A stretch of 64,000 nucleotides of DNA from Endozoicomonas sp. G2_2 (GTDB lineage: Bacteria > Pseudomonadota > Gammaproteobacteria > Nevskiales > Salinisphaeraceae). Under the pieces are notes generated by a model that worked only from the letters and a program-made list of their open reading frames with translations, made no database searches and was not told the origin of the DNA. The position numbers and the translations under genes were made by a program. Location: assembly GCF_017744135.1 (NCBI RefSeq), contig NZ_JAGHQU010000001.1:310001-374000 (forward strand). The letters run 5' to 3'. This document shows positions 1 to 64,000 of the stretch, piece by piece; position 1 is the first letter of the stretch, and every line of letters starts with the position of its first letter.

Positions 1-123
1 GCGCACGCCGCTGATCTCGGCGCCGCGATGGACAAGTTCGTCACAGAGCGCGTCCACGCGGTCGACGGCGGCCAGATGCACGGCGTCATAGTCGGCGGCG
101 GCGGGCGTGTCGGTCGGGTGCAT
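1..123 (-). CDS. Hypothetical protein, N-terminal fragment (runs off left edge)
   Basis: An ATG at 123 on the minus strand opens a frame that stays open for 41 codons to the window edge (starts MHPTDTPAAADYDAVHLAAV). It lies 25 bp downstream of the TauE-like gene on the same strand, so it could be the next gene of that operon. I see no good Shine-Dalgarno and do not recognise the product; the true start may differ. Confidence 0.4.
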   Translation of the reverse strand, partial: MHPTDTPAAADYDAVHLAAVDRVDALCDELVHRGAEISGVR

Positions 124-148
124 GCGCGCGGTCGATATCCGGACGGTG

Positions 149-877
149 TCAGCCGATCACCAGGCGCAGCGCGGGCAGCAGCAGGATGAGCGCCAGCGCG
201 CGGGCGAAGGTCTTCTGGTTCACCTTGTAGTGCAGTCGATGGCCGACAAGAATGCCGGCCACGATGCCCGGCACGGTAAGCAATGCCATGAGCGCCAGCT
301 CCGCGTTGAGCAGGCCGAGCTGGAAATAGACGATGTTCTGCATGAGCGTGCCGAACAGAAACGCCATCGTCAGCACCGCCCGTGCGATTTTCTTCGGGTA
401 GCGCAGGCTCACGTAGATCAACAGCGGTATGGGCGACACGCCCACGGCGCCGACAATGATGCCGGCAACCAGCCCGCAGCCGGCCAGGCCCGCGTCGTCG
501 CGCCGTGACAGGGCGGGCGCCTCTTCCGGCGTGGGTGTGCGCCAGAGCATCAGCGCGACATAGACCAGAATCACCGTGCCGAGGCCGCGCCGCAGCAGGT
601 CCGGCGGCAGCACGGCCAGCAGCTGGGCGCCGATGGCGATGCCCAGCGACAGGCCCACGGCCGCGATCGGTCCGCGGCGCCAGTCCATCTCGTGGCGGGT
701 GAGCCAGGCCAGCATGAGGTTGGGCACCAGCACGACCATGGCCACCACCGGAATGACCTCGCGGAACGGAAACAGCATCACCAGCAGCGTGGCGGTGAGC
801 GTGCCCGAGCCGAAGCCGGTCAGACCCTGTGCGCAGGCGCCGGCCAGCGCAGCCAGATTGAAGAGCAGAATCTGCAA
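149..877 (-). CDS. TauE/SafE family sulfite/organic-anion permease
   Basis: Multi-spanning inner-membrane protein of the TauE/SafE (DUF81) family, which is associated with export or uptake of sulfite, sulfoacetate and similar small anions. The family N-terminal signature is visible as GACAQGLTGFGSG, followed by hydrophobic helices and a second-half GAVGVSPIP motif, which is the usual two-fold repeat. The frame is open back to 1021, but those residues are Arg-rich and unlike the family. I prefer the TTG at 877, which gives 242 residues starting directly at the first membrane helix. The substrate cannot be told from sequence. Confidence 0.8.
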   Translation of the reverse strand: MQILLFNLAALAGACAQGLTGFGSGTLTATLLVMLFPFREVIPVVAMVVLVPNLMLAWLTRHEMDWRRGPIAAVGLSLGIAIGAQLLAVLPPDLLRRGLGTVILVYVALMLWRTPTPEEAPALSRRDDAGLAGCGLVAGIIVGAVGVSPIPLLIYVSLRYPKKIARAVLTMAFLFGTLMQNIVYFQLGLLNAELALMALLTVPGIVAGILVGHRLHYKVNQKTFARALALILLLPALRLVIG

Positions 878-1059
878 AGCCGTGTCTCGTCGATGGATGG
901 TCGCGCCGCGCAGAGCGCGCAAGGGTAACCGTTCGTGCCGACGGCATATAGCGTATCGCCATCGAACACGGCCGGCGTGCCGGGTGGGCACTGCCGCGCG
1001 GCGGGTGTCGGCGGCGCGCATCGGTAAGATGGGCGTTCTGGTTCGTCGAAAAGGTCGCC

Positions 1060-3225
1060 GTGGTCGGCGGCGGCTCGCTGCGCATGTATCGCCTGCAAAA
1101 CCTCGCCGCTCTCGAACGCCTGGCCGACAGCCTGCGCGTGCTGGTCGCCCTCACGGGGGTGATCTTCTATACCGGCCTGCGCGACAACCCGCACGAACTC
1201 ATCCCGCTGGTGCTCGGCGTGATCGCCAGCGCAATCGCGGAGACCGACGACAGCTGGCGCAAACGAACCACTGCGCTGCTGGTCACGCTGGCCTGTTTCA
1301 GCCTGGCGGCGCTTACCGTCGAAGGGCTGTTCGAAATGCCCTGGCTGTTCGGGCTCGCGCTGTTCGCGGGCTGTTTCGTGCTGGTGATGATGGGGGCGGT
1401 GAGCGGGCGCTATGCGACCATCGCCAACGCCACGCTGCTGCTGGCTGTCTACACCATGATTGGCGTCGATCAGCACGCCATGCCCGATGCGCCGTTCTGG
1501 CGCGAGCCGATGCTGCTGGTTGCAGGTGCCGCCTGGTACGGGCTGCTCGCGCTGCTGTGGAACGCGATCTTCGTGCACCGGCCGGTGCGCCATGCGCTGG
1601 CGCGGCTCTACGATGCGCTGGGGGCGTACCTCGACGGCAAGGCACGACTGTTCGAGCCGGTGCGCGAGCCCGATATCGCCGGCAAACGCATGGCGCTGGC
1701 GCAGATCAATGCGCGGGTGGTCGCCGCGCTCAACGACACCCGGCTGGCGCTGATCGACCGGCTCGAAGGCCGGCGCTCGCGTTCCGCGATGGACGAAAAC
1801 CTGCGCCTGTATCTGGCTGCCCAGGATATTCACGAGCGTGCGAGTTCATCGCATTACCCGTATCAGGCACTGACCCGCGCCTTCTTTCACAGCGATCTGA
1901 TGTTTCGCTGCGAACGCCTGCTGCGCCGTATGGGCGATGCTTGCCGGCGCCGTGGCGGGGCGCTGCGCGTTGGCGATACCTTTACCGATGCCGGCCCGGT
2001 CGAGGAAGCGCTCGAAGATTTGGAAGCGGCCGTCGCGCACCAGCAGCGCGTGCCCTCGACGTCGATGGCCGACCTCGGCTATGCCGTCACCGAACTGCGC
2101 GACAATCTGAACGGCCTGGCCGCCCAGGTCACTGCGGCGCAGGCATCGGCCGACGCCTGGCCGGATCGCGTACTGCAGAATCCCGGGCCGACCTCGCTGG
2201 CCGAAAGCGGGCGGCGGATCGCGGTACAGCTCACCCCGGCCTCGGCGCGCTTTCGGCACGGACTGCGGCTGGGGCTGGCCATGCTCGCCGGGTATGTCGT
2301 GCTCAAGCTGGTGCATCCCGAGCAGGGCTACTGGATCCTGCTCACCACCATGCTGGTCTGTCAGCCGAACTACGGCGCGACGCGGCTGCGGTTTGCCCAG
2401 CGTGTTGGCGGCACGGCGATCGGTCTCGTGGTCGGCTGGGCGCTGCTGCGTCTGTTTCCCGCGCCGGAAATCCAGCTGTTGCTGACCGTGGCGGCCGGTG
2501 TGCTGTTCTTCGCAACCCGGTTTCGACGCTATCTGGTCGCGGCGGCCGCCATCAGCGTGCTCGTGCTGCTGGCGTTTAACCAGGTCGGCAACGGCTTCGA
2601 TCTGATCGTGCCGCGGCTGGTGGATACCGTGATCGGCGGCGCCATCGCCGCGGCCGCCATGCTGCTCGTGCTGCCCGACTGGCGCGAACGCGAACTCCAT
2701 CAGCTGCTGGCCGATACGCTGTCGGCGCACAGCCGCTACCTGCGCGCGATATTCGCCCAGTACCGCAGCGGCAAGCGCGACGATCTCGACTATCGCATCG
2801 CCCGTCGCGACGCCCACAACGCGGACGCGGCCGTGAGTACGCATGTGGCCATAGCCCTGCGCGACCCGCGCGGGGTGCGTTCGGACAGCCGCGAGGCGCT
2901 GGCGGTGCTGACCTGCGCGCAGACGCTGATCGGCCATCTGTCGACGCTCGGCGCCCACCGCGCTGTGCTGGCCGAACATGCGGGCAACACGCTGCTGGCC
3001 CAGGCCGTCGACTATGTGGCGGACAGTCTGGAAGAGGCCGGCTATGCGCTGATCCGCAGCGAGCCGATGCCGGTGGATAGCGACCGCGAGGCCGATCTGC
3101 GCCGCGCGCTCAAGGCTTGGCCCGCCGACGACGAGCCGACGCGGCGGCTGATCGCCACCCAGCTCAAGCTGCTCATCGACACGCTACCCGAGCTGCGCCG
3201 TATCGGTCAGATGCTGACCGCCTGA
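1060..3225 (+). CDS. yccS: YccS/YhfK (FUSC-like) family inner-membrane protein
   Basis: Homologue of E. coli YccS, about 720 residues. It has two blocks of membrane helices (roughly residues 20-150 and 400-530), each followed by a cytoplasmic region. Strongly conserved stretches are QDIHERASSSHYPYQ, GYWILLTTMLVCQPNYGATR and IARRDAHNADA. The family resembles FUSC/aromatic-acid efflux proteins, but its transported substrate is unsettled. The chosen start is GTG at 1060 because AAGG lies 5 nt upstream; an ATG at 1084 is the alternative. It is divergent from the TauE-like gene. Confidence 0.9.
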   Translation: MVGGGSLRMYRLQNLAALERLADSLRVLVALTGVIFYTGLRDNPHELIPLVLGVIASAIAETDDSWRKRTTALLVTLACFSLAALTVEGLFEMPWLFGLALFAGCFVLVMMGAVSGRYATIANATLLLAVYTMIGVDQHAMPDAPFWREPMLLVAGAAWYGLLALLWNAIFVHRPVRHALARLYDALGAYLDGKARLFEPVREPDIAGKRMALAQINARVVAALNDTRLALIDRLEGRRSRSAMDENLRLYLAAQDIHERASSSHYPYQALTRAFFHSDLMFRCERLLRRMGDACRRRGGALRVGDTFTDAGPVEEALEDLEAAVAHQQRVPSTSMADLGYAVTELRDNLNGLAAQVTAAQASADAWPDRVLQNPGPTSLAESGRRIAVQLTPASARFRHGLRLGLAMLAGYVVLKLVHPEQGYWILLTTMLVCQPNYGATRLRFAQRVGGTAIGLVVGWALLRLFPAPEIQLLLTVAAGVLFFATRFRRYLVAAAAISVLVLLAFNQVGNGFDLIVPRLVDTVIGGAIAAAAMLLVLPDWRERELHQLLADTLSAHSRYLRAIFAQYRSGKRDDLDYRIARRDAHNADAAVSTHVAIALRDPRGVRSDSREALAVLTCAQTLIGHLSTLGAHRAVLAEHAGNTLLAQAVDYVADSLEEAGYALIRSEPMPVDSDREADLRRALKAWPADDEPTRRLIATQLKLLIDTLPELRRIGQMLTA

Positions 3226-3277
3226 GCCGACACGCCCGAGCGACGCCACTACGCGTCGACCTCGCGGATCGCTCTTG

Positions 3278-3571
3278 TCAGGCGTCGTTCGAGTAGCGTG
3301 GCTCGTCGTCGCCCGGCAGCGGCAGATTGGCGAGGTGATATTCACGGATCAGCTTGATGGTCGGGCGCAGCATGAAATTCACCGAGCCGATCGTGAAGCA
3401 CCAGACGGCCGGGTACTCGAGGCTTTTGTAGAAGAACATGATCGAGCCGACCAGAAACAGCAGCGCCGCGCAGAAGTCGTTGAGCGTATACAGCTTTTCG
3501 TACCGCCCGTAGACCTGTTCGTGCTGACGGGTCGGATGGGCGCCGGGTTGATTCTCGAAAGGCCGGGTCAT
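3278..3571 (-). CDS. YrhK-domain small membrane protein
   Basis: 97-residue protein with two hydrophobic segments (FCAALLFLVGSIMFFY and AVWCFTIGSVNFMLRP) followed by IKLIREYHL, matching the YrhK-like domain found in small bacterial membrane proteins of unknown role. The ATG at 3571 has GAGGGA 8 nt upstream. It lies downstream of gabD on the same strand, separated by a strong GC hairpin. No biochemical function is known to me. Confidence 0.75.
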   Translation of the reverse strand: MTRPFENQPGAHPTRQHEQVYGRYEKLYTLNDFCAALLFLVGSIMFFYKSLEYPAVWCFTIGSVNFMLRPTIKLIREYHLANLPLPGDDEPRYSNDA

Positions 3572-3609
3572 GACATGAGTCCCTCGTGTTTTTCGTTCGA
3601 CGAACGGGG

Positions 3610-3633
3610 CACGGCGCCGCGCGGGGCGCCGTG
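3610..3633 (-). terminator. Stable GC hairpin between gabD and the yrhK-like gene
   Basis: Perfect 9-bp arms CACGGCGCC / GGCGCCGTG with a 6-nt loop, lying 5 nt past the gabD stop. No T-run follows on the minus strand, so it may be an attenuator or mRNA-stabilising hairpin rather than a classical terminator. Confidence 0.45.
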
Positions 3634-3638
3634 TGCGA

Positions 3639-5099
3639 TCACGCGGCCGGCACGCCGCCCATGCAGTAGTACTTGGTTTCCAGGAATTCGTGCATGCCGA
3701 CCTGGCCGCCTTCGCGGCCGAGGCCCGATTGCTTGACGCCCCCGAACGGCACGTGCGGGCCGGTGATATCCATGGTGTTGACGCCGACCATGCCGTAGTC
3801 GAGGCCGCGCATGAACTTGCGGATACGCGTATCGGCGTGGGTGAAGACATAGGCGGCCAGGCCGTATTCGGTGTCGTTGGCCGCGTCGATCACGGCGTCG
3901 TCGTCATCAAAGACACAGACGGCGGCGAGCGGCGCGAACGCTTCCTCGGAGAAGATCCGCATGTCCGTGGTCACGTCGGCCAGCAGGGTCGGCATGAAAA
4001 AGCGCGGCCCCGGCGCATCCGATTGCGGGCGGCCCATCACCCGGGCGCCTTGCTCGCGGGCGTCGTCGGCCAGCGCCTGCGCCTTTTCCACGGCGCGCTC
4101 GTGGATCAGCGGGCCGATATCGGTGTCCTCGTCGAAGCCGTTGCCGACGTCGAGTTCGTCCATGCGCCGGGCAAAGCGCTCGATGAATGTGTCGTAAATC
4201 TCGCGATGGACGAAAATTCGGTTGGCGGCCAGACAATCCTGTCCGCTGGTCTGGAACTTGGCCGCCAGCGCGCCTTCGACAGCGGCATCGATATCGACGT
4301 CTTCACAGGCGATGAACGGCGCATTGCCGCCCAGCTCCATCGACGTGCGCTTGACCGTATCCGCGCCCTGGCGCAACAGCGTGCGGCCGACCGGAGTCGA
4401 GCCCGTGAACGACAGCGCACGCACGCGCGTGTCGTCGCAGAGCGCTTGCGACACCCGTGGGCCGCTGCCGGTGATTACGTTGAACTCGCCGCCGTCCAGT
4501 CCCGCCTGTTCGGCCAGCGCGGCCAGCGCGAGCGCGCAGAACGGCGTCTCGTTGGCCGGGCGTACCAGCACGCTGCAACCGGCAGCCAGGGCGGCGGCCG
4601 CCTTGCGCGTGATCATGGCCAGCGGGAAGTTCCACGGCGTGATGATGCCGGCCACGCCGAGGGGCTCCTGAACCGTGCCCAGCGCGACGTCGGAATGCTC
4701 GGCGGGGATGTTGGCGCCGGTCGCGCGGCGGCCTTCCTCGGCGAACCAGCGGATGAAGCTGGCCGCATAGTCGACCTCGCCGCGTGCATCGGCCAGCGGC
4801 TTGCCCTGTTCGCGGGTCATCATCTGCGCCAGCGTCTCGCGGTTGTCGCACATGCCCTGGTACCAGGCGAGCAGGCGATCCGCCCGGGTGGTCACCGAGG
4901 TCTCGCGCCAGCGTTCGAAGGCCGCCTGGGCGGCGTCGATGGCGCCGATGAGTCGCGGCGCGTCGAGGTCGGGGACGGTGCCGATGGTCTCGCCGGTGGC
5001 CGGGTCATCGACTGCGCGGGTGGCGTTCTCGTCCGCATCGATCCAGCGCCCGCCCACATAAGACTGTTGGCGCCAGAGTGACAAATTCTGCCGTGTCAT
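3639..5099 (-). CDS. gabD: NAD(P)-dependent succinate-semialdehyde dehydrogenase
   Basis: 486-residue aldehyde dehydrogenase, the usual length of GabD. It oxidises succinate semialdehyde to succinate at the end of GABA breakdown. Motifs in order: ITPWNFPLAMITRKAAAALA (cofactor fold), FTGSTPVGR, the general-base ELGGNAPFI, the catalytic cysteine in TSGQDCLAANR, EEAFAP, and a C-terminal FGGVKQSGLGREGG. The frame extends upstream to a TTG at 5132, but the ATG at 5099 fits the family start. Other semialdehydes (for example glutarate semialdehyde) are possible substrates. No GABA transaminase is in the window. Confidence 0.9.
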   Translation of the reverse strand: MTRQNLSLWRQQSYVGGRWIDADENATRAVDDPATGETIGTVPDLDAPRLIGAIDAAQAAFERWRETSVTTRADRLLAWYQGMCDNRETLAQMMTREQGKPLADARGEVDYAASFIRWFAEEGRRATGANIPAEHSDVALGTVQEPLGVAGIITPWNFPLAMITRKAAAALAAGCSVLVRPANETPFCALALAALAEQAGLDGGEFNVITGSGPRVSQALCDDTRVRALSFTGSTPVGRTLLRQGADTVKRTSMELGGNAPFIACEDVDIDAAVEGALAAKFQTSGQDCLAANRIFVHREIYDTFIERFARRMDELDVGNGFDEDTDIGPLIHERAVEKAQALADDAREQGARVMGRPQSDAPGPRFFMPTLLADVTTDMRIFSEEAFAPLAAVCVFDDDDAVIDAANDTEYGLAAYVFTHADTRIRKFMRGLDYGMVGVNTMDITGPHVPFGGVKQSGLGREGGQVGMHEFLETKYYCMGGVPAA

Positions 5100-5284
5100 A
5101 TCGCGATTCGTCAGCGAAGCCAATAGCCCCAATGCTTGGGGCGATCGTGTGCATTATCAAAGGATTTGATGGCCCCTAACGGCACTGTATGGGTGGCCGT
5201 TCGCGTGCTATAAAGACGCCGCTCAGTGATTTTACGGAGGCGTTCGGCGCATATCGCGACCGGAGGCGGGGAAAGACGAAAACC

Positions 5285-6706
5285 GTGACGAACGCAAACC
5301 GCATTGCGGATTCGATCCAGGCGCTGTCGTTGCCGCAGGCATCGCTGCAGACCGTTCTGTCGCACGTTTTTGCCGATATCGATGAAGCCGTCGTCGTGTC
5401 GGACGAGCACCGCCGCGTGATTCTGGTCAACCGCGGCGCGCTCGAACTGTTCGGCTTCGACGAGGCCGAACTGATCGGCCGAAGCGCGGGCGACATCTAT
5501 GCCGACCCTGCAGTGTTCGCCGAGGAGGAGCGTACCCGCTTTCATGTCGATGCCAGCCGGCAGCACACCAGCTATCTCTGTCAGTACCGGCGTCGCGACG
5601 GCAGCGTGTTCGACGCCGAAACCATAGCCGGCCCCATGCGCGACCCGGCCAGCGGGCGCGTGATGCATCTCAACATCATTCGGGATGTCACCGCGCGGCT
5701 TTCGGCCGAGAAAGCGCTGCATTCGCTGCACACCATCGCTTCCGATCAGACGCTGGATTTCGCGCAGCGCCGCCGTGCGATTCTCGAACTCGGCTGTGCC
5801 CATTTCGGGCTGCCGACCGGCGTGATCGGCCGGATCGAGGACAACGCCTACGAAGTCGTGGATGTGATCGACACGCAGGCGAACATACAGGTGGGCGACG
5901 TCTTCCCGGTGGCGGATACGTTCTGCTGGCATGTACTCGCCAAGGGCCGACCGTTCGGCGTGGATGGCACGAACCGCGAGCGAATGCGCGCCCAGCTGTC
6001 CGACCGGCGGTTCGGCACGCGAACCTATGTGGGCAGCCCGATTCTCGTGGCCGGCGAACTCTACGGCACGCTCAATTTTTCCGGGCCCGAGGACGCCGGG
6101 CTGTTCAGCCAGGCCGATATGGACCTCGTCGGCATGTTCGCGCAGTGGGTGGGCCAGGAGATTCGCATGGAGCGCAGCATGACGGCGCTCACCGAGGCCC
6201 ACGAACAACTCAGCCGTGTCGCGACCATCGACGAACTCACCGGTCTGGGTAACCGGCGCTTGCTGATGACCCAGCTCGACCACGAGATCGAGCGCGGGCG
6301 CCGCTACGATGCCCCCCTGAGCGTGGCGCTGCTGGATCTCGATCACTTCAAGCAGCTCAACGACATGCACGGCCATGCCGTGGGCGACGCGGCGTTGCGG
6401 CATTTCGCTCAACTGGCCGAGGATAGTCTGCGCGGCAGCGATCTCATCGGCCGTTGGGGCGGCGAGGAATTCCTGCTGCTGCTGCCCGATACATGCGCGG
6501 CGGATGCCGTAACCACGCTCAATCGGCTACTGACGAAAATCCGTGACACGCCGGTGTCGCACGAGGACGAGGCAATTCGCTTGTCGGCCAGTGCGGGCGT
6601 GGCCGAGTCCGACTGTCAGGAAAGCGCGGAAGCCATCATTCACCGGGCCGACAGCGCGCTCTATCGCGCCAAGGCGGCCGGGCGGGATCGCGTCGAGCAG
6701 AGCTGA
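5285..6706 (+). CDS. Diguanylate cyclase with PAS and GAF sensor domains
   Basis: Makes the second messenger cyclic di-GMP. From the N-terminus: a PAS domain (HVFADIDEAVVVSDEHRRVI onward), a GAF domain (about residues 150-310) and a C-terminal GGDEF domain starting near ATIDELTGLGNRR. The active-site motif is GGEEF. An inhibitory I-site RGSD lies exactly five residues before it, so product inhibition is expected. The GTG at 5285 gives 473 residues beginning before the PAS domain; a frame start at 5189 would add a basic stretch with no domain. No transmembrane segment is seen, so the sensor is probably cytosolic. Confidence 0.88.
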   Translation: MTNANRIADSIQALSLPQASLQTVLSHVFADIDEAVVVSDEHRRVILVNRGALELFGFDEAELIGRSAGDIYADPAVFAEEERTRFHVDASRQHTSYLCQYRRRDGSVFDAETIAGPMRDPASGRVMHLNIIRDVTARLSAEKALHSLHTIASDQTLDFAQRRRAILELGCAHFGLPTGVIGRIEDNAYEVVDVIDTQANIQVGDVFPVADTFCWHVLAKGRPFGVDGTNRERMRAQLSDRRFGTRTYVGSPILVAGELYGTLNFSGPEDAGLFSQADMDLVGMFAQWVGQEIRMERSMTALTEAHEQLSRVATIDELTGLGNRRLLMTQLDHEIERGRRYDAPLSVALLDLDHFKQLNDMHGHAVGDAALRHFAQLAEDSLRGSDLIGRWGGEEFLLLLPDTCAADAVTTLNRLLTKIRDTPVSHEDEAIRLSASAGVAESDCQESAEAIIHRADSALYRAKAAGRDRVEQS

Positions 6707-6824
6707 ACCGGCCGGTTGTGCACCGAGCCGGCAACGCAGAAGCCGTTCAGCGGGGTCACGCTATCGCGCGAAGATGAAAGCACCGGGGGAATCGGGTCGA
6801 CCCATCACGTCGACGAAGGACGGA

Positions 6825-6900
6825 TGGCGCTCCCTACGAGACTCGAACTCGTGTTTTCGCCGTGAGAGGGCGACGTCCTAGACCGCTAGACGAAGGGAGC
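6825..6900 (-). tRNA. tRNA-Glu (anticodon CTC)
   Basis: 76 nt including an encoded CCA. Acceptor stem GCTCCCT/AGGGAGC, anticodon stem TCGCC/GGCGA with loop CTCTCAC (anticodon CTC at 34-36), T-stem ACGAG/CTCGT with loop TTCGAGT. It closely follows the bacterial tRNA-Glu pattern but carries C at the wobble position, so it reads GAG codons, which fits a high-GC genome. Confidence 0.95.
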
Positions 6901-6918
6901 AGCGACCGAAGGCCGCAC

Positions 6919-6946
6919 AGTATAGCGACCTTGCGCCATGTCTCAA
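6919..6946 (-). promoter_or_regulatory. Sigma-70 promoter of tRNA-Glu
   Basis: On the minus strand: -35 TTGAGA (6941-6946), 16-bp spacer, -10 TATACT (6919-6924). The -10 lies 18 bp before the mature 5' end at 6900, leaving a short 5' leader for RNase P. Confidence 0.7.
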
Positions 6947-6965
6947 GTGCTTTCTGGCGATCGGC

Positions 6966-7178
6966 CTAGCCGAAGGCGGCGAAGCCGTCGGTGTAAAGCC
7001 GCCAGAGGATGAGCACCGCGTAGATGGCGATGAGCGCCACGCAGACGAGGGTGACCGTACGCGGCCCCTTCTGCTCGGGGATGGGTTCACCGCGCATGCG
7101 CCGCAGTTTCACGATAAGCAGCCGTACGGCAATCCAGCCGAGAAACGAGAACAGCAGCAGCGCGAAAAGAAACTTCAT
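6966..7178 (-). CDS. Small two-helix membrane protein, unknown function
   Basis: 70-residue protein: an N-terminal hydrophobic helix (MKFLFALLLFSFLGWIAV), a basic loop with RRMRGEPIP, and a second helix (VTLVCVALIAIYAVLILW). It begins 12 bp after the rhomboid gene on the same strand and is probably co-transcribed with it. I do not recognise a family. Confidence 0.65.
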   Translation of the reverse strand: MKFLFALLLFSFLGWIAVRLLIVKLRRMRGEPIPEQKGPRTVTLVCVALIAIYAVLILWRLYTDGFAAFG

Positions 7179-7190
7179 CGCTGTCGTCGC

Positions 7191-7799
7191 CTAGCCGCCG
7201 CCGAACGGCTGCATCACGCGCTCGAGAAAGACGGGTCCCAGCCGCGGTTCCATGCACAGCGCGAAGGTCAGGCCGTAGGCGGCGCCCCACAGATGCGCGC
7301 TGTGATTGATGTGGTCGTGGCCCAGACGCCCTGCGTACAGACCGTAGGCGGTGAACAGCAGCGCGTAGATGATCGCCGGGATCGGGAAGAAGAACACATA
7401 GATCGTCGACCACGGCGCGAGCAGGATATAGGCGAACAGCACGGCCGAAACGGCACCGGACGCGCCGAGGCTGCGATAGCGGCTGTCGCTGCGATGCTGC
7501 AGATAACTCGGCAGAATCGCGACCACCACGGCCGAGAGATAGAACAGCGCGAAGCCCGGCATGCCGATATAGCGCGAGAAAAAGCCCTCGATCGCGCGGC
7601 CGAAGAAGAAAAGCGTCACCATGTTGAACAACAGGTGCTGACCGTCGGCATGCAGGAAGCCGTGGGTGAGCAGGCGGTGGTACTCGCCGCGATTGACCGC
7701 CGGCGGCCAGAAGATCAGCCGGTCGAGCATGTCCCGGTTCTGGAAACCGGTAAAGGAGATCGCGCAGGTCAGCGCGATCAGAGCGATGGTGATCACCAT
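7191..7799 (-). CDS. Rhomboid-family intramembrane serine protease
   Basis: 202-residue polytopic protein. The catalytic serine is in GASGAVSA and the catalytic histidine in NHSAHLWGAAYG. The HLLFNM segment supplies the conserved histidine/asparagine of helix 2 that forms the oxyanion hole. Rhomboids cut substrate helices within the membrane; substrates cannot be predicted here. It is followed by a small membrane protein in the same operon. Confidence 0.88.
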   Translation of the reverse strand: MVITIALIALTCAISFTGFQNRDMLDRLIFWPPAVNRGEYHRLLTHGFLHADGQHLLFNMVTLFFFGRAIEGFFSRYIGMPGFALFYLSAVVVAILPSYLQHRSDSRYRSLGASGAVSAVLFAYILLAPWSTIYVFFFPIPAIIYALLFTAYGLYAGRLGHDHINHSAHLWGAAYGLTFALCMEPRLGPVFLERVMQPFGGG

Positions 7800-7928
7800 T
7801 CAAAGCGTCCCGATGAGCCAGTCCGGCGCATGGCGCCGACGAAAACCGCGTTCATGGTACGCAGGTTGCCCGTCGCTGTGATGACGCCGGCATGAAATGC
7901 CGCCGGCCCATGCGCCAGACCGGAACGG

Positions 7929-9641
7929 CTAGTAGGGCGTCACGCCGAAGCGTTGCGGCAGGCCCGGACGCTCGATGGTGCCGACCTGGCCGAAATCGGC
8001 GCGGTCGAGAATCTGGTTCAGGCGCCGCTGACCGCCCACGTCGCGCACCACGCGAATTCGCGACGGCTGGCCGTCGTCGCCCAGGCGCAGCACCCAGGCC
8101 AGAAAGCCGCTGGAGAAATGCACAAGGCTGCCGATCGGGTACAGCCCGTGGCGTTTCATGTAGCGCTCCACCCAGCGGCGATCGTCCTCGCCGCTGGCGT
8201 GATAGAGCTCGCGGAATATCTGCAGCGGTGCCTTGGGTTCCCGGTCCCCCACGCCGCGGCTCATCACGTCGATCATGTCGACGACATAAGCCGCACGGGT
8301 AAGCAGGTCCACGGCGACGCTGGCCGGCGCCTCGGGCAACGCGTCGGCCGGCGTATTGAGCCGCTCGATGACCGCTCGGCGCGCACCCCCCGCGGCCCAG
8401 GACGCCGCCGGGCCGAGCGCGGCGAGCAGACCGGTATGGCTGTTGGTCGGGTGCGCGGGGTCGGTGATCAGGGGATCGGTCGAGGCGGTATGCGGGCCGG
8501 CCTCGAGGACGTTGCCCAGGTCGTGGACCAGGGCGGCCACGGTGATGTCGCGCCGGTTGCTGGCGAGGATGTCTTCGGACTGCACCAGATCGGCGAGCCG
8601 GCCGGCGACCGCAATGCAATGCTGGATCACCGGCGGTTGTTCCGGCAGGCAGCACAGCGCATACAAAAACTCCGCGCGGTTCTCGTCGAGTAGCCGGCCG
8701 AGCGTGTCGGCGCTTTCATAAAGGCGCTCGACCGGCAGGGCACGTTCCTGGCGCAGCGCGATTGCCGTGTCGCCCAGCACATGGGCGACGCGGCGCAAAG
8801 ACGCCACCATGGGCGTGTTGTTGGTGGGCGGCTGGTGTTCCTGCCGGTCGAGGCGAATCGACACGCGGGATTCCGTACCGCCGAGAAACAGTCGCGACGG
8901 CTGAATCAGGTGGTTGCTGCCGTGCCCGGCGCGGAACGCGATCTCGCGTTCCATCTCGCGCAGCCACTGGACCACGCCGTTGCGGCGCGCATCGTCGCGG
9001 CGCGCGAAGGCGAAGCCCACATAGGCATGACCATTACGCTCGGCAAGCTGGACATGACGCACGGTGGCCGGCAACGAGGCGCGCGTGCCGTTCGGGAACT
9101 CGATGAACAGCGCGAATACATCCTGGCCGGCGCGCAGCAACATGCCGGCCCGCAATTCGATCTCGATGCCGCAGCCGCCGAGCGACAGGTCCATCAGGCG
9201 CGCGTCGACCGGGTTGCGATCCTCGTACACCTGCAGCTGCACGAGTGCACGCATGCCGCGCACGAGGCGGATACGGGTGGATTCGCGCTTGTTGGATACA
9301 TGCACGCGCGCCGGCTTGGCAATCACCAGTGCGGCGGGCTCCTGTTCGATGCGAAAGGCCTGAACGGCAATGCCGCTGAACAGCAGGGCCTCGACACCGA
9401 GGCTGGCGTGCAGCCGTACACCGGCGTCGAAGCGTTCGCGTGGCAGCCCCTCCGCGGTCAGGCTCAGCGTCAAGCGCTCGCCGCCGTCCTCGATGGCGAA
9501 ATCCTCGATGTCGAAGCGTTCGCCGGTGAGCACGCATTCCACCCGCAGATCGGATCGTCGGGCCTGCTGCAACGACGCCAGCGCGGCGGCTACACGGTCT
9601 TCATCGTCGATTTCGATACGGGGTGGTTGCGTCACGTTCAT
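7929..9641 (-). CDS. PilZ-domain protein with C-terminal HD-type domain
   Basis: 570 residues. A PilZ-type region lies about residues 115-240: ESTRIRLVRGMRA followed by DLSLGGCGIEI, the RxxxR...(D/N)xSxxG pattern that binds cyclic di-GMP. The C-terminal half (about 300-500) has an HD metal-dependent phosphohydrolase-like fold: conserved HC, then ALVHDLGN, then later histidines. I see no clear GYP motif, so phosphodiesterase activity is uncertain. The ATG at 9641 is preferred over the upstream in-frame start at 9692. This could be an effector of the cyclic di-GMP made by the diguanylate cyclase nearby, which is an inference. Confidence 0.78.
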   Translation of the reverse strand: MNVTQPPRIEIDDEDRVAAALASLQQARRSDLRVECVLTGERFDIEDFAIEDGGERLTLSLTAEGLPRERFDAGVRLHASLGVEALLFSGIAVQAFRIEQEPAALVIAKPARVHVSNKRESTRIRLVRGMRALVQLQVYEDRNPVDARLMDLSLGGCGIEIELRAGMLLRAGQDVFALFIEFPNGTRASLPATVRHVQLAERNGHAYVGFAFARRDDARRNGVVQWLREMEREIAFRAGHGSNHLIQPSRLFLGGTESRVSIRLDRQEHQPPTNNTPMVASLRRVAHVLGDTAIALRQERALPVERLYESADTLGRLLDENRAEFLYALCCLPEQPPVIQHCIAVAGRLADLVQSEDILASNRRDITVAALVHDLGNVLEAGPHTASTDPLITDPAHPTNSHTGLLAALGPAASWAAGGARRAVIERLNTPADALPEAPASVAVDLLTRAAYVVDMIDVMSRGVGDREPKAPLQIFRELYHASGEDDRRWVERYMKRHGLYPIGSLVHFSSGFLAWVLRLGDDGQPSRIRVVRDVGGQRRLNQILDRADFGQVGTIERPGLPQRFGVTPY

Positions 9642-9738
9642 GCGGTGCCTGGTGAAGCTTGCGGATCGCGAGGGACACCGGACTATCGGCAAGAATCTCC
9701 TGCGGTTTAGGCAGTTGGCAACGCATCACCCCACATCG

Positions 9739-11067
9739 CTAGCGGCCGCGCGTGGCCGCGTGCGCTCGCCCGGCGGCGCCGAGGACGGTACGCCCGATAC
9801 GCAGCCCGGCGCGGCCCGGGCCCTCGCGCCGGCCCTGGAACGATTCGTTGCGCGGATCCAGTTCGTACAGCCAGTGACCACCATGCGGTGTGGTGGTGTA
9901 GTAGTCCACGCGTTCCTCTTCGGGCACGTCCGGGCGCCGCTGCAGGCGATAGAGCAGGTAGACGCCCAGCGCCAGCAGGAAGGCGGTGTTGGTATAGAAC
10001 AGCCCGTTCGGGCCGAACTCGTCCATCGCGGTAGCGGCGACGACCGGGCCGATGCAGCTGCCGATACCGTACGCCAGCAACAGCGTGGTGCTCGCCGCGG
10101 TGATCTGGTGCGTGGGCATCTGGTCGTTGGTGATTGCCACCGACACCGGATACAGCGCCGCCGACAGGCCCATATACAGACCGACCACGCCAATCAGCGC
10201 CAGCGCATGCTCGCCGCCGACTAACGGAATCGCGGCGCTGGTGCCGGCCGCGATCGCCAGAACCACGATCAGCACGCGGCGCCGGTTAAACCGATCGCAC
10301 AGGCGCCCGATCGGCCATGCGAGGATCATCGCGCCCACGATCGCGCTGGCCATGAACAGCGACACGCGATCGGTCGGCAGGCCGACGCGGTCGGCGTACA
10401 CGGGCGCCATCGCATAGAAGGCGTTGACCAGCAGCCCCGCGACGAGCGACGCGATCACACCCACGGGCGAGATGCGATAGAGCGCCGGCAGCGACAGCCG
10501 CTCGGAACCCTCCACCACGGGCGCGTCCATGCGCGTGAGCGACAGCGGGATCACCGCCAGCGTCACCAGCATCGCCGCCAGCGTGTAGGGGAACATGGTC
10601 TGCGGTGCGCCCACGTTGATCAGCAGCTGGCCCGAGGCGGTCGAGAGGAAGAACACGATCTGATAGACCGCGAACAGGCGTGCGCGATTTTCGTTCGTCG
10701 CCCGGCTGGAGAACCAGCTTTCCATCACGATCATCAGACCGGCCATGGCAAAGCCGCCGAACGCACGCAGCGCGGCCCAGAGGGGCGCGTTCACCGCCAG
10801 CGGATAGATCTGGACGGTCACCGCCAGGGCCGTGGCGAACACCGCGAAGGCGCGAATATGGCCGACGCGTTCGACCACGCGTTCGGCAAACACGGTGCCG
10901 CCCACGAAGCCAACCGAATAACACACCAGAATCCAGCCGATCAGACTGGTGGAAAAACCTTCCACACTCAGACGCAGCCCGAGCAGCGTCATCAGGAAGG
11001 CGTTACCACTGACCAGCAGTACGATGCTGGCGATCAGGGCGATGAGGGAAGTGGCCAGTCGTGTCAT
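9739..11067 (-). CDS. Major facilitator superfamily transporter (YcaD-like)
   Basis: 442 residues with 12 hydrophobic segments. The MFS cytoplasmic motif is visible between helices 2 and 3 (ERVVERVGHIRAF) and again between helices 8 and 9 (GRLCDRFNRRRV). Overall character (MESWFSSRATNENRARLFAVYQ) resembles the E. coli YcaD branch. The C-terminal 60 residues are a hydrophilic Arg/Gly-rich tail. Substrate unknown. Confidence 0.82.
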   Translation of the reverse strand: MTRLATSLIALIASIVLLVSGNAFLMTLLGLRLSVEGFSTSLIGWILVCYSVGFVGGTVFAERVVERVGHIRAFAVFATALAVTVQIYPLAVNAPLWAALRAFGGFAMAGLMIVMESWFSSRATNENRARLFAVYQIVFFLSTASGQLLINVGAPQTMFPYTLAAMLVTLAVIPLSLTRMDAPVVEGSERLSLPALYRISPVGVIASLVAGLLVNAFYAMAPVYADRVGLPTDRVSLFMASAIVGAMILAWPIGRLCDRFNRRRVLIVVLAIAAGTSAAIPLVGGEHALALIGVVGLYMGLSAALYPVSVAITNDQMPTHQITAASTTLLLAYGIGSCIGPVVAATAMDEFGPNGLFYTNTAFLLALGVYLLYRLQRRPDVPEEERVDYYTTTPHGGHWLYELDPRNESFQGRREGPGRAGLRIGRTVLGAAGRAHAATRGR

Positions 11068-11170
11068 TGCAACACCGCGCAGAAGAACGAAAAAAGAAAA
11101 GCTTCAGGCGCCCGGTTCACGGTCCGGGACGTCAATGAGATCAAAAAGATGCCCCGGCGAAGGGCTGGTT

Positions 11171-11530
11171 TCAGCCTGTTTCCAGATGCAGCCGGAGACG
11201 CGGGTGGTCGAAGGCCAGGCGCCCCGCGATTGCCGCCATTCGTGGCAGCGGCCGGCGATAGCACCAGGCCGCGTCCTCGATGCGTTCGCCGCCGATCAGC
11301 AGATGGAAATAGGTCGCATCGCCCTTGTAGGGGCAGTGCGTGCGTGTGGCGGATTCCATCAGGCTTCGAGCCGGTACGGCCGCCTCCGCCAGATAGTGGC
11401 GGGGCGGGTAGCCGCGTTCCTCGAGCCGGATCGTGTCCGTGGTGTCCGCGATCACGGTCTCGCCCACACAGACCCGCACCCGGGCGGTATCGGGAAACAG
11501 CGCGATACGGTCGTTGATATGCGCCGACAT
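11171..11530 (-). CDS. DUF427 domain protein
   Basis: 119 residues. The family core is visible: VRVCVGETVIADTTD, YPPRHYLAEAAV, then CPYKGDATYFHL and a C-terminal FDHPRLRLH. DUF427 proteins are small beta-rich proteins of unknown function. The ATG at 11530 has AAGGA 7 nt upstream and is chosen over an in-frame start at 11629. Confidence 0.8.
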   Translation of the reverse strand: MSAHINDRIALFPDTARVRVCVGETVIADTTDTIRLEERGYPPRHYLAEAAVPARSLMESATRTHCPYKGDATYFHLLIGGERIEDAAWCYRRPLPRMAAIAGRLAFDHPRLRLHLETG

Positions 11531-11787
11531 GGCCGGTCCTTGCGACGATGATCGTTTGGCCAACGCGGGTGCGAGATTCGGTTGGCGGCCAGGTGGCGCA
11601 TAGTCTGGCGTTATTTGCGCTCGATTCAAGCCTTTTGGCGCTAAATCAGATGAATTTTTTGCGAAAGATCCATGTGGCCTCGACCGCCGGGCGCTCGACC
11701 GCCACGAGCGTCGACAGGGAACGCGCTGATAGGCTTACGGGCCGAGCGCCGCAGCCGCCGGCCGTCACCGCGACAAGGAGTCTTTCG

Positions 11788-13419
11788 ATGGATTTTTTCT
11801 ACAACGCGCCGGATCGGGTGGTCGATGAAGTCATCGACGGTCTGGCCCGCATCGCGCCCGTCGAGCGCAGTGTCGAAACCCACGGCGTTCGGCTCGTGCT
11901 CGATCGCGACCGCTGCGGCGAACGGGTGGCCGTACTCTCCGGCGGCGGTGCCGGCCACGAGCCGTCGCATGCCGGCTTCGTCGGGCGCGGCATGCTCGCC
12001 GGCGCGATCGCGGGCGAACTGTTCACCTCGCCCAGCGTGGAGGCCGTGCTGGCCGCAATTCGTGCCACCTGCGGCGCCGCCGGCTGCCTGCTGCTGATCA
12101 AGAACTACACCGGCGACCGGCTCAACTTCGGCCTCGCGGCCGAGCGCGCCGCCCGCGAAGGCTACAAGGTGCGCAGCGTGATCGTTGCAGACGATGTCGC
12201 ACTCCCCGACGCCAGCCAGCAACGCGGCCTGGCCGGCACCGTGCTCGTGCACAAGATCGCGGGACACTACGCGGCCCAAGGCGCGGATCTCGATACCGTC
12301 GCCAACAAGGCCCAGCGCGTCTGTGACTCGCTTTGCTCACTCGGGTTGGCGCTGTCCAGCTGCACGTTGCCCGGTCATGAAATCGACCGGCGTGAGCCGG
12401 AGCTGGGGCTGGGTATTCATAACGAACCGGGCGTGCGCGCGGTCGACCCGCAGGATGCCAACGCGGCCTTGAAGCTCGTGCTCGAGCCGCTGCTTGAGGC
12501 CTTTGATGCCCGTTTCGACGCCGCGACCCCAATGGTCGTACTCCTCAACAACCTGGGCGGCTGTTCGACCCAGGAGATGGGCGTGCTGATGAACGGCCTG
12601 CTCGATGCCGTACCCGCATCGCGCGTCGCGCGTGTGGTTACGCCGGCTGCACTGATGACCTCCATGGACATGCACGGCTTTTCCGTCACTCTGCTGCCGG
12701 CAGATGAGGATTTCGTCACCGCGCTCGAATCACCCGTCGACGCAATCGGCTGGCCCGGCCTGCGCACGCCCGGGGCGATCCAGACCTTCGAGCCGATGCT
12801 CTCCGAACACGACGATCGCGAGCCGGGCGCGCGCGACAGCACGCGCGAGACGCTGATCCGGGCCGTGGTCGACACGCTCGTCGACGCAAAGGACGATCTG
12901 GACGCTCTCGATGCCAAGGTCGGCGACGGCGATACCGGCACCACCTTCGCCGCCGGCGCGCGCGCCGTGGCGCAGGCACTGGACGACGGCGCGCTGTCTA
13001 GCGGCGATGATGCCCGCCTGGCACACGAGATCGGCGACATCCTCGCCCGCGACATGGGCGGCTCCAGCGGCGTGCTGCTGTCGATCCTGTGCACGGCCAC
13101 CGGCGCGGCGCTGGCCGACGGCGAATCGTGGTCGGCTGCGCTGCGCCGCGGCGTGGCACGCATGCAGCACTATGGCGGCGCCAAGCGCGGCGACCGCACG
13201 CTGCTCGACGCGCTTATTCCGGCGATCGACGCCTTGGCGGATGGCGCCGATCTGACCAACGCCGCCCAGCAGGCCCGCGCCGGTGCAGACGAAACCCGGG
13301 CCATGACCCACGCGAACGCCGGGCGTTCGGCCTATGTCCGCGAAGACGCGCTGCGCGACCTCACCGACCCGGGCGCCGAGGCCGTGGCCCGCGTGTGGGA
13401 GCGCCTGGCCGAGGGCTGA
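11788..13419 (+). CDS. dhaK: Dihydroxyacetone kinase, fused DhaK-DhaL (ATP-dependent type)
   Basis: 543-residue single-chain kinase, close to the length of the Citrobacter-type ATP-dependent enzyme. The N-terminal DhaK substrate domain carries LSGGGAGHEPSHAGF and the histidine region near SCTLPGHEID, which in the family binds dihydroxyacetone covalently. The C-terminal DhaL nucleotide domain carries the metal-binding aspartates in DAKVGDGDTGTTFA. It phosphorylates dihydroxyacetone (or glyceraldehyde) to the glycolytic triose phosphate. The ATG at 11788 has an ideal AAGGAG 7 nt upstream. No PTS DhaM is present, consistent with ATP use. Confidence 0.92.
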   Translation: MDFFYNAPDRVVDEVIDGLARIAPVERSVETHGVRLVLDRDRCGERVAVLSGGGAGHEPSHAGFVGRGMLAGAIAGELFTSPSVEAVLAAIRATCGAAGCLLLIKNYTGDRLNFGLAAERAAREGYKVRSVIVADDVALPDASQQRGLAGTVLVHKIAGHYAAQGADLDTVANKAQRVCDSLCSLGLALSSCTLPGHEIDRREPELGLGIHNEPGVRAVDPQDANAALKLVLEPLLEAFDARFDAATPMVVLLNNLGGCSTQEMGVLMNGLLDAVPASRVARVVTPAALMTSMDMHGFSVTLLPADEDFVTALESPVDAIGWPGLRTPGAIQTFEPMLSEHDDREPGARDSTRETLIRAVVDTLVDAKDDLDALDAKVGDGDTGTTFAAGARAVAQALDDGALSSGDDARLAHEIGDILARDMGGSSGVLLSILCTATGAALADGESWSAALRRGVARMQHYGGAKRGDRTLLDALIPAIDALADGADLTNAAQQARAGADETRAMTHANAGRSAYVREDALRDLTDPGAEAVARVWERLAEG

Positions 13420-13437
13420 TTCGTACCGGCGGGCAGT

Positions 13438-14049
13438 TCAGGAGTCGGTAAGCGCGCGCTCGACGAAATCCAGCCGGTCCTGACCGAAGAACAGCTCGCC
13501 GTCGACGATGAAGCTGGGCGCGCCGAAAATACCTTGGGCAACGGCGTCTTCGGTGGCTTCGCGCAGCGCGTCCTTCACCGCCGGATCAGCTACGCGTCCG
13601 GCGAGTTCGTGCCAGTCGAAGCCGGCCGCGGTCAGCGTCGATTGCAGGGCGGCCGGGTCGCCGAGGTCGATGTTGTCGACCCACATTGCACGAAAGACGG
13701 TATCCATATAAGACGCGAAACGCGCGTCGTCGATCAGGGCCATCGCGCCGCGCATGAGCGTGATGGTGTTGACCGGAAACGCCGCGTTGAACCGGAATTC
13801 GATGCCGTAGTGGTCGACGAAGCGCTGCATGTCGACAAGCATGTGCCGGCGTTTGGGCTCGCAGGGCGTCATGCCCGGCGCCTGGTTGTTCGTGGCCTTG
13901 AACACGCCGCCGAGCAGCATCGGCCGCCAGGCCAGGCGCGCGCCGGTGCGCTCCAGCAATGCCGGCAGCTGGGTATAGGCGAGATAGGCATTGGGGCTGC
14001 CGAAGTCGAAGAAGAATTCGAGCGTCTTGTCGGTGGTCTGATGGGCCAT
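13438..14049 (-). CDS. 2-hydroxychromene-2-carboxylate isomerase / DsbA-family oxidoreductase
   Basis: 203 residues with a thioredoxin-like (DsbA/kappa-GST) fold: N-terminal EFFFDFGSPNAYLAY, in which serine replaces the redox cysteine, then a helical insert, and a C-terminal GIFGAPSFIVDGELFFGQDR. Family members isomerise hydroxychromene carboxylate in naphthalene breakdown or act as glutathione-dependent isomerases. It is the last gene of a three-gene operon (thioesterase, SDR, this gene; 9-bp gap). The exact substrate is unknown. Confidence 0.85.
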   Translation of the reverse strand: MAHQTTDKTLEFFFDFGSPNAYLAYTQLPALLERTGARLAWRPMLLGGVFKATNNQAPGMTPCEPKRRHMLVDMQRFVDHYGIEFRFNAAFPVNTITLMRGAMALIDDARFASYMDTVFRAMWVDNIDLGDPAALQSTLTAAGFDWHELAGRVADPAVKDALREATEDAVAQGIFGAPSFIVDGELFFGQDRLDFVERALTDS

Positions 14050-14058
14050 GGGATATCT

Positions 14059-14787
14059 CTAGAAGGTTTCCATCCACGGTCTCAGATCGAGCTCGTGGGT
14101 CCAGGTGTCGCGCGGCTGGCAGTGCAGCTGCCAGTAGGCGTCGGCGATATGGTTCGGGTCGAGAATGCCGCCCTCATCCTTGAGCGCGTAGCGGTCCGGA
14201 AAGTTGTCGCGGATGAAGTCCGTGTCGATCGCGCCGTCGATGATGGTATGCGCCACGTGAATGCCCTCGGGGCCCAGTTCACGCGCCATGCTCTGGGCCA
14301 GTGAGCGCAGGGCGAACTTGGCGCCGGAAAAGGCCGAAAACCCCGCGCCGCCGCGAATCGACGCGGTGGCGCCGGTAAAGATCAGCGTGCCGCGCTGGCG
14401 GGCGCGCATCACGCGTGCGGCCTCGCGGCCGGTGAGAAAGCCCGCGAACGCCGACATCTCCCACACCTTGCGATAGACGCGGGCGGTGGTTTCGTTAATC
14501 CCGAAATGCACGTTGCCGCCGATGTTGAAGACCGCTGCCTCGATCGGCCCGACTTCGGCCTCGATGGTATCGACCATGGCCACGACCTGTGCCTCGTCGC
14601 GGGCGTCGCAGCCGAAGGCGCGGGCCTGTCCGCCGTCGTTCTCGATCGTGGCGACCAGCGGTTCGAGCCGGGCGGCACTGCGGCGCGCGACACAGGCGAC
14701 ATACCCCTCGCGCGCGAACCGGCGCGCGATCGCGCTGCCGGTGGCGTCGCCCGCGCCGACCACCAGAACCGCTTTTTGCGCGCTCAT
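14059..14787 (-). CDS. Short-chain dehydrogenase/reductase (SDR)
   Basis: 242 residues. A glycine-rich nucleotide motif VVGAGDATGSAIARRFA, FNIGGNVHF in place of the usual NNAG, and a C-terminal half typical of SDRs. The catalytic Tyr-x-x-x-Lys is not evident: at that place there is FSAFSGAKFAL, with Phe instead of Tyr while the Lys is kept. It may therefore be an atypical or non-catalytic SDR. GGAGG lies 5 nt before the ATG, and the start overlaps the thioesterase stop by 4 nt. Confidence 0.82.
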   Translation of the reverse strand: MSAQKAVLVVGAGDATGSAIARRFAREGYVACVARRSAARLEPLVATIENDGGQARAFGCDARDEAQVVAMVDTIEAEVGPIEAAVFNIGGNVHFGINETTARVYRKVWEMSAFAGFLTGREAARVMRARQRGTLIFTGATASIRGGAGFSAFSGAKFALRSLAQSMARELGPEGIHVAHTIIDGAIDTDFIRDNFPDRYALKDEGGILDPNHIADAYWQLHCQPRDTWTHELDLRPWMETF

Positions 14788-15314
14788 GCGGCCTCCGGGA
14801 TGTCGAAGACCAGACACGTCGTCGTGGCGTGCGCATACAGCTTGTCGTCCGGACCGACCAGACGCGCCTCGGCCGTGGCGACGCGACGGCCGCGGTGAAT
14901 CACTTCACCGATGGCGCGCACGCGCGGAACGCGATCGGTGAGCGCGCGCACATAGTTCACTTTCAGCTCCAGCGTGGTGTAGGACTGCCCGGCGTCCAGG
15001 GCGCTGTGCACGGCACAGCCCACCGCCGAATCGAGCAGGGCGGCGAACCAGCCGCCGTGAACGGTGCCGAGCGGGTTGTAATGGGCCTGCGACGGCGCGC
15101 CCTGGAATACGGCGCGTCCGTGCTCGACCTCGACCAGGCGGAAGTCCAGCGTGCGGCCGATCGATGCGTTCAGGCCCGCGCCGTCGAGCGCGCTGCGCAA
15201 CAGCGCCAGGCCGCTGGTACGCGCCGGGTCGATCGCCGCGGCATCCGGCCGGGCCGGGATTTCGTCGAGCCGGTTTTCCGCGGCCAGCCATTCGTCGATG
15301 CGGTTCGCTTGCAT
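14784..15314 (-). CDS. PaaI-family hotdog thioesterase
   Basis: 176 residues. The hotdog core is visible as NPLGTVHGGWFAALLDSAVGCAVHS, which carries the conserved HGG and aspartate, then TTLELKVNYVRAL. It hydrolyses acyl- or aryl-CoA thioesters. First gene of the operon with the SDR and the DsbA-like isomerase; a 10-bp-arm inverted repeat lies 12 bp upstream of its ATG. The frame extends to 15344, but the ATG at 15314 matches the family better. Confidence 0.85.
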   Translation of the reverse strand: MQANRIDEWLAAENRLDEIPARPDAAAIDPARTSGLALLRSALDGAGLNASIGRTLDFRLVEVEHGRAVFQGAPSQAHYNPLGTVHGGWFAALLDSAVGCAVHSALDAGQSYTTLELKVNYVRALTDRVPRVRAIGEVIHRGRRVATAEARLVGPDDKLYAHATTTCLVFDIPEAA

Positions 15315-15325
15315 GGGCGTTTCCG

Positions 15326-15351
15326 TTGATATTTGCAGATACAAATATCAA
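15326..15351. promoter_or_regulatory. Long inverted repeat, likely operator of the thioesterase operon
   Basis: Perfect 10-bp arms TTGATATTTG (15326-15335) and CAAATATCAA (15342-15351) around a 6-nt spacer. The element is AT-rich in GC-rich surroundings and sits 12 bp upstream of the thioesterase start. Its size and symmetry suit a dimeric TetR- or MarR-type repressor; a MarR gene lies 1.4 kb away, but the link is inference. Confidence 0.6.
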
Positions 15352-15394
15352 TCGCCATGAACCACGTCAATCCATTGCCGATGCCCGCACGGTT

Positions 15395-15880
15395 TCAGCG
15401 CGCGTAGCGATACGCCAGAGTCTCGTCCTTGCGCGGCCCGGTGATCGACCAGCGCAGATCGAAGCCTTCGGCGGTGAGGGTCAGGCGTGCGTCGTAGCGG
15501 TCCTGCCCGCAGTGGTGTGGCTCGACCGTCTCCAACCGATCGCGGCCCGTCGCGACGAGGTCGAACAGCCACACCGCGGCATCACGGCCGAAGCGCTCGT
15601 GCCAGAGCGACAGGCGATCGCCGTGGCGAGACCAGCGATACACATTGCGAAATGCCACCGGGCTGCCGGCAACACTGGGCGTGAACAGGCCGTTTTCGTG
15701 CAGTCGCACGCCGTCGGGGTCGCGGCTGGTGTCGATGCGCGCCTCGCCCGTGCCGGCCCAGCCGGTCTGCGATCGTGGGCCGGGCGTGGCGCTGAAACGC
15801 AGGCGTGCGAGCCGTGGCAGGCGTTCCCACACCTCTATACTCGACCGCGCATCAGCTTCGTACGGGACAGGACGGGACAT
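15395..15880 (-). CDS. DUF6314 family protein
   Basis: 161 residues. Lipocalin-like beta-rich pattern with late conserved motifs HHCGQDRYDARLTL and WSITGPRKDETLAYRY, typical of DUF6314 proteins, whose function is unknown. Its ATG overlaps the ATG of the divergent EamA gene by 2 nt, so each gene's leader lies inside the other coding region. The true start could be a little further downstream. Confidence 0.7.
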   Translation of the reverse strand: MSRPVPYEADARSSIEVWERLPRLARLRFSATPGPRSQTGWAGTGEARIDTSRDPDGVRLHENGLFTPSVAGSPVAFRNVYRWSRHGDRLSLWHERFGRDAAVWLFDLVATGRDRLETVEPHHCGQDRYDARLTLTAEGFDLRWSITGPRKDETLAYRYAR

Positions 15881-16739
15881 GGCGATTCTGGCGGGCGTGA
15901 CCCTGCTGTGGGCTTTTTCATTCAGCCTGATCGGCGTCTATATATCGGGCCAGGTGGACAGCACGTTCGCCGTACTGACGCGCATCACGCTGGCCCTGGC
16001 CGTGTTCGCACCCATGATGCGCTTTCGCGGCCTGGATTTGCGACTCGCCGCAGGCCTGATGGCGGTAGGCGCGGTCGAGCTTGGACTGATGTATGTCTTT
16101 TTCTATCAGTCGTTTCTCTGGCTGTCGGTCCCGGAAGTGTTGCTGTTCACGATTCTCACGCCGGTCTATATCGCGGTGCTCGAGGATGGGCTTGCGCGGC
16201 GTTTCGATCCACGCTGTCTGGTCGTTGCGGTCGCTGCGGTGGTGGGCGCGGCGGTCATCCGCTACGCGCCGGTCAGCGCCGACTACTGGCGCGGATTTCT
16301 GATCGTGCAGGGCGCGAATCTTTGTTTCGCGGCCGGTCAGGTGGGCTATCGCCGGCTGGCGCCGCGCCTGCCGAGCGATGTGCCGCTGCATGCGCTGTTC
16401 GGCTGGTTCTTCGCCGGTGCCTGGCCGCTGGCCTTCGCCCTGTTCTGGTGGTTGGGCGACACCGCGCAACTGCCGCAGACAGCGACCCAGTGGGGCGTGC
16501 TCGCCTGGCTTGGGCTCGGCGCCTCCGGGCTGGGCTACTACGCCTGGAATCACGGCGCGACGCGCGTCGACGCGGGTACGCTGGCGGTCATGAACAACGC
16601 ACTCATCCCGGCCGGTCTGGCCGTCAACCTGCTGATCTGGAACAAGGATGCCGATGTGGCGCGGCTGGTTGCCGGTGCGGCGATCATTGCGGCCGCGTTG
16701 GTGCTGAATACGTTCTGGGGATATCGACAGCGCACCTAG
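15879..16739 (+). CDS. EamA/DMT-family transporter
   Basis: 286 residues with ten hydrophobic helices in two EamA repeats (first from MAILAGVTLLWAFSFSL, second from DYWRGFLIVQGANL). The drug/metabolite transporter superfamily usually exports amino acids or metabolites; the substrate cannot be told. Its stop overlaps the stop of the convergent MarR gene. Confidence 0.82.
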   Translation: MAILAGVTLLWAFSFSLIGVYISGQVDSTFAVLTRITLALAVFAPMMRFRGLDLRLAAGLMAVGAVELGLMYVFFYQSFLWLSVPEVLLFTILTPVYIAVLEDGLARRFDPRCLVVAVAAVVGAAVIRYAPVSADYWRGFLIVQGANLCFAAGQVGYRRLAPRLPSDVPLHALFGWFFAGAWPLAFALFWWLGDTAQLPQTATQWGVLAWLGLGASGLGYYAWNHGATRVDAGTLAVMNNALIPAGLAVNLLIWNKDADVARLVAGAAIIAAALVLNTFWGYRQRT

Positions 16740-17200
16740 CGTGCGGCCGGCGTATCGCGGTCGGGGTCGTCGTCCAGCGCCTCGGTGAGTTCGTCGAGGA
16801 GCTGGTGCAGGCGTACGATCTCGGCTTCGCCGATACGGGCGTTGATCGCCTCCTGGGCCTGTTTCCAGCAACGCCGGGCCTCGTCGCGGCGGGCCCGTCC
16901 GGCTGCGGTGGCCTCGATCAGGCGGCTGCGTCCGTCCGTGCCGGCCCGGCGCGCGATCCAGCCGTGGCGTTCGAGTGTGTCCAGCGTGCGCGTGAGGGTA
17001 GAGTTATCGAGGCGCATCCGGCGCGCCAGTTCACCGGCACGCACGGGCCCGAAAGCCACGATCTGCGACAGCAGCGAATACTGCGTGCCCTTGAGCCCCG
17101 CCTGTGTGAGATGGTCGTCGTAATGGCGCGCCACGACGCGCCCGAGCTGGCGCAGCTTGAAGTTGGTGCAGCCTCGAGGGCGCGGATTCTCGGCAGTCAT
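16736..17200 (-). CDS. MarR-family transcriptional regulator
   Basis: 154 residues with a winged helix-turn-helix: TQYSLLSQIVAFGPVRAGEL, recognition region MRLDNSTLTRTLDTLERHGW, wing RRAGTDGRSRLIEAT. MarR proteins repress adjacent genes and respond to small aromatic or lipophilic ligands. It is divergent from the atoE-like gene, with inverted repeats between them, so control of that transporter (and of itself) is likely. Confidence 0.88.
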   Translation of the reverse strand: MTAENPRPRGCTNFKLRQLGRVVARHYDDHLTQAGLKGTQYSLLSQIVAFGPVRAGELARRMRLDNSTLTRTLDTLERHGWIARRAGTDGRSRLIEATAAGRARRDEARRCWKQAQEAINARIGEAEIVRLHQLLDELTEALDDDPDRDTPAAR

Positions 17201-17270
17201 GCGCTTATTGTGCGCCCGTCAGGCCGCTTGGCAAGCCGGCGGCCTCCGGATGGTCTTTGACCAATGTTCA

Positions 17271-17297
17271 CTAACGCGGGCGCACACTCGGCGTTAG
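17271..17297. promoter_or_regulatory. Inverted repeats in the marR/atoE divergent region
   Basis: Arms CTAACGC (17271-17277) and GCGTTAG (17291-17297) with a 13-nt spacer, ending 1 nt before the chosen GTG start of the transporter. A second, wider pair TGTGCGCCCG (17209-17218) and CGGGCGCACA (17277-17286) spans the region. Either could be MarR sites; the first could also fold in the mRNA. Confidence 0.4.
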
Positions 17298-17298
17298 C

Positions 17299-18645
17299 GT
17301 GAGCCGGCCCTTCAATCGATGGCCTTTCAAGCCAATGCTCAGAGTACTTTCGCGCCCCGCGGTCCGTCTGGTCGAACGCTACCTGCCGGACCCCTACATC
17401 TTCGTGTTGCTGCTGACCCTCATCGCCGCGGTCGCTGCGATTGTTGTCGAAGGCCAGACGCCGCAGGCGGTGATGCGCTATTGGGGCGACGGCTTCTGGG
17501 ATCTGCTCAAGTTCTCGATGCAGATGCTGCTGGTGCTGGTCACCGGCTTCATGCTGGCCAGTTCGCCGCCGGTGCGGCGCCTGCTCGACGGCCTGGCCGG
17601 CCGGGTTTCGAGCGCGGGCGGGGCCATCGTGCTGGTCACCGTGGTTTCGATCGTGGCCAGCTGGATCAACTGGGGGTTCGGGCTCGTCGTCGGCGCGCTG
17701 TTCGCCAAGGCCCTGGCGCGCCAGATCCGGGTCGATTATCGCCTGCTGGTGGCCAGTGCCTATTCGGGCTTCGTGGTCTGGCACGGCGGGTTGGCGGGTT
17801 CCATACCGCTGACCATCGCCACGCCCGAGCATTTCATGGCCGACCGCATCGGCGTGATCGGCACCGGCGATACGATTTTCGCGCTGTTCAATATCGTGAT
17901 TCTGGCGGTGCTGTTCGTGGTCATCCCGCTGGTCAATCGGCTGATGCTGCCGCCAGAGCACGAGAGCGTGATGGTCGATGCCGAGCAACTGGCCGAGCCG
18001 GAGCCGACGCCGGCGCACTTCGACCGGCCGGCAGCCTATCTGGAGCACAGCACGATTCTGGCCTGGCTGGTGGGGTTCGCCGGCCTGTTCTTCCTCGCCG
18101 ACCATTTCCTGCGCCAGGACGGCGGGCTGAACCTGAACGTAGTCAACTTTCTGTTCCTGTTTCTGGCCATCGTGCTGCATCGCACGCCGCGCGCATTGCT
18201 CGACAGCCTCAACGAGGGCATCAAGGGCGGCGCCGGGATCGTCATTCAATTCCCGTTCTATGCCGGCATCATGGCGATCATGGTGGACTCCGGGCTGGCG
18301 GAATCGCTGTCGCGGATGTTCGTGTCGATCGCGAGTGCGGACACGCTGGCTTTCTGGTCGTTCGTCAGTGCCGGCGTGGTGAACCTGTTCGTGCCATCGG
18401 GCGGCGGTCAGTGGGCAGTACAGGCGCCGGTGATGATTCCGGCCGCCCAGGAACTGGGCGCGGATATCCCGCGTGTCGCGATGGCGGTGGCCTGGGGCGA
18501 TGCCTGGACCAATCTGCTGCAGCCGTTCTGGGCGCTGCCGGTGCTGGCCATCGCCGGGCTCAAGGCCAAGGACATCATGGGGTTCTGTCTGGTTCAGTTG
18601 CTGATCACCGGCGTGATCATCGCGCTCGGGCTGACGTTTTTATAG
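17299..18645 (+). CDS. atoE: AtoE-family short-chain fatty acid transporter
   Basis: 448 residues, polytopic, with the AtoE family pattern: ERYLPDPYIFVLLLTLIAA near the start, WINWGFGLVVGALFAKALAR, and FVPSGGGQWAVQAPVM near the end. E. coli AtoE takes up short-chain fatty acids such as acetoacetate or butyrate. GTG at 17299 was chosen; ATG at 17335 would remove 12 residues and still precede the first helix. Divergent from a MarR regulator. Acyl-CoA genes elsewhere in the window could use its substrates, which is inference. Confidence 0.88.
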   Translation: MSRPFNRWPFKPMLRVLSRPAVRLVERYLPDPYIFVLLLTLIAAVAAIVVEGQTPQAVMRYWGDGFWDLLKFSMQMLLVLVTGFMLASSPPVRRLLDGLAGRVSSAGGAIVLVTVVSIVASWINWGFGLVVGALFAKALARQIRVDYRLLVASAYSGFVVWHGGLAGSIPLTIATPEHFMADRIGVIGTGDTIFALFNIVILAVLFVVIPLVNRLMLPPEHESVMVDAEQLAEPEPTPAHFDRPAAYLEHSTILAWLVGFAGLFFLADHFLRQDGGLNLNVVNFLFLFLAIVLHRTPRALLDSLNEGIKGGAGIVIQFPFYAGIMAIMVDSGLAESLSRMFVSIASADTLAFWSFVSAGVVNLFVPSGGGQWAVQAPVMIPAAQELGADIPRVAMAVAWGDAWTNLLQPFWALPVLAIAGLKAKDIMGFCLVQLLITGVIIALGLTFL

Positions 18646-19782
18646 GTCGCTGCGTGGCGCCGGGCCGGCGGAGCGGTCGTTGCCGAGGCCGGCGGTGCGC
18701 GCGGCGATGACCTGCAGGGCGGCAAGCCAGATCAGCGGGACGATCTCGATGAAGATACGCTGCTCGACCATGCGCCCGACCACGATCGCAACCGCCGCCA
18801 GCGGCAGCGCGAAGGCGATAAGAAGCCCCGCCAGGCGGCGATCGAGAAAACGGCGCCACAGCAGCACCGGGATATACAGCGCCGCGGAAAAGCGCGCCAG
18901 ATAGGTGATGGCGTAGAGCGGGTTCGCGAGCGCTTCGAGGTTATAGCCAAGGTGATACTCGTAGGGCGTGTGCGTCAGCCGCGCGTTGGGGTTGACGTTG
19001 CCCGCGAACAGTTCCGCCAGCGGCAGCTGGATGGCCAGAAAGACGATCGCCTGCAGTGTCGCCCACAACAGGCAGCGGCGTGCGCCGAGCACCGGCCACA
19101 GCAGCAACACGAACGCCGGCAGCAGAAACAGCGTGGTCTCGCGATTGACCGTGGCCAGCGCGAACACCGCGAGGTAGCTCGCGAAGCGCTGTCGTGTCGG
19201 CTGTTCGACCAGACGCGCGATCAACAGCACGAGCGCGAGCGTGAACATCGCCGCAGGCAGGTCGTAGACGTAGTAGAAGATCGGGCGCGGGGTCCAGCCG
19301 CCGATATCGAGCAGATCGTGATTGGCGCTGAAGGCGGCTGCCATCTGCAGATCCGGCGCGACCAGATGCAGCAACATCGGCACCAGCACCGTGAAGGCGA
19401 GCAGTCGGCGCACCGGCTCGCTGCGGCCGATCTCGAATATCACGAGGGCCCGGTAGGCGAGCCCGACCAGCAGCACCCAGGCGATGATTTCCAGCAGCCC
19501 GAACAGCAGCGTCTCGCCCACCGGCGCGAACTGCTGCACACCGGCCGCGATGGCGGGCAGCAGCACGCGGTGCTGAAACGGTTCGATAGCTTCGAAGTTG
19601 ACCAGCTGCTCGAAGGTCGTCAGTCGGAACGGGCGCGTCGTGGTCAGCCGCAGGCAGCTGAGAAACACCGCCAGAAAAAGGCAGGCCAGCCACCAGGCGC
19701 AGCGCTCGGCCGGGCTGGCGCGGTAGGCGCCCGTAGCCGATAACGGGGTCGATGACGGTGGCGACAGCGGACTCGATGACAT
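18640..19782 (-). CDS. Polytopic membrane protein, unknown function
   Basis: 380 residues with about nine hydrophobic helices. Conserved-looking charged loops include NFEAIEPFQHRVLLP after the first helix and ATVNRETTLFLLP in the middle, an arrangement reminiscent of GT-C-like or polysaccharide-assembly membrane proteins, but not enough to assign a role. GAGAG precedes the ATG at 19782. Its stop region overlaps the atoE stop (convergent). Confidence 0.7.
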   Translation of the reverse strand: MSSSPLSPPSSTPLSATGAYRASPAERCAWWLACLFLAVFLSCLRLTTTRPFRLTTFEQLVNFEAIEPFQHRVLLPAIAAGVQQFAPVGETLLFGLLEIIAWVLLVGLAYRALVIFEIGRSEPVRRLLAFTVLVPMLLHLVAPDLQMAAAFSANHDLLDIGGWTPRPIFYYVYDLPAAMFTLALVLLIARLVEQPTRQRFASYLAVFALATVNRETTLFLLPAFVLLLWPVLGARRCLLWATLQAIVFLAIQLPLAELFAGNVNPNARLTHTPYEYHLGYNLEALANPLYAITYLARFSAALYIPVLLWRRFLDRRLAGLLIAFALPLAAVAIVVGRMVEQRIFIEIVPLIWLAALQVIAARTAGLGNDRSAGPAPRSDL

Positions 19783-20010
19783 GGCGGCTCTCGGGCAGGG
19801 CGGAAGCAGGCGCCGCGCCGGGAAATGCGCGCAACGTGCCTGGCGGGCCGCCCCTCGTATGCCGGTCCGCAATTCGAAAAGTTAGCAGATCGCGTGGACT
19901 TCGCGGCGATATCCGCTCGGGCGTTCGCTTGCGAGCTGCTATGGTCGCTGTCCAATGAATCAATCGGTCGGCCGCCCGGGATCACGGGCGGGCGGCTGCA
20001 GGAGGCACCC

Positions 20011-21015
20011 ATGAAAGCCGCCGTGCTGCGCGCCCCGGGCGGGCTGGAACGCATCGAAATCGTCGAACGCGACATCGCAAGGCCGAGGGCAGGCGAAGTC
20101 TGCGTGCGTGTTCACGCCAGCTCCCTGAATTTCCACGACTATGCGGTCGTCAACGGCAGCATTCCGACGGCCGACGGGCGCGTGCTCATGTCCGACGGTG
20201 CAGGCGAAGTGGTCGAAGTCGGCGACGGCGTGGGCGAATTCGCGACGGGCGATCATGTCGTGTCGACCTTCTTCCCGAATTGGCAGGACGGCGAGATCAC
20301 CGCGGCCCGGCGCGACGGCACGCCGGGCGATCGCGGTGAGGGCATGGCCGCCGAATACGTCACCGCGCCGGTCAGCGCCTTCACGCGCGCGCCGGCCGGC
20401 TACTCGCACGCGGAGAGCGCGACGTTGCCCTGTGCGGCGCTCACCGCCTGGCGCGCGCTCATGGTCGAGGCGCGGATCAAACCGGGCGATACGGTGCTCA
20501 CCATGGGCACCGGCGGTGTGTCCATCTTTGCGCTGCAGTTCGCGCGCGCTGCCGGTGCGCGGGTGATATCGACATCCAGCTCCGAGGCCAAGCTCGAGCG
20601 CCTGCGAGCGATGGGCGCGAGCGCCACGGTGAACTACGCCGAGGACCCCGACTGGGGCAAGACGGTGCGCAGGCTGACCGACGGCCGCGGTGTGGATGCG
20701 GTTGTCGAGATCGGCGGCCCCGGCACGCTCGCGCAGTCGATCGCGGCCTGTCGCATGGGCGGACATATCAGCCTGATCGGCGTGCTGACCGGCGTCGCCG
20801 GCGAAGTGCCGACGGCAGCCTTCTTCTATTCGAACCTGACCATGGCCGGCATCACGGTCGGCAGCCGCGCGCAGCAGCTGGACATGATCCGCGCAATCGA
20901 ATCCAACGGGATCGAGCCGGTGATCGACCGCAGCTTTAGCCTCGACGATATCGCCGATGCGTTTCGTCACCAGGAAGCGGGTCGGCATTTCGGCAAGATT
21001 GGCCTGACCCTCTGA
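20011..21015 (+). CDS. NAD(P)-dependent alcohol dehydrogenase, MDR (zinc-independent) type
   Basis: 334 residues. GroES-like N-terminal domain (KAAVLRAPGGLERIEIVE; SLNFHDYAVVNG) and Rossmann domain (TVLTMGTGGVSIFALQFARA). The structural-zinc cysteine cluster is absent, and no catalytic-zinc Cys is visible at SLNFHDY, so it resembles quinone-oxidoreductase-like MDRs. AGGAGG lies 7 nt before the ATG. The substrate is unknown. The upstream gap (228 bp) is shared with the divergent membrane-protein gene. Confidence 0.87.
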   Translation: MKAAVLRAPGGLERIEIVERDIARPRAGEVCVRVHASSLNFHDYAVVNGSIPTADGRVLMSDGAGEVVEVGDGVGEFATGDHVVSTFFPNWQDGEITAARRDGTPGDRGEGMAAEYVTAPVSAFTRAPAGYSHAESATLPCAALTAWRALMVEARIKPGDTVLTMGTGGVSIFALQFARAAGARVISTSSSEAKLERLRAMGASATVNYAEDPDWGKTVRRLTDGRGVDAVVEIGGPGTLAQSIAACRMGGHISLIGVLTGVAGEVPTAAFFYSNLTMAGITVGSRAQQLDMIRAIESNGIEPVIDRSFSLDDIADAFRHQEAGRHFGKIGLTL

Positions 21016-21028
21016 ACGGCGGTGTGAC

Positions 21029-21571
21029 ATGCCTGTGCAACCCGACAACGATCGCTCCCCGTTCCGTGTGACCCTGCTGGCCACGGGCGGCACGATCGAA
21101 AAGACCTACGATGCGCATTCCGGCCAGCTCACGCTGGCCGTGCCGGTGATCCAGTCGCTGATCGACGCGCTCGACATGCCGGACGTGGTGGTTCGCGTCG
21201 AGCGCATCATGGCCAAGGATTCGCTGGACATGACCGATGCCGACCGCGACGAGATCGTCGAAGCCACGCGCGCGGTCCTCGCGGCCGGCGACGTCGATGC
21301 GGTGCTGCTCACCCACGGCACGGATACCCTGGCCGACACGGCCGCCGCTCTCTCCGGCGCGCTGGATCGGCCGGCAGCGCCCGTGGTGCTGACCGGTGCC
21401 ATGCGCCCCTATCGCGTGGCCGACAGCGACGCGTCGCAGAACGTTGCCCAGGCCTTGATGGCCGCGCGCCTGCTGCCCCCCGGCGTCTACGCGGCGTTGC
21501 ACACGCGCGTGGTGGCCGGCGATCGCGTAACCAAGGACTACGAACGGCTGACGATCGCGCCGGCTCGATGA
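21029..21571 (+). CDS. Single-domain asparaginase-like protein
   Basis: 180 residues, about half of a normal L-asparaginase. It retains both catalytic threonine motifs of the N-terminal domain: TLLATGGTIEKTYD and LLTHGTDTLADTAAAL, plus VVLTGAMRPY. The C-terminal domain that completes the dimeric active site is missing, as in other short asparaginase-domain proteins. It may be an active minimal enzyme or have another role. It follows the dehydrogenase by 13 bp. Confidence 0.82.
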   Translation: MPVQPDNDRSPFRVTLLATGGTIEKTYDAHSGQLTLAVPVIQSLIDALDMPDVVVRVERIMAKDSLDMTDADRDEIVEATRAVLAAGDVDAVLLTHGTDTLADTAAALSGALDRPAAPVVLTGAMRPYRVADSDASQNVAQALMAARLLPPGVYAALHTRVVAGDRVTKDYERLTIAPAR

Positions 21572-21618
21572 TCGGGGCTCGCATGCCAGCGGCCGTCATG
21601 ATCGCCAAGGTCTGATCC

Positions 21619-23046
21619 GTGGCGCGCGCGATCCCTAATCTCACCCAAGGTTCGATCGTGCGGGCGCTGATCACGCTCGCGGTGCCCATCGTGTTCGCCA
21701 ACCTGCTGCAGACCGCCTACCAGCTCATCGACACCTTCTGGGTCGGCCGGCTCGGCGCGGGTGCCGTGGCTGCGGTGTCGCTGAGTTTTCCGGTGATCTT
21801 CTTCCTGATCTCGCTCGGACTCGGCCTGGCGGTGGCCGGCACGATTCTCGTGGCCCAGTACCAGGGGCGCCGGGATACGGCCATGGTCAATCGCGTCTCG
21901 GCGCAGGCGCTGATCGGTGTGGTCGCGATCTCGCTGGTGCTGGCAGTGCTCGGTTTTATCGGTGCGCGTGTTGTCGTGGCGTTTCTCGGCGCGGCCGATG
22001 AGGTGCTGCCGATGGCCACGCGCTATCTGCGCGTGTCGTTCGTGGGGCTGCCGTTTCTGTTCGCCTACGTGATCTTTCAATCGCTCATGCGGGGCGTGGG
22101 CGATGCGCGTACGCCGCTGTTGATCGTTACCGGAACTGTCGCGCTCAATTTCGTGCTCGATCCGCTGTTCATTCTCGGCTGGGGGCCGGTGCCGGGCCTG
22201 GGTGTGAGCGGCGCCGCGCTGGCGACGGTAATTACGCAGGGGCTGGCCGCCGTGGTCGGCCTGGCCATGCTGTTCTCCGGGCGCTATGGGATTCGCCTGC
22301 AGCGCGCGCATCTCACGCCCGACTTCGCGCTCATCTGGCGGCTGCTCAAGCTCGGCCTGCCGGCCGCGGTCGAGCAGTCGACCCGCGCGCTCGGGCTGAT
22401 GCTGATGACGATTCTGGTGGCCGGTTTCGGCACCGTGGCCCTGGCGGCCTACGGCATCGGCACGCGCATGCTCAGCTTCGTGATCATTCCCGCGCTGGGC
22501 TTGTCGCAGGCGACCTCGGCACTGATCGGCCAGAACATTGGCGCCGAGCGTATCGACCGCGCCGAGCGTACCGCCTGGCTGAGTGCCGCCATCGCGCTGG
22601 TCGCGCTGTCGGGCGTGGGCGTGCTCGCCTTCCTGTTCGCCGAGGCGCTGGTGACCCTGTTCGTACCCGGCGCGCCCCGGGTAATCGCGGCCGGTGCGCT
22701 GTTCGTGCGCATCACGGCGTTGACCTATGGCGTGATCGGCGCCCAGATCGTGATCACGGGCGCGTTTCGCGGTTCCGGCAACACATTGGTCGCGATGGCG
22801 ATCGCGCTCGTATCGCTCTGGATGCTGCAGTTTCCGCTCGCCTGGCTGCTGTCGGAGCGGGCCGGGCTGGGCGAGACGGGCATCTGGATCGCCTATCCGG
22901 TCCAGAACGTGATCACCTGTCTGATCGCGGCCCTCTGGTTCGCCCGCGGCAGCTGGAAACAGCGCCGCGTTATCGAGGCCGAGCCGCCGCAGCGCGCGGC
23001 GGCCGAATACCGGCCTGGCAATGTCACGAATACGACGTTGAGATAA
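21619..23046 (+). CDS. MATE-family efflux transporter
   Basis: 475 residues, 12 helices in two homologous halves (first from IVRALITLAVPIVFANLLQT, second near LLKLGLPAAVEQSTRALG). MATE proteins export cationic drugs or metabolites using sodium or proton gradients. GTG start at 21619, immediately before ARAIPNLTQGSIV. The short gap after the asparaginase-like gene suggests co-transcription. Confidence 0.9.
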   Translation: MARAIPNLTQGSIVRALITLAVPIVFANLLQTAYQLIDTFWVGRLGAGAVAAVSLSFPVIFFLISLGLGLAVAGTILVAQYQGRRDTAMVNRVSAQALIGVVAISLVLAVLGFIGARVVVAFLGAADEVLPMATRYLRVSFVGLPFLFAYVIFQSLMRGVGDARTPLLIVTGTVALNFVLDPLFILGWGPVPGLGVSGAALATVITQGLAAVVGLAMLFSGRYGIRLQRAHLTPDFALIWRLLKLGLPAAVEQSTRALGLMLMTILVAGFGTVALAAYGIGTRMLSFVIIPALGLSQATSALIGQNIGAERIDRAERTAWLSAAIALVALSGVGVLAFLFAEALVTLFVPGAPRVIAAGALFVRITALTYGVIGAQIVITGAFRGSGNTLVAMAIALVSLWMLQFPLAWLLSERAGLGETGIWIAYPVQNVITCLIAALWFARGSWKQRRVIEAEPPQRAAAEYRPGNVTNTTLR

Positions 23047-23184
23047 GGGCCTGTCGATGTTTCATGGGTCCCGATGCCGGACGAAACCGCAACCGAGGCC
23101 AGAAAACGCTGTGCCGGCTTGCGCCCTTGTGCGTAGGCTATAGGGCAGTTTTTCGTATTTCGCGCCCGTTCGAGAGAGCCTTTC

Positions 23185-23598
23185 ATGAGCCATGCCTTGT
23201 CGACCCATTCCCGCGGCCATCTACTCGCGCTGCTCGGCATCGCGGCCTTTTTCTTCGGCGGCGGGATCGGGCACTTCATGTTCCCGGAATTCTTCGTTTC
23301 GATCGTGCCGGACTACATACCGACCCCGGCACTGTTCGTCGCGATCAGCGGGATCTGCGAAATCGCCGGCGCCATTGGCATCCTCATGACGCGTACCCGG
23401 CGCATTGCCGGCTTCGGGCTGCTGCTGCTGATCATCGCGGTGTTTCCCGCCAACGTTTACATGGCGCAACACCCCGAACAGTTCGCGACCTTCCCGCCAT
23501 GGATGCTTTACGCGCGGCTGCCGCTGCAACTCGTGCTGCTGATCTGGGTGGCCTTTGCGATGCGTCGCGCGCGCAGCGGCTACGGGGAGTTCTACTAG
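23185..23598 (+). CDS. DoxX-family membrane protein
   Basis: 137 residues, four hydrophobic helices; FFFGGGIGHFMFPEFFVSIVP, SGICEIAGAIGIL and FPANVYMAQH are typical of DoxX/DoxD-like proteins. Function is poorly defined (membrane redox or quinone-linked in some members). GAGAG lies 8 nt before the ATG. Confidence 0.82.
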   Translation: MSHALSTHSRGHLLALLGIAAFFFGGGIGHFMFPEFFVSIVPDYIPTPALFVAISGICEIAGAIGILMTRTRRIAGFGLLLLIIAVFPANVYMAQHPEQFATFPPWMLYARLPLQLVLLIWVAFAMRRARSGYGEFY

Positions 23599-23608
23599 GG
23601 CCCGGCCT

Positions 23609-23869
23609 TCAGTGTGAGCGCAACGCCTTGATGAGTTCGGCCTTGGACATTTCCGAGCGCTGGCCAATGCCGACCTGCTGCGCCTTTCGATAGAGTTCAT
23701 CGAGCGACCAGTCTTCGTAGCGCGGGTGCTTGCCGCCTTTCTCGCCGGCCTTCTGGCGCGGCGTGTTGGCGATACGGGCGGCTTTTTCCTTGCTCATGCC
23801 CTGGTCGCGCAGCGCCTCGTACTGGGCCTCGTCCTTGATGCGTGCGCGGTTGTCGTCGTCGCTGGCCAT
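23609..23869 (-). CDS. DUF7218-like / Rho-N-type small protein
   Basis: 86 residues, hydrophilic. The N-terminal half has IKDEAQYEALRDQGMSKEKA and ARIANT; the C-terminal half (WSLDELYRKAQQVGIG, MSKAELIKALRSH) looks like a SAP/Rho-N-type nucleic-acid-binding helix pair. A nucleic-acid-associated role is likely but unproven. AGGA precedes the ATG. Convergent with the DoxX gene. Confidence 0.75.
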   Translation of the reverse strand: MASDDDNRARIKDEAQYEALRDQGMSKEKAARIANTPRQKAGEKGGKHPRYEDWSLDELYRKAQQVGIGQRSEMSKAELIKALRSH

Positions 23870-23955
23870 GCTGGTTCGTCCTGACTTGATAAACGGTCGA
23901 ATTCTGTCACCGTCGAATCCCTGTCCAAGCCGTATTAATACCGAGTGGGCGCCGC

Positions 23956-24738
23956 ATGGCTGATCTGATCCAGAGTTTTGCCGCCAATCCCGCCGGACGC
24001 GATTACGTGGTCGGTGATATTCACGGCTGCTTCTACATGCTCGATGCGCTGCTGGAACGAATCGCTTTCGATCGCGAGCGTGACCGCCTGTTTTCGGTCG
24101 GCGACCTGATCGACCGCGGTCCGGACAGCGAACGCGCGGCCGAATTCTTGGCGGCGCCGTGGTTTCATGCGGTGCGCGGCAATCACGAGCAGATGATGCT
24201 GGATGCCGAGGCCGAAGGCGGTGATGCGGCGTGGCTATGGCAGATGAACGGCGGCGACTGGTTCGAAGGGCTCGGTCATGCCGAGCGCCGCTTCATGATC
24301 GAGCGCGCCGCCGTGTTGCCCTATGCGATCGAGGTGGCGCTTGGCGAAGGCCGTCGCGCCGGCATCGTCCATGCCCAGATGCCGGCCATGCCCTGGCAAC
24401 GCCTGTGCGAGCAACTACGCGCGATGGGCGAAATGGATCCGGCACTGGCCGGCACGCTGCTCTGGGAGCGCGACAGCGCCCACGAGGTCGAACGCCGGCG
24501 GGCCGGGGCGCGCGCTTATCTGCCGGTCGCCGTGGCCGGTGTGGATGTGGTCTTTTTCGGGCATACGCCCATGCGGGAACCGCTCGCGAGCGCGAATACC
24601 CGCTGGCTCGACACGGGCGCTTTCATGGGGCGCACGCTCTCGATCGCCGAGCTGGCGGTGGACGGGCGGGTGTGGTCCCTGGGCCCGAAGCTCAAGCGCG
24701 TCGAAGAAGGCTGGCAATGGCTGGCCAGCGTGGCGTGA
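23956..24738 (+). CDS. Metallophosphoesterase (PrpA/lambda-phosphatase-like)
   Basis: 260 residues of the calcineurin-like phosphoesterase family. All metal and catalytic motifs are present: VVGDIHGC, VGDLIDRGPDSE, RGNHEQM, VHAQMP (third histidine) and VFFGHTPM. The closest type is bacterial serine/threonine (PP1-like) phosphatases; Ap4A hydrolase is a related alternative. It lies tail to tail with the lipase gene (4-bp gap). Confidence 0.88.
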   Translation: MADLIQSFAANPAGRDYVVGDIHGCFYMLDALLERIAFDRERDRLFSVGDLIDRGPDSERAAEFLAAPWFHAVRGNHEQMMLDAEAEGGDAAWLWQMNGGDWFEGLGHAERRFMIERAAVLPYAIEVALGEGRRAGIVHAQMPAMPWQRLCEQLRAMGEMDPALAGTLLWERDSAHEVERRRAGARAYLPVAVAGVDVVFFGHTPMREPLASANTRWLDTGAFMGRTLSIAELAVDGRVWSLGPKLKRVEEGWQWLASVA

Positions 24739-24742
24739 CCGG

Positions 24743-26062
24743 TCAGTCGCCGCGCAGTTTTTCGCAGTCGCTGGCTGGGGTTTCGCCGGCGAATCGCGCG
24801 TCCAGATAGCGCACCGCGCTGGACGCACGTGTGAGCGCCGCGCTGATGTGCTCGCCGAGCGCATAGCGAAAATCCACCGCGACGCCGAGCTCGCAATAGC
24901 GTCGCGCCAGGTCGCGGGCATCCGCGCGCGGCGTGAGTTCGTCGAAGAACGCGTGGTAGTAGTACAGCGGCACGTCGAAGCCGCGTTGGCCCAGGCGGTT
25001 TTCCGCGATCACCTGCTGGATGGCCGGCACCGTGAGCAGATTGTCGACGGTCGTGTAGTCGCGCATGTCGTCGAAGGCATAGCCGGAGAGGAGCGGGTCC
25101 TTCACCCAGGCCAGTTCCTGACCGACACAGCTGTCGGAAACGTCGTCGAACATCTCGCGGCCGTCGGCGTTGAGAAGTGTCTGGGTATCGATGGTGTCGT
25201 AGGCGCGCGAAAGCCCGACTACGGCCGCGAAGTACAGCCCGGCGAACAGGCCGCCGTCGATATGCTCGGCAGAGCTGGCCAGGTCGGCCGGCGGTCCACC
25301 TGCCGCGACGCCGACAATCGGGATTTCGGGCGCGTAGTCGGCCGCGATCTCGGCCGCCCAGAGGCTGGCAAAGGCGCCGCCCGAGTAACCCCAGAGCGCG
25401 ACCGGCGTGTCGTCATCCACCCAGGCTGCGGGCAGGAACGTGCGGGCCGCACGAATGCCGTCGAGCACACCCTGGCCCGAATTGCGGCCGGCGAGAAACT
25501 GCGTGTGCGGGCCTTCGTAGTCCGGCAGCACCACGATCCAGCCGCGTCGCAGCGCTTTGTCCATGAGCATGTGCTCGACCATCGACCCCGACAGGATCTC
25601 GTACGAGGGCGCGCAGCGGCGGGTGAGGGCATCGTAGGCGACCTGGTAGGACAGCAGCCGCGGCGCTGGATCGTCGGGTACGAGAAGAGTCGCGACGCTG
25701 GCCTGCGGCTGGCCGTTGGTGTCGTTACTGCGATAGACGACCTGCCAGGCGCGCGCGTTCACGCCGAAGAAATAGTAAGCCTCAGGGGCGATGGGGCGAT
25801 ACCGCATCACCGTGCCGGGCGGTGTGGCTTGCAGTTCCGCGGCGTGCGGTTGCGCGTGGAACGCATCCTCGGCCGGTTCGGTGAACGGCGCGTCGGGCTG
25901 CGGAAAGCGGGCGGCCGCCGCGGCGACCGCGGGCGGCGGGACGGCAACATCGGTGACCGGCGGCTGCCAGGCACAGCCGGCTGCGAGCAACGAAAGAGAG
26001 ACGAAGAAGAAAACAAGCGGACGCAGAGCGACACTCCGGCAGGCAGGCGAGACAACGCGCAT
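24743..26062 (-). CDS. Secreted lipase-like alpha/beta hydrolase, probable lipoprotein
   Basis: 439 residues. N-terminal signal with hydrophobic LRPLVFFFVSLSLLAAGC; the cysteine at 30 looks like a lipobox, so membrane anchoring is likely. The nucleophile elbow is ALWGYSGGAFASLWAA, the acid is probably in FFDELTPRADA and the histidine in LGEHISAAL. The pattern matches the secretory lipase (LIP) family known from fungi and actinobacteria. The substrate could be a triglyceride or another ester. Confidence 0.82.
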   Translation of the reverse strand: MRVVSPACRSVALRPLVFFFVSLSLLAAGCAWQPPVTDVAVPPPAVAAAAARFPQPDAPFTEPAEDAFHAQPHAAELQATPPGTVMRYRPIAPEAYYFFGVNARAWQVVYRSNDTNGQPQASVATLLVPDDPAPRLLSYQVAYDALTRRCAPSYEILSGSMVEHMLMDKALRRGWIVVLPDYEGPHTQFLAGRNSGQGVLDGIRAARTFLPAAWVDDDTPVALWGYSGGAFASLWAAEIAADYAPEIPIVGVAAGGPPADLASSAEHIDGGLFAGLYFAAVVGLSRAYDTIDTQTLLNADGREMFDDVSDSCVGQELAWVKDPLLSGYAFDDMRDYTTVDNLLTVPAIQQVIAENRLGQRGFDVPLYYYHAFFDELTPRADARDLARRYCELGVAVDFRYALGEHISAALTRASSAVRYLDARFAGETPASDCEKLRGD

Positions 26063-26126
26063 ACAACCCGTCGAGATTACACGCTCGGCCGCAACCCGCG
26101 CAGGCGAAACACGCCGGGGCGCGGCG

Positions 26127-26843
26127 CTAGCCCGATGCGCGGGCGAGCGTGGCCCGTGCTTCGTAGAGCCGGTGCAACGTGATCTTGCGGACTTCCGTGC
26201 GGCTGGTTTCGATATGGGACTTGAGCAGCCGCTGGGTCTGGCCTATGCGTCTGCGGGCAAGCGTGTCCAGGATTTCAGCGTGCTCGTCGTAGGTCGCGGT
26301 GACGCGTTCGGGTTGGGTAAAGTCCAGTCGCCGGACGATGCGGATGCGTTCGGTCACGTCCTGGTGGATTCGCGCCATCTCAGCGTTGCCGGCGGCGGCA
26401 ACGAGCCCGGCGTGGAAGGCTTCGTCGAGCTGCCAGACCGTCGTGGCGTCGGTTTCGCGTTCACTGTCGGAGACCAGCCAGGTCTGTCGCAAGGCGTCGA
26501 GTGTCGCCGGCGCGCTGTCCATCTCGCCGATGCGGCGTACGGCCGCGTTTTCGAGCACGATGCGCACATCGTAGAGTTCCTCGAAGTAGTCGAAGTCGAA
26601 GGGCCGAACCTGCCAGCCGCCTTTCGACAGGGTTTCGACATAACCCTCGCGCTGCAGGCGAAACAGCGCCTCGCGCACGGGTGTACGGCTGGCCCCCACG
26701 CGCGCTGCCAAGTCGTTCTCCGATAATCGATCCCCCGGCATGAGCTGAAAATCGAAAAGCTCGCCCTTGAGCTGGTCGTGAACGCGGTCGGCCAGGCTTC
26801 GATGCCCCGTTTCAGCACCGCGGCGCGGCATCGAGTACCTCAC
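26127..26843 (-). CDS. GntR/FCD-family transcriptional regulator
   Basis: 238 residues. N-terminal winged helix (LADRVHDQLKGELFDF, LSENDLAARVGASRTPVREA, LQREGYVETL) and a C-terminal all-helical FCD ligand domain with the metal-binding D/H pattern (DEAFHAGLVAAAGN). Its start overlaps the stop of atzF by 4 nt, so it is co-transcribed with the enzyme and probably responds to a metabolite of that pathway. Likely binding boxes lie upstream of atzF. Confidence 0.88.
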   Translation of the reverse strand: MRYSMPRRGAETGHRSLADRVHDQLKGELFDFQLMPGDRLSENDLAARVGASRTPVREALFRLQREGYVETLSKGGWQVRPFDFDYFEELYDVRIVLENAAVRRIGEMDSAPATLDALRQTWLVSDSERETDATTVWQLDEAFHAGLVAAAGNAEMARIHQDVTERIRIVRRLDFTQPERVTATYDEHAEILDTLARRRIGQTQRLLKSHIETSRTEVRKITLHRLYEARATLARASG

Positions 26844-28648
26844 GAATCGCGCGCGCCAATATAAGCGCGCCAGCCGCCGTATCGGGTGACGTCGGTGGCG
26901 GTTTCGGCGGCCCAGCCTTCGCAGATGAAACCCTTCACCTCACGGCCGTCCGCGAGCGCGAGCGTGCCGATACCCAGCGGCGCCGGAATCAGGCCGACGA
27001 AGGAACCGAAGGCGGCGATCGGCACGTCCCAGAGTTCGACTTCGATGGCGGCACCGGTCTCGCCGCGGATGAGTCCCGGTTTGGGCGGCGTGGTGCCGGC
27101 GAGTGCGAGCAGGCGGTAATCGGGCGCGGTATGGGTCTGTTCGACGAACCGGGCGTCGCGCTCGGTGAGCTGCCAGTTGAGCGGCATGCCACGCAAATGG
27201 GCGCCGACCACGGCTACTCGAATCATGTCTTCGGCCGGCGCGGCGGTCGCCGTCACTGCGCGTTCCCCGGCAAGCTGCTCGCTGATACCCAGCGGCCACG
27301 GCCGATGGTTCTGCCAGCGTGCGCCCAGGCCGGCGAGGCGTTCGTCGTGCCAGGCCGGTGCGATCAGGGTGATGCCGGTAGGCAGGCCGTCGTCGCGAAA
27401 ACCGGCGGGCAGGGCGAGCGCGCAGTAGTCGAGCAGGTTCACGAAATTCGTGTAGGTGCCGAGCCGGCTGTTGAGTTCGACAGGCTCGGCCTCGATCTCG
27501 GCCTGGCTATAGATGCTCGGCGAGGTAGGCACGAGCAGCGCATCGACGGTCGCGATGAGGGCGTCGGCCGCGCGCTTGAGTTCGGCCAGCCGGTATTGGG
27601 CCCGGAATGCATCGACCGCAGTGGCGTTCTTGCCGCCGGAAATAATGCCGGCGACCACGGGATCGGCGGATTTCGGATGCGTATCGATGAATTCGCCGAC
27701 CGCCGCATAGCGTTCCGCCACCCACGGCCCCTGATAGAGCAGGGCGGCCGCATCGTGGAACGGGGTGAAATCCAGCGGCACGATCTCGGCGCCAGCCGCG
27801 CGCCATTCGTCGAGTGCGGCCTCGAAAGCGGCCTGGGCCTGCGCGTCGCCGAAGAACTGCGGTTCGCTCGGTACGCCGAGCCGTGGCTCCGATGCACTGC
27901 CGGCCATGCTCGGTGCGTTCCGGGGCTTGCGGCGGGCGTAGGCATCTTCGGCATCGAAGTCCACCAACGCGTCGCGCACCGTATCGGCGTCTTCGCTGTT
28001 CAGCGCGAAGATCGAGACACAGTCGAGCGTGCGGCAGGCCGGTACCACGCCGCGGGTGCTGATCGTCCCGCAGGTGGCTTTTACGCCGACCAGGTTGTTG
28101 AAGCCGGCGGGTACCCGCCCGGAGCCAGCCGTATCGGTGCCGAGCGAGAAGCAGACAAGACCGCGTGCGACCACCGACGCGGAGCCGGAACTCGACCCGC
28201 CGCTGATGTAGCGCCCGTCGAATGCATTGGGTACGGCGCCATAGGGCGAACGGGTGCCCACCAGGCCGGTGGCGAACTGGTCGAGATTGGTCTTGCCGAC
28301 CAGTATCGCGCCGGCGGCCTGCAGGCGTTCGACCGCGTAGGCGGACTGCGCCGGCGTATACGTGAAGTCCGGGCAGGCGGCGGTCGTCGGCAGGCCGGCA
28401 ACGTCAATATTGTCCTTGACCGCGAACGGGACGCCATAGAGCGGCAGGCGTGTCGTATCGCCACCCACGTCGGCCAGGCGTTGTGCGAGCGATCCCAGCT
28501 GGGCGTCGAGCGATTCGGCGCTGGCGATATGAATCCAGGCAGGGTCATCGGGGCTCAGGGCGTCGCGCAGGCGGTGCAATGCCGCGTCCGGCCTCTGGCC
28601 GGCCGTGGCGTAAGTGGCCTGCCAGTCGGAAAGGGTCGATATCGTCAT
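26840..28648 (-). CDS. atzF: Allophanate hydrolase
   Basis: 602 residues. The N-terminal amidase-signature domain has the Ser-cisSer-Lys triad: lysine in FAVKDNIDVAGLPTTAACP, the Gly/Ser loop GRYISGGSSSGSASVV and the nucleophile serine in SLGTDTAGSGRVPA. A C-terminal allophanate-hydrolase domain (about 460-600) follows. It splits allophanate into ammonia and carbon dioxide. The usual partner, urea carboxylase, is not in the window, so allophanate may come from elsewhere in the genome or from another route (for example cyanurate or pyrimidine breakdown). Confidence 0.92.
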   Translation of the reverse strand: MTISTLSDWQATYATAGQRPDAALHRLRDALSPDDPAWIHIASAESLDAQLGSLAQRLADVGGDTTRLPLYGVPFAVKDNIDVAGLPTTAACPDFTYTPAQSAYAVERLQAAGAILVGKTNLDQFATGLVGTRSPYGAVPNAFDGRYISGGSSSGSASVVARGLVCFSLGTDTAGSGRVPAGFNNLVGVKATCGTISTRGVVPACRTLDCVSIFALNSEDADTVRDALVDFDAEDAYARRKPRNAPSMAGSASEPRLGVPSEPQFFGDAQAQAAFEAALDEWRAAGAEIVPLDFTPFHDAAALLYQGPWVAERYAAVGEFIDTHPKSADPVVAGIISGGKNATAVDAFRAQYRLAELKRAADALIATVDALLVPTSPSIYSQAEIEAEPVELNSRLGTYTNFVNLLDYCALALPAGFRDDGLPTGITLIAPAWHDERLAGLGARWQNHRPWPLGISEQLAGERAVTATAAPAEDMIRVAVVGAHLRGMPLNWQLTERDARFVEQTHTAPDYRLLALAGTTPPKPGLIRGETGAAIEVELWDVPIAAFGSFVGLIPAPLGIGTLALADGREVKGFICEGWAAETATDVTRYGGWRAYIGARDS

Positions 28649-28653
28649 GTCGC

Positions 28654-28673
28654 TGCATACAGGGATGTATACA
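28654..28673. promoter_or_regulatory. Two GntR-type boxes upstream of atzF
   Basis: TGCATACA (28654-28661) and TGTATACA (28666-28673) are spaced 12 bp start to start, just upstream of the atzF ATG at 28648. The second is a perfect 8-bp palindrome; the first differs at one base. The TGTATACA core is typical of FCD-type GntR operators, fitting autorepression by the co-transcribed GntR regulator. Confidence 0.55.
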
Positions 28674-28873
28674 GGCCGCGCTGCAACGGATGTGCCAGTC
28701 GTCTGAGGACGTTATGAGAGCGCGTGCAAGTCGCGGATTTTATTAGGGTTGGAAGTGATCGAGACCGGCGCGAAGCCGTACGTGAGCGTCTTTATCCAGG
28801 GGCTGGCGAACGCTTTGGGGCACGCCGGCAGTGCAGTGCCCCGGTATCGGTCAGGGCAGGCTCGTTGAATGAG

Positions 28874-29335
28874 CTAGAACAGGCCGCTATCGAGTCCGGC
28901 GGCCACGGTCAGCCCCAGTTCCTCGCATTGATCCTCGAAGGCCGCGTCGTAGGCGCCGTGGCAGATCAGCGGCTCGCAGACATTCTTCCAGCGCATGCCG
29001 CCGGTAATGCTTTCGATCGCGCGGCGGGTGCCGGTGCCGTCGAGCCCGGCACGAACATAGAACGCGAACGGCAGGGCGTCGGTGTGATCGAGACAGTGGT
29101 AATAACTGCGGTCGAAGAAGTCCTTGAGCGCGCCGCTCATGTAGCCGAGGTTTTCCGGTGTGCCCAGGATCACGGCGTCAGCCGAAAGCACATCTTCCGC
29201 ACCCGCTTCGAGGGGCGCGACCCAGCGGCCTTCGACCGCGTCGATGTCCGGATGTGCGATGCCGCGAAGCACCGCGTCGCGCAGGCGTTGCGTATTCGGC
29301 GACGGAGCGTGGGCGATGACAACGATTCGTCTCAT
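28874..29335 (-). CDS. Flavodoxin-fold NAD(P)H-dependent oxidoreductase-like protein
   Basis: 153 residues. N-terminal RRIVVIAHAPSPNTQRLRDA resembles the FMN-phosphate loop, then ADAVILGTPENLGYMSGALKDFFDRSYY, the standard flavodoxin/NADPH-FMN-reductase middle motif. It probably binds FMN and transfers electrons. No partner is obvious nearby. Confidence 0.8.
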   Translation of the reverse strand: MRRIVVIAHAPSPNTQRLRDAVLRGIAHPDIDAVEGRWVAPLEAGAEDVLSADAVILGTPENLGYMSGALKDFFDRSYYHCLDHTDALPFAFYVRAGLDGTGTRRAIESITGGMRWKNVCEPLICHGAYDAAFEDQCEELGLTVAAGLDSGLF

Positions 29336-29771
29336 GACGCCAGTCTAACGTGGCAAACGCTTGCCTAGCTGCCGGCCGATCGACGGTCGATCCCGCGGTT
29401 GAAGCAGACCGGCCGCCCGTTGCCCGCACGCCCGCGTAGATTTGTTATTTGCCACGAGCGCCGCGCCAGGCGAAAAAAACGGTACGTGAGTCGGTTTTTT
29501 ATCTACTTTCGCCCGGAAATATTGGTGTGCAAGGCATCGACATATTTTGCGGCATTGAATGTCGCGCAACTGGAAGCGCGGCTCACCAGCGGGTATAAGC
29601 CCGTTAAACCGTCGATATCGATATAACAGGGCATCAAGCCGACGTATCACGATTACGTCATCTTTAATTGGTGAAATCATGCTTTTCTATTGTGCTCGAT
29701 GAGGCGTGCCGGGCATATCGCGTCACCGCGCAAGGCGGATCGGCCGGATTCCCTGCAACCAGGATCATCAG
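29336..29771. other. Gene-poor, relatively AT-rich stretch
   Basis: 436 bp with no gene I can support. Open frames here (for example 29399-29626) lack a ribosome site and family features. It contains several A/T runs and lies between the flavodoxin-like gene and the zinc-ribbon gene; it may hold promoters. Confidence 0.5.
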
Positions 29772-29912
29772 ATGAGCCACCAGCGATGCCCGGAATGCCA
29801 CAGCTTTGGTGTGCTGCCGATCCGTCGCCGACGTTGGCGGAAAATGCTGGGTCTGCGTAACTACATGCGATGCGTGGATTGCGGCAATCGGTTTCTGGAC
29901 CCCTCGCGCTAG
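29772..29912 (+). CDS. 46-residue zinc-ribbon protein
   Basis: Short protein starting MSHQRCPECHS with a second CVDCG pair, so four cysteines in CxxC...CxxC spacing form a likely zinc ribbon, joined by an Arg-rich segment (RRRRWRKMLGLRNY). AGGA lies 8 nt before the ATG. It resembles the zinc-binding head of DNA-binding or transposase-like proteins but is complete at 46 residues. Function unknown. Confidence 0.6.
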   Translation: MSHQRCPECHSFGVLPIRRRRWRKMLGLRNYMRCVDCGNRFLDPSR

Positions 29913-29933
29913 CGGATGGCCGGTTGAACAGCG

Positions 29934-29943
29934 ATCACGTGAT
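29934..29943. promoter_or_regulatory. Palindrome upstream of the lysR gene
   Basis: Perfect 10-bp palindrome ATCACGTGAT about 38 bp before the LysR ATG, in an AT-rich stretch. A possible regulator-binding site; not proven. Confidence 0.35.
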
Positions 29944-29981
29944 ATATTTTTTCGATGTGATGCCGCATGTGCATTCATTGA

Positions 29982-30899
29982 ATGAATATCCGTGATATCG
30001 ACCTGAATCTGCTGGTCTTTCTTGATGCGCTATTGCGCGAGCGCAGCGTGACCAAGGCCGCGCTCGCGATGGACATCAGCCAGCCCGCGATGAGCAACGC
30101 GCTGCGAAGGCTGCGCAAGCTGCTGGGCGATCCGGTACTCGTACGTACCGCGAGCGGCATGCAGCCCACCGATCGCGCCCTCAAGCTGCAACGGCCTGTG
30201 CGCAATGCGCTGGCGCAACTCGAAACCGCGATAGCGCCGAACCGTGCCTTCGAGCCCGCGACCGCGGAACGGCTGTTCACCGTGCTGATCACGGACTACG
30301 CGGCGTCGGTGCTGATGCCGCATGTGGTGAGCGTGCTGGAGCGCGAGGCGCCGAACATCGCGCTCAATATCCTTAGCGCCGGCAGCGACGCCATCGACCA
30401 GATCGAGCGCGGCGAGGCGGATTTCCTGGTCAACCGGTTCGGCAAGCTGCCCGCCAACTTCCACCAGCACAAGCTCTGGAGCGACCGCATGGCGTGTCTG
30501 ATTCGCAAGGATCATCCCGCACTGGTCGAGGCCGACGGCGAACTGACGCTGGACGCGTTTCTCGCGCAGAAACATATCCTCATCACCCAGACGGGCGTCG
30601 GCCTGAGCCGGATCGACGAAGTGCTCGCCGACAGCGGCAAGTCGCGCCAGATCAGCGTACTGACCCGCCACTACCAGCTGCCGCGCGAACTGGTCGCCAA
30701 CAGCGACATGATCGTGGCGCTGCCGGCACGCATTGCCCGCTATCAGGCCCGGCATCTGGGGCTGGCCGTGCTCGATCCGCCGCTGGAACTGCCGGCTTTC
30801 GATATCGGTATCGCCTGGGGCGCGCTCGATCACCACGACGTGGCCCATCGCTGGCTGCGCGAGCGCATCATCGGTGTCGCGCGCGAAACGCTGAGCTGA
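29982..30899 (+). CDS. LysR-family transcriptional regulator
   Basis: 305 residues. N-terminal helix-turn-helix IDLNLLVFLDALLRERSVTK and MDISQPAMSNALRRLRKLLG, of the NodD/LinR-like subgroup; a PBP-type effector domain follows (about 90-300). It lies immediately upstream of, and on the same strand as, the SDR / acyl-CoA dehydrogenase / acyl-CoA ligase set, so it is their likely regulator. Confidence 0.9.
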   Translation: MNIRDIDLNLLVFLDALLRERSVTKAALAMDISQPAMSNALRRLRKLLGDPVLVRTASGMQPTDRALKLQRPVRNALAQLETAIAPNRAFEPATAERLFTVLITDYAASVLMPHVVSVLEREAPNIALNILSAGSDAIDQIERGEADFLVNRFGKLPANFHQHKLWSDRMACLIRKDHPALVEADGELTLDAFLAQKHILITQTGVGLSRIDEVLADSGKSRQISVLTRHYQLPRELVANSDMIVALPARIARYQARHLGLAVLDPPLELPAFDIGIAWGALDHHDVAHRWLRERIIGVARETLS

Positions 30900-31005
30900 G
30901 CCATACCGCGCCGATCGATTGTGTGCCGGGCGCTCGTGCCCGACATGGACCCGATCCGCTGCCTGTTCGATAGTGACCGTCGACGAAGGGCGCTGTTGTA
31001 AATTT

Positions 31006-31015
31006 CGAGCGCTCG
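31006..31015. promoter_or_regulatory. Palindrome upstream of the acyl-CoA gene set
   Basis: Perfect 10-bp palindrome CGAGCGCTCG between TTGTAA and TATATT, 33 bp before the SDR start. TTGTAA and TATATT could be promoter hexamers with a short 15-bp gap. A candidate LysR or repressor site. Confidence 0.35.
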
Positions 31016-31047
31016 CTATATTTTTTCGAGTCGCAGGAGGAGAACCC

Positions 31048-31815
31048 ATGACCGATCGATTTGATTTGACCGGCCGCGTGGCGCTGGTCACCGGCGCCGG
31101 CGGCGGGCTGGGCAGTGGCTTTGCCACCGCTTTGGCCCAGGCCGGCGCGAAAGTCGTGCTTTGTGGCCGCCGACAGGTGCCGCTGGACGACGTGGCTGCG
31201 GACATTCGCGCGACGGGCGGCGAAGCCGTCGTCGTCACCATGGACGTCAGCGATGCTGCCTCGGTGGCCGCCGGTTTCGACAGCGCCGAGCAGGCCTTCG
31301 GTACCGTCGATATCGCGGTGTGCAACGCCGGCGTAGCCGCGGCAAGTTTCGCCATGGACATGGAAGAAGCCGACTGGCTCAAGACGATCGAGGTCAATCT
31401 CAACGGCTGCTGGCGCGTGGCGCGCGAGACGGGCCGGCGTCTGCGTGATGCGCAAAAACCCGGCAGCGTGATCAACATCAGCTCCATTCTCGGCCATCGG
31501 GTCGCCGCCGCGGTCGCGCCCTATGCCGCGTCCAAGGGCGCGCTGGAGCAGCTCACCCGTAGCCTGGCGCTGGAATGGGCGCGTTACGGCATTCGCGTGA
31601 ACGCGATCGCGCCCGGCTATATCGCCACCGATCTCAACCGCGACTTCTTCGAGACCGAGCCGGGCCAGAAGATGATCAAGCGCATCCCGCAGAAACGCCT
31701 CGGCGACGTGGACGATCTGGTCGGCGCGCTATTGCTGCTCGCCTCGGATGCAGGCCGCTACATGACCGGTAGCACCATCGCCGTCGATGGCGGCCATCTG
31801 CAGTCTTCGCTCTAG
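31048..31815 (+). CDS. SDR-family 3-oxoacyl/3-hydroxyacyl reductase-like
   Basis: 255 residues with all classical SDR motifs: VALVTGAGGGLGSGFA (cofactor), CNAGVA, catalytic serine in INISSILGH, YAASKGALEQLT (Tyr-x-x-x-Lys), and NAIAPGYIATD. It likely interconverts hydroxy- and oxo-acyl intermediates with NAD(P). AGGAGG precedes the ATG. It is followed by an acyl-CoA dehydrogenase after 9 bp, so it is part of an acyl-CoA catabolic operon. Confidence 0.88.
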   Translation: MTDRFDLTGRVALVTGAGGGLGSGFATALAQAGAKVVLCGRRQVPLDDVAADIRATGGEAVVVTMDVSDAASVAAGFDSAEQAFGTVDIAVCNAGVAAASFAMDMEEADWLKTIEVNLNGCWRVARETGRRLRDAQKPGSVINISSILGHRVAAAVAPYAASKGALEQLTRSLALEWARYGIRVNAIAPGYIATDLNRDFFETEPGQKMIKRIPQKRLGDVDDLVGALLLLASDAGRYMTGSTIAVDGGHLQSSL

Positions 31816-31824
31816 GGGCGCGCC

Positions 31825-33021
31825 ATGGATTTCACTCTTTCCCCCGAGATCGAGGAAACGCGCCGAGGGATTCGCGCTTTCGTCGACGAACAGATCATCC
31901 CGCTGGAAGCCGATCCCGCCAGCTACGACGAGCACGAGAACATCGAGGCCGGCCTGCTCAAACGCATGCAGGCCAGGGCGAAAGAGGCGGGCCTCTGGTC
32001 GCTGCAGATGCCGGTCGCGCGCGGCGGTCGCGGTTTTTCGATTGTCGGTATGGCCGCCTGCTACGAAGAGATGAACCGCTCGATCTTCGGGCCGGTGATC
32101 TTCAATTCGGCCGCGCCCGATGACGGCAACATGATCGTGCTGGAAAAAGTCGGCACCGACGCACAGAAGGACTGGTTCCTGCAGCCGATCGTGGACGGCG
32201 ACGTGCGCTCGTCCTTCGCCATGACCGAACCGCCGCCCGGCTGCGGTTCGGATCCGACCATGATGCAGACCACCGCCACGAAGGACGGCGACGACTGGGT
32301 CATCAACGGGCACAAGCACTACATCACCGGCGCGGGCGTCGCGAAGCATTTCATTCTCATCGCGCGTACCTCTGAGGACACCCGCAAGGGCCTCACGGCG
32401 TTTTTGTTTCACGCGGATGATCCGGGCTGGGAGATCATCCGCCGCATCCCGATCATGGGCCCGGAAGAACACGGCGGGCATTGCGAGATCCGTTTCGACG
32501 GCCTGCGTATCCCGGATCGCAACCGGCTGATGGAAGTCGGTGACGGCTTGAAGGTCACCCAGATTCGTCTGGGCACCGCACGCCTGACCCACTGCATGCG
32601 CTGGCTGGGCCTGGCACGCCGTTCCATGGAAATCGCGGCCGACTACGTCGCCAACCGCGAATCCTTCGGCATCCGCCTGGCCGATCGCGAAGGCGTACAG
32701 AACATGCTCGGCGAGGCGGCCATGGCGATCCAGACCGGCCGGCTGCTCACCATGCACGCCGCCTGGCAGCTCGATCAGGGCAGCTTCGCGCGCAAGGAAG
32801 TGTCCATGGCCAAGGTCAACGTTTCCGAGACGCTGCACAAGGCAGTGGATACCGCCATCCAGCTCAACGGCGCGCGCGGCTATTCCAAGGACACGGTGCT
32901 GGAATGGATCTATCGCTACGCACGCCAGGCGCGGCTGGTCGACGGCGCCTCGGAAGTGCACAAGATGGTGTTCTCGCGCACGCTCATGAGCGAGGGCGCG
33001 GATTTCTGGCACTGGAACTGA
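31825..33021 (+). CDS. Acyl-CoA dehydrogenase
   Basis: 398 residues, standard FAD acyl-CoA dehydrogenase length. N-terminal helical domain from MDFTLSPEIEETRRGIRAFV, the FAD/substrate motif AMTEPPPGCGSDPTMMQTTA, and a C-terminal QLNGARGYSKDTVLEWIYR segment. It introduces the alpha-beta double bond in fatty- or branched-acyl-CoA. It lies between the SDR and the acyl-CoA ligase, so the operon probably activates and oxidises a particular organic acid. Confidence 0.9.
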   Translation: MDFTLSPEIEETRRGIRAFVDEQIIPLEADPASYDEHENIEAGLLKRMQARAKEAGLWSLQMPVARGGRGFSIVGMAACYEEMNRSIFGPVIFNSAAPDDGNMIVLEKVGTDAQKDWFLQPIVDGDVRSSFAMTEPPPGCGSDPTMMQTTATKDGDDWVINGHKHYITGAGVAKHFILIARTSEDTRKGLTAFLFHADDPGWEIIRRIPIMGPEEHGGHCEIRFDGLRIPDRNRLMEVGDGLKVTQIRLGTARLTHCMRWLGLARRSMEIAADYVANRESFGIRLADREGVQNMLGEAAMAIQTGRLLTMHAAWQLDQGSFARKEVSMAKVNVSETLHKAVDTAIQLNGARGYSKDTVLEWIYRYARQARLVDGASEVHKMVFSRTLMSEGADFWHWN

Positions 33022-33120
33022 TACAAACCGTCAGAGCTTTAGAAGATAAGGTCGGCCAAGCGCGCTTAGAACGCGCGCCGACCAAGGCGGGTAATAAAAC
33101 GCCCGCAGGAGGAGAACAAC

Positions 33121-34734
33121 GTGGCGCAGGCTGATTACGCCGCACTCGATCGCAACCCGGCGAACCATTCGCCGCTGACGCCGATCGCCTTTCTCAAGCG
33201 CTCGGCCTATATCCACCCGGACAAGACCGCGGTAATCGACAGCGACATGACGCTGACCTACCGCGCCTTCGACGAGCGCTGTCGGCGCCTGGCCAGCGCG
33301 CTGGCCGATCGCGGCATCGGCCGCGGGGACACCGTCGCGGTGATCTGCCGCAACACGCACGAGATGCTGGAAGCGCGCTATGCGGTTCCGATGCTGGGTG
33401 CCGTGATGAACCCGATCAACACGCGGCTGGACGCGGGGACGATCGCGTTCATCCTCGAGCACGGCGACGCCAAGCTGATGATCTGCGATCACGCCTTCGG
33501 CAACGAGGCTGGCCCCGCGGTCGAACGCCTCGACACCCCGCCCGAGATGGTGGTGATCAGCAGCCACGCCGGCGCGACCGGCGAACTCTACGGCGAGCCG
33601 TATGAAGACCTGATCGAAGACGGCGACGCCGCCTTCGAATGGGAAAAAGTCGCCGACGAATGGGACGCGCTCACGCTGCTCTACACCTCCGGCACCACGG
33701 GCGATCCCAAGGGCGTGGTCTATCACCACCGCGGCGGCTATCTCGCGGCGATGAGCAATGCGATGGCGTTCAACATGACCGCCGACTCGGTCTATCTGTG
33801 GACGCTGCCGATGTTCCACTGCGACGGCTGGGGCTATGTCTGGTCGGTGACCGCCGCGGGCGCGACCCATGTCTGTCTCGATCGCATCGACGCCGAGCTC
33901 ATCCACGAGCGCATCGAAGCGTATGGCGTGACTCACATGTGCGGCGCGCCCATCGTGCTCAATACGCTCATCGGGGATTTCGATGCCCGCGGCATCACGC
34001 TCAGCTCGCCCGCGACCTACGCACTCGGCGGCGCCGCGCCGCCGGCCGCGGTGATCCGCAAGGCCAAAGACATCGGCTTCGATATCACCCATCTCTACGG
34101 CCTGACCGAAACCTACGGCCCGTCCGCGCTATGCGTCTGGCAGCCGGAATGGGCCGATCTCGACGTCGATATGCTTGCCGCGCGCATGGCGCGTCAGGGC
34201 GTCGCCAATTTCGCCATCGACGACTTCACCGTGCTCGATGTCACCGACGGTACGCCCGTGCCCTTCGACGGCGAAACCCTCGGCGAGATCTGTATTCGCG
34301 GCAACACGGTGATGAAGGGCTATCTCAAGAACCCGTCCAAGACCGACGAATCCTTCGCCGACGGCTGGTTCCATTCCGGCGATCTGGCCGTCATCCATCC
34401 GGACAGCTATATCGAGATCAAGGACCGCGCCAAGGACATCATCATTTCCGGCGGCGAGAATATCTCCAGCCTCGAAATCGAGGACGTCCTCTACCGCCAC
34501 GAGGCGGTGATCGAAGCCGCCGTCGTCGCCCAGCCCGACGACAAATGGGGCGAAATCCCCTGTGCTTTTGTCACGGTGAAACAAGAGGGCGCGGTCAGCG
34601 AAGCAGACCTCATCGCTTTCTGCCGTGACAACATGCCCCACTTCAAGGCGCCCAAGCGCGTGGTGTTTGGCGAACTGCCGAAGACCGCGACAGGGAAGAT
34701 TCGAAAAAACGTGCTGCGTGATCGCACCGAATGA
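33121..34734 (+). CDS. Acyl-CoA synthetase (AMP-forming)
   Basis: 537 residues of the ANL superfamily. Motifs: phosphate loop [50 protein letters not shown], and the C-terminal catalytic lysine in [16 protein letters not shown]. It activates a carboxylic acid to its CoA ester. A GTG start follows GGAGG. The 100-bp gap after the acyl-CoA dehydrogenase contains its own ribosome site. The family resembles medium-chain or DmdB-type ligases; the substrate is open. Confidence 0.9.
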
Positions 34735-34940
34735 CGCGAGCGGGCAAGGCGTTCGTGTCGGAAGGGCTCAAGCGACGTTTATCTCGCTCGTAAACGATGT
34801 CAATGGCGGGATTAAATCCAGCCAATCACGACGCCTTGTTTGTTGGCATACGATAGCTTGCAAGTGCCGCGAAAAGGCTATTCGGGTTGGTGGAAAATCC
34901 GCTGTCTTATTGGCTCTTTAAAGTTAATAGGCTAATTCTA
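34735..34940 (+). promoter_or_regulatory. Intergenic region ending in a CRISPR-leader-like sequence
   Basis: 206 bp with no gene. The last 30 bp are AT-rich (TCTTTAAAGTTAATAGG, then CTAATTCTAGA) and abut the first degenerate repeat. The terminal TAGA matches the TTTAGA that ends the main-array leader, which suggests an old leader. Confidence 0.45.
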
Positions 34941-35031
34941 GAGTTCCCCCGTGCACGAGGGGATGCACCGGCGAGAGCTCGTACGAGTGCGAGGAATGCG
35001 GGGTGTTCCCCGCAAGCGCGGGGGTGAACCG
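34941..35031 (+). CRISPR. Mini-array: two diverged type I-E repeats and one 32-nt spacer
   Basis: Repeat-like R1 at 34941-34970 (30 nt; starts GAGTTCCCCC, ends GGATGCACCG) and R2 at 35003-35031 (29 nt; stem CCCCGC/GCGGGG, loop AAGC, ends GTGAACCG). The interval between them is exactly 32 nt, the standard type I-E spacer length. R2 keeps a perfect 6-bp Cas6e-type hairpin; R1 has a 1-nt insertion and several changes. The spacer includes the palindrome CTCGTACGAG. It lies upstream of a toxin-antitoxin pair and cas3. It may be a decayed array or a functional solo guide RNA. Confidence 0.7.
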
Positions 35032-35242
35032 GGCAGTTGCCGCGAGATCACCCTATGGTTGAATGTCCTTCTTATAAGCCGGTACGAGGAGCTCATTGCG
35101 CCTGTATCTCGATGGTGCTTGATTTATCTTCTGCGGCCTTGGAGTGAGTTGAGCAACGCCAGAGCCTTGGCCCGCCCTTTCTATGCTGTGGCACATCTCC
35201 CCGCTTGCGAGTGTGACTCGATGCCGATCTGCATATGCCGAT

Positions 35243-35273
35243 AAGCCGGCTTGCAACTATTGGACGACGTCGT
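35243..35273. promoter_or_regulatory. Twin palindromes upstream of the toxin-antitoxin genes
   Basis: AAGCCGGCTT (35243-35252) and ACGACGTCGT (35264-35273), both perfect 10-bp palindromes, lie 34-64 bp before the antitoxin ATG. They are suitable operators for ribbon-helix-helix antitoxin autoregulation. Confidence 0.45.
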
Positions 35274-35306
35274 ATGATTTACACGTCAATCAAGGGGAGT
35301 GGCCCG

Positions 35307-35540
35307 ATGAGTCGAATGATCAATTTCCGTGCCGACGACGAACTGGATGCGCGGTTGACTCGGCTCGCGCAACTGACCGGCCGGACGAAGACGTTCTACG
35401 TGCGCCAGGCCGTGGAAAGTCAGATTGAGGATCTGGAGGATATATATCTCGCCGATCAGGTTATGGATCGGGTGAATTCGGGGCGTGAGGCCGTTCACGA
35501 CCTTTCCGAAATAGAGCGCGATCTTGGCCTGGCGGATTGA
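35307..35540 (+). CDS. RelB-family (ribbon-helix-helix) antitoxin
   Basis: 77 residues. N-terminal ribbon-helix-helix pattern MINFRADDELDARLTRLAQL then TGRTKTFYVRQAVESQ, followed by an acidic C-terminal toxin-binding tail (IEDLEDIYLADQVM, LSEIERDLGLAD). AGGGGAG precedes the ATG. It overlaps the RelE-type toxin gene by 17 nt. It presumably neutralises the toxin and represses the operon. It lies between the CRISPR mini-array and cas3. Confidence 0.85.
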   Translation: MSRMINFRADDELDARLTRLAQLTGRTKTFYVRQAVESQIEDLEDIYLADQVMDRVNSGREAVHDLSEIERDLGLAD

Positions 35541-35796
35541 GCTAACCGACAGCGCGCGCAAGACGCTGAATAAGATCGACCCGCCAGTCGCACGGCGCAT
35601 ATCCACTTATCTGCGCGAGCGAATCGCGACTGCGGATGAGCCGCGAGATCTGGCGAAAAGCCTGCAGGGAGAACTGCGGCAATACTGGCGTTTTCGTGTC
35701 GGTGATTATCGCCTTGTATGCGATATTCAAGATGACGTTCTTCGGGTTCTGGTCATCCGTATTGCACATCGAAAGCATGTTTATCGCCGTCGGTAA
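35524..35796 (+). CDS. RelE/ParE-family toxin
   Basis: 90 residues, typical RelE size: AWRIELTDSARKTLNKIDP, helix RISTYLRERI, then LQGELRQYWRFRVGDYRLVCD and the C-terminal VIRIAHRKHVYRRR with basic residues that cut ribosome-bound mRNA in RelE enzymes. Its start is a TTG inside the antitoxin gene, which allows translational coupling. It lies 381 bp upstream of cas3. Confidence 0.85.
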   Translation: MAWRIELTDSARKTLNKIDPPVARRISTYLRERIATADEPRDLAKSLQGELRQYWRFRVGDYRLVCDIQDDVLRVLVIRIAHRKHVYRRR

Positions 35797-36176
35797 TCGC
35801 GCGAGCTGTGTTTCTGACTTGTCCTCGACGCATTCCGTTATAGGGTGAGTTCGCGTCGACACCGCCGGCTTGAGCGGGATTCGAGTGGTCGCGAGGGCCG
35901 AAGTTACAGCGGTTGGATATGGTTCGCTTCGTGATTGCCTAGTTGCGTTGAATCAAGGCCGGTCTCGCTTTCCCTGGGCTCTTGGGAGCGACGCGAGAGG
36001 GGTCGAAGTGCGCAGCAAAGCTCGGCTTATCAGTTGCCGTTTATTCGTAGGCCGCGCGAGACCCTGTTCCAGTGTTTGCCGCGTACGGTGAACGATTTAG
36101 ATTTTCCACTGGGTCGCGATATGACCCACCGTGAATGCAAAGGTGCGTGTAATTAGAAAAACAAGGATGATTTCTC
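35797..36176 (+). promoter_or_regulatory. cas3 upstream region
   Basis: 380 bp without a supportable gene (two short open frames lack ribosome sites). It contains the dyad TGGGTC / GACCCA (36110-36128) about 50 bp before cas3, and AAGGA 9 nt before the cas3 ATG. It presumably carries the cas3 promoter. Two weak matches to the first 6-7 nt of the mini-array spacer occur near 35960 and at 35993-35999. Confidence 0.4.
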
Positions 36177-38879
36177 ATGTTTTCTGGGGTGGGTGCTAAA
36201 AAGCAGACGACTGCTTTCTCTGCCTTGAGCCCTGCGGCGCGAGCGATATGGTCGAAGAGCGAAGCGGGCGACGGCGGCGGCCATGGCCTGCTCGCCCATA
36301 TGTTGGATGTGGCCGCTGTCGCCGAAACGCTCCTCGAGCGGGAGCCGAAGGCGACGCTGGCTTGGGCGAGCGATCGATTAGGATTGCCGCACAGTGGCTG
36401 CCTGCGCTGGATCGCCGCGGTTGCGGGCCTGCACGACTTCGGCAAGGCGATTCCCGGTTTCAACTGCAAGTGGCCCGCGGGATATGCCAGAGCGCAGGTT
36501 GCCGGGCTTGTATTTTCGACCACCGCTTGTCGGGTTGATAACCACTCGCAGGCGACGGCGGGCTTGCTTGCCGAGGCGCTATGCGAAAAGACGCAGGCCC
36601 ATCGGGGTTGGGTCCGGGGTGCAGTGCAGGCGATCGCAGCACACCACGGACGCCATTTCTCTGCGGACGAGCGAGCGCGCGGTAAGCCGTTAGGCGAGCC
36701 GGAGGGCTGGAAACAGGCGCGTCGTGAAATTCTTGATTTTTACTGGCGAACGCTTGCACCAGAAGATGAGCCCACCGGTGAAACACTGGACATGGTCGGC
36801 TTGAACTGGCTGGCTGGGCTTACGAGCATCGCTGACTGGATTGCCTCGAATACCGATTGGTTCGCGCTCGGCGAGCGTTGCGACGATTTGGCCGAGTATT
36901 ACGAGCACGCGAAAGAACTCGCCGAGGAAGCGCTGAAGCAGGCCGGTTGGCGTGCCGCGCAACCGTTGCTGCGCGAAGAGGCCGATGCCGGCGATCTGCT
37001 ATCGCGCATGTTCAAGCAAACGACCGTTCCCCGGCCTTTGCAGGCGGTGGGCGATGCGTTGCTGCGATCCGCGAGTGGGCCGAGTCTGATGCTGGTCGAA
37101 GCGCCCATGGGCGAGGGCAAGACCGAACTGGCCTATCTGGCGCACCTGCGGTTACAGGCAAGCAACGGACATCGTGGGCTGTATGTCGCCTTGCCCACGC
37201 AGGCCACGGGCAACGCGCTTTTTGGCCGGACGCAAAAGTTTCTCGAAGCATTCGCTCGCGGAGAGACCGACATCCAACTCGTGCATGGCGGTGCGGCCAT
37301 GAACGAGCAGGTGCGCCACCTGCGCGGCATCGCGAACGACGCCGAAGAAAGTCTGTCGGCTTCGGCCTGGTTCTCCCAGCGCCGGCGGCCGTTGTTGTCG
37401 GCCTACGGCGTTGGAACGGTGGATCAGGCGCTGCTCGGTACGCTCAATGTAAAGCATCACTTTGTGCGCCTGTGGGGGCTGGCGAACCGCGTGGTCGTGC
37501 TCGACGAAGTTCACGCCTACGACACCTATACCGGCGTGCTTATCGAGGCGCTGGTCCGGTGGCTCAAGGCAATGGGAAGCTCGGTCATTCTCATGAGTGC
37601 GACGTTGCCGCAGAAAAAGCGCGATAGTTTAGTCCGCGCCTGGGGCGCCGAGCCGGCTTCACTGCCCAAGTTGGATTACCCGCGGTTGGCCGTAATCGAT
37701 GCGCACGGCGCGCGCGGCGAATCGGTCGCGGCGCGCCCGCTGGCGTCAATTGCCCTGCACGGCCTGGATGAGTCGTTGGAGACGATGCGGGATCGGGCCG
37801 TCGCGTTATTGCAAGACGGGGGGTGTGGCGCGGTGATCGTCAACACCGTCGATCGGGCACAAACACTGTTTGGATTGCTGGAAGCGGCGGTCGCCAAGCA
37901 GGGCATCGAAATTGAACAAGTGCTGTTTCACGCGCGTTTCCCAGCCGATGAACGGGCCCGGCGAGAAAAGAGAGTCCTGGGCCTTTTCGGGAACACGCGC
38001 GACGAAGACAACGAGTGGCAACGGCCGTCCAGAGGCTTGCTGATCGCGACCCAGGTGGCCGAGCAATCGCTGGATTTGGATTTCGACTTCATGATCAGCG
38101 ATCTCGCGCCGATCGATCTGCTGCTGCAGCGCGCTGGCCGCATGCATCGCCACGATCGCACACGGCCCGAGGCCCATACCGAAGCGCGGCTATGGGTCGC
38201 GGGGCTGCATCAGGACCGACTCCCGTCGCTCAAGGAGACGGCCTGGGAGTATGTCTACGACCCGTACATCCTTGGCCACACCTGGGCATGCCTGCGCGAT
38301 GAACCGCGACTGGAGCTGCCCGCAGATATCGACCGCCTGGTCCAGCACGTCTATAGCGATCCGGAACTGCCCACGGATATCCATGAAAAGATTCGCGCTT
38401 TCATCGACATCGAATCTCTTGGTGCGCATCTGGGAACAGAGCAGGGCAAGCATCAGCAAGCGATCGATATTTCGCTGGATACGGAAGCCGAGCCGGCACG
38501 CGCGTATCAGAATAAGCCGTTCGGGAGTGACGATGAAGAGGGCATTCGTAACGTGACCCGCCTGGGGCCGGATTCTGTAAGCCTCGTGCCGATCCCTGTC
38601 ATCGCCGATCAGTGGACGGTGGACGGAACGACCATCGATCCCGAACGCCCCGCGAGCGATTCGATAGCCCGCGACCTATACAAACGCCAACTACGCATAT
38701 CGCGCAAGGCAGTGGTCGTGCACTGCCAGCAGACTGAATTGCCCGCCGCGTTTGCAGAACACCCGTTGCTCAAACACTTATACCCCATGCCGTTGATCGA
38801 CGGCCGTTGCGCGCTGGGTGGTCAGGCCATGCGGTTGGATGAGGCGTTGGGGCTCGTCTACGAGGACCAGAAGAAATGA
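36177..38879 (+). CDS. cas3: Type I-E CRISPR helicase-nuclease Cas3
   Basis: 900 residues, close to E. coli Cas3. The N-terminal HD nuclease has histidines in GGHGLLAHMLDVAA and the HD pair in AGLHDFGKAIPGF (residues 87-88). A superfamily 2 helicase follows: Walker A in EAPMGEGKTELAY (near 310), box II in VVLDEVHAYDTY (near 443), motif III SATLP (near 472) and motif VI QRAGRMHRHDR. Cascade recruits it to unwind and degrade the target. A separate 218-bp gap and a hairpin divide it from the cascade operon. Confidence 0.96.
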   Translation: MFSGVGAKKQTTAFSALSPAARAIWSKSEAGDGGGHGLLAHMLDVAAVAETLLEREPKATLAWASDRLGLPHSGCLRWIAAVAGLHDFGKAIPGFNCKWPAGYARAQVAGLVFSTTACRVDNHSQATAGLLAEALCEKTQAHRGWVRGAVQAIAAHHGRHFSADERARGKPLGEPEGWKQARREILDFYWRTLAPEDEPTGETLDMVGLNWLAGLTSIADWIASNTDWFALGERCDDLAEYYEHAKELAEEALKQAGWRAAQPLLREEADAGDLLSRMFKQTTVPRPLQAVGDALLRSASGPSLMLVEAPMGEGKTELAYLAHLRLQASNGHRGLYVALPTQATGNALFGRTQKFLEAFARGETDIQLVHGGAAMNEQVRHLRGIANDAEESLSASAWFSQRRRPLLSAYGVGTVDQALLGTLNVKHHFVRLWGLANRVVVLDEVHAYDTYTGVLIEALVRWLKAMGSSVILMSATLPQKKRDSLVRAWGAEPASLPKLDYPRLAVIDAHGARGESVAARPLASIALHGLDESLETMRDRAVALLQDGGCGAVIVNTVDRAQTLFGLLEAAVAKQGIEIEQVLFHARFPADERARREKRVLGLFGNTRDEDNEWQRPSRGLLIATQVAEQSLDLDFDFMISDLAPIDLLLQRAGRMHRHDRTRPEAHTEARLWVAGLHQDRLPSLKETAWEYVYDPYILGHTWACLRDEPRLELPADIDRLVQHVYSDPELPTDIHEKIRAFIDIESLGAHLGTEQGKHQQAIDISLDTEAEPARAYQNKPFGSDDEEGIRNVTRLGPDSVSLVPIPVIADQWTVDGTTIDPERPASDSIARDLYKRQLRISRKAVVVHCQQTELPAAFAEHPLLKHLYPMPLIDGRCALGGQAMRLDEALGLVYEDQKK

Positions 38880-38902
38880 GGGGAAGATCGTGTCTTCCCC
38901 TC
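38878..38902 (+). terminator. Hairpin overlapping the cas3 stop
   Basis: 10-bp perfect stem GAGGGGAAGA / TCTTCCCCTC with a 5-nt loop, beginning within the cas3 stop codon. No U-run follows. It may terminate or stabilise the cas3 transcript and separates it from the cascade genes. Confidence 0.5.
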
Positions 38903-38931
38903 GTCGACCCCGCTTGCGTGGGGAGTATGTC
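38903..38931 (+). repeat. Possible degenerate CRISPR repeat upstream of cas8e
   Basis: 29-nt window with the repeat-like hairpin CCCCGC, loop TTGC, GTGGGG at the correct place. It matches the diverged mini-array repeat at about 16 of 29 positions, almost all in the stem. It may be a repeat relic or just a GC hairpin. Confidence 0.3.
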
Positions 38932-38940
38932 GCTCATGCG

Positions 38941-38969
38941 TTGACTCGAAACGTCTACGCGGTTCATCT
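38941..38969 (+). promoter_or_regulatory. Possible promoter of the cascade operon
   Basis: TTGACT (38941-38946), 17-bp gap, then TCATCT. Good -35, weak -10. It lies about 130 bp before the cas8e start in the gap between cas3 and cas8e. Confidence 0.3.
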
Positions 38970-39097
38970 CTGCGTTTGCAGAGCAACACAATGATAAGTG
39001 CTTCGTATACATCGGAGGAGAGCTGCTCAAAAAGACTACGCTTGTAGTTTAGGAAGAACGAGTGCTAAATTCGATTTGGATCGGGGGAGAAAACGCG

Positions 39098-40729
39098 ATG
39101 AACAGCGTGACTCATACAAGCGCAAAAGATGCGCAAAGCGCGACACCGCCTGCCTACAGCCTGTTGCACGAACCTTGGCTATCCGTGCGCTTGGCGAGCG
39201 GTACGGTGACAACGCTCGGATTGCTGGAGAGCTTCGAGCGCAGCCGAGAAATCGTCGCGCTGGCTGAAACCGTGCCGCCCAATCTGGTCGCCCAATATCG
39301 GTTGCTGCTGGCGATTACGCACCGTGCGTTGAGCCAGAAGTTCGGGCGTTGGACGGAAGCCGATCGCGCAAGCTGGTATCGCACCGGATTTCCGCACAAT
39401 GCCGTCCGAGCCTATCTCGAGCAGTGGCAGGAACACTTCTGGCTGTTTCACCCCCAGCATCCGTTCATGCAGGTGGCCGTGCTCGAAAGCTCGGATAAGA
39501 CCCGAGACAAGCAGAAGCCGTGGACCCAGATTTCGCTGGGCAGCAGTAACGGCAATACACCCGTGGTGTTCGATCACGCCTTCGATACGCAGCCGGCGGA
39601 AATTACCCCGGCCGAGGCCGTCAATACGTTGCTGGGGTTTCTACAGTTCACGCCCGGCGGACTCGTTAAGGTGTTTCGCGGTTCGGACAAGGCCGGCGCG
39701 CTCGCCAATACGGCGGCCGCGATTCCGCTAGGCAACAATCTGGCCGAAACGCTGGCGCTTTGCCTGCATCCGCCGGAAACGCGATCGGACGGTTGGGACG
39801 ATCTGCCGAGCTGGGAGCGCGAGCCACTGACCGAAAGTCAGTTGTCCGGCGATCCCGTTTTTGCCAGTGGTCCGAATGATCGCTACACGCGCCAGAGCCG
39901 TGCGGTACTGCTTTTGCGCGAGAGCAACGGTAATGTGCGCTGGTTGCGTTTCGGCGCCGGCATGGCGCTGGCCGACAGCGAAGGACAACCCGACCCCATG
40001 GCCAGTTTTCGCGCCGGCCAGAAAGGGCCGGTACGTATCACCTTTAGCGAAGGCCGGGCGGCCTGGCGCGACCTGCCGGCCTTGGTGCCCGGCCCCACGG
40101 ACGAAAACGTAAACCGCCGGCCGGCCGCCGTGATCAGCTACGCGGCGAGCCTGCATGACGAACTTGGCGTGGGGTCGGGCGACTATCAGCCTTTGCTCGT
40201 TGCCGGTGTGGCTGGCGAGCCGGGAAGGCCGGCTAAGCTTGTTCGGTGGCGCATGGAGCAGATCGCTTTGCCCGCGAATCTGCTCGGCGATCCCGACCGT
40301 TCTCAGTTGCTCAAGGCCATGGTTGGCGATGCGGATACCGTATTCCGCGATCTGCGTTGGCTGGCGCAACGGATGCTGACCGAGAGCCTGCCCGATCCCG
40401 GTCATCCGGATACCCGCGCGAAAGCGCAGGGTTTGCTGGCAGCCGGACCGCTGTCCCCAACGTATTTCGCCGTCGCAGAACGTGCCTTGCCCGATCTCAT
40501 GTATCAGCTCGGCATGGGTGATTTTGATGCCGCGGAAGAACACTGGGCCGTGACATTGCGCGGGGCCGTGTTCGCGGCGTGGCGGAGCGTTGTCGCCGGT
40601 CTGGGCAGCACGCCCCGCGGCTTGCGCGCGGAGGCGCGTTATTTTCCGCGGCTGTTCGGGGTGCTCGATAAGCACGGACTCAAGACCGACGAAGCCGATA
40701 ACCCGCCGCAAACCGGAGTGATGTCATGA
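39098..40729 (+). CDS. cas8e: Cascade large subunit Cas8e (Cse1/CasA)
   Basis: 543 residues. N-terminal YSLLHEPWLSVRLASG, FWLFHPQHPFMQV, and a C-terminal helical bundle from about residue 390. It recognises the PAM and recruits Cas3. I see only one cysteine, so the zinc-binding cysteine set of the E. coli protein is absent. ATG at 39098 follows GGGGGAG; a GTG at 39062 with AGGAAG upstream is an alternative start. It overlaps cse2 by 4 nt. Confidence 0.95.
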   Translation: MNSVTHTSAKDAQSATPPAYSLLHEPWLSVRLASGTVTTLGLLESFERSREIVALAETVPPNLVAQYRLLLAITHRALSQKFGRWTEADRASWYRTGFPHNAVRAYLEQWQEHFWLFHPQHPFMQVAVLESSDKTRDKQKPWTQISLGSSNGNTPVVFDHAFDTQPAEITPAEAVNTLLGFLQFTPGGLVKVFRGSDKAGALANTAAAIPLGNNLAETLALCLHPPETRSDGWDDLPSWEREPLTESQLSGDPVFASGPNDRYTRQSRAVLLLRESNGNVRWLRFGAGMALADSEGQPDPMASFRAGQKGPVRITFSEGRAAWRDLPALVPGPTDENVNRRPAAVISYAASLHDELGVGSGDYQPLLVAGVAGEPGRPAKLVRWRMEQIALPANLLGDPDRSQLLKAMVGDADTVFRDLRWLAQRMLTESLPDPGHPDTRAKAQGLLAAGPLSPTYFAVAERALPDLMYQLGMGDFDAAEEHWAVTLRGAVFAAWRSVVAGLGSTPRGLRAEARYFPRLFGVLDKHGLKTDEADNPPQTGVMS

Positions 40730-41805
40730 GTTCTCACGCCCAGGCATTCATCGACTATTTGCAGCAGCTCCGAGAGGTCGATCGGGGCGCCATCGCGGCC
40801 CTACGTCATAGCGCGGCTTTCGAGCTGGGTCGCGATCCCAGTGTGTTTCCCTACGTTGAAGATTTTGCGGGTAAGAATCGCGCGTCCGACGATCCGTACC
40901 GGCTGGCGTTATACGAGGCGGCGGCGCTATATGCACGTCATCCGGCGCATCGACCGGTCACGTTTGCGAGCGCGTTCGGCGCGCTCCGGCGTGAACGCGA
41001 TAACCCGAGTATCGAACAGCGCTTCGTGACGTTGCTCGCCGCCGACAAGGAGCAGGTTTTTCCGCGGCTGCGTCAGGCCGTCGATCTTCTCGCCGCGGAC
41101 GATTACGGGTTGAATTATGTCCAGCTGATTAGCGATCTGGCGGATTGGCTCGCGTACGACGCGAACGCATTGCGGAAGCGTCGCTTATGCCAGACCTGGG
41201 GCCGCGATTTCTATCGCGCCGCATTGTCCGATCAAGCTCAGCATCGGCAGACCGGGCCCGAAGCATTTGTTGATTATCTCGAGGGGCTGGCAAGGGATAA
41301 ATCGAACGCGAGCGCGATGGCGCGCTTGCGCCGCAGCCTGACATACCCGCCCGGTGAAGACCCGCAGGTATTCGCACTAGTCGAGCCGTTTATCGATCCC
41401 GATTGGTCCCACGCCGATTCGCGGCGCCGCGCCCGATATCTTTTGGCCGGTCTGTTCGCCATGCACCCGGAGCATTATCCAGGTCGCCGCTTCGCCTCGG
41501 CCTTGAACCGGTTGGCGCGCCAACACACTGCGGACAGCGAGGGCATCGAACGCCGATTCATCGCGCTGCTCGGGGCCTCGCCCGATACGGTGGATGGCCA
41601 TCTGCGCCAGGCCATGTTTCGGCTGCAAGACACGCAGATTGGCTATGACGCAATTCAGCTACTCAAAGACTTATCGGTCTGGATACGACGCACACCGAAC
41701 ATCGCGCAACTCGACCGACTCCGGCAGCAGTGGGCGCGGGACTTCTACTGGATACCGCGCGCAGACGAACCGACATCCCAACCAAAACAAACCGAGGGGG
41801 CCTAG
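40726..41805 (+). CDS. cse2: Tandem-duplicated Cascade small subunit Cse2 (Cas11/CasB), fused dimer
   Basis: 359 residues, about twice the normal 160-200. Two complete Cse2 domains lie in one chain: residues 6-164 and 179-343, offset 173, joined by a 14-residue Gln-rich linker (SDQAQHRQTG). Shared landmarks, first/second copy: AFIDYL/AFVDYL, DPSVFPYVEDF/DPQVFALVEPF, HPAH/HPEH, FASAFGALRR/FASALNRLAR, IEQRFVTLL/IERRFIALL, LRQAVDLL/LRQAMFRL, QLISDLADW/QLLKDLSVW, WGRDFY/WARDFY. The copies are clearly diverged, so the event is old and both are under selection. In E. coli Cascade two separate Cse2 chains form the belly; here one chain could supply both. Spacing to neighbours is tight (4-nt overlap upstream, 2 nt downstream). 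Confidence 0.93.
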   Translation: MSSHAQAFIDYLQQLREVDRGAIAALRHSAAFELGRDPSVFPYVEDFAGKNRASDDPYRLALYEAAALYARHPAHRPVTFASAFGALRRERDNPSIEQRFVTLLAADKEQVFPRLRQAVDLLAADDYGLNYVQLISDLADWLAYDANALRKRRLCQTWGRDFYRAALSDQAQHRQTGPEAFVDYLEGLARDKSNASAMARLRRSLTYPPGEDPQVFALVEPFIDPDWSHADSRRRARYLLAGLFAMHPEHYPGRRFASALNRLARQHTADSEGIERRFIALLGASPDTVDGHLRQAMFRLQDTQIGYDAIQLLKDLSVWIRRTPNIAQLDRLRQQWARDFYWIPRADEPTSQPKQTEGA

Positions 41806-41807
41806 CC

Positions 41808-42953
41808 ATGCGTGCATTCATCGAATTCCACATCATCCAGAATTTCGCGCCGTCGAATCTCAATCGCGACGATACGGGTGCACCCAAGGACGCTATCTTT
41901 GGCGGTCATCGGCGTGCGCGCATCAGTAGTCAGTGCTTCAAGCGTGCTACCCGCCTCGCGACCGCCGAATACGATCTGATTGATGCCGCCCACCGCGGCA
42001 TACGAACCAAGCGACTCAAGGGGTTGTTGATCGAGCGCCTCGCCGAGCGCGATCCGGAGGAAGCTGCCGCAAAGATCGAAAGCGCGCTTGCGGCGGCCGG
42101 GCTGAGCCTGTCCAAGAAGGACGCCGAGAAGACCGAATATCTATTGTTTCTCGGCGAGAAAGAGGTCGCCGGTTTTGCCGCATTGATCGACGAGCATTGG
42201 GACGAGCTCGCCACGGTGGACGCCAGTCAGAACAAGAAGCAACGCAAGGCGGCGGCGCCGCCCGCAGTCGGCAAGAAGGCTAAGGCGCTGCTCGACGGCG
42301 GCAAGGCCGTCGATATCGCCCTGTTCGGACGGATGTTGGCGGATCTGCCGGCCGTCAACCAGGATGCGGCCTGTCAGGTTGCTCATGCGCTGAGCACGCA
42401 CCGGGTCGAGCGTGAATTCGACTACTACACCGCGGTCGACGATCGCGGTGGCGAAGACGATACCGGCGCCGACATGATCGGCCAGATCGAATTCAACTCG
42501 GCGACGCTCTATCGCTACGCCGTGCTCGATCTTGCCAAGCTGACCGCCAACTTGCAGGGCGATCGAGAATTGGCGCTCTCGGCGGTCGAGGCATTTACCA
42601 CGGCATTCGTGCGTGCCGTACCCAGCGGCAAACAGAACACGTTCGCGGCGCACAACGCGCCGGACTTCATCGGCGTCAGCTTACGGCATGTGGCGCCCAT
42701 GAACCTCGCCAATGCGTTCGAAAAGCCGGTTGCCAGCGATATCAAGCACTCGCTCACCGAGCAGTCGGTGCAGCGATTGAAAGCGGCGGATGAAAAGCTT
42801 TCAGCCGTCTATAGCGACGGTAACGACGAGTGGCTTTACCTCGATCTCACCGGCCAGTGGGCACAAGACAGCGATAAAGGTGAAGCCCAGCCCAACCTGG
42901 TCGCGCTCGCCCAACGTGTGCGTGGGTTGGCGGAGACGGCGCTGGAGGCTTAG
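41808..42953 (+). CDS. cas7e: Cascade backbone subunit Cas7e (Cse4/CasC)
   Basis: 381 residues. N-terminal FIEFHIIQNFAPSNLNRDDTGAPKDAIFGG and RISSQCFKRATR are the strongly conserved I-E Cas7 region; GQIEFNSATLYRYAVLD and SGKQNTFAAHNAPD follow. Six copies normally form the crRNA-binding backbone. A Lys/Ala-rich insertion (NKKQRKAAAPPAVGKKAKA, near 145-165) may be a flexible loop. GGGGG precedes the ATG. Confidence 0.96.
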   Translation: MRAFIEFHIIQNFAPSNLNRDDTGAPKDAIFGGHRRARISSQCFKRATRLATAEYDLIDAAHRGIRTKRLKGLLIERLAERDPEEAAAKIESALAAAGLSLSKKDAEKTEYLLFLGEKEVAGFAALIDEHWDELATVDASQNKKQRKAAAPPAVGKKAKALLDGGKAVDIALFGRMLADLPAVNQDAACQVAHALSTHRVEREFDYYTAVDDRGGEDDTGADMIGQIEFNSATLYRYAVLDLAKLTANLQGDRELALSAVEAFTTAFVRAVPSGKQNTFAAHNAPDFIGVSLRHVAPMNLANAFEKPVASDIKHSLTEQSVQRLKAADEKLSAVYSDGNDEWLYLDLTGQWAQDSDKGEAQPNLVALAQRVRGLAETALEA

Positions 42954-42955
42954 TC

Positions 42956-43642
42956 ATGGCGACGTTATTGCTGCGCCTAGAAGGACCAATGCAATCCTGG
43001 GGTACGACCAGCCGCTTCGACGAGCGCGACACGCAGCTCGAGCCGTCCAAATCGGGGGTGCTGGGCCTGGTGTGCGCTGCCCTCGGGCGCGATCGCGCGG
43101 AAGCCGTAGACGATCTCGCTGCGTTGCGCATGGCAGTTCGAGTCGATCGTGAAGGCGTGCCGATGCGCGATTATCACACGGCAACCGGCGTGGTCGTGGC
43201 CTCCTCCGGCAAGCCCGATATGGGTCGTACCGTGGTCAGCCAGCGTTACTACCTATCGGACGCGGTCTTTCTCGTGGCGCTGGAAGGCGATCGGCAATTG
43301 CTGACCGAAATCCATGCTGCGCTGCGTTCGCCGCACTGGCCTCTGTGTTTGGGGCGCAAGAGTTTCACACCGTCGATGCCCGTCTATCTGCCGGATGGGC
43401 TCGTAGACGAAGATCTGTGGTCCGCGCTCGAAAACCGTGCGCCGCTCGTATCGTCGAATCGTGCCGAGTCCGGCGCTCGGTCGGTCACGCGCCGTGTCGT
43501 CATTGAAGACCCGGAAGAGGGCGCGGTTCGCCTGGACCAGCCGGTCGCGCCGTTCGCCGCACGCCGTTTCGGGCCGCGTTTCATCAAGACGTTCGATCTG
43601 GCATGGGAGGTCAGCGATGTACCTGACACGACTCACGCTTGA
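42956..43642 (+). CDS. cas5e: Cascade subunit Cas5e (CasD)
   Basis: 228 residues. The RAMP fold begins LLLRLEGPMQSWGTTSRFDERDT, the I-E Cas5 signature, with LGRKSFTPSMPVYL in the middle. It caps the 5' handle of the crRNA and contacts Cas8e. Its 3' end overlaps cas6e by 26 nt. Confidence 0.95.
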   Translation: MATLLLRLEGPMQSWGTTSRFDERDTQLEPSKSGVLGLVCAALGRDRAEAVDDLAALRMAVRVDREGVPMRDYHTATGVVVASSGKPDMGRTVVSQRYYLSDAVFLVALEGDRQLLTEIHAALRSPHWPLCLGRKSFTPSMPVYLPDGLVDEDLWSALENRAPLVSSNRAESGARSVTRRVVIEDPEEGAVRLDQPVAPFAARRFGPRFIKTFDLAWEVSDVPDTTHA

Positions 43643-44219
43643 TCTGCGCAATGCGGCCGTACGGCGCGATCTGTCCGATGCCTATGATATGCACCGATCT
43701 CTGGTACGCGCGTTCGTGTCGGATGACGAGCAGTCACCGCCGCGTTTCCTTTGGCGAGTTGAGCCCGAATCCGTCTGGCGCGATCCGATAGTTCTCGTGC
43801 AATCTCGGGCTGAACCCGATTGGTCGGTATTTTCGTCATCCGGTTATTTCAAGAAACCGCCGGCAACCAAGACGATTGATCTCGCGGCGTTGGTCGAGAC
43901 CGGGCGACTTTACCGTTTTCGTTTGTTTGCGAACCCGACAGTGACGCAGCAAGGCAAGCGCTACGGCTTGTCGTCGGAAGACGAGCAGAATGCATGGCTC
44001 GAACGTAAAGGCGCCAAGTGTGGTTTTAGCATCGAGACTGCGTTGGTTACCTCCACCGATATCGTTCACTTGCGCGGAAACGACATCTGTCTGCAGCAAA
44101 CCTGTTTCGAAGGCGTATTGCGCGCGACCGACGAGTCGGCGCTGGAAGATGCTGTGGAAAGCGGCATTGGTCCCGGCAAGGCGTTCGGACTGGGGATGCT
44201 GAGTCTCTCGCCGCGTTGA
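43617..44219 (+). CDS. cas6e: crRNA endonuclease Cas6e (Cse3/CasE)
   Basis: 200 residues. The N-terminal RAMP domain contains SDAYDMHRSLVRAF with the probable catalytic His26, and the C-terminal glycine-rich loop is ESGIGPGKAFGLGMLSL. It cuts at the base of the repeat hairpin and remains bound. The main repeats here have a CCCCGC/GCGGGG stem that it should recognise, and so does R2 of the mini-array. Confidence 0.95.
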   Translation: MYLTRLTLDLRNAAVRRDLSDAYDMHRSLVRAFVSDDEQSPPRFLWRVEPESVWRDPIVLVQSRAEPDWSVFSSSGYFKKPPATKTIDLAALVETGRLYRFRLFANPTVTQQGKRYGLSSEDEQNAWLERKGAKCGFSIETALVTSTDIVHLRGNDICLQQTCFEGVLRATDESALEDAVESGIGPGKAFGLGMLSLSPR

Positions 44220-44247
44220 CTATGACCATGATCTACTGCGTTTTGGC

Positions 44248-45469
<1,222 letters not shown>

Positions 45470-45573
45470 TCCCTGGTCTTTAACAATCAGAATCTGATCA
45501 AATATTCGCCAAATATGCTGGTGCATTTTTGGCGTTCATATTTCCTTTTTATAAACAATTGTTTATATTTAGA
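45470..45573 (+). promoter_or_regulatory. CRISPR leader
   Basis: 104 bp, strongly AT-rich, between cas2 and the first repeat. It ends TTTAGA next to the repeat. It contains the 18-bp perfect palindrome TATAAACAATTGTTTATA (45550-45567), whose edge lies 7 bp from the first repeat, and the small dyad ATCAG AAT CTGAT near 45488. A partial IHF-like ATCAA core occurs near 45500. It should hold the array promoter and the Cas1-Cas2 docking sites. Confidence 0.8.
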
Positions 45574-48500
45574 CCGTTCCCCGCGCACGCGGGGATGAAC
45601 CGCTGGCAAGACAAGGAGAGGGCGGCGGTCATTGCCGTTCCCCGCGCACGCGGGGATGAACCGCCCTGCCGGGCATCGTCGCCGACCTATACGGGCCGTT
45701 CCCCGCGCACGCGGGGATGAACCGCCCATGTCCGCCAGGTCGCGGATCATCATCATCCGTTCCCCGCGCACGCGGGGATGAACCGTGTCGCCTGTGCCCG
45801 TTAACTTTGATCTGAGCCCGTTCCCCGCGCACGCGGGGATGAACCGCCAGCATTGAGGCTCGCAAGCGGCGCTCGATCCCGTTCCCCGCGCACGCGGGGA
45901 TGAACCGGTTGGGCATAATCAAATGCCACAGAGTCAGGCCCGTTCCCCGCGCACGCGGGGATGAACCGGCGAAACGGTCACGTTCACCGGCAACCACGAG
46001 CCGTTCCCCGCGCACGCGGGGATGAACCGTACTAGAGTACTAATATGCGAGTAGGCACTGAACCGTTCCCCGCGCACGCGGGGATGAACCGCAAACGCGC
46101 TCGCTGAAAGCGGTGGAGACCAACCGTTCCCCGCGCACGCGGGGATGAACCGTGTTACGCCGGCGCCATGGTGTCGGGGATGATCCGTTCCCCGCGCACG
46201 CGGGGATGAACCGACAGGTTGAATGGATTGCCGGGCCATGGAACTCCGTTCCCCGCGCACGCGGGGATGAACCGGCTTCGGCCAGCGGGATCAACAGATC
46301 GGCCGGCCGTTCCCCGCGCACGCGGGGATGAACCGACCTCCGGGTAACGCCGCGCGATCTCGCGTAACCGTTCCCCGCGCACGCGGGGATGAACCGGCGG
46401 CGGGGGCGGTGGCCGCGTTGCCCAGGAACCGTTCCCCGCGCACGCGGGGATGAACCGCCGGCGGTGACGCATGAACGCCCACGTCATCACCGTTCCCCGC
46501 GCACGCGGGGATGAACCGTATTTTAGTACTTGGCAAAGCGGCCAATCCATCCGTTCCCCGCGCACGCGGGGATGAACCGTCCCGCACGGCGTCGGCCTTG
46601 TCGGCGTCGCTCCGTTCCCCGCGCACGCGGGGATGAACCGGACCGCGACACCGGCCAGAAGAAAGAGGCTGTCCGTTCCCCGCGCACGCGGGGATGAACC
46701 GTGCGTTAAGCGCAACGAAGACTGGCCGCCCAGCCGTTCCCCGCGCACGCGGGGATGAACCGGTCAATCCGGCGCACGTCACGCGCAACCAGCCCCGTTC
46801 CCCGCGCACGCGGGGATGAACCGACGGCGCGATCGTGCGCACGGTGAGCGACCTACCGTTCCCCGCGCACGCGGGGATGAACCGCCTGAAACCGTTCCCA
46901 GCTCCCAAGACCGTGGCCGTTCCCCGCGCACGCGGGGATGAACCGATATGAACCTTCGCAACCGCATCGCCGCCATGCCGTTCCCCGCGCACGCGGGGAT
47001 GAACCGATATTCGTAGGTAAGCGGGTGCTCATGGCCTGCCGTTCCCCGCGCACGCGGGGATGAACCGGCGCCGTTCCGTTAAAGGTGGAGGCGACCGAGC
47101 CGTTCCCCGCGCACGCGGGGATGAACCAGCAAGACCAATGCGCCGCGCTGCTCGCAAACCCCGTTCCCCGCGCACGCGGGGATGAACCGGCTGAGACGGT
47201 GCCGCAATCCATCCTTGACGACCGTTCCCCGCGCACGCGGGGATGAACCAGGGCGTCACTTTGTAGTTCGAATGGTGGAACCACCGTTCCCCGCGCACGC
47301 GGGGATGAACCGCGGGCCAAACTCGGGGAATACCCGCGTAATTTCCGTTCCCCGCGCACGCGGGGATGAACCGTCGATCACACCAAGCTTGCGATCGCGA
47401 TCGCGGCCGTTCCCCGCGCACGCGGGGATGAACCGGCTTTACAGAACGTCTCCGGCTCCGGCTCGTGCCGTTCCCCGCGCACGCGGGGATGAACCGGTAG
47501 GCTTACGATTTAGCCTGATTTTTGTTTACCGTTCCCCGCGCACGCGGGGATGAACCGAGTCGGGAATACGGGTTTTTCGTTCGAGTTTTCCGTTCCCCGC
47601 GCACGCGGGGATGAACCCTGTCGCCAGTGATCGAAGTTCTCGAGCTCCGGCCCGTTCCCCGCGCACGCGGGGATGAACCGTACGCGACGCCAACAACACG
47701 GAGGGCGATCTCCCGTTCCCCGCGCACGCGGGGATGAACCGCGCCACCCATTGCGCGTCGATGACGCGACCTCCCCGTTCCCCGCGCACGCGGGGATGAA
47801 CCGCTGGACGAGATCTATCAGAAATACGAAAACGCCCGTTCCCCGCGCACGCGGGGATGAACCGTACGGCGGACTGGTGACACAGGTCTGCACGCACCGT
47901 TCCCCGCGCACGCGGGGATGAACCGCAGGAGCGTGGGCTGTGAAAGCGTACATGGGACCGTTCCCCGCGCACGCGGGGATGAACCGGCGCGCGAGCACGA
48001 GCGAGCCCGTGATTAGGTCCGTTCCCCGCGCACGCGGGGATGAACCGGCCATTGTCGCCATAGCTGCCGTAAGTACCGGCCGTTCCCCGCGCACGCGGGG
48101 ATGAACCGGGTGCCGGCAATATCTTTCCCCGCTTCTCTGCCCGTTCCCCGCGCACGCGGGGATGAACCGAGCGCGCTAGAAGCCGAAGCGCTTGGTATAT
48201 GCCCGTTCCCCGCGCACGCGGGGATGAACCGCCATTGGAGCATTGCACTTTCGCCTGGTCTACCCGTTCCCCGCGCACGCGGGGATGAACCGTTGGAACT
48301 GCAGCGTGGTGCGGTTGTGCTTGGCCGTTCCCCGCGCACGCGGGGATGAACCGCCTTCGCCGATGAATGCGAGAACTACGCCGATCCGTTCCCCGCGCAC
48401 GCGGGGATGAACCGACAACGACCGCGTGCACTTCATGACGCTGGGCCCGTTCCCCGCGCACGCGGGGATGAACCGATCACCGGCTACAACAGCCCATTCG

Positions 48501-50063
48501 AGGTCACCCGTTCCCCGCGCACGCGGGGATGAACCGTCTTGGGCACGGTAAATGCTCCGGTTTGGGGTCCGTTCCCCGCGCACGCGGGGATGAACCGATG
48601 CACGGCGGCGGTCACGATGTCCTGGTGATCCGTTCCCCGCGCACGCGGGGATGAACCGCTGTATTACAGCTGCGGCTCGTGCGGGATGATCCGTTCCCCG
48701 CGCACGCGGGGATGAACCGATGAGCGGCGGAGAGGAGACGCCAGCTCGGGTCCGTTCCCCGCGCACGCGGGGATGAACCGGTGGTTCGTCCTTATCTACA
48801 CTGAAGGTGTAGCCGTTCCCCGCGCACGCGGGGATGAACCGTACGACCCGCAGAAGTCGATCCGGGTCTCCGACCGTTCCCCGCGCACGCGGGGATGAAC
48901 CGGACGCCAACGAAACGCTGGTCAAATACGGTAACCGTTCCCCGCGCACGCGGGGATGAACCGTTATCCGTATCCCTGCCGAGATCGGCGAAGGCCCGTT
49001 CCCCGCGCACGCGGGGATGAACCGACCTTTAGCGACAACGAGCAGATCAAATACGCCCGTTCCCCGCGCACGCGGGGATGAACCGCTACCGCTGTATCGC
49101 AGCCACAAGCTGGTTCGCCGTTCCCCGCGCACGCGGGGATGAACCGTAATGGTCACGGAATTCAGCTATGAACGCGACCCGTTCCCCGCGCACGCGGGGA
49201 TGAACCGCTGATGCAGCTGCGTGATGATCGGCGGGCACTCCGTTCCCCGCGCACGCGGGGATGAACCGACATGGAAGGCCAGCTGGCCACGGCGGTGCCG
49301 CCGTTCCCCGCGCACGCGGGGATGAACCGTGATCATCCGAACGGTCGAAGGGGCCGTGATGCCGTTCCCCGCGCACGCGGGGATGAACCGCCACAAATCG
49401 CCGGGATAGATCGGGTAGTCATCCGTTCCCCGCGCACGCGGGGATGAACCGATCAAACTGGCCGAGCGACGCGGCTTCGACGTCCGTTCCCCGCGCACGC
49501 GGGGATGAACCGGCCGAAGGCATGGAAGCGATCGACATGCGCGGCCGTTCCCCGCGCACGCGGGGATGAACCGGGGCTTGATGTAGTGCTCCTTGGCGTA
49601 GGCGCCCGTTCCCCGCGCACGCGGGGATGAACCGTTGCAGCCGGAGCCGGACAGCACCGGCTTGGTCCGTTCCCCGCGCACGCGGGGATGAACCGGACGT
49701 ATTTCGTCCTTTCGCAACGCTTACAGAACCGTTCCCCGCGCACGCGGGGATGAACCGTGGGCGACATCGGCCCCGAAAAGCCGGAAGGCCCGTTCCCCGC
49801 GCACGCGGGGATGAACCGCCCAGTTGGTCGCGGTAATGCGGCCAGAATCGCCCGTTCCCCGCGCACGCGGGGATGAACCGACCTGGCCGCCGAATGCCAC
49901 TGGACCGCGCACCCGTTCCCCGCGCACGCGGGGATGAACCACACCCTGGGCTTTTCGACCGATGGCGCATTGCCCGTTCCCCGCGCACGCGGGGATGAAC
50001 CGGACTAGCCAGGTTTTCGACGTTGCGCCGGTGTCCGTTACCCGCACCTGCGGAGACTGATTG
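45574..50063 (+). CRISPR. Type I-E CRISPR array, 73 spacers
   Basis: 29-nt repeats starting CCGTTCCCCGCG and ending GGGGATGAACCG, with stem CCCCGC/GCGGGG. Stepping through the starts gives 73 standard repeats from 45574 to 49974 plus a degenerate terminal one at 50035, so 73 spacers. 65 spacers are 32 nt and eight are 33 nt (those ending before repeats at 46063, 47284, 47407, 47652, 47775, 48203, 49729 and 49852). Four repeats differ only at the last base: 47100, 47222 and 49913 end in A, 47590 ends in C. The leader end is at cas2. I noticed no duplicated spacer by eye. Confidence 0.98.
50035..50063 (+). repeat. Degenerate terminal repeat of the array
   Basis: About 18 of 29 positions match the consensus; it starts CCGTTACCCG and loses the 3' ATGAACC part. 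This marks the leader-distal, oldest end of the array. Confidence 0.85.
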
Positions 50064-50154
50064 TCCCAGCGGCCCGGCATCTTGGCGTGGCGAGAGCGCT
50101 CCTTGTGGCGTTGGGTGTCTACTCGGCTAGATCCCGCGATATCGCGCTCTGACT

Positions 50155-50910
50155 TTAGGCGTTGCGTTCCAGATAGCCTTCCAGAACCGCCCGCATCGTC
50201 TGCGCATACATCGTCACCGACGTCCCCTGATCACGATACTTGCCGCGCTTTAAATACCAGTCCTGCAGCATGGCTTTGATCAGCGAGGCGAGCAGGCGAG
50301 CGTCGATATCCCGGAATACGCCGGCTTCGATGCCTTCGGCGATGATGTCGCGGTAGACGGTTTCGGTTTCGCGCTCGATGGCGACGGCTTCGTGCTTGCG
50401 CGTTTCCGAAAGGTGGCGCGCTTCCATGTACGAGAAGTAGAACCAGGGCCGCATGAGTTCGCTGAGAAACAGGTGGCTTCTGATGGCGGCATCGAGTTTG
50501 TCGCGCGGGTCGGCGACATCGCGGGTGAAGTCGTCGAGCGTGCGGCGAGTGAGCATGAAGCCGTGGCTCTGGATGAGCCCGATGAGGTCGTCCTTGTTAC
50601 GGATATAGGCATAGAGCCCACCCATGCTCAGCCCCGAGTCGTTGCACAGATCGCGCAGCGTCATCGCGGCGAAGCCCTTGGCGTTGGCCAGCCGCAGGGT
50701 GGAGTCGATGATGCGCACGAGGTTGCGCACCGCGACGTGTTCTTTCTTGATGCGGATCAGGTCGCGGTTCTGGCGGTAGAGCGTGGTGCAGATATCCGTT
50801 TTCGAGACGCTGACGATCTGCTTGAACCGTTCGTAATCCAGTGCCGTGACGTGTTCAGCGGGCTGGCTTTGCGTCGCGGCGATCGCCTGCTTTTTGTTAT
50901 CCGTTCGCAC
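50155..50910 (-). CDS. TetR/AcrR-family transcriptional regulator
   Basis: 251 residues. The helix-turn-helix starts later than usual (about residue 65): RIIDSTLRLANAKGFAAMTL and LCNDSGLSMGGLYAYIRNKD. A 55-residue N-terminal extension precedes it, and a helical ligand domain follows. It lies between the CRISPR array and the carbohydrate cluster; its targets are unknown and there is no sign that it controls cas genes. Confidence 0.85.
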   Translation of the reverse strand: MRTDNKKQAIAATQSQPAEHVTALDYERFKQIVSVSKTDICTTLYRQNRDLIRIKKEHVAVRNLVRIIDSTLRLANAKGFAAMTLRDLCNDSGLSMGGLYAYIRNKDDLIGLIQSHGFMLTRRTLDDFTRDVADPRDKLDAAIRSHLFLSELMRPWFYFSYMEARHLSETRKHEAVAIERETETVYRDIIAEGIEAGVFRDIDARLLASLIKAMLQDWYLKRGKYRDQGTSVTMYAQTMRAVLEGYLERNA

Positions 50911-50977
50911 GCATGGATTCTAACCCGTCAGGCGTTCACAGGCCCGAGCGCGCGCATGATGATGGACGGCTCGATAT

Positions 50978-51571
50978 TCAGCGCGGCAGTTGCCACGCTT
51001 CGACGTGCCAGCGCCGGCTTCGCCAGCGGCGGCGCAGCATGACGCGGCGCCCCATCGACGCCACGAAACGGCGATGAATACCCGCGCTGCGCTGGGCGTT
51101 GTCCGGAAATTCGACCTGGTGGTGGGCAAGCACGAGCCGCGCGCCCGGCGCGAGAACGCCGGCCACGTCGCGCGCGAGACGACGCATGGCGCGCGGCGAC
51201 AGGTAATACAGCAGCTCCGCGATCACAACTGCATCGTAACGGTCGCCGGGCAAAGCTGCGGGCAGGGCGATTTGCCAGGTGTGGGCATGGGAATGCCCGG
51301 CCAGGGCGCGACGCGTGAGCGCCGCGGCGCTGGCGCTGCCGTCGCAGGCGTCGAGTTTGAGCGCGCGCGTCGCCAGCCGCTGGCTGTTGGAGCCGTTGCC
51401 ACTGGCCAGCTCCAGAAGACGCCCCACCGGACGGTTGCCGAGCGCGCGCACGATGCGTTCGCGCTTGATGGCTTCGTCGCGCGCGGTGAATGTCTGCCAG
51501 GGATCGCCCAGGGCGCGGAATTTGGCTTCGAAGCCCGCGAGGTCGATCGCACGCCGCGTCTTCATGTTCAT
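50978..51571 (-). CDS. SAM-dependent methyltransferase (NodS-like)
   Basis: 197 residues. The SAM-binding motif I is RLLELASGNGSNSQRLA, motif II YDAVVIAELLYYLSP, motif III LAPGARLVLAHHQ. NodS-like enzymes methylate amino groups of sugars. It overlaps the PIG-L deacetylase stop by 4 nt, a pairing that suggests deacetylation then methylation of a sugar amine; this is inference. Confidence 0.82.
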   Translation of the reverse strand: MNMKTRRAIDLAGFEAKFRALGDPWQTFTARDEAIKRERIVRALGNRPVGRLLELASGNGSNSQRLATRALKLDACDGSASAAALTRRALAGHSHAHTWQIALPAALPGDRYDAVVIAELLYYLSPRAMRRLARDVAGVLAPGARLVLAHHQVEFPDNAQRSAGIHRRFVASMGRRVMLRRRWRSRRWHVEAWQLPR

Positions 51572-52236
51572 GGCCGGCTGCCAAAGCGTTCGACAGGCCG
51601 GGCGAAGCGCACGAGCAGGTCGCGGTCGAGCAGAAAACCGTCCGGATCGTCGTCCACGTCACCGGTTTGGGTGCGATAGAGCCGAAGCGCGGCACGTTTC
51701 ATCGCGCTACGACAGCCGAGCGGTAGATGGATTTGTCGCCCGCGCGGGCGCGGCCGATGCGGCACCTCACGCGGCCAGACGAGATACGACAGACGGCGTA
51801 TCGAACCCGGCCAGGCGCGTACCACGGCACGCGCCACGGCACGGTGATCGGCGTGGTTGTCGTTCAGCGAGGGCGTGACGATCAGATCCGGGCGCGGGCG
51901 ACGCGCCAGGTCGCGGGCCAGTTGTGCTTCTGCCCGCGCCCCGGCGAAACCGAACGCGCCGTCGGCGTAGCCCAGAAAACGCAAATCTTGCCGGCGGATG
52001 CCCGCACGGCTCATCACACGGCATGTTTCGGCATAGCGGGCGGCGGTGAGACGCGCGCGCGGCCAGGCCCTGCTGTTCGGGTGTGAGGCGCCGCCATCGG
52101 TCACGAGCGTTACATCCACGATCACGCCGCGCCGGCGCAATGCGACGATGAGGCCAAACGCGCCGATGGCTTCGTCGTCCGGGTGCGGGGCGACGACGTG
52201 CGCACGGGCCACACGATCGAGATTCAGAGCCGTCAC
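51568..52236 (-). CDS. PIG-L family deacetylase
   Basis: 222 residues. The zinc motif AHVVAPHPDDEAIG is followed by DVTLVTDGGASHPNS and the downstream HADHRAVARAV motif. PIG-L/LmbE enzymes remove acetyl from N-acetylglucosaminyl conjugates. The GTG start at 52236 overlaps the upstream stop (GTGA); the frame is open further upstream but only as a shadow of the previous gene. Confidence 0.87.
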   Translation of the reverse strand: MTALNLDRVARAHVVAPHPDDEAIGAFGLIVALRRRGVIVDVTLVTDGGASHPNSRAWPRARLTAARYAETCRVMSRAGIRRQDLRFLGYADGAFGFAGARAEAQLARDLARRPRPDLIVTPSLNDNHADHRAVARAVVRAWPGSIRRLSYLVWPREVPHRPRPRGRQIHLPLGCRSAMKRAALRLYRTQTGDVDDDPDGFLLDRDLLVRFARPVERFGSRP

Positions 52237-53261
52237 AGCGACAAACCGAGCTGGCCGTGCGCTGCGGCGGCACCGACTTTCACCCGCTGGGCGTCGGGGG
52301 CCGGCTGGCGCAGGTAGACCATGAGATCGGCCATGTGCGCGCACAGCGGCTCCGTCTCGAAAAAAGCCGACAGACCCACCGATTGCTGCGCGAGAACGAG
52401 GGCCTGTTCGCCGGCGTCGAGCACCACGCTGCGCGCGTTGGCCACGCCCGCGGGGTGGCTGTCCGGCGGCGTATCGAACATTGCGGTCGCCGTGCGCCGA
52501 CACACGGCCGCTGCGCTGTCGGCGAGACCATAGAGCCGCCCGAGGCGGGCCGCCTGATGCGGGTCGTCGGCGCGATTTCGGGCAACAAGATGCGCGCGCA
52601 CGCCGTCGAACAGGCCGGCGATCCCGCCGGCCTGCGCCGCCACGAAGCGCAGGGCGCCGGCGCTGAGCCAGGGTTCGCGTTCGTAATCGCCGGGCGCGCC
52701 GATCAGCGCGTCGTTCTTACCCAGGGCGGCCTCGTCCCAGTGTACGAGATGGGTCTGCGAGCGTTGCATGCCAAGCACCTGCCACCACGCGCGGTCGATG
52801 GCGGGTGGCGTGTGCTGCAGGTCGATCACCGCGAGCTGCTTGTGGGTGCTGCCTGCGATCTGCGCGCTGACCAGCGCATGGCTGATCAGGCCCGCCCCGG
52901 AGGCAAACGCCTTGCCGCCGGTGAGCACGCCGTTTTGCAGGCGCAGCGGTTCGCCGGCCAGGGGCGCGTTCCAGACGCCGAAAGTCGCGCCGTTTCGCGC
53001 CTGATCGTGCAGCTGCTGCGCGGTTTCGGCATCGGCGTACCGGGCGATGATCTGGAGGGCGTCGATATGGCCCTCGAACAGGCGGGCGAGTGGCAGATCG
53101 TATCGGCCGACATCGTACAGCCGGCGCAGAAGCGCGAGGCAGGCGTCGAGGTCGGTCGGGTCGACGAGCGACAGCCCGTGCTGGAGTCGCGTGATGGCTT
53201 CGGGCAGGAACGCCGGGGCGGTTCGATCGCGCCCGGCCAAGTGATGAGCGGCGTCGGTCAT
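52233..53261 (-). CDS. Acyl-CoA dehydrogenase-like protein
   Basis: 342 residues, shorter than normal (about 380). Acyl-CoA dehydrogenase middle domain (FGVWNAPLAGEPLRLQNGVLTGGKAFASGA) and C-terminal helices are recognisable, but the standard substrate loop and catalytic glutamate are not obvious. It is embedded between glycosyltransferase and deacetylase genes by 4-nt overlaps, so it probably acts on a carrier- or sugar-linked substrate rather than in fatty-acid oxidation. Confidence 0.75.
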   Translation of the reverse strand: MTDAAHHLAGRDRTAPAFLPEAITRLQHGLSLVDPTDLDACLALLRRLYDVGRYDLPLARLFEGHIDALQIIARYADAETAQQLHDQARNGATFGVWNAPLAGEPLRLQNGVLTGGKAFASGAGLISHALVSAQIAGSTHKQLAVIDLQHTPPAIDRAWWQVLGMQRSQTHLVHWDEAALGKNDALIGAPGDYEREPWLSAGALRFVAAQAGGIAGLFDGVRAHLVARNRADDPHQAARLGRLYGLADSAAAVCRRTATAMFDTPPDSHPAGVANARSVVLDAGEQALVLAQQSVGLSAFFETEPLCAHMADLMVYLRQPAPDAQRVKVGAAAAHGQLGLSL

Positions 53262-54376
53262 CGGCAGGGGCAGCCGTAGGTGTGTTCGAGCCGTGCGACA
53301 CGTCGTTCGGCCCGCTCGAGCGCGAGTTCTTCGGCGTTTTCTGGCTCGGGTACGAGATGCATGGTGAAGGCTTCGGCATTGCCGCAGTCGGCGGCGAGAC
53401 GGCGCAGCTGCGGCGTCGGTAGCCGGGTGCGGGCGGCGAGTGCCTGTGCGACAGCATCGTCATCGAGACGAGCGAAGGCGGCCCGCACTTCGGCGCAGCG
53501 CAGATAGCGTGCCATCGCGGCGTCCGGATCCTGCACGCTCGGCGGTGCGGTGGCCGCCTGGCGTTGTCGCAGCGCGTAGGCCAGACCGCGACTGGCACGG
53601 CCGTCGGTGCGGGAGGAGGTTGCCACGCGTACATCGCGGTCGTGGCGCACGCGATAGCCGGCACGGCGGGCCGCTGTGACCAGCCCCACGTCTTCGTGGC
53701 TCGCGCAGGCCGGAAAACCGCCGAGCGCGTCGTAGACGTCGGCGCGAAAGCCCAGGCTCGCGCCGCCTTGCGAGGGGTGGGAGGGCGCCGGGTCGTGTTC
53801 GAGCGGGTCGACCGTGCGTTGCAGACAGCGCAGGCGCTCCCAGTAGCGCTCGATACGGCGGTGCACGTCGTGCGCAGGCGCGTCGGGGCGCTCGATATAG
53901 CCCGCCACTACATCCACGTCGGCGAGCACGCGCGCATTGGCTTCGATCCAGTCCGGTGCGGGCACGGAATCGGCGTCGGTGGTCAGCAGCAGTTTTGGCG
54001 GCCCTTCGCCACCCGGGGCGCGGGCAAGGACATTCTGCCCCAGCGCCATGGCGGCCCGACGTGCGCGCCCGGCGTTGGCCTGTGGCGCGCGCTCGATGCG
54101 GCGCACGGACACGGCAAAATTCAGCGCCGGCAGCCGTGCCGCGACGCGGGCTTCGCCGTCGTCGTTGCAGCCGTCGAACAGCAGGCAGAGCACGAAGCTG
54201 TCGGGCGCCGCGGTTTGAACGGCGAATGCGTCGAGCAGGTCGGTCAGGTATTCGCTTTCATCGCGTATCGGCACGCACACCGCGATGCGGGCACGCGCGG
54301 CCCGATGCTGATCCACAGGCAGCGCACCGAGCGCGGGCGGGCGCGTTTCGCGCGAGACGTGTCGTAGGCTTCGCAT
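53258..54376 (-). CDS. Glycosyltransferase family 2
   Basis: 372 residues. GT-A fold: ARIAVCVPIRDESEYLTDLLDA at the start, LLLTTDADSVPAPDWIEA (DxD metal motif) and GGFPACASHEDVGLVTAARR. It transfers a sugar from a nucleotide donor. It overlaps the next gene by 4 nt. Confidence 0.87.
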   Translation of the reverse strand: MRSLRHVSRETRPPALGALPVDQHRAARARIAVCVPIRDESEYLTDLLDAFAVQTAAPDSFVLCLLFDGCNDDGEARVAARLPALNFAVSVRRIERAPQANAGRARRAAMALGQNVLARAPGGEGPPKLLLTTDADSVPAPDWIEANARVLADVDVVAGYIERPDAPAHDVHRRIERYWERLRCLQRTVDPLEHDPAPSHPSQGGASLGFRADVYDALGGFPACASHEDVGLVTAARRAGYRVRHDRDVRVATSSRTDGRASRGLAYALRQRQAATAPPSVQDPDAAMARYLRCAEVRAAFARLDDDAVAQALAARTRLPTPQLRRLAADCGNAEAFTMHLVPEPENAEELALERAERRVARLEHTYGCPCR

Positions 54377-54420
54377 ACGGCGTCATCCTAACCGCGGGTC
54401 GGGGGCACGATAATGCGTAG

Positions 54421-55524
54421 TTATGCGGTCGGCGCGGATTCGCGCTCGTGGGCTTTTGCAAGCAGGCGGCGATAGACCTGCACATAATTCCGGGCCATGC
54501 GTTCGGCGCTGAAGCGGGTCGCGAAGCGTGCGCGAATCGTGGCGCGATCGAGGGTGGGCAGGCGGTTCACGGCGTCGACGGCTTCGTCCATCGAGTCGAC
54601 GATGAAGCCGGTCACGCCGTGCTCGACGATTTCCGGCACCGCGCCCCGACGCCATGCAATCACCGGCGTGCCGCAGGCCATGGCCTCGATCAGCACGAGG
54701 CCGAACGGCTCCGGCCAGTCGATGGGAAACAGCAGCGCCGGCGCATCGGTGAGCAATGCGCGCTTGGCTGCATCGTCGATGGCGCCGACGTGTTCGATGT
54801 GGCCACCCAGCCGTGGCGCCACGTGATGTTCGAAATAGTACGGATTTCCCGGGTCCACGCTTCCGGCTAGTTTGAGCGCATGTTGGCTGCGCCATGCAAT
54901 CTCGATCGCCCGGTCCGGGCGCTTTTGATCGGTCATTCGTCCGATGAACAGCAGGGCGCCGCGGCCGGCCGTGGATACCGGCGCGTGCGGCGGCGTAAAG
55001 CGGGCGGGGTCGAGCCCGTGCGGGACCATCGCGGCCCGATTGGATGCCGGTATGGTCCGGGCCTGGCTGGCCGAAATGGCGGCGACCGGCAGATCGGGGA
55101 AGGCCTCGAAGAACCGCTGGCGGTCGAGTTCATCGGTGCGCCAGTGGATGGTCGTGAGGCTGCGTGCGCGGTGGGTGCCCAGCAGGGCGGCATGAAAGAA
55201 TTCGCCGTGGCAGTGAATGATGTCGAAGTCGTCGATACGCTGGCGCAGCCGTTCCAGCAATGCGGCTTCGAGCACGGCGGGCAGGCCTGGCGGTACGACT
55301 TCGGCATGGGCTTCATGCCAGGCCAGACTGGGCAGGGCGCTCTCGCAGGGCAGATCGAGCGTGCTGTCGCCGGGAGCGAAGACCGTGACCTCGTGGCCGA
55401 GGTTCGCAAGAGCGACGCTCAGGTCGACGACGATACGTTCGGTGCCGCCGGCCTCGCGTGCCGGCAACGGCAGGATCACGGGAGAAACCTGGGCGATGCG
55501 TAGACGGTCACACGGTGGTTGCAT
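54421..55524 (-). CDS. Glycosyltransferase family 4
   Basis: 367 residues of the GT-B fold. N-terminal acceptor domain EAGGTERIVVDLSVALANLG; C-terminal donor domain with LLFIGRMTDQKRPDRAI and the EX7E motif EPFGLVLIEAMACGTPVIA. It probably adds a hexose to a lipid or sugar acceptor. 44 bp separate it from the downstream GT2, so one five-gene operon is likely; it diverges from the sucrose-phosphate synthase gene. Confidence 0.88.
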   Translation of the reverse strand: MQPPCDRLRIAQVSPVILPLPAREAGGTERIVVDLSVALANLGHEVTVFAPGDSTLDLPCESALPSLAWHEAHAEVVPPGLPAVLEAALLERLRQRIDDFDIIHCHGEFFHAALLGTHRARSLTTIHWRTDELDRQRFFEAFPDLPVAAISASQARTIPASNRAAMVPHGLDPARFTPPHAPVSTAGRGALLFIGRMTDQKRPDRAIEIAWRSQHALKLAGSVDPGNPYYFEHHVAPRLGGHIEHVGAIDDAAKRALLTDAPALLFPIDWPEPFGLVLIEAMACGTPVIAWRRGAVPEIVEHGVTGFIVDSMDEAVDAVNRLPTLDRATIRARFATRFSAERMARNYVQVYRRLLAKAHERESAPTA

Positions 55525-55565
55525 GTCGGGTTTTCGATTTCCAGCAGGACAGGACTGAAGCGCTC

Positions 55566-57683
55566 ATGTTTATCATGCACATCGCCCTGCAGGGCTGCCT
55601 GCGCGCGCACGACGTCGAATACGGCATCACCGCCGATACCGGCGGGCATATCCGCTATCTGCTCGAACTCGCGCAGGCCTCGGCCCGCGATCATGCGATC
55701 GAGCGCATCGATATCGTCACCCGCGCCTTCGATGCCGATTTCAGCGCGGGCGACTACCGCAAGCCCTGCGAGTGTCTGAACCCCAAGGTGCACATCGTGC
55801 GTCTGCCCACGCCGGACCCGGCTTACCGCGCCAAGGAGGCGTTGTGGGACCAGCTGCCGGCGTTCACCGACGCGCTGGTCGACTATATCGACGGCCTGGA
55901 ACGCGCGCCCGATGTGTTGCATGCCCATTACGCCGACGCCGCAGACGTTGCCGCCGGCGTGAAGGCGCGGCGCGGTCTGCCGTTCGTGTTCACCGCCCAC
56001 TCGCTGGGCCTGCCGAAGCGCCAGTGCGCGGCGCGCGCCGGGCAGGGTGGCCAAGGTAGCCATAGTGGCCATATCGACCACGGGGCCGTCGAGGCCCTGG
56101 ATCGGCGGATCGGCTTCGAGAACGTGGCGCTGGCACAGGCGGATTTCGTGATCGCGAGCTCGCGTGACGAGGCCGAGATTCAATACGCCGATTATCCCGC
56201 CTACGAGCCGGGCCGTATTCGCGTGATCCGCCCGGCCAGCGATCTGCAGGTGTTCGAAAAGGCAGAGCCGACGCCGCGCGTGCAGCGCATGCTGGAACGC
56301 TTTCTGGTCGAGCCGGACAAGCCGGCGCTGCTTGCGATCGCGCGGCCGGTCACCCGCAAGAACCTGGCGAGCCTGATCCGAGCCTACGGCGAGTCGCCGG
56401 CGCTGCAGAAACGCGCCAATCTGGTGATTCTGGCCGGTGGGCGGCAGTCGCTTGACGCGCTCGAACCGGAAATTGCCGACAACCTGCGCGAGATGCTGCA
56501 CCTGATCGACCACTACGATCTCTACGGTCGCGTGGCCTATCCCAAGCAGCATCGCGTGGCCGACGTGCCGGGCGTCTATGCCTGGGCGCGCGAACGCGCA
56601 GGCCTGTTCGCCAACGTTGCCTTCAACGAGCCGTTCGGGTTGACGTTGCTGGAAGCCGCTGCGGCCGGCCTGCCGGTGATCGCGACCGACAGCGGCGGGC
56701 CGAATGACATTATCGAGCAGTGCCACAACGGCGTGCTGGTCAACCCCTGTTCCACCGACGCCATCGCCGAGGCCGCGCTCGCGCTGTTCGAGGATGTGCC
56801 GCGTTGGCAGGCCTGCCAGCGTAACGGCCGCGACGCGATCCGGCTGTTCGACTGGCCGCGCCATGTCGACTACTACCATCGCCTGCTCGCTCGCCTGCGC
56901 GAACCGCAGCCGTCACGCCGCGGGCGCAACACGCCGTGCCAGCGCGATGCGCTGCTGGCATGCGATATCGACGGCACGCTGGTGGGCTGCGCGCCGGGTG
57001 TGCGCGCCTTCAACGGCTGGTACCACGGTCAGGCCCATATGATGTTCGGCGTGGCGACCGGGCGTAGTTTTCACAGCGCGCTGCAGATCCTGGAGCAGGC
57101 GGGCCTCCACTGGCCGGATTTCGTGGTGAGTTCGGTCGGCGCGGAGATTCACTGTCTCGATGCAAACGGCGTGACCTATCGTCGCGATGACGCCTGGCAG
57201 ACACATATCGATGTGGGCTGGTCGCGCCAGGCGGTTGTGGACACGCTCGGCGATATGCCCGAGCTGGTCGCGCAATCGCCGCTCGAGCAGCGCGAGCACA
57301 AGATCAGCTATCTCTGCGAGGCCGGGTCGGACATCGCGCCGCGGCTGCGTGAGCGGCTTGCAGCGCAGGGCCTCGACGCGCGTGTGATTCACAGCAACGG
57401 TCGCTGCGTGGACGTATTGCCGGCACGCGCGTCCAAGGGCGCGGCCGTTGCCTGGCTGGCCGATCGCTACGGCGTGAACCGGGAGCGCGCGTACGTGGCC
57501 GGCGATTCGGCCAACGACGTGGACATGCTCAAGGCGCTGCCCTGCGCGATCATCGTGGCCAACTACTGCGACGGGCTGGTCGCCACGTCGGGCCTCGCCC
57601 ATGCCTACCTTGCACGCGCCACCCACGCCCGCGGCGTGATCGAGGGCGTCGAGCATTTCCAGGCCCAGAGTCACGTGTCGTGA
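55566..57683 (+). CDS. Fused sucrose-phosphate synthase / sucrose-phosphate phosphatase
   Basis: 705 residues. N-terminal GT-B sucrose-phosphate-synthase part (LQGCLRAHDVEYGITADTGG, FTAHSLGLPKRQ, LAIARPVTRKNLASLIRAYG, FNEPFGLTLLEAAAAGLPVI), then from about residue 460 a HAD phosphatase part (LLACDIDGTLVG, GVATGRSFHSAL, VAGDSANDVDML). The pair would make sucrose 6-phosphate from a nucleotide sugar and fructose 6-phosphate and dephosphorylate it. Sucrose is a common compatible solute. A Gly/Ser/His-rich insertion (AGQGGQGSHSGHIDHG) follows the HSLG motif. A mannosylfructose-type product is an alternative. Confidence 0.85.
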   Translation: MFIMHIALQGCLRAHDVEYGITADTGGHIRYLLELAQASARDHAIERIDIVTRAFDADFSAGDYRKPCECLNPKVHIVRLPTPDPAYRAKEALWDQLPAFTDALVDYIDGLERAPDVLHAHYADAADVAAGVKARRGLPFVFTAHSLGLPKRQCAARAGQGGQGSHSGHIDHGAVEALDRRIGFENVALAQADFVIASSRDEAEIQYADYPAYEPGRIRVIRPASDLQVFEKAEPTPRVQRMLERFLVEPDKPALLAIARPVTRKNLASLIRAYGESPALQKRANLVILAGGRQSLDALEPEIADNLREMLHLIDHYDLYGRVAYPKQHRVADVPGVYAWARERAGLFANVAFNEPFGLTLLEAAAAGLPVIATDSGGPNDIIEQCHNGVLVNPCSTDAIAEAALALFEDVPRWQACQRNGRDAIRLFDWPRHVDYYHRLLARLREPQPSRRGRNTPCQRDALLACDIDGTLVGCAPGVRAFNGWYHGQAHMMFGVATGRSFHSALQILEQAGLHWPDFVVSSVGAEIHCLDANGVTYRRDDAWQTHIDVGWSRQAVVDTLGDMPELVAQSPLEQREHKISYLCEAGSDIAPRLRERLAAQGLDARVIHSNGRCVDVLPARASKGAAVAWLADRYGVNRERAYVAGDSANDVDMLKALPCAIIVANYCDGLVATSGLAHAYLARATHARGVIEGVEHFQAQSHVS

Positions 57684-58555
57684 ACATCAGCGTGCTTACC
57701 CTGGTGCGCGATCGCCGCGCACACCTGATCAATCTCATCCATGGCCTCAACGCGCAGCAGGAGCCGCCAGCAGAACTGGTGATCGCCTGCATGCAAGCCG
57801 ATATCGAGCGCGACCTGCCGGACACCGTATTTCCGGTGCGCCAGCGGCGTGTGGCCGGCGACGCCTTGCCGCTGGCCCGCGCGCGCAACGAGGCCGCGGC
57901 CGCTGCCCGTCACGAGGGGCTGGTGTTTCTGGATGTCGACTGTATTCCTTCGCCGGAGCTCGTCGGCCGCTACCGTGCGGCACTGGCGCGCGAGGCGGCG
58001 CTCTACATGGGCGAGGTGCATTATCTGCCCGCCGGAGCGGTGCGCCTGAACGCGGCCGGCGCGCCGGATTTCGACCGCCTCGACGCGCTGGGCGTCGATC
58101 ACCCGGCGCGCCCGACAATCGGCGCCGACCGGATCGTTGCCGAAGCCGACCCCGGCCGGCTCTGGGGGCTGTCGTTCGCGCTTACCCATGCGGATCACGA
58201 CCGCGCGGGCGGATTCGACGAGATCTATGAAGGCTATGGCGGCGAAGAGACCGACTATGCCTGGCGGCTTGCCGCGGCCGGCATTCCGTTCTACTGGCTC
58301 GGCGGCGCGCGCGCCTGGCATCAGCATCATCCGCTGTATCGCCCGCCGTATCCGCATTTCGACGCCATCGTCGCCAACGCGCAGCGCTTTCACGCGCGCT
58401 GGCGTCGCTGGTGCATGGACTACTGGCTCGGCATGTTCCGGGACGCGGGGCTGATCGAGTGGTCGCCCGCGGCAAGCGAAATCCGCGTGCTGCGCCGACC
58501 CTGCGCGCAGGAGATCGAGCAGGCGCGCCTCAACGACGACGTCTGCTTCGGCTGA
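57680..58555 (+). CDS. Glycosyltransferase family 2 (galactosyltransferase-C type)
   Basis: 291 residues. NISVLTLVRDRRAHLINLIHG at the start, GLVFLDVDCIPSPEL with the DxD motif, and DEIYEGYGGEETDYAWRLAA, the galactosyltransferase C-terminal signature. The GTG start overlaps the sucrose synthase stop by 4 nt, so it is translationally coupled. It may further glycosylate sucrose or a related acceptor; this is inference. Confidence 0.85.
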   Translation: MNISVLTLVRDRRAHLINLIHGLNAQQEPPAELVIACMQADIERDLPDTVFPVRQRRVAGDALPLARARNEAAAAARHEGLVFLDVDCIPSPELVGRYRAALAREAALYMGEVHYLPAGAVRLNAAGAPDFDRLDALGVDHPARPTIGADRIVAEADPGRLWGLSFALTHADHDRAGGFDEIYEGYGGEETDYAWRLAAAGIPFYWLGGARAWHQHHPLYRPPYPHFDAIVANAQRFHARWRRWCMDYWLGMFRDAGLIEWSPAASEIRVLRRPCAQEIEQARLNDDVCFG

Positions 58556-58561
58556 GCGGCG

Positions 58562-59710
58562 TCAGCGTGCGCTGCCGGTGGCGCTCAGTGCCGTGGCCGG
58601 CCGGGCCGGCTCGGCGCCGGTCCAGAGCCGGTTTGTCGTGGCCTCGAGCCAGTCGGCCGCATGCCGGGCCGCCTGCGGGTCGTGAAGAGGGCGCTGGGCC
58701 GATACGTCCAGTGCGCGCGCCTGGTCGAGCAGGCGCTGCCAGCCGGCCAGATCCCCGGGCCAGGTCTGCAGATGAATCGCCGCACCCAGTGCCGCCAGCG
58801 ATTGCGCCTTGCGTTGCTGTTCGTCGAAATAGCGCCATTCGGGCGCGCAGATATAGGGGCGACCGGCGCGTGCGATCTCGTGCACGGTGTTGTCGCCGGC
58901 CGAGGCGAGCACGATGTCGGCGGCCGCGAGATAGTCGCCGGTGCGCTCGACCCAGCCGTGATTCACGAGATTGGCGAAATCGGTTTCGTGGCCTTCCCGG
59001 TGCAATGGGCCCACGGTGACGAACAGCGTATCGGGCGCGGCGCGTGCGGCCATGGTCAGCGGCGCGTACGGCGTGCCGGCACCGCCGCCGCCGGTCATCA
59101 CGACTACGATCTCGCGATCCTGCGCCAGCCCGAGCGCGGCCCGTGCGGTGCGCCTGTCGTGCTTATCGTGTGTGCTGGTGCACAACCCGCCGGTGTAGAA
59201 GGTCTTGGCACGGGCCCAATGGGGGTAGTCGGCCTGCTCGAGGCGCGCGTCGTACGGCGCCAGCATGCCGGTGCAGGCATCGTAGGCCGCCAGGTGGCCC
59301 GGGTCGCAGCGGTTGCCGTGCATGCGGATCTTGATCGCCGGCACGCTGGCGATGCGCGCGAGCAGGGCCAGCTCGGCAGATACGTCGATCACGAACAGGC
59401 CGCTGTCGCGGTCGTCCAGATGGTCGAGGATACAGCGCATGGTCTGACGCATCGGCGCGAGGCCGAGCGGCACGCAATGCATGATCGAAGGCGTGGGCTG
59501 GTCGTGCAGGGCAGGCGTGGGCGCCGGGGCGCCGATCATGTTCGGCAGGGTGATGATTTCGATATCGCGCTCGAAGCCGTCGAACAGCGATGGATCGGCA
59601 GTGAGCACGCTCACCGGCCGCGACGGCGGCAGTTCGCGCACGATCGCCATCGTGCGGCGTGCGTGGCCGCGGCCCTGGTGATGAACGAAGAAGCTGATCG
59701 GTTTCGACAT
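58562..59710 (-). CDS. MurG-like glycosyltransferase (GT28 type)
   Basis: 382 residues. N-terminal SFFVHHQGRGHARRTMAIVR and C-terminal VVVMTGGGGAGTPYAPLTM plus DIVLASAGDNTVHEIARAGRP match the UDP-glycosyltransferase/MurG GT-B pattern. It lies tail to tail with the GT2 gene (6-bp gap). ATG at 59710 was chosen; an in-frame ATG 15 nt upstream is equally possible. Acceptor unknown. Confidence 0.8.
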   Translation of the reverse strand: MSKPISFFVHHQGRGHARRTMAIVRELPPSRPVSVLTADPSLFDGFERDIEIITLPNMIGAPAPTPALHDQPTPSIMHCVPLGLAPMRQTMRCILDHLDDRDSGLFVIDVSAELALLARIASVPAIKIRMHGNRCDPGHLAAYDACTGMLAPYDARLEQADYPHWARAKTFYTGGLCTSTHDKHDRRTARAALGLAQDREIVVVMTGGGGAGTPYAPLTMAARAAPDTLFVTVGPLHREGHETDFANLVNHGWVERTGDYLAAADIVLASAGDNTVHEIARAGRPYICAPEWRYFDEQQRKAQSLAALGAAIHLQTWPGDLAGWQRLLDQARALDVSAQRPLHDPQAARHAADWLEATTNRLWTGAEPARPATALSATGSAR

Positions 59711-59863
59711 GCGCGCAGCCGCCATCGCGGGCGGCGTATCAATCGACGATCGCGAATCATCGCCGTGGCCGGTCACCGCGCAAACCGTAGTTTCCGGTAG
59801 AACCGGTGAAAATACGGAGGCGATGCAGCGCGCGGCGGGCGCGCGCCGCGCGCCGCGCGCATG

Positions 59864-59895
59864 AAAAAAGGCGTGCCGGAAACCCGACACGCCTT
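59864..59895 (-). terminator. Rho-independent terminator of the thiolase gene
   Basis: On the minus strand a 12-bp stem (AAGGCGTGTCGG paired with CCGGCACGCCTT, one G-T pair) with a GTTT loop is followed by a run of T. It lies 26 bp after the thiolase stop. Confidence 0.85.
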
Positions 59896-59921
59896 CATCC
59901 GTACGCCGTTGCAGTGGCGGT

Positions 59922-61124
59922 CTAGAAGACCTCGAACAGCCCGGCGGCACCAATGCCGCCGCCAACACACATCGTCACCACCACATACTTCGCGCCGCGG
60001 CGCTTGCCTTCGATCAGCGCGTGGCCAGTCATGCGCGCACCGGACATGCCATAGGGATGGCCGATGGCGATGGAACCGCCGTTGACGTTGTACTTGTCCG
60101 GATCGATGCCGAGATAGTCGCGGCAGTACAGGCACTGGCTGGCGAACGCTTCGTTGAGTTCCCACAGGCCGATGTCGTCGACCTTGAGGCCGTAGCGCTC
60201 GAGCAGTTTCGGCACGGCATAGATGGGGCCGATGCCCATCTCGTCCGGGTCGCAGCCGGCGACCGCCATGCCCACATAGGCGCCTAGCGGTTCCAGGCCG
60301 CGGCGCTCTGCCTCGGCGGCTTCCATGAGCACGCTGGCCGAAGCGCCGTCGGAAAGCTGCGAGGCGTTGCCGGCGGTGATGAAGCGGCCTTCAGCGATGT
60401 TCTGGCCGTTCTTGAATACCGGGTTCAGGCCTTGAAGGCCTTCGAGCGTGGTGCTCGGGCGATTGCCTTCGTCCTTGTCGAGGGTGACTTCGACGTCGCT
60501 GATTTCGCCGGTCTGCTTGTCCTGCTGCTTCTTGATGGTGGTCAGCGGCACGATTTCGTCGTCGAACTTGCCGGCTTCCTGAGCGGCGGCGGTACGCATC
60601 TGCGACTGATAAGCGTATTCGTCCTGGGCGTCGCGAGACACGTTGTAGCGGTCGGCGACGACCTCCGCAGTCTCGAGCATGGACATGTAGATGTCCGGCC
60701 GATGCTCGACCAGCCACGGGTCGCGCGCGCGGAACGTGTTCTGGTGCTCGTTCTGCACCAGCGACACGGACTCCAGACCGCCGCCGACGACGACGTTCAT
60801 GCGGTCGTTGACGATCTGCTTGGCGGCGGTGGCGATGCCCATCAGCCCCGACGCGCACTGACGGTCGATGGTCATGCCCGGCACCGACGTCGGCAGGCCG
60901 GCACGGATGGCGCACTGGCGGGCGACGTTCTGGCCGGTCGAGCCCTGTTGCAGCGCGGCGCCCATGATCACGTCGTCGATGTTCTCGCCTTCGAGCTTGG
61001 CCCGCTTGAGCGCGTGCTCGATGGCATGGGCACCCAGCGCCTGGGCCTGGGTGTTGTTGAACGCGCCGCGATAGGCCTTGCCGATCGGTGTGCGGGCGGT
61101 GGAAACGATGACAGCTTGGCGCAT
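59922..61124 (-). CDS. Acetyl-CoA acetyltransferase (thiolase)
   Basis: 400 residues, standard thiolase length. The nucleophile cysteine is in [17 protein letters not shown], then NEAFASQ, the histidine in [20 protein letters not shown], and the second cysteine in [15 protein letters not shown]. It cleaves 3-oxoacyl-CoA or condenses acetyl-CoA. GGAG precedes the ATG. It is divergent from the nitronate-monooxygenase-like gene around a 12-bp palindrome. A FadA-type degradative role and a PhaA-type role cannot be separated from sequence alone. Confidence 0.92.
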
Positions 61125-61459
61125 GGGGCTCCTCATGGATTGGCTTGTATAGACGTTTTGTTGTGCTTGTACCGGTCGGCATGTCGCCGCGCGGCAGGCG
61201 CTCGCGCCTCGAGACGCAACGCGATCAAGGTTGTATTGCGCTTTTGCGAAACAGTCTTTCGAAAAAGCTCGTGCCGCAGTATGTTGAGCGGCCGGAAAAG
61301 CGTCAAGCGACAGCCGCCGACGGTCGGGGTCGGGACAAGCCGTGCGCGGATAAACGGTCGCCACGCATACCAAGGCGCTTCTTCGTGGGGTATCTTACAC
61401 GCGGTGAACGATCGTTCGGTATCGTTTGCGAGGTTTGCGAAAACAACAGAGGAGTTTTC
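61125..61459. promoter_or_regulatory. Divergent promoter region with a 12-bp palindrome
   Basis: 335 bp with no supported gene. It contains the perfect palindrome GAACGATCGTTC (61406-61417), 42 bp before the nitronate-monooxygenase start, and a TTTCGAAA element near 61256. It probably serves both the thiolase and the plus-strand gene, with a TetR-type operator. Confidence 0.5.
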
Positions 61460-62419
61460 ATGTCGCTGGTCGATCAACTCAAGGCAAGCATGCGCCTGCC
61501 GGTCATCGGGTCGCCGATGTTCATTCTGTCCAATCCCGACCTCGTGATCGCGCAGTGCATGAGCGGGGTGATCGGCTCGTTCCCCGCGCTCAATGCGCGG
61601 CCGGCCGAGGAACTGCCGGTCTGGCTCGAGCGCATCACGACGACGCTCGACGAGGCGCGCGCGGCCGACCCGCAGGCGCGCATTGCGCCGTTCGCCGTCA
61701 ACCAGATCGTGCATGCCTCGAACGACCGGCTCGACCACGACCTGAAAGCCTGTGCCGACTTCAAGGTGCCGTTGATGATTACCAGCCTGCGGGCGCCGCA
61801 TGCGGCGGTCGAGGTGGCGCACGACTACGGTGGTCATGTCTTTCACGACGTGATCAGCGTGCGTCACGCGGAGAAGGCGATCGAGGCCGGTGTCGACGGG
61901 TTGATTGTGGTCTGTGCCGGCGCGGGTGGCCATGCGGGTACGCTCAGCCCGTTCGCGCTGGTCTCCGAGATTCGCCGATTCTGGGACGGGCCACTGATCC
62001 TGTCCGGCTCGATCACGCGCGGCGAGCATATTCTCTCGGCCCAGGCCATGGGCGCGGACTTTGCCTATATGGGCACGCGCTTCATCGCCAGTGCCGAAGC
62101 CAACGCGGTCGACGACTACAAGGCGATGGTTACCGGGTCGAGCGCCAAGGATGTGATCTATTCCAACCTGTTCACGGGGGTGCACGGCAACTATCTGCGC
62201 GGCTCGATCGAGGCCGCCGGGCTGGATCCGAACGATCTGCCCGAATCCGGCAAGGATGCGATGACTTTCGGCAGCGACCGCGAGAAGAAGAAGGCCTGGA
62301 AGGATATCTGGGGCGCGGGCCAGGGCGTGGGCAGCATCGACAGTGTGCTGCCGACCGCCGAGATCGTCGATCGCCTGGAAAACGAATACCGGGCCGCACG
62401 GACGCGCATCGCCGGCTAG
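61460..62419 (+). CDS. Nitronate monooxygenase / 2-nitropropane dioxygenase-like FMN protein
   Basis: 319 residues. TIM-barrel FMN family: LPVIGSPMFILSNPDLVIAQ at the start, VCAGAGGHAG in the middle with the conserved histidine region, LILSGSITRGEHILSAQAMG and FAYMGTRFIASAEA (phosphate binding). The family oxidises nitronates, but many members act as enoyl reductases or have unknown roles. AGAGGAG precedes the ATG. Divergence from a thiolase suggests a role linked to acyl metabolism, which is inference. Confidence 0.87.
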   Translation: MSLVDQLKASMRLPVIGSPMFILSNPDLVIAQCMSGVIGSFPALNARPAEELPVWLERITTTLDEARAADPQARIAPFAVNQIVHASNDRLDHDLKACADFKVPLMITSLRAPHAAVEVAHDYGGHVFHDVISVRHAEKAIEAGVDGLIVVCAGAGGHAGTLSPFALVSEIRRFWDGPLILSGSITRGEHILSAQAMGADFAYMGTRFIASAEANAVDDYKAMVTGSSAKDVIYSNLFTGVHGNYLRGSIEAAGLDPNDLPESGKDAMTFGSDREKKKAWKDIWGAGQGVGSIDSVLPTAEIVDRLENEYRAARTRIAG

Positions 62420-62662
62420 ATGGAACGGGTCTGTCGGGCGCGTCGTGCCCGTCAGGTGACGCAAGCGCGCGGCGGGCACCCAAGCCCGTCGCGCCGACAT
62501 GGGCGCTCATGAACGCGCCGACGACACCCTCCGTAGGACTGCCCATATACCTGGCGCATGGCTGCCGGTTTTCATCCTTCCCACAACGCCGAGCCCGTTC
62601 GGGTATTGGCGCCCGACACGATATGCCGCTCGGAACGAGCGGCCCATGGAAGGAGATAAGCC

Positions 62663-63061
62663 ATGCAAGCACAAGCCATGCTCAAGACGCATCCGAATCC
62701 GCTGTCCGTGCAGGACGCTCTCGCCGAATGCGTGGAGGCCTGTTTCGACTGCGCGCTGCATTGCAGCAGCTGTGCCGATGCCTGTCTCGCGGAAGACGGC
62801 GTGGCCGACCTGCGCGGCTGCATTCGCACCGATCTCGACTGTGCCGATATCTGCAATGCCACGGCGCGGGTGTTGTCGCGCCAGACCGCGTTCGGTGAAT
62901 CGCCGGCGGCGACGCAGGTCAAGGCCTGTCGTGACGCCTGCCAGAAATGCGCCGAACACTGCGAGGGCCATCGGGACCATCATCAGCATTGCGCGCTGTG
63001 TGCCGATGCCTGCAATGCCTGTGTCACGGCCTGCGACAACCTGCTCGGCCTGATCGATTGA
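62663..63061 (+). CDS. Cys-rich four-helix-bundle copper-binding protein
   Basis: 132 residues with many cysteines in CxxxC or CxxC spacing (ECVEACFDCALHCSSCADAC, CADICNA, CRDACQKCAEHCEG, CALCADACNACVTACDN). This is the Csp/DUF326 pattern, which stores many Cu(I) ions inside a four-helix bundle. No signal peptide is seen, so it is probably cytosolic. GGAG lies upstream of the ATG. It stands alone before a strong terminator. Confidence 0.9.
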   Translation: MQAQAMLKTHPNPLSVQDALAECVEACFDCALHCSSCADACLAEDGVADLRGCIRTDLDCADICNATARVLSRQTAFGESPAATQVKACRDACQKCAEHCEGHRDHHQHCALCADACNACVTACDNLLGLID

Positions 63062-63081
63062 TGGGTCGCGCTGCGTAATGG

Positions 63082-63100
63082 GCCCGCCACACGGGCGGGC
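63082..63100. terminator. GC hairpin after the copper-protein gene
   Basis: Perfect 7-bp arms GCCCGCC / GGCGGGC with a 5-nt loop, no T-run; it precedes the stronger terminator. Confidence 0.45.
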
Positions 63101-63103
63101 ACG

Positions 63104-63138
63104 AAAAAGGCCGCTTCGATGCCGAAGCGGCCTTTTTT
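63104..63138. terminator. Strong bidirectional terminator
   Basis: 10-bp stem GGCCGCTTCG / CGAAGCGGCC with loop ATGC, flanked by five A on the left and six T on the right, so it works on both strands. It serves the copper protein (plus) and enoyl-CoA hydratase (minus) genes. Confidence 0.92.
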
Positions 63139-63160
63139 ATGCTGCGGTTTGTGAGCGGCG

Positions 63161-63943
63161 CTATTTCGCGCGTTTGAGGAACTTGTTCATGATCGCCCGG
63201 ACTTCGTCGGAAAACAGGCGCTCGCCGAAGCGCTCGGCTTCGCGCTCGATCTGGCCGTCCACGTCGTCGCTGCCGATGCCCTGACGCAGAAGCTGCTTGG
63301 TCTGGCGGACGGCTTCGGGCGCCTTGGCTGCGAGTCGGGCGGCGACCGCCTGGGCTTTTTCGGCAAGCGCTTCGTCGGGCACGCGATAGGCGATCAGGCC
63401 CATGCGCAATGCCTCGTCCGAGTCGAGCGTATCGCCGGCGAGCAACAGGCGCGCGGCGTTCTGGCGGCCGATCAGGCCCGGCAACAGCAGGCTGGAGCCG
63501 GCTTCGGGCACCAGGGCCAGGTCGATGAAGGCGGTGAAGAAGCGCGCGCTCTCGGCGCCGACCACGAGGTCCGCATGCAGCAGCATGGTGGTGCCGATGC
63601 CGGTGGCCTGGCCCTGCACGGCGATCACCACCGGTTTGTCCAGCGCGCGCAGCCGCTTGATGAAGCTCAGCGCCGGTCCGGCGCTGCCGGCTTCGCGGGT
63701 GTCCGGCGTGGCGGCGGCGAATTCGGCCACGTCGTTGCCGGCGCAGAACATGTCGCCTTCGCTGTCGATGAGCAGCGTACGCACGCTGTCGTCGGCGCCG
63801 GCATGCTCGACGCAGCGCGACATGTCTTCGTACATGTCGCGGGTGAGCGCGTTGCGCTTGTCTGCGCGGTCGATGGTCACGCGCAGGATGCCGTCGCGCG
63901 TTTCGGCACGGATGAAGCCGCTGGTGAGTTCGGGTTGGGCCAT
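63161..63943 (-). CDS. Enoyl-CoA hydratase/isomerase family protein
   Basis: 260 residues of the crotonase fold. N-terminal VTIDRADKRNALTRDMYEDM, oxyanion-hole segments MFCAGNDVAEF and VQGQATGIGTTMLLHADLV, then FIDLALVPEAGSSLLLP. It hydrates 2-enoyl-CoA or isomerises double bonds. AAGGAG lies before the ATG. It starts 9 bp after the stop of a gene that runs off the right edge, so the two form an operon. Confidence 0.9.
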   Translation of the reverse strand: MAQPELTSGFIRAETRDGILRVTIDRADKRNALTRDMYEDMSRCVEHAGADDSVRTLLIDSEGDMFCAGNDVAEFAAATPDTREAGSAGPALSFIKRLRALDKPVVIAVQGQATGIGTTMLLHADLVVGAESARFFTAFIDLALVPEAGSSLLLPGLIGRQNAARLLLAGDTLDSDEALRMGLIAYRVPDEALAEKAQAVAARLAAKAPEAVRQTKQLLRQGIGSDDVDGQIEREAERFGERLFSDEVRAIMNKFLKRAK

Positions 63944-63952
63944 GAATGCTCC

Positions 63953-64000
63953 TTAGAAGATGATCAACGACAGCGATTCGGCGATGCACGCCGGCTTGTC
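63953..64000 (-). CDS. C-terminal fragment of an unidentified gene (runs off right edge)
   Basis: The last 15 residues (DKPACIAESLSLIIF) and a TAA stop are in frame to the edge, just upstream of the enoyl-CoA hydratase on the same strand. Too short to identify. Confidence 0.55.
   Translation of the reverse strand, partial: DKPACIAESLSLIIF

Follow-up and report, generated by a model that had tools for sequence, protein, structure and literature searches.

A type I-E CRISPR-Cas operon encoding a tandem Cse2, a recurrent variant of a known Cascade component

Organization of the Locus

The window (the whole stretch of DNA that was analyzed, 64,000 nucleotides) carries a complete type I-E operon in the order cas3-cse1-cse2-cas7e-cas5e-cas6e-cas1e-cas2e, followed by a CRISPR array. 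The cse2 gene lies between cse1 and cas7e, as in ordinary type I-E loci, and codes for two Cse2 domains in a single frame. The features, with the basis of each assignment, are as follows.

36177 to 38879, + strand: cas3 (HD nuclease-helicase), by HMM
39098 to 40729, + strand: cse1/casA (cas8e), by HMM; the listed frame begins at the GTG at 39062
40726 to 41805, + strand: tandem cse2 (cas11e), 359 residues, ATG to TAG (41803 to 41805)
40738 to 41226, + strand: N-terminal Cse2 half, about residues 5 to 167, by HMM; His28 is the R27-equivalent and Arg99 the R101-equivalent
41224 to 41259, + strand: linker, about residues 167 to 178, LSDQAQHRQTGP, read directly from the translation
41254 to 41760, + strand: C-terminal Cse2 half, about residues 177 to 345, by HMM and predicted fold; Arg203 is the R27-equivalent and Arg277 the R101-equivalent
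41808 to 42953, + strand: cas7e (cse4/casC), by HMM; the Asp22-equivalent is kept and the Trp199-equivalent is Tyr
42956 to 43642, + strand: cas5e (casD), by HMM
43617 to 44219, + strand: cas6e (cse3/casE), by HMM; start picked by reading frame (MYLTRL)
44248 to 45168, + strand: cas1e, by HMM
45170 to 45469, + strand: cas2e, by HMM; start approximate
45574 to 50002, + strand: CRISPR array of 73 repeats of 29 nt and 72 spacers, by repeat count

The stop codon of cse1 and the ATG of the tandem cse2 overlap (ATGA), and two bases separate the tandem's stop from the ATG of cas7e. Between them the frame at 40726 to 41805 (+) is open from ATG to TAG, with neither stop nor frameshift, just as the initial annotation had read it. 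Spacers in the array measure 32 nt in 64 of 72 cases and 33 nt in 8 of 72. Upstream of cas3, a short frame at 35235 to 35540 resembles, as judged by eye, a ribbon-helix-helix antitoxin.

Domain Identity and Predicted Fold

Cse2/CasB (Cas11e) of type I-E Cascade is represented by the families PF09485 and TIGR02548 and by the proteins of E. coli, Thermus (2zca/4h7a), and Thermobifida (4h79); the E. coli protein is a single domain of 160 residues, present twice per complex (PMC5965380), whereas the window chain holds two domains, each of which matches the family by HMM. PF09485 matches the whole tandem protein in two stretches with 178.8 bits. A separate HMM search of the two halves had been proposed as a check on the claim of two full domains, and both halves, rather than just one, score as Cse2: the N and C halves reach 98.9 and 91.8 bits against PF09485 (cut-off 24.6) and 79.1 and 82.0 bits against TIGR02548 (cut-off 28.5), which is so far over the cut-offs that chance is excluded. 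A family search at E values up to 0.01 returned PF09485 alone for the tandem chain, and thus no nuclease domain.

An AlphaFold2 model of the C half, built from an alignment of 14 halves, has a pLDDT of 95, and its best PDB match is Thermus Cse2 (2zca; TM 0.79 by query length). Seven PDB matches were obtained at E ≤ 0.001, comprising Cse2/CasB of Thermus, M. ruber, and Thermobifida together with one Cascade chain; by this prediction, the C half has the Cse2 helical-bundle fold. The model of the whole chain, made from nine sequences, was unusable (pLDDT 43, pTM 0.23).

The halves have diverged, as first remarked, to 40% identity over 164 aligned residues. Residues paired between them (R27/R202, W141/W319, and F162/F340) are offset by about 175 to 178 positions, which replaces the constant offset of about 173 given originally. 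The linker, first described as short and Gln-rich, is indeed short (about residues 167 to 178), and its glutamine content comes to 3 in 12 residues.

Functional Residues in the Two Halves

Two arginines of E. coli Cse2, R27 and R101, are paired with D22 of Cas7 and touch displaced target bases (PMC5965380). The R101-equivalent is Arg in all 38 tandem halves considered here, those of this genus and of Streptomyces (see below) taken together. The R27-equivalent, for which 65 of the 69 single Cse2s of the domain tree have Arg or Lys, is His in 3/3 N halves and Arg in 3/3 C halves of this genus, and Glu or Asp in 16/16 N halves and Ser or Ala in 16/16 C halves of Streptomyces. The assertion that both halves keep their key landmarks therefore holds for the most part, the exception being the His of the N half, and the suggested asymmetry of the halves is borne out at the sequence level by this same position (His in N, Arg in C). 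As His is also found there in the single Cse2 of Ideonella, it need not come from the fusion.

Across 31 columns conserved in single Cse2s, the N and C halves of the window keep 23 and 24, respectively, compared with a median of 27 and a minimum of 18 for the singles; Streptomyces N halves keep 15 to 18, Streptomyces C halves 20 to 22, and six actinobacterial singles 18 to 22. Equivalents of E. coli R53, R110, K142, and R143 are not conserved among single Cse2s. In the window Cas7, D22 is kept and W199 is replaced by Tyr, which is still aromatic.

Distribution of Tandem Cse2

PF09485 was searched in overlapping survey sets (85 genomes of the genus, family, and order; a class sample of 369; a phylum sample of 299; and 385 genomes of the class of G599), and matches at E ≤ 0.001 were obtained in 71 different genomes. 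Two weak matches (G147, at 24.7 bits, and G405, below the cut-off) were not confirmed as Cse2 by the HMM built here. By the same HMM, two Cse2 domains in one frame occur in 3 of the remaining 69 genomes, all of this genus, and the other 66 have single-domain frames only. Long frames at other Cse2 loci (e.g., L024, L030, and L057), including one of 699 residues (L096), were considered as possible tandems and contain one Cse2 domain each. Relatives of the tandem were absent from the phage records and viral contigs searched, and a search of genome contigs with the window protein found none.

Within the genus, 5 of 14 genomes have Cse2 by PF09485, and these same five have one Cas7e each. The tandem is present in three (G000, G008, and G012), that is, in 3/14 genomes and in 3/5 of those with any Cse2, and the window protein is 58–59% identical to the other two. 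The remaining two Cse2-bearing genomes (G007 and G015) encode a single-domain Cse2, showing that these hosts do not depend on the tandem; their effector module is quite different from that of the window. The other Cse2-bearing genome of the family (G001) likewise has a single-domain Cse2. No PF09485 match lies outside the fused frame in the three tandem genomes. In the genome of the window, only the tandem's two domains are found by PF09485, and Cas7e is found once, which upholds the suggested loss of free Cse2. A rough dN/dS for the three pairs of genus tandems comes to 0.20, 0.18, and 0.11 in the N half; in the C half it is 0.10 and 0.17 for the first and third pairs and undefined for the second. 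With dS saturated, these values indicate that both halves are probably under purifying selection and nothing finer.

Outside the genus, a tblastn search of plasmid records with the window protein matched eight Streptomyces records across both halves in one piece. The Streptomyces casB genes fetched (seven of those eight plus one later find) encode 390 to 404 residues and are annotated only as type I-E Cse2/CasB, with the tandem unremarked. A search with one Streptomyces tandem matched 62 plasmid records; among the 40 listed, nine have a single unbroken match to 94% or more of the query, and in 31 one stretch of about 500 bases was matched twice, as expected of a single domain. All six genes fetched from those 31 records encode a single-domain Cse2. 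A genome scan added eight further Streptomyces tandems, and two Cse2 domains were confirmed in 16/16 Streptomyces candidates (8 on plasmids, 8 on genome contigs), these loci having been chosen as tandem candidates rather than sampled at random.

The Streptomyces tandems (e.g., WP_329453223.1 and WP_307949690.1) resemble that of the window in having two Cse2 domains in one frame and, at the annotated plasmid loci fetched, in lying between casA and cas7e; arrays with a 61-nt period stand beside 4 of 7 loci checked. They differ in a longer inter-domain stretch and in the absence of Arg from the R27 position of both halves. The arrangement is thus no one-off, being present in three species of the genus and at all 16 chosen Streptomyces loci: tandem Cse2 is a real, recurrent variant of a known Cascade component.

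Origins of the Fusion

The domain tree comprised 107 domains, from 19 tandem genes and 69 single Cse2s (59 from genomes and 10 from plasmids). The N halves of the genus form one group (100/98), as do its C halves (96/99), the Streptomyces N halves (100/99), and the Streptomyces C halves (98/98), and the Streptomyces domains fall with the six actinobacterial singles in a separate group (100/98). A common origin of all tandems, imposed as a single clade of all tandem domains, is rejected by the AU test (p = 8.75e-41), so the Cse2 fusion, by this tree, arose at least twice, separately in the genus and in Streptomyces.

Within each lineage, grouping of the N halves with the C halves was not rejected: the constraint costs 10 log units for the genus (AU p = 0.10), and the corresponding test for Streptomyces gives AU p = 0.23. 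The single Cse2 of Ideonella clusters with the genus N halves (90/88), so the genus tandem may also have come from the joining of two distinct genes for Cse2. This Ideonella dechloratans plasmid system (WP_151123217.1) is the closest single-Cse2 system among those compared, with cas7e 69%, cas5e 71%, and cas3 57% identical; its Cse2 shares the His at the R27 position with the window N half and, unlike the window tandem, is a single domain of 191 residues.

Relation to Described Systems

A related arrangement is the I-E3 variant, in which a PD-(D/E)xK nuclease is fused to Cas11 (PMC12669027); it is likewise a Cas11 fusion in type I-E, but the partner is a nuclease and not a second Cas11. This is the sole Cas11 fusion mentioned in the portions consulted of that 2025 CRISPR classification (PMC12669027). 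Tandem Cse2 goes unmentioned in the corresponding portions of papers on actinomycete CRISPR systems (PMC4762764, PMC12231136) and of the 2011 survey of Cas families (PMC3150331), and no description of a tandem Cse2 was found in the open-licence literature searched, whether by phrase in main texts or, among the matches listed, by title or opening of the abstract. Elsewhere, the term "Cas11 fusion" occurs for a Cas7-Cas11 construct and in papers about type III complexes. The initial annotation's view of an undescribed I-E variant thus stands insofar as no description was found in that literature, and is qualified by the Streptomyces genes, which are already public as "Cse2/CasB" without remark.

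Proposed Role in Cascade and Alternative Explanations

In type I-E Cascade, two Cse2 subunits lie head to tail along six Cas7; Cse2.1 contacts Cas6e, and Cse2.2 reaches Cse1 through its C-terminal domain (PMC5965380). The gene described here probably encodes a covalent Cse2 dimer, a single chain of which fills both Cse2 positions of a normal-sized Cascade. The complex would consist of one Cse1, two Cse2 domains, six Cas7, one Cas5, and one Cas6e. Since E. coli Cascade with this spacer length (32–33 nt) has six Cas7 and two Cse2 (PMC5965380), the spacers of the window point to an unchanged number of subunit positions, and one tandem chain would supply the right number of domains per complex. 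Because the head-to-tail order would bring the C-terminus of Cse2.1 close to the N-terminus of Cse2.2, the N half most likely takes the position of Cse2.1, next to Cas6e, and the C half that of Cse2.2, next to Cse1, with the linker of about 12 residues joining them. The salt bridge between E. coli Cse1 R483 and Cse2 E150 is not conserved in the window proteins and is therefore unusable for fixing this order. The two domains would act as in ordinary type I-E systems, lining the belly, holding the displaced strands, and stabilizing the R-loop ahead of Cas3 recruitment. The chain would presumably stay intact, with both domains in one complex, and assembly of Cascade may be altered, as the initial annotation had predicted. 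A single chain would also supply both positions 1:1 and leave the halves free to diverge by position, although any advantage of the fused pair is one that we infer.

Several other explanations must be weighed against this single-chain dimer. There is next to no chance that the tandem frame is an assembly or sequencing artefact in the form of a duplicated repeat, given that its halves are just 40% identical, that the identical type of fusion occurs in three separate assemblies, and that each kind of half clusters with its own kind in the domain tree. Nothing was found in favor of such an artefact; the initial annotation had already dismissed an assembly fault, and the same fused frame in two further genomes of the genus settles that point. 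It is unlikely, too, that the chain is split, or that the C half is also made from an internal start, leaving free Cse2 in Cascade. Types I-B, I-C, and I-D are described as having internal translation or a "hidden" Cas11 (PMC12235044), and candidate start codons do lie near the junction: the window has a TTG at codon 167, L002 has a GTG, and L002 and L004 share an ATG, absent from the window, within the final helix of the N half. None near the junction, however, is common to all three species, and L004 has none between its HMM domains, for which reason separate production of the C half appears unlikely; moreover, no clear ribosome binding site is seen by eye, and an internal start would yield a free C half, yet no free N half.

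Less credible still is a chain in which the task of the small subunit falls to one half alone, the other being a passenger in decay or just a tether. The His of the N half, where nearly all singles have Arg or Lys, and the lower tally of conserved sites in Streptomyces N halves than in C halves and actinobacterial singles would fit such decay. The window halves, by contrast, keep similar tallies, and the N half has a rough dN/dS estimate of 0.11 to 0.20, pointing to purifying selection; its R101-equivalent and the two Trp landmarks are retained as well.

A further, tentative extension of the single-chain dimer, which we hold to be possible but doubtful, is that covalent dimerization is a recurrent step letting the two Cse2 positions specialize; in this genus, the R27-type clamp, which acts on Cas7 and on the target strand, would be missing from the Cas6e-proximal half and kept in the Cse1-proximal half. 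If true, the order of the two small-subunit domains in Cascade would be fixed and their functions would differ, and R-loop locking would be altered or the complex protected from inhibitors that capture free Cas11. The lack of the R27-type Arg from the N half could also reflect weaker function rather than specialization.

Implications

The fused pair would fix both the supply and the order of the Cse2 domains, and the fact that it arose again, independently, in Streptomyces hints at selection for keeping the pair together. In ordinary Cascade, a single gene supplies both Cse2 copies, and any mutation affects the two positions together; in a natural tandem, each position could be mutated alone, so that whether they have distinct roles in R-loop locking becomes directly testable. 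Deletion of Cas11 in E. coli lowered plasmid interference and did not abolish it, and an older study found Cas11 essential against phage lambda (both in PMC12235044). As Cas11 by itself is reported to be unstable (PMC12883894), the tandem may aid the building of simpler Cascade tools. The anti-CRISPR AcrIE8.1 binds Cas11 (PMC12883894), and it may be speculated that the fusion shields against inhibitors of this kind.

Additional Observations

The adaptation genes of the window (44248 to 45469) are close to those of two loci of the same genus with a different, single-Cse2 effector module: Cas1e is 84% and 92% identical (L088 and L089, respectively) and 70% identical to that of another genus of the family (L090). 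Against these three loci, cas3 of the window effector is 31–34% identical, cas7e is 35% identical, and cse1 has no match; from these comparisons, it looks as if the effector module was exchanged beside a retained cas1-cas2. In the other two tandem genomes (L086 and L087), arrays whose repeats are related and whose spacers mostly measure 32 nt flank the operon on both sides, and L087 has irregular spacings as well. Lastly, one class member (G447) carries three single-domain Cse2 genes on three different contigs (L033, L108, and L109), which suggests that it holds several type I-E systems or that its assembly is mixed.
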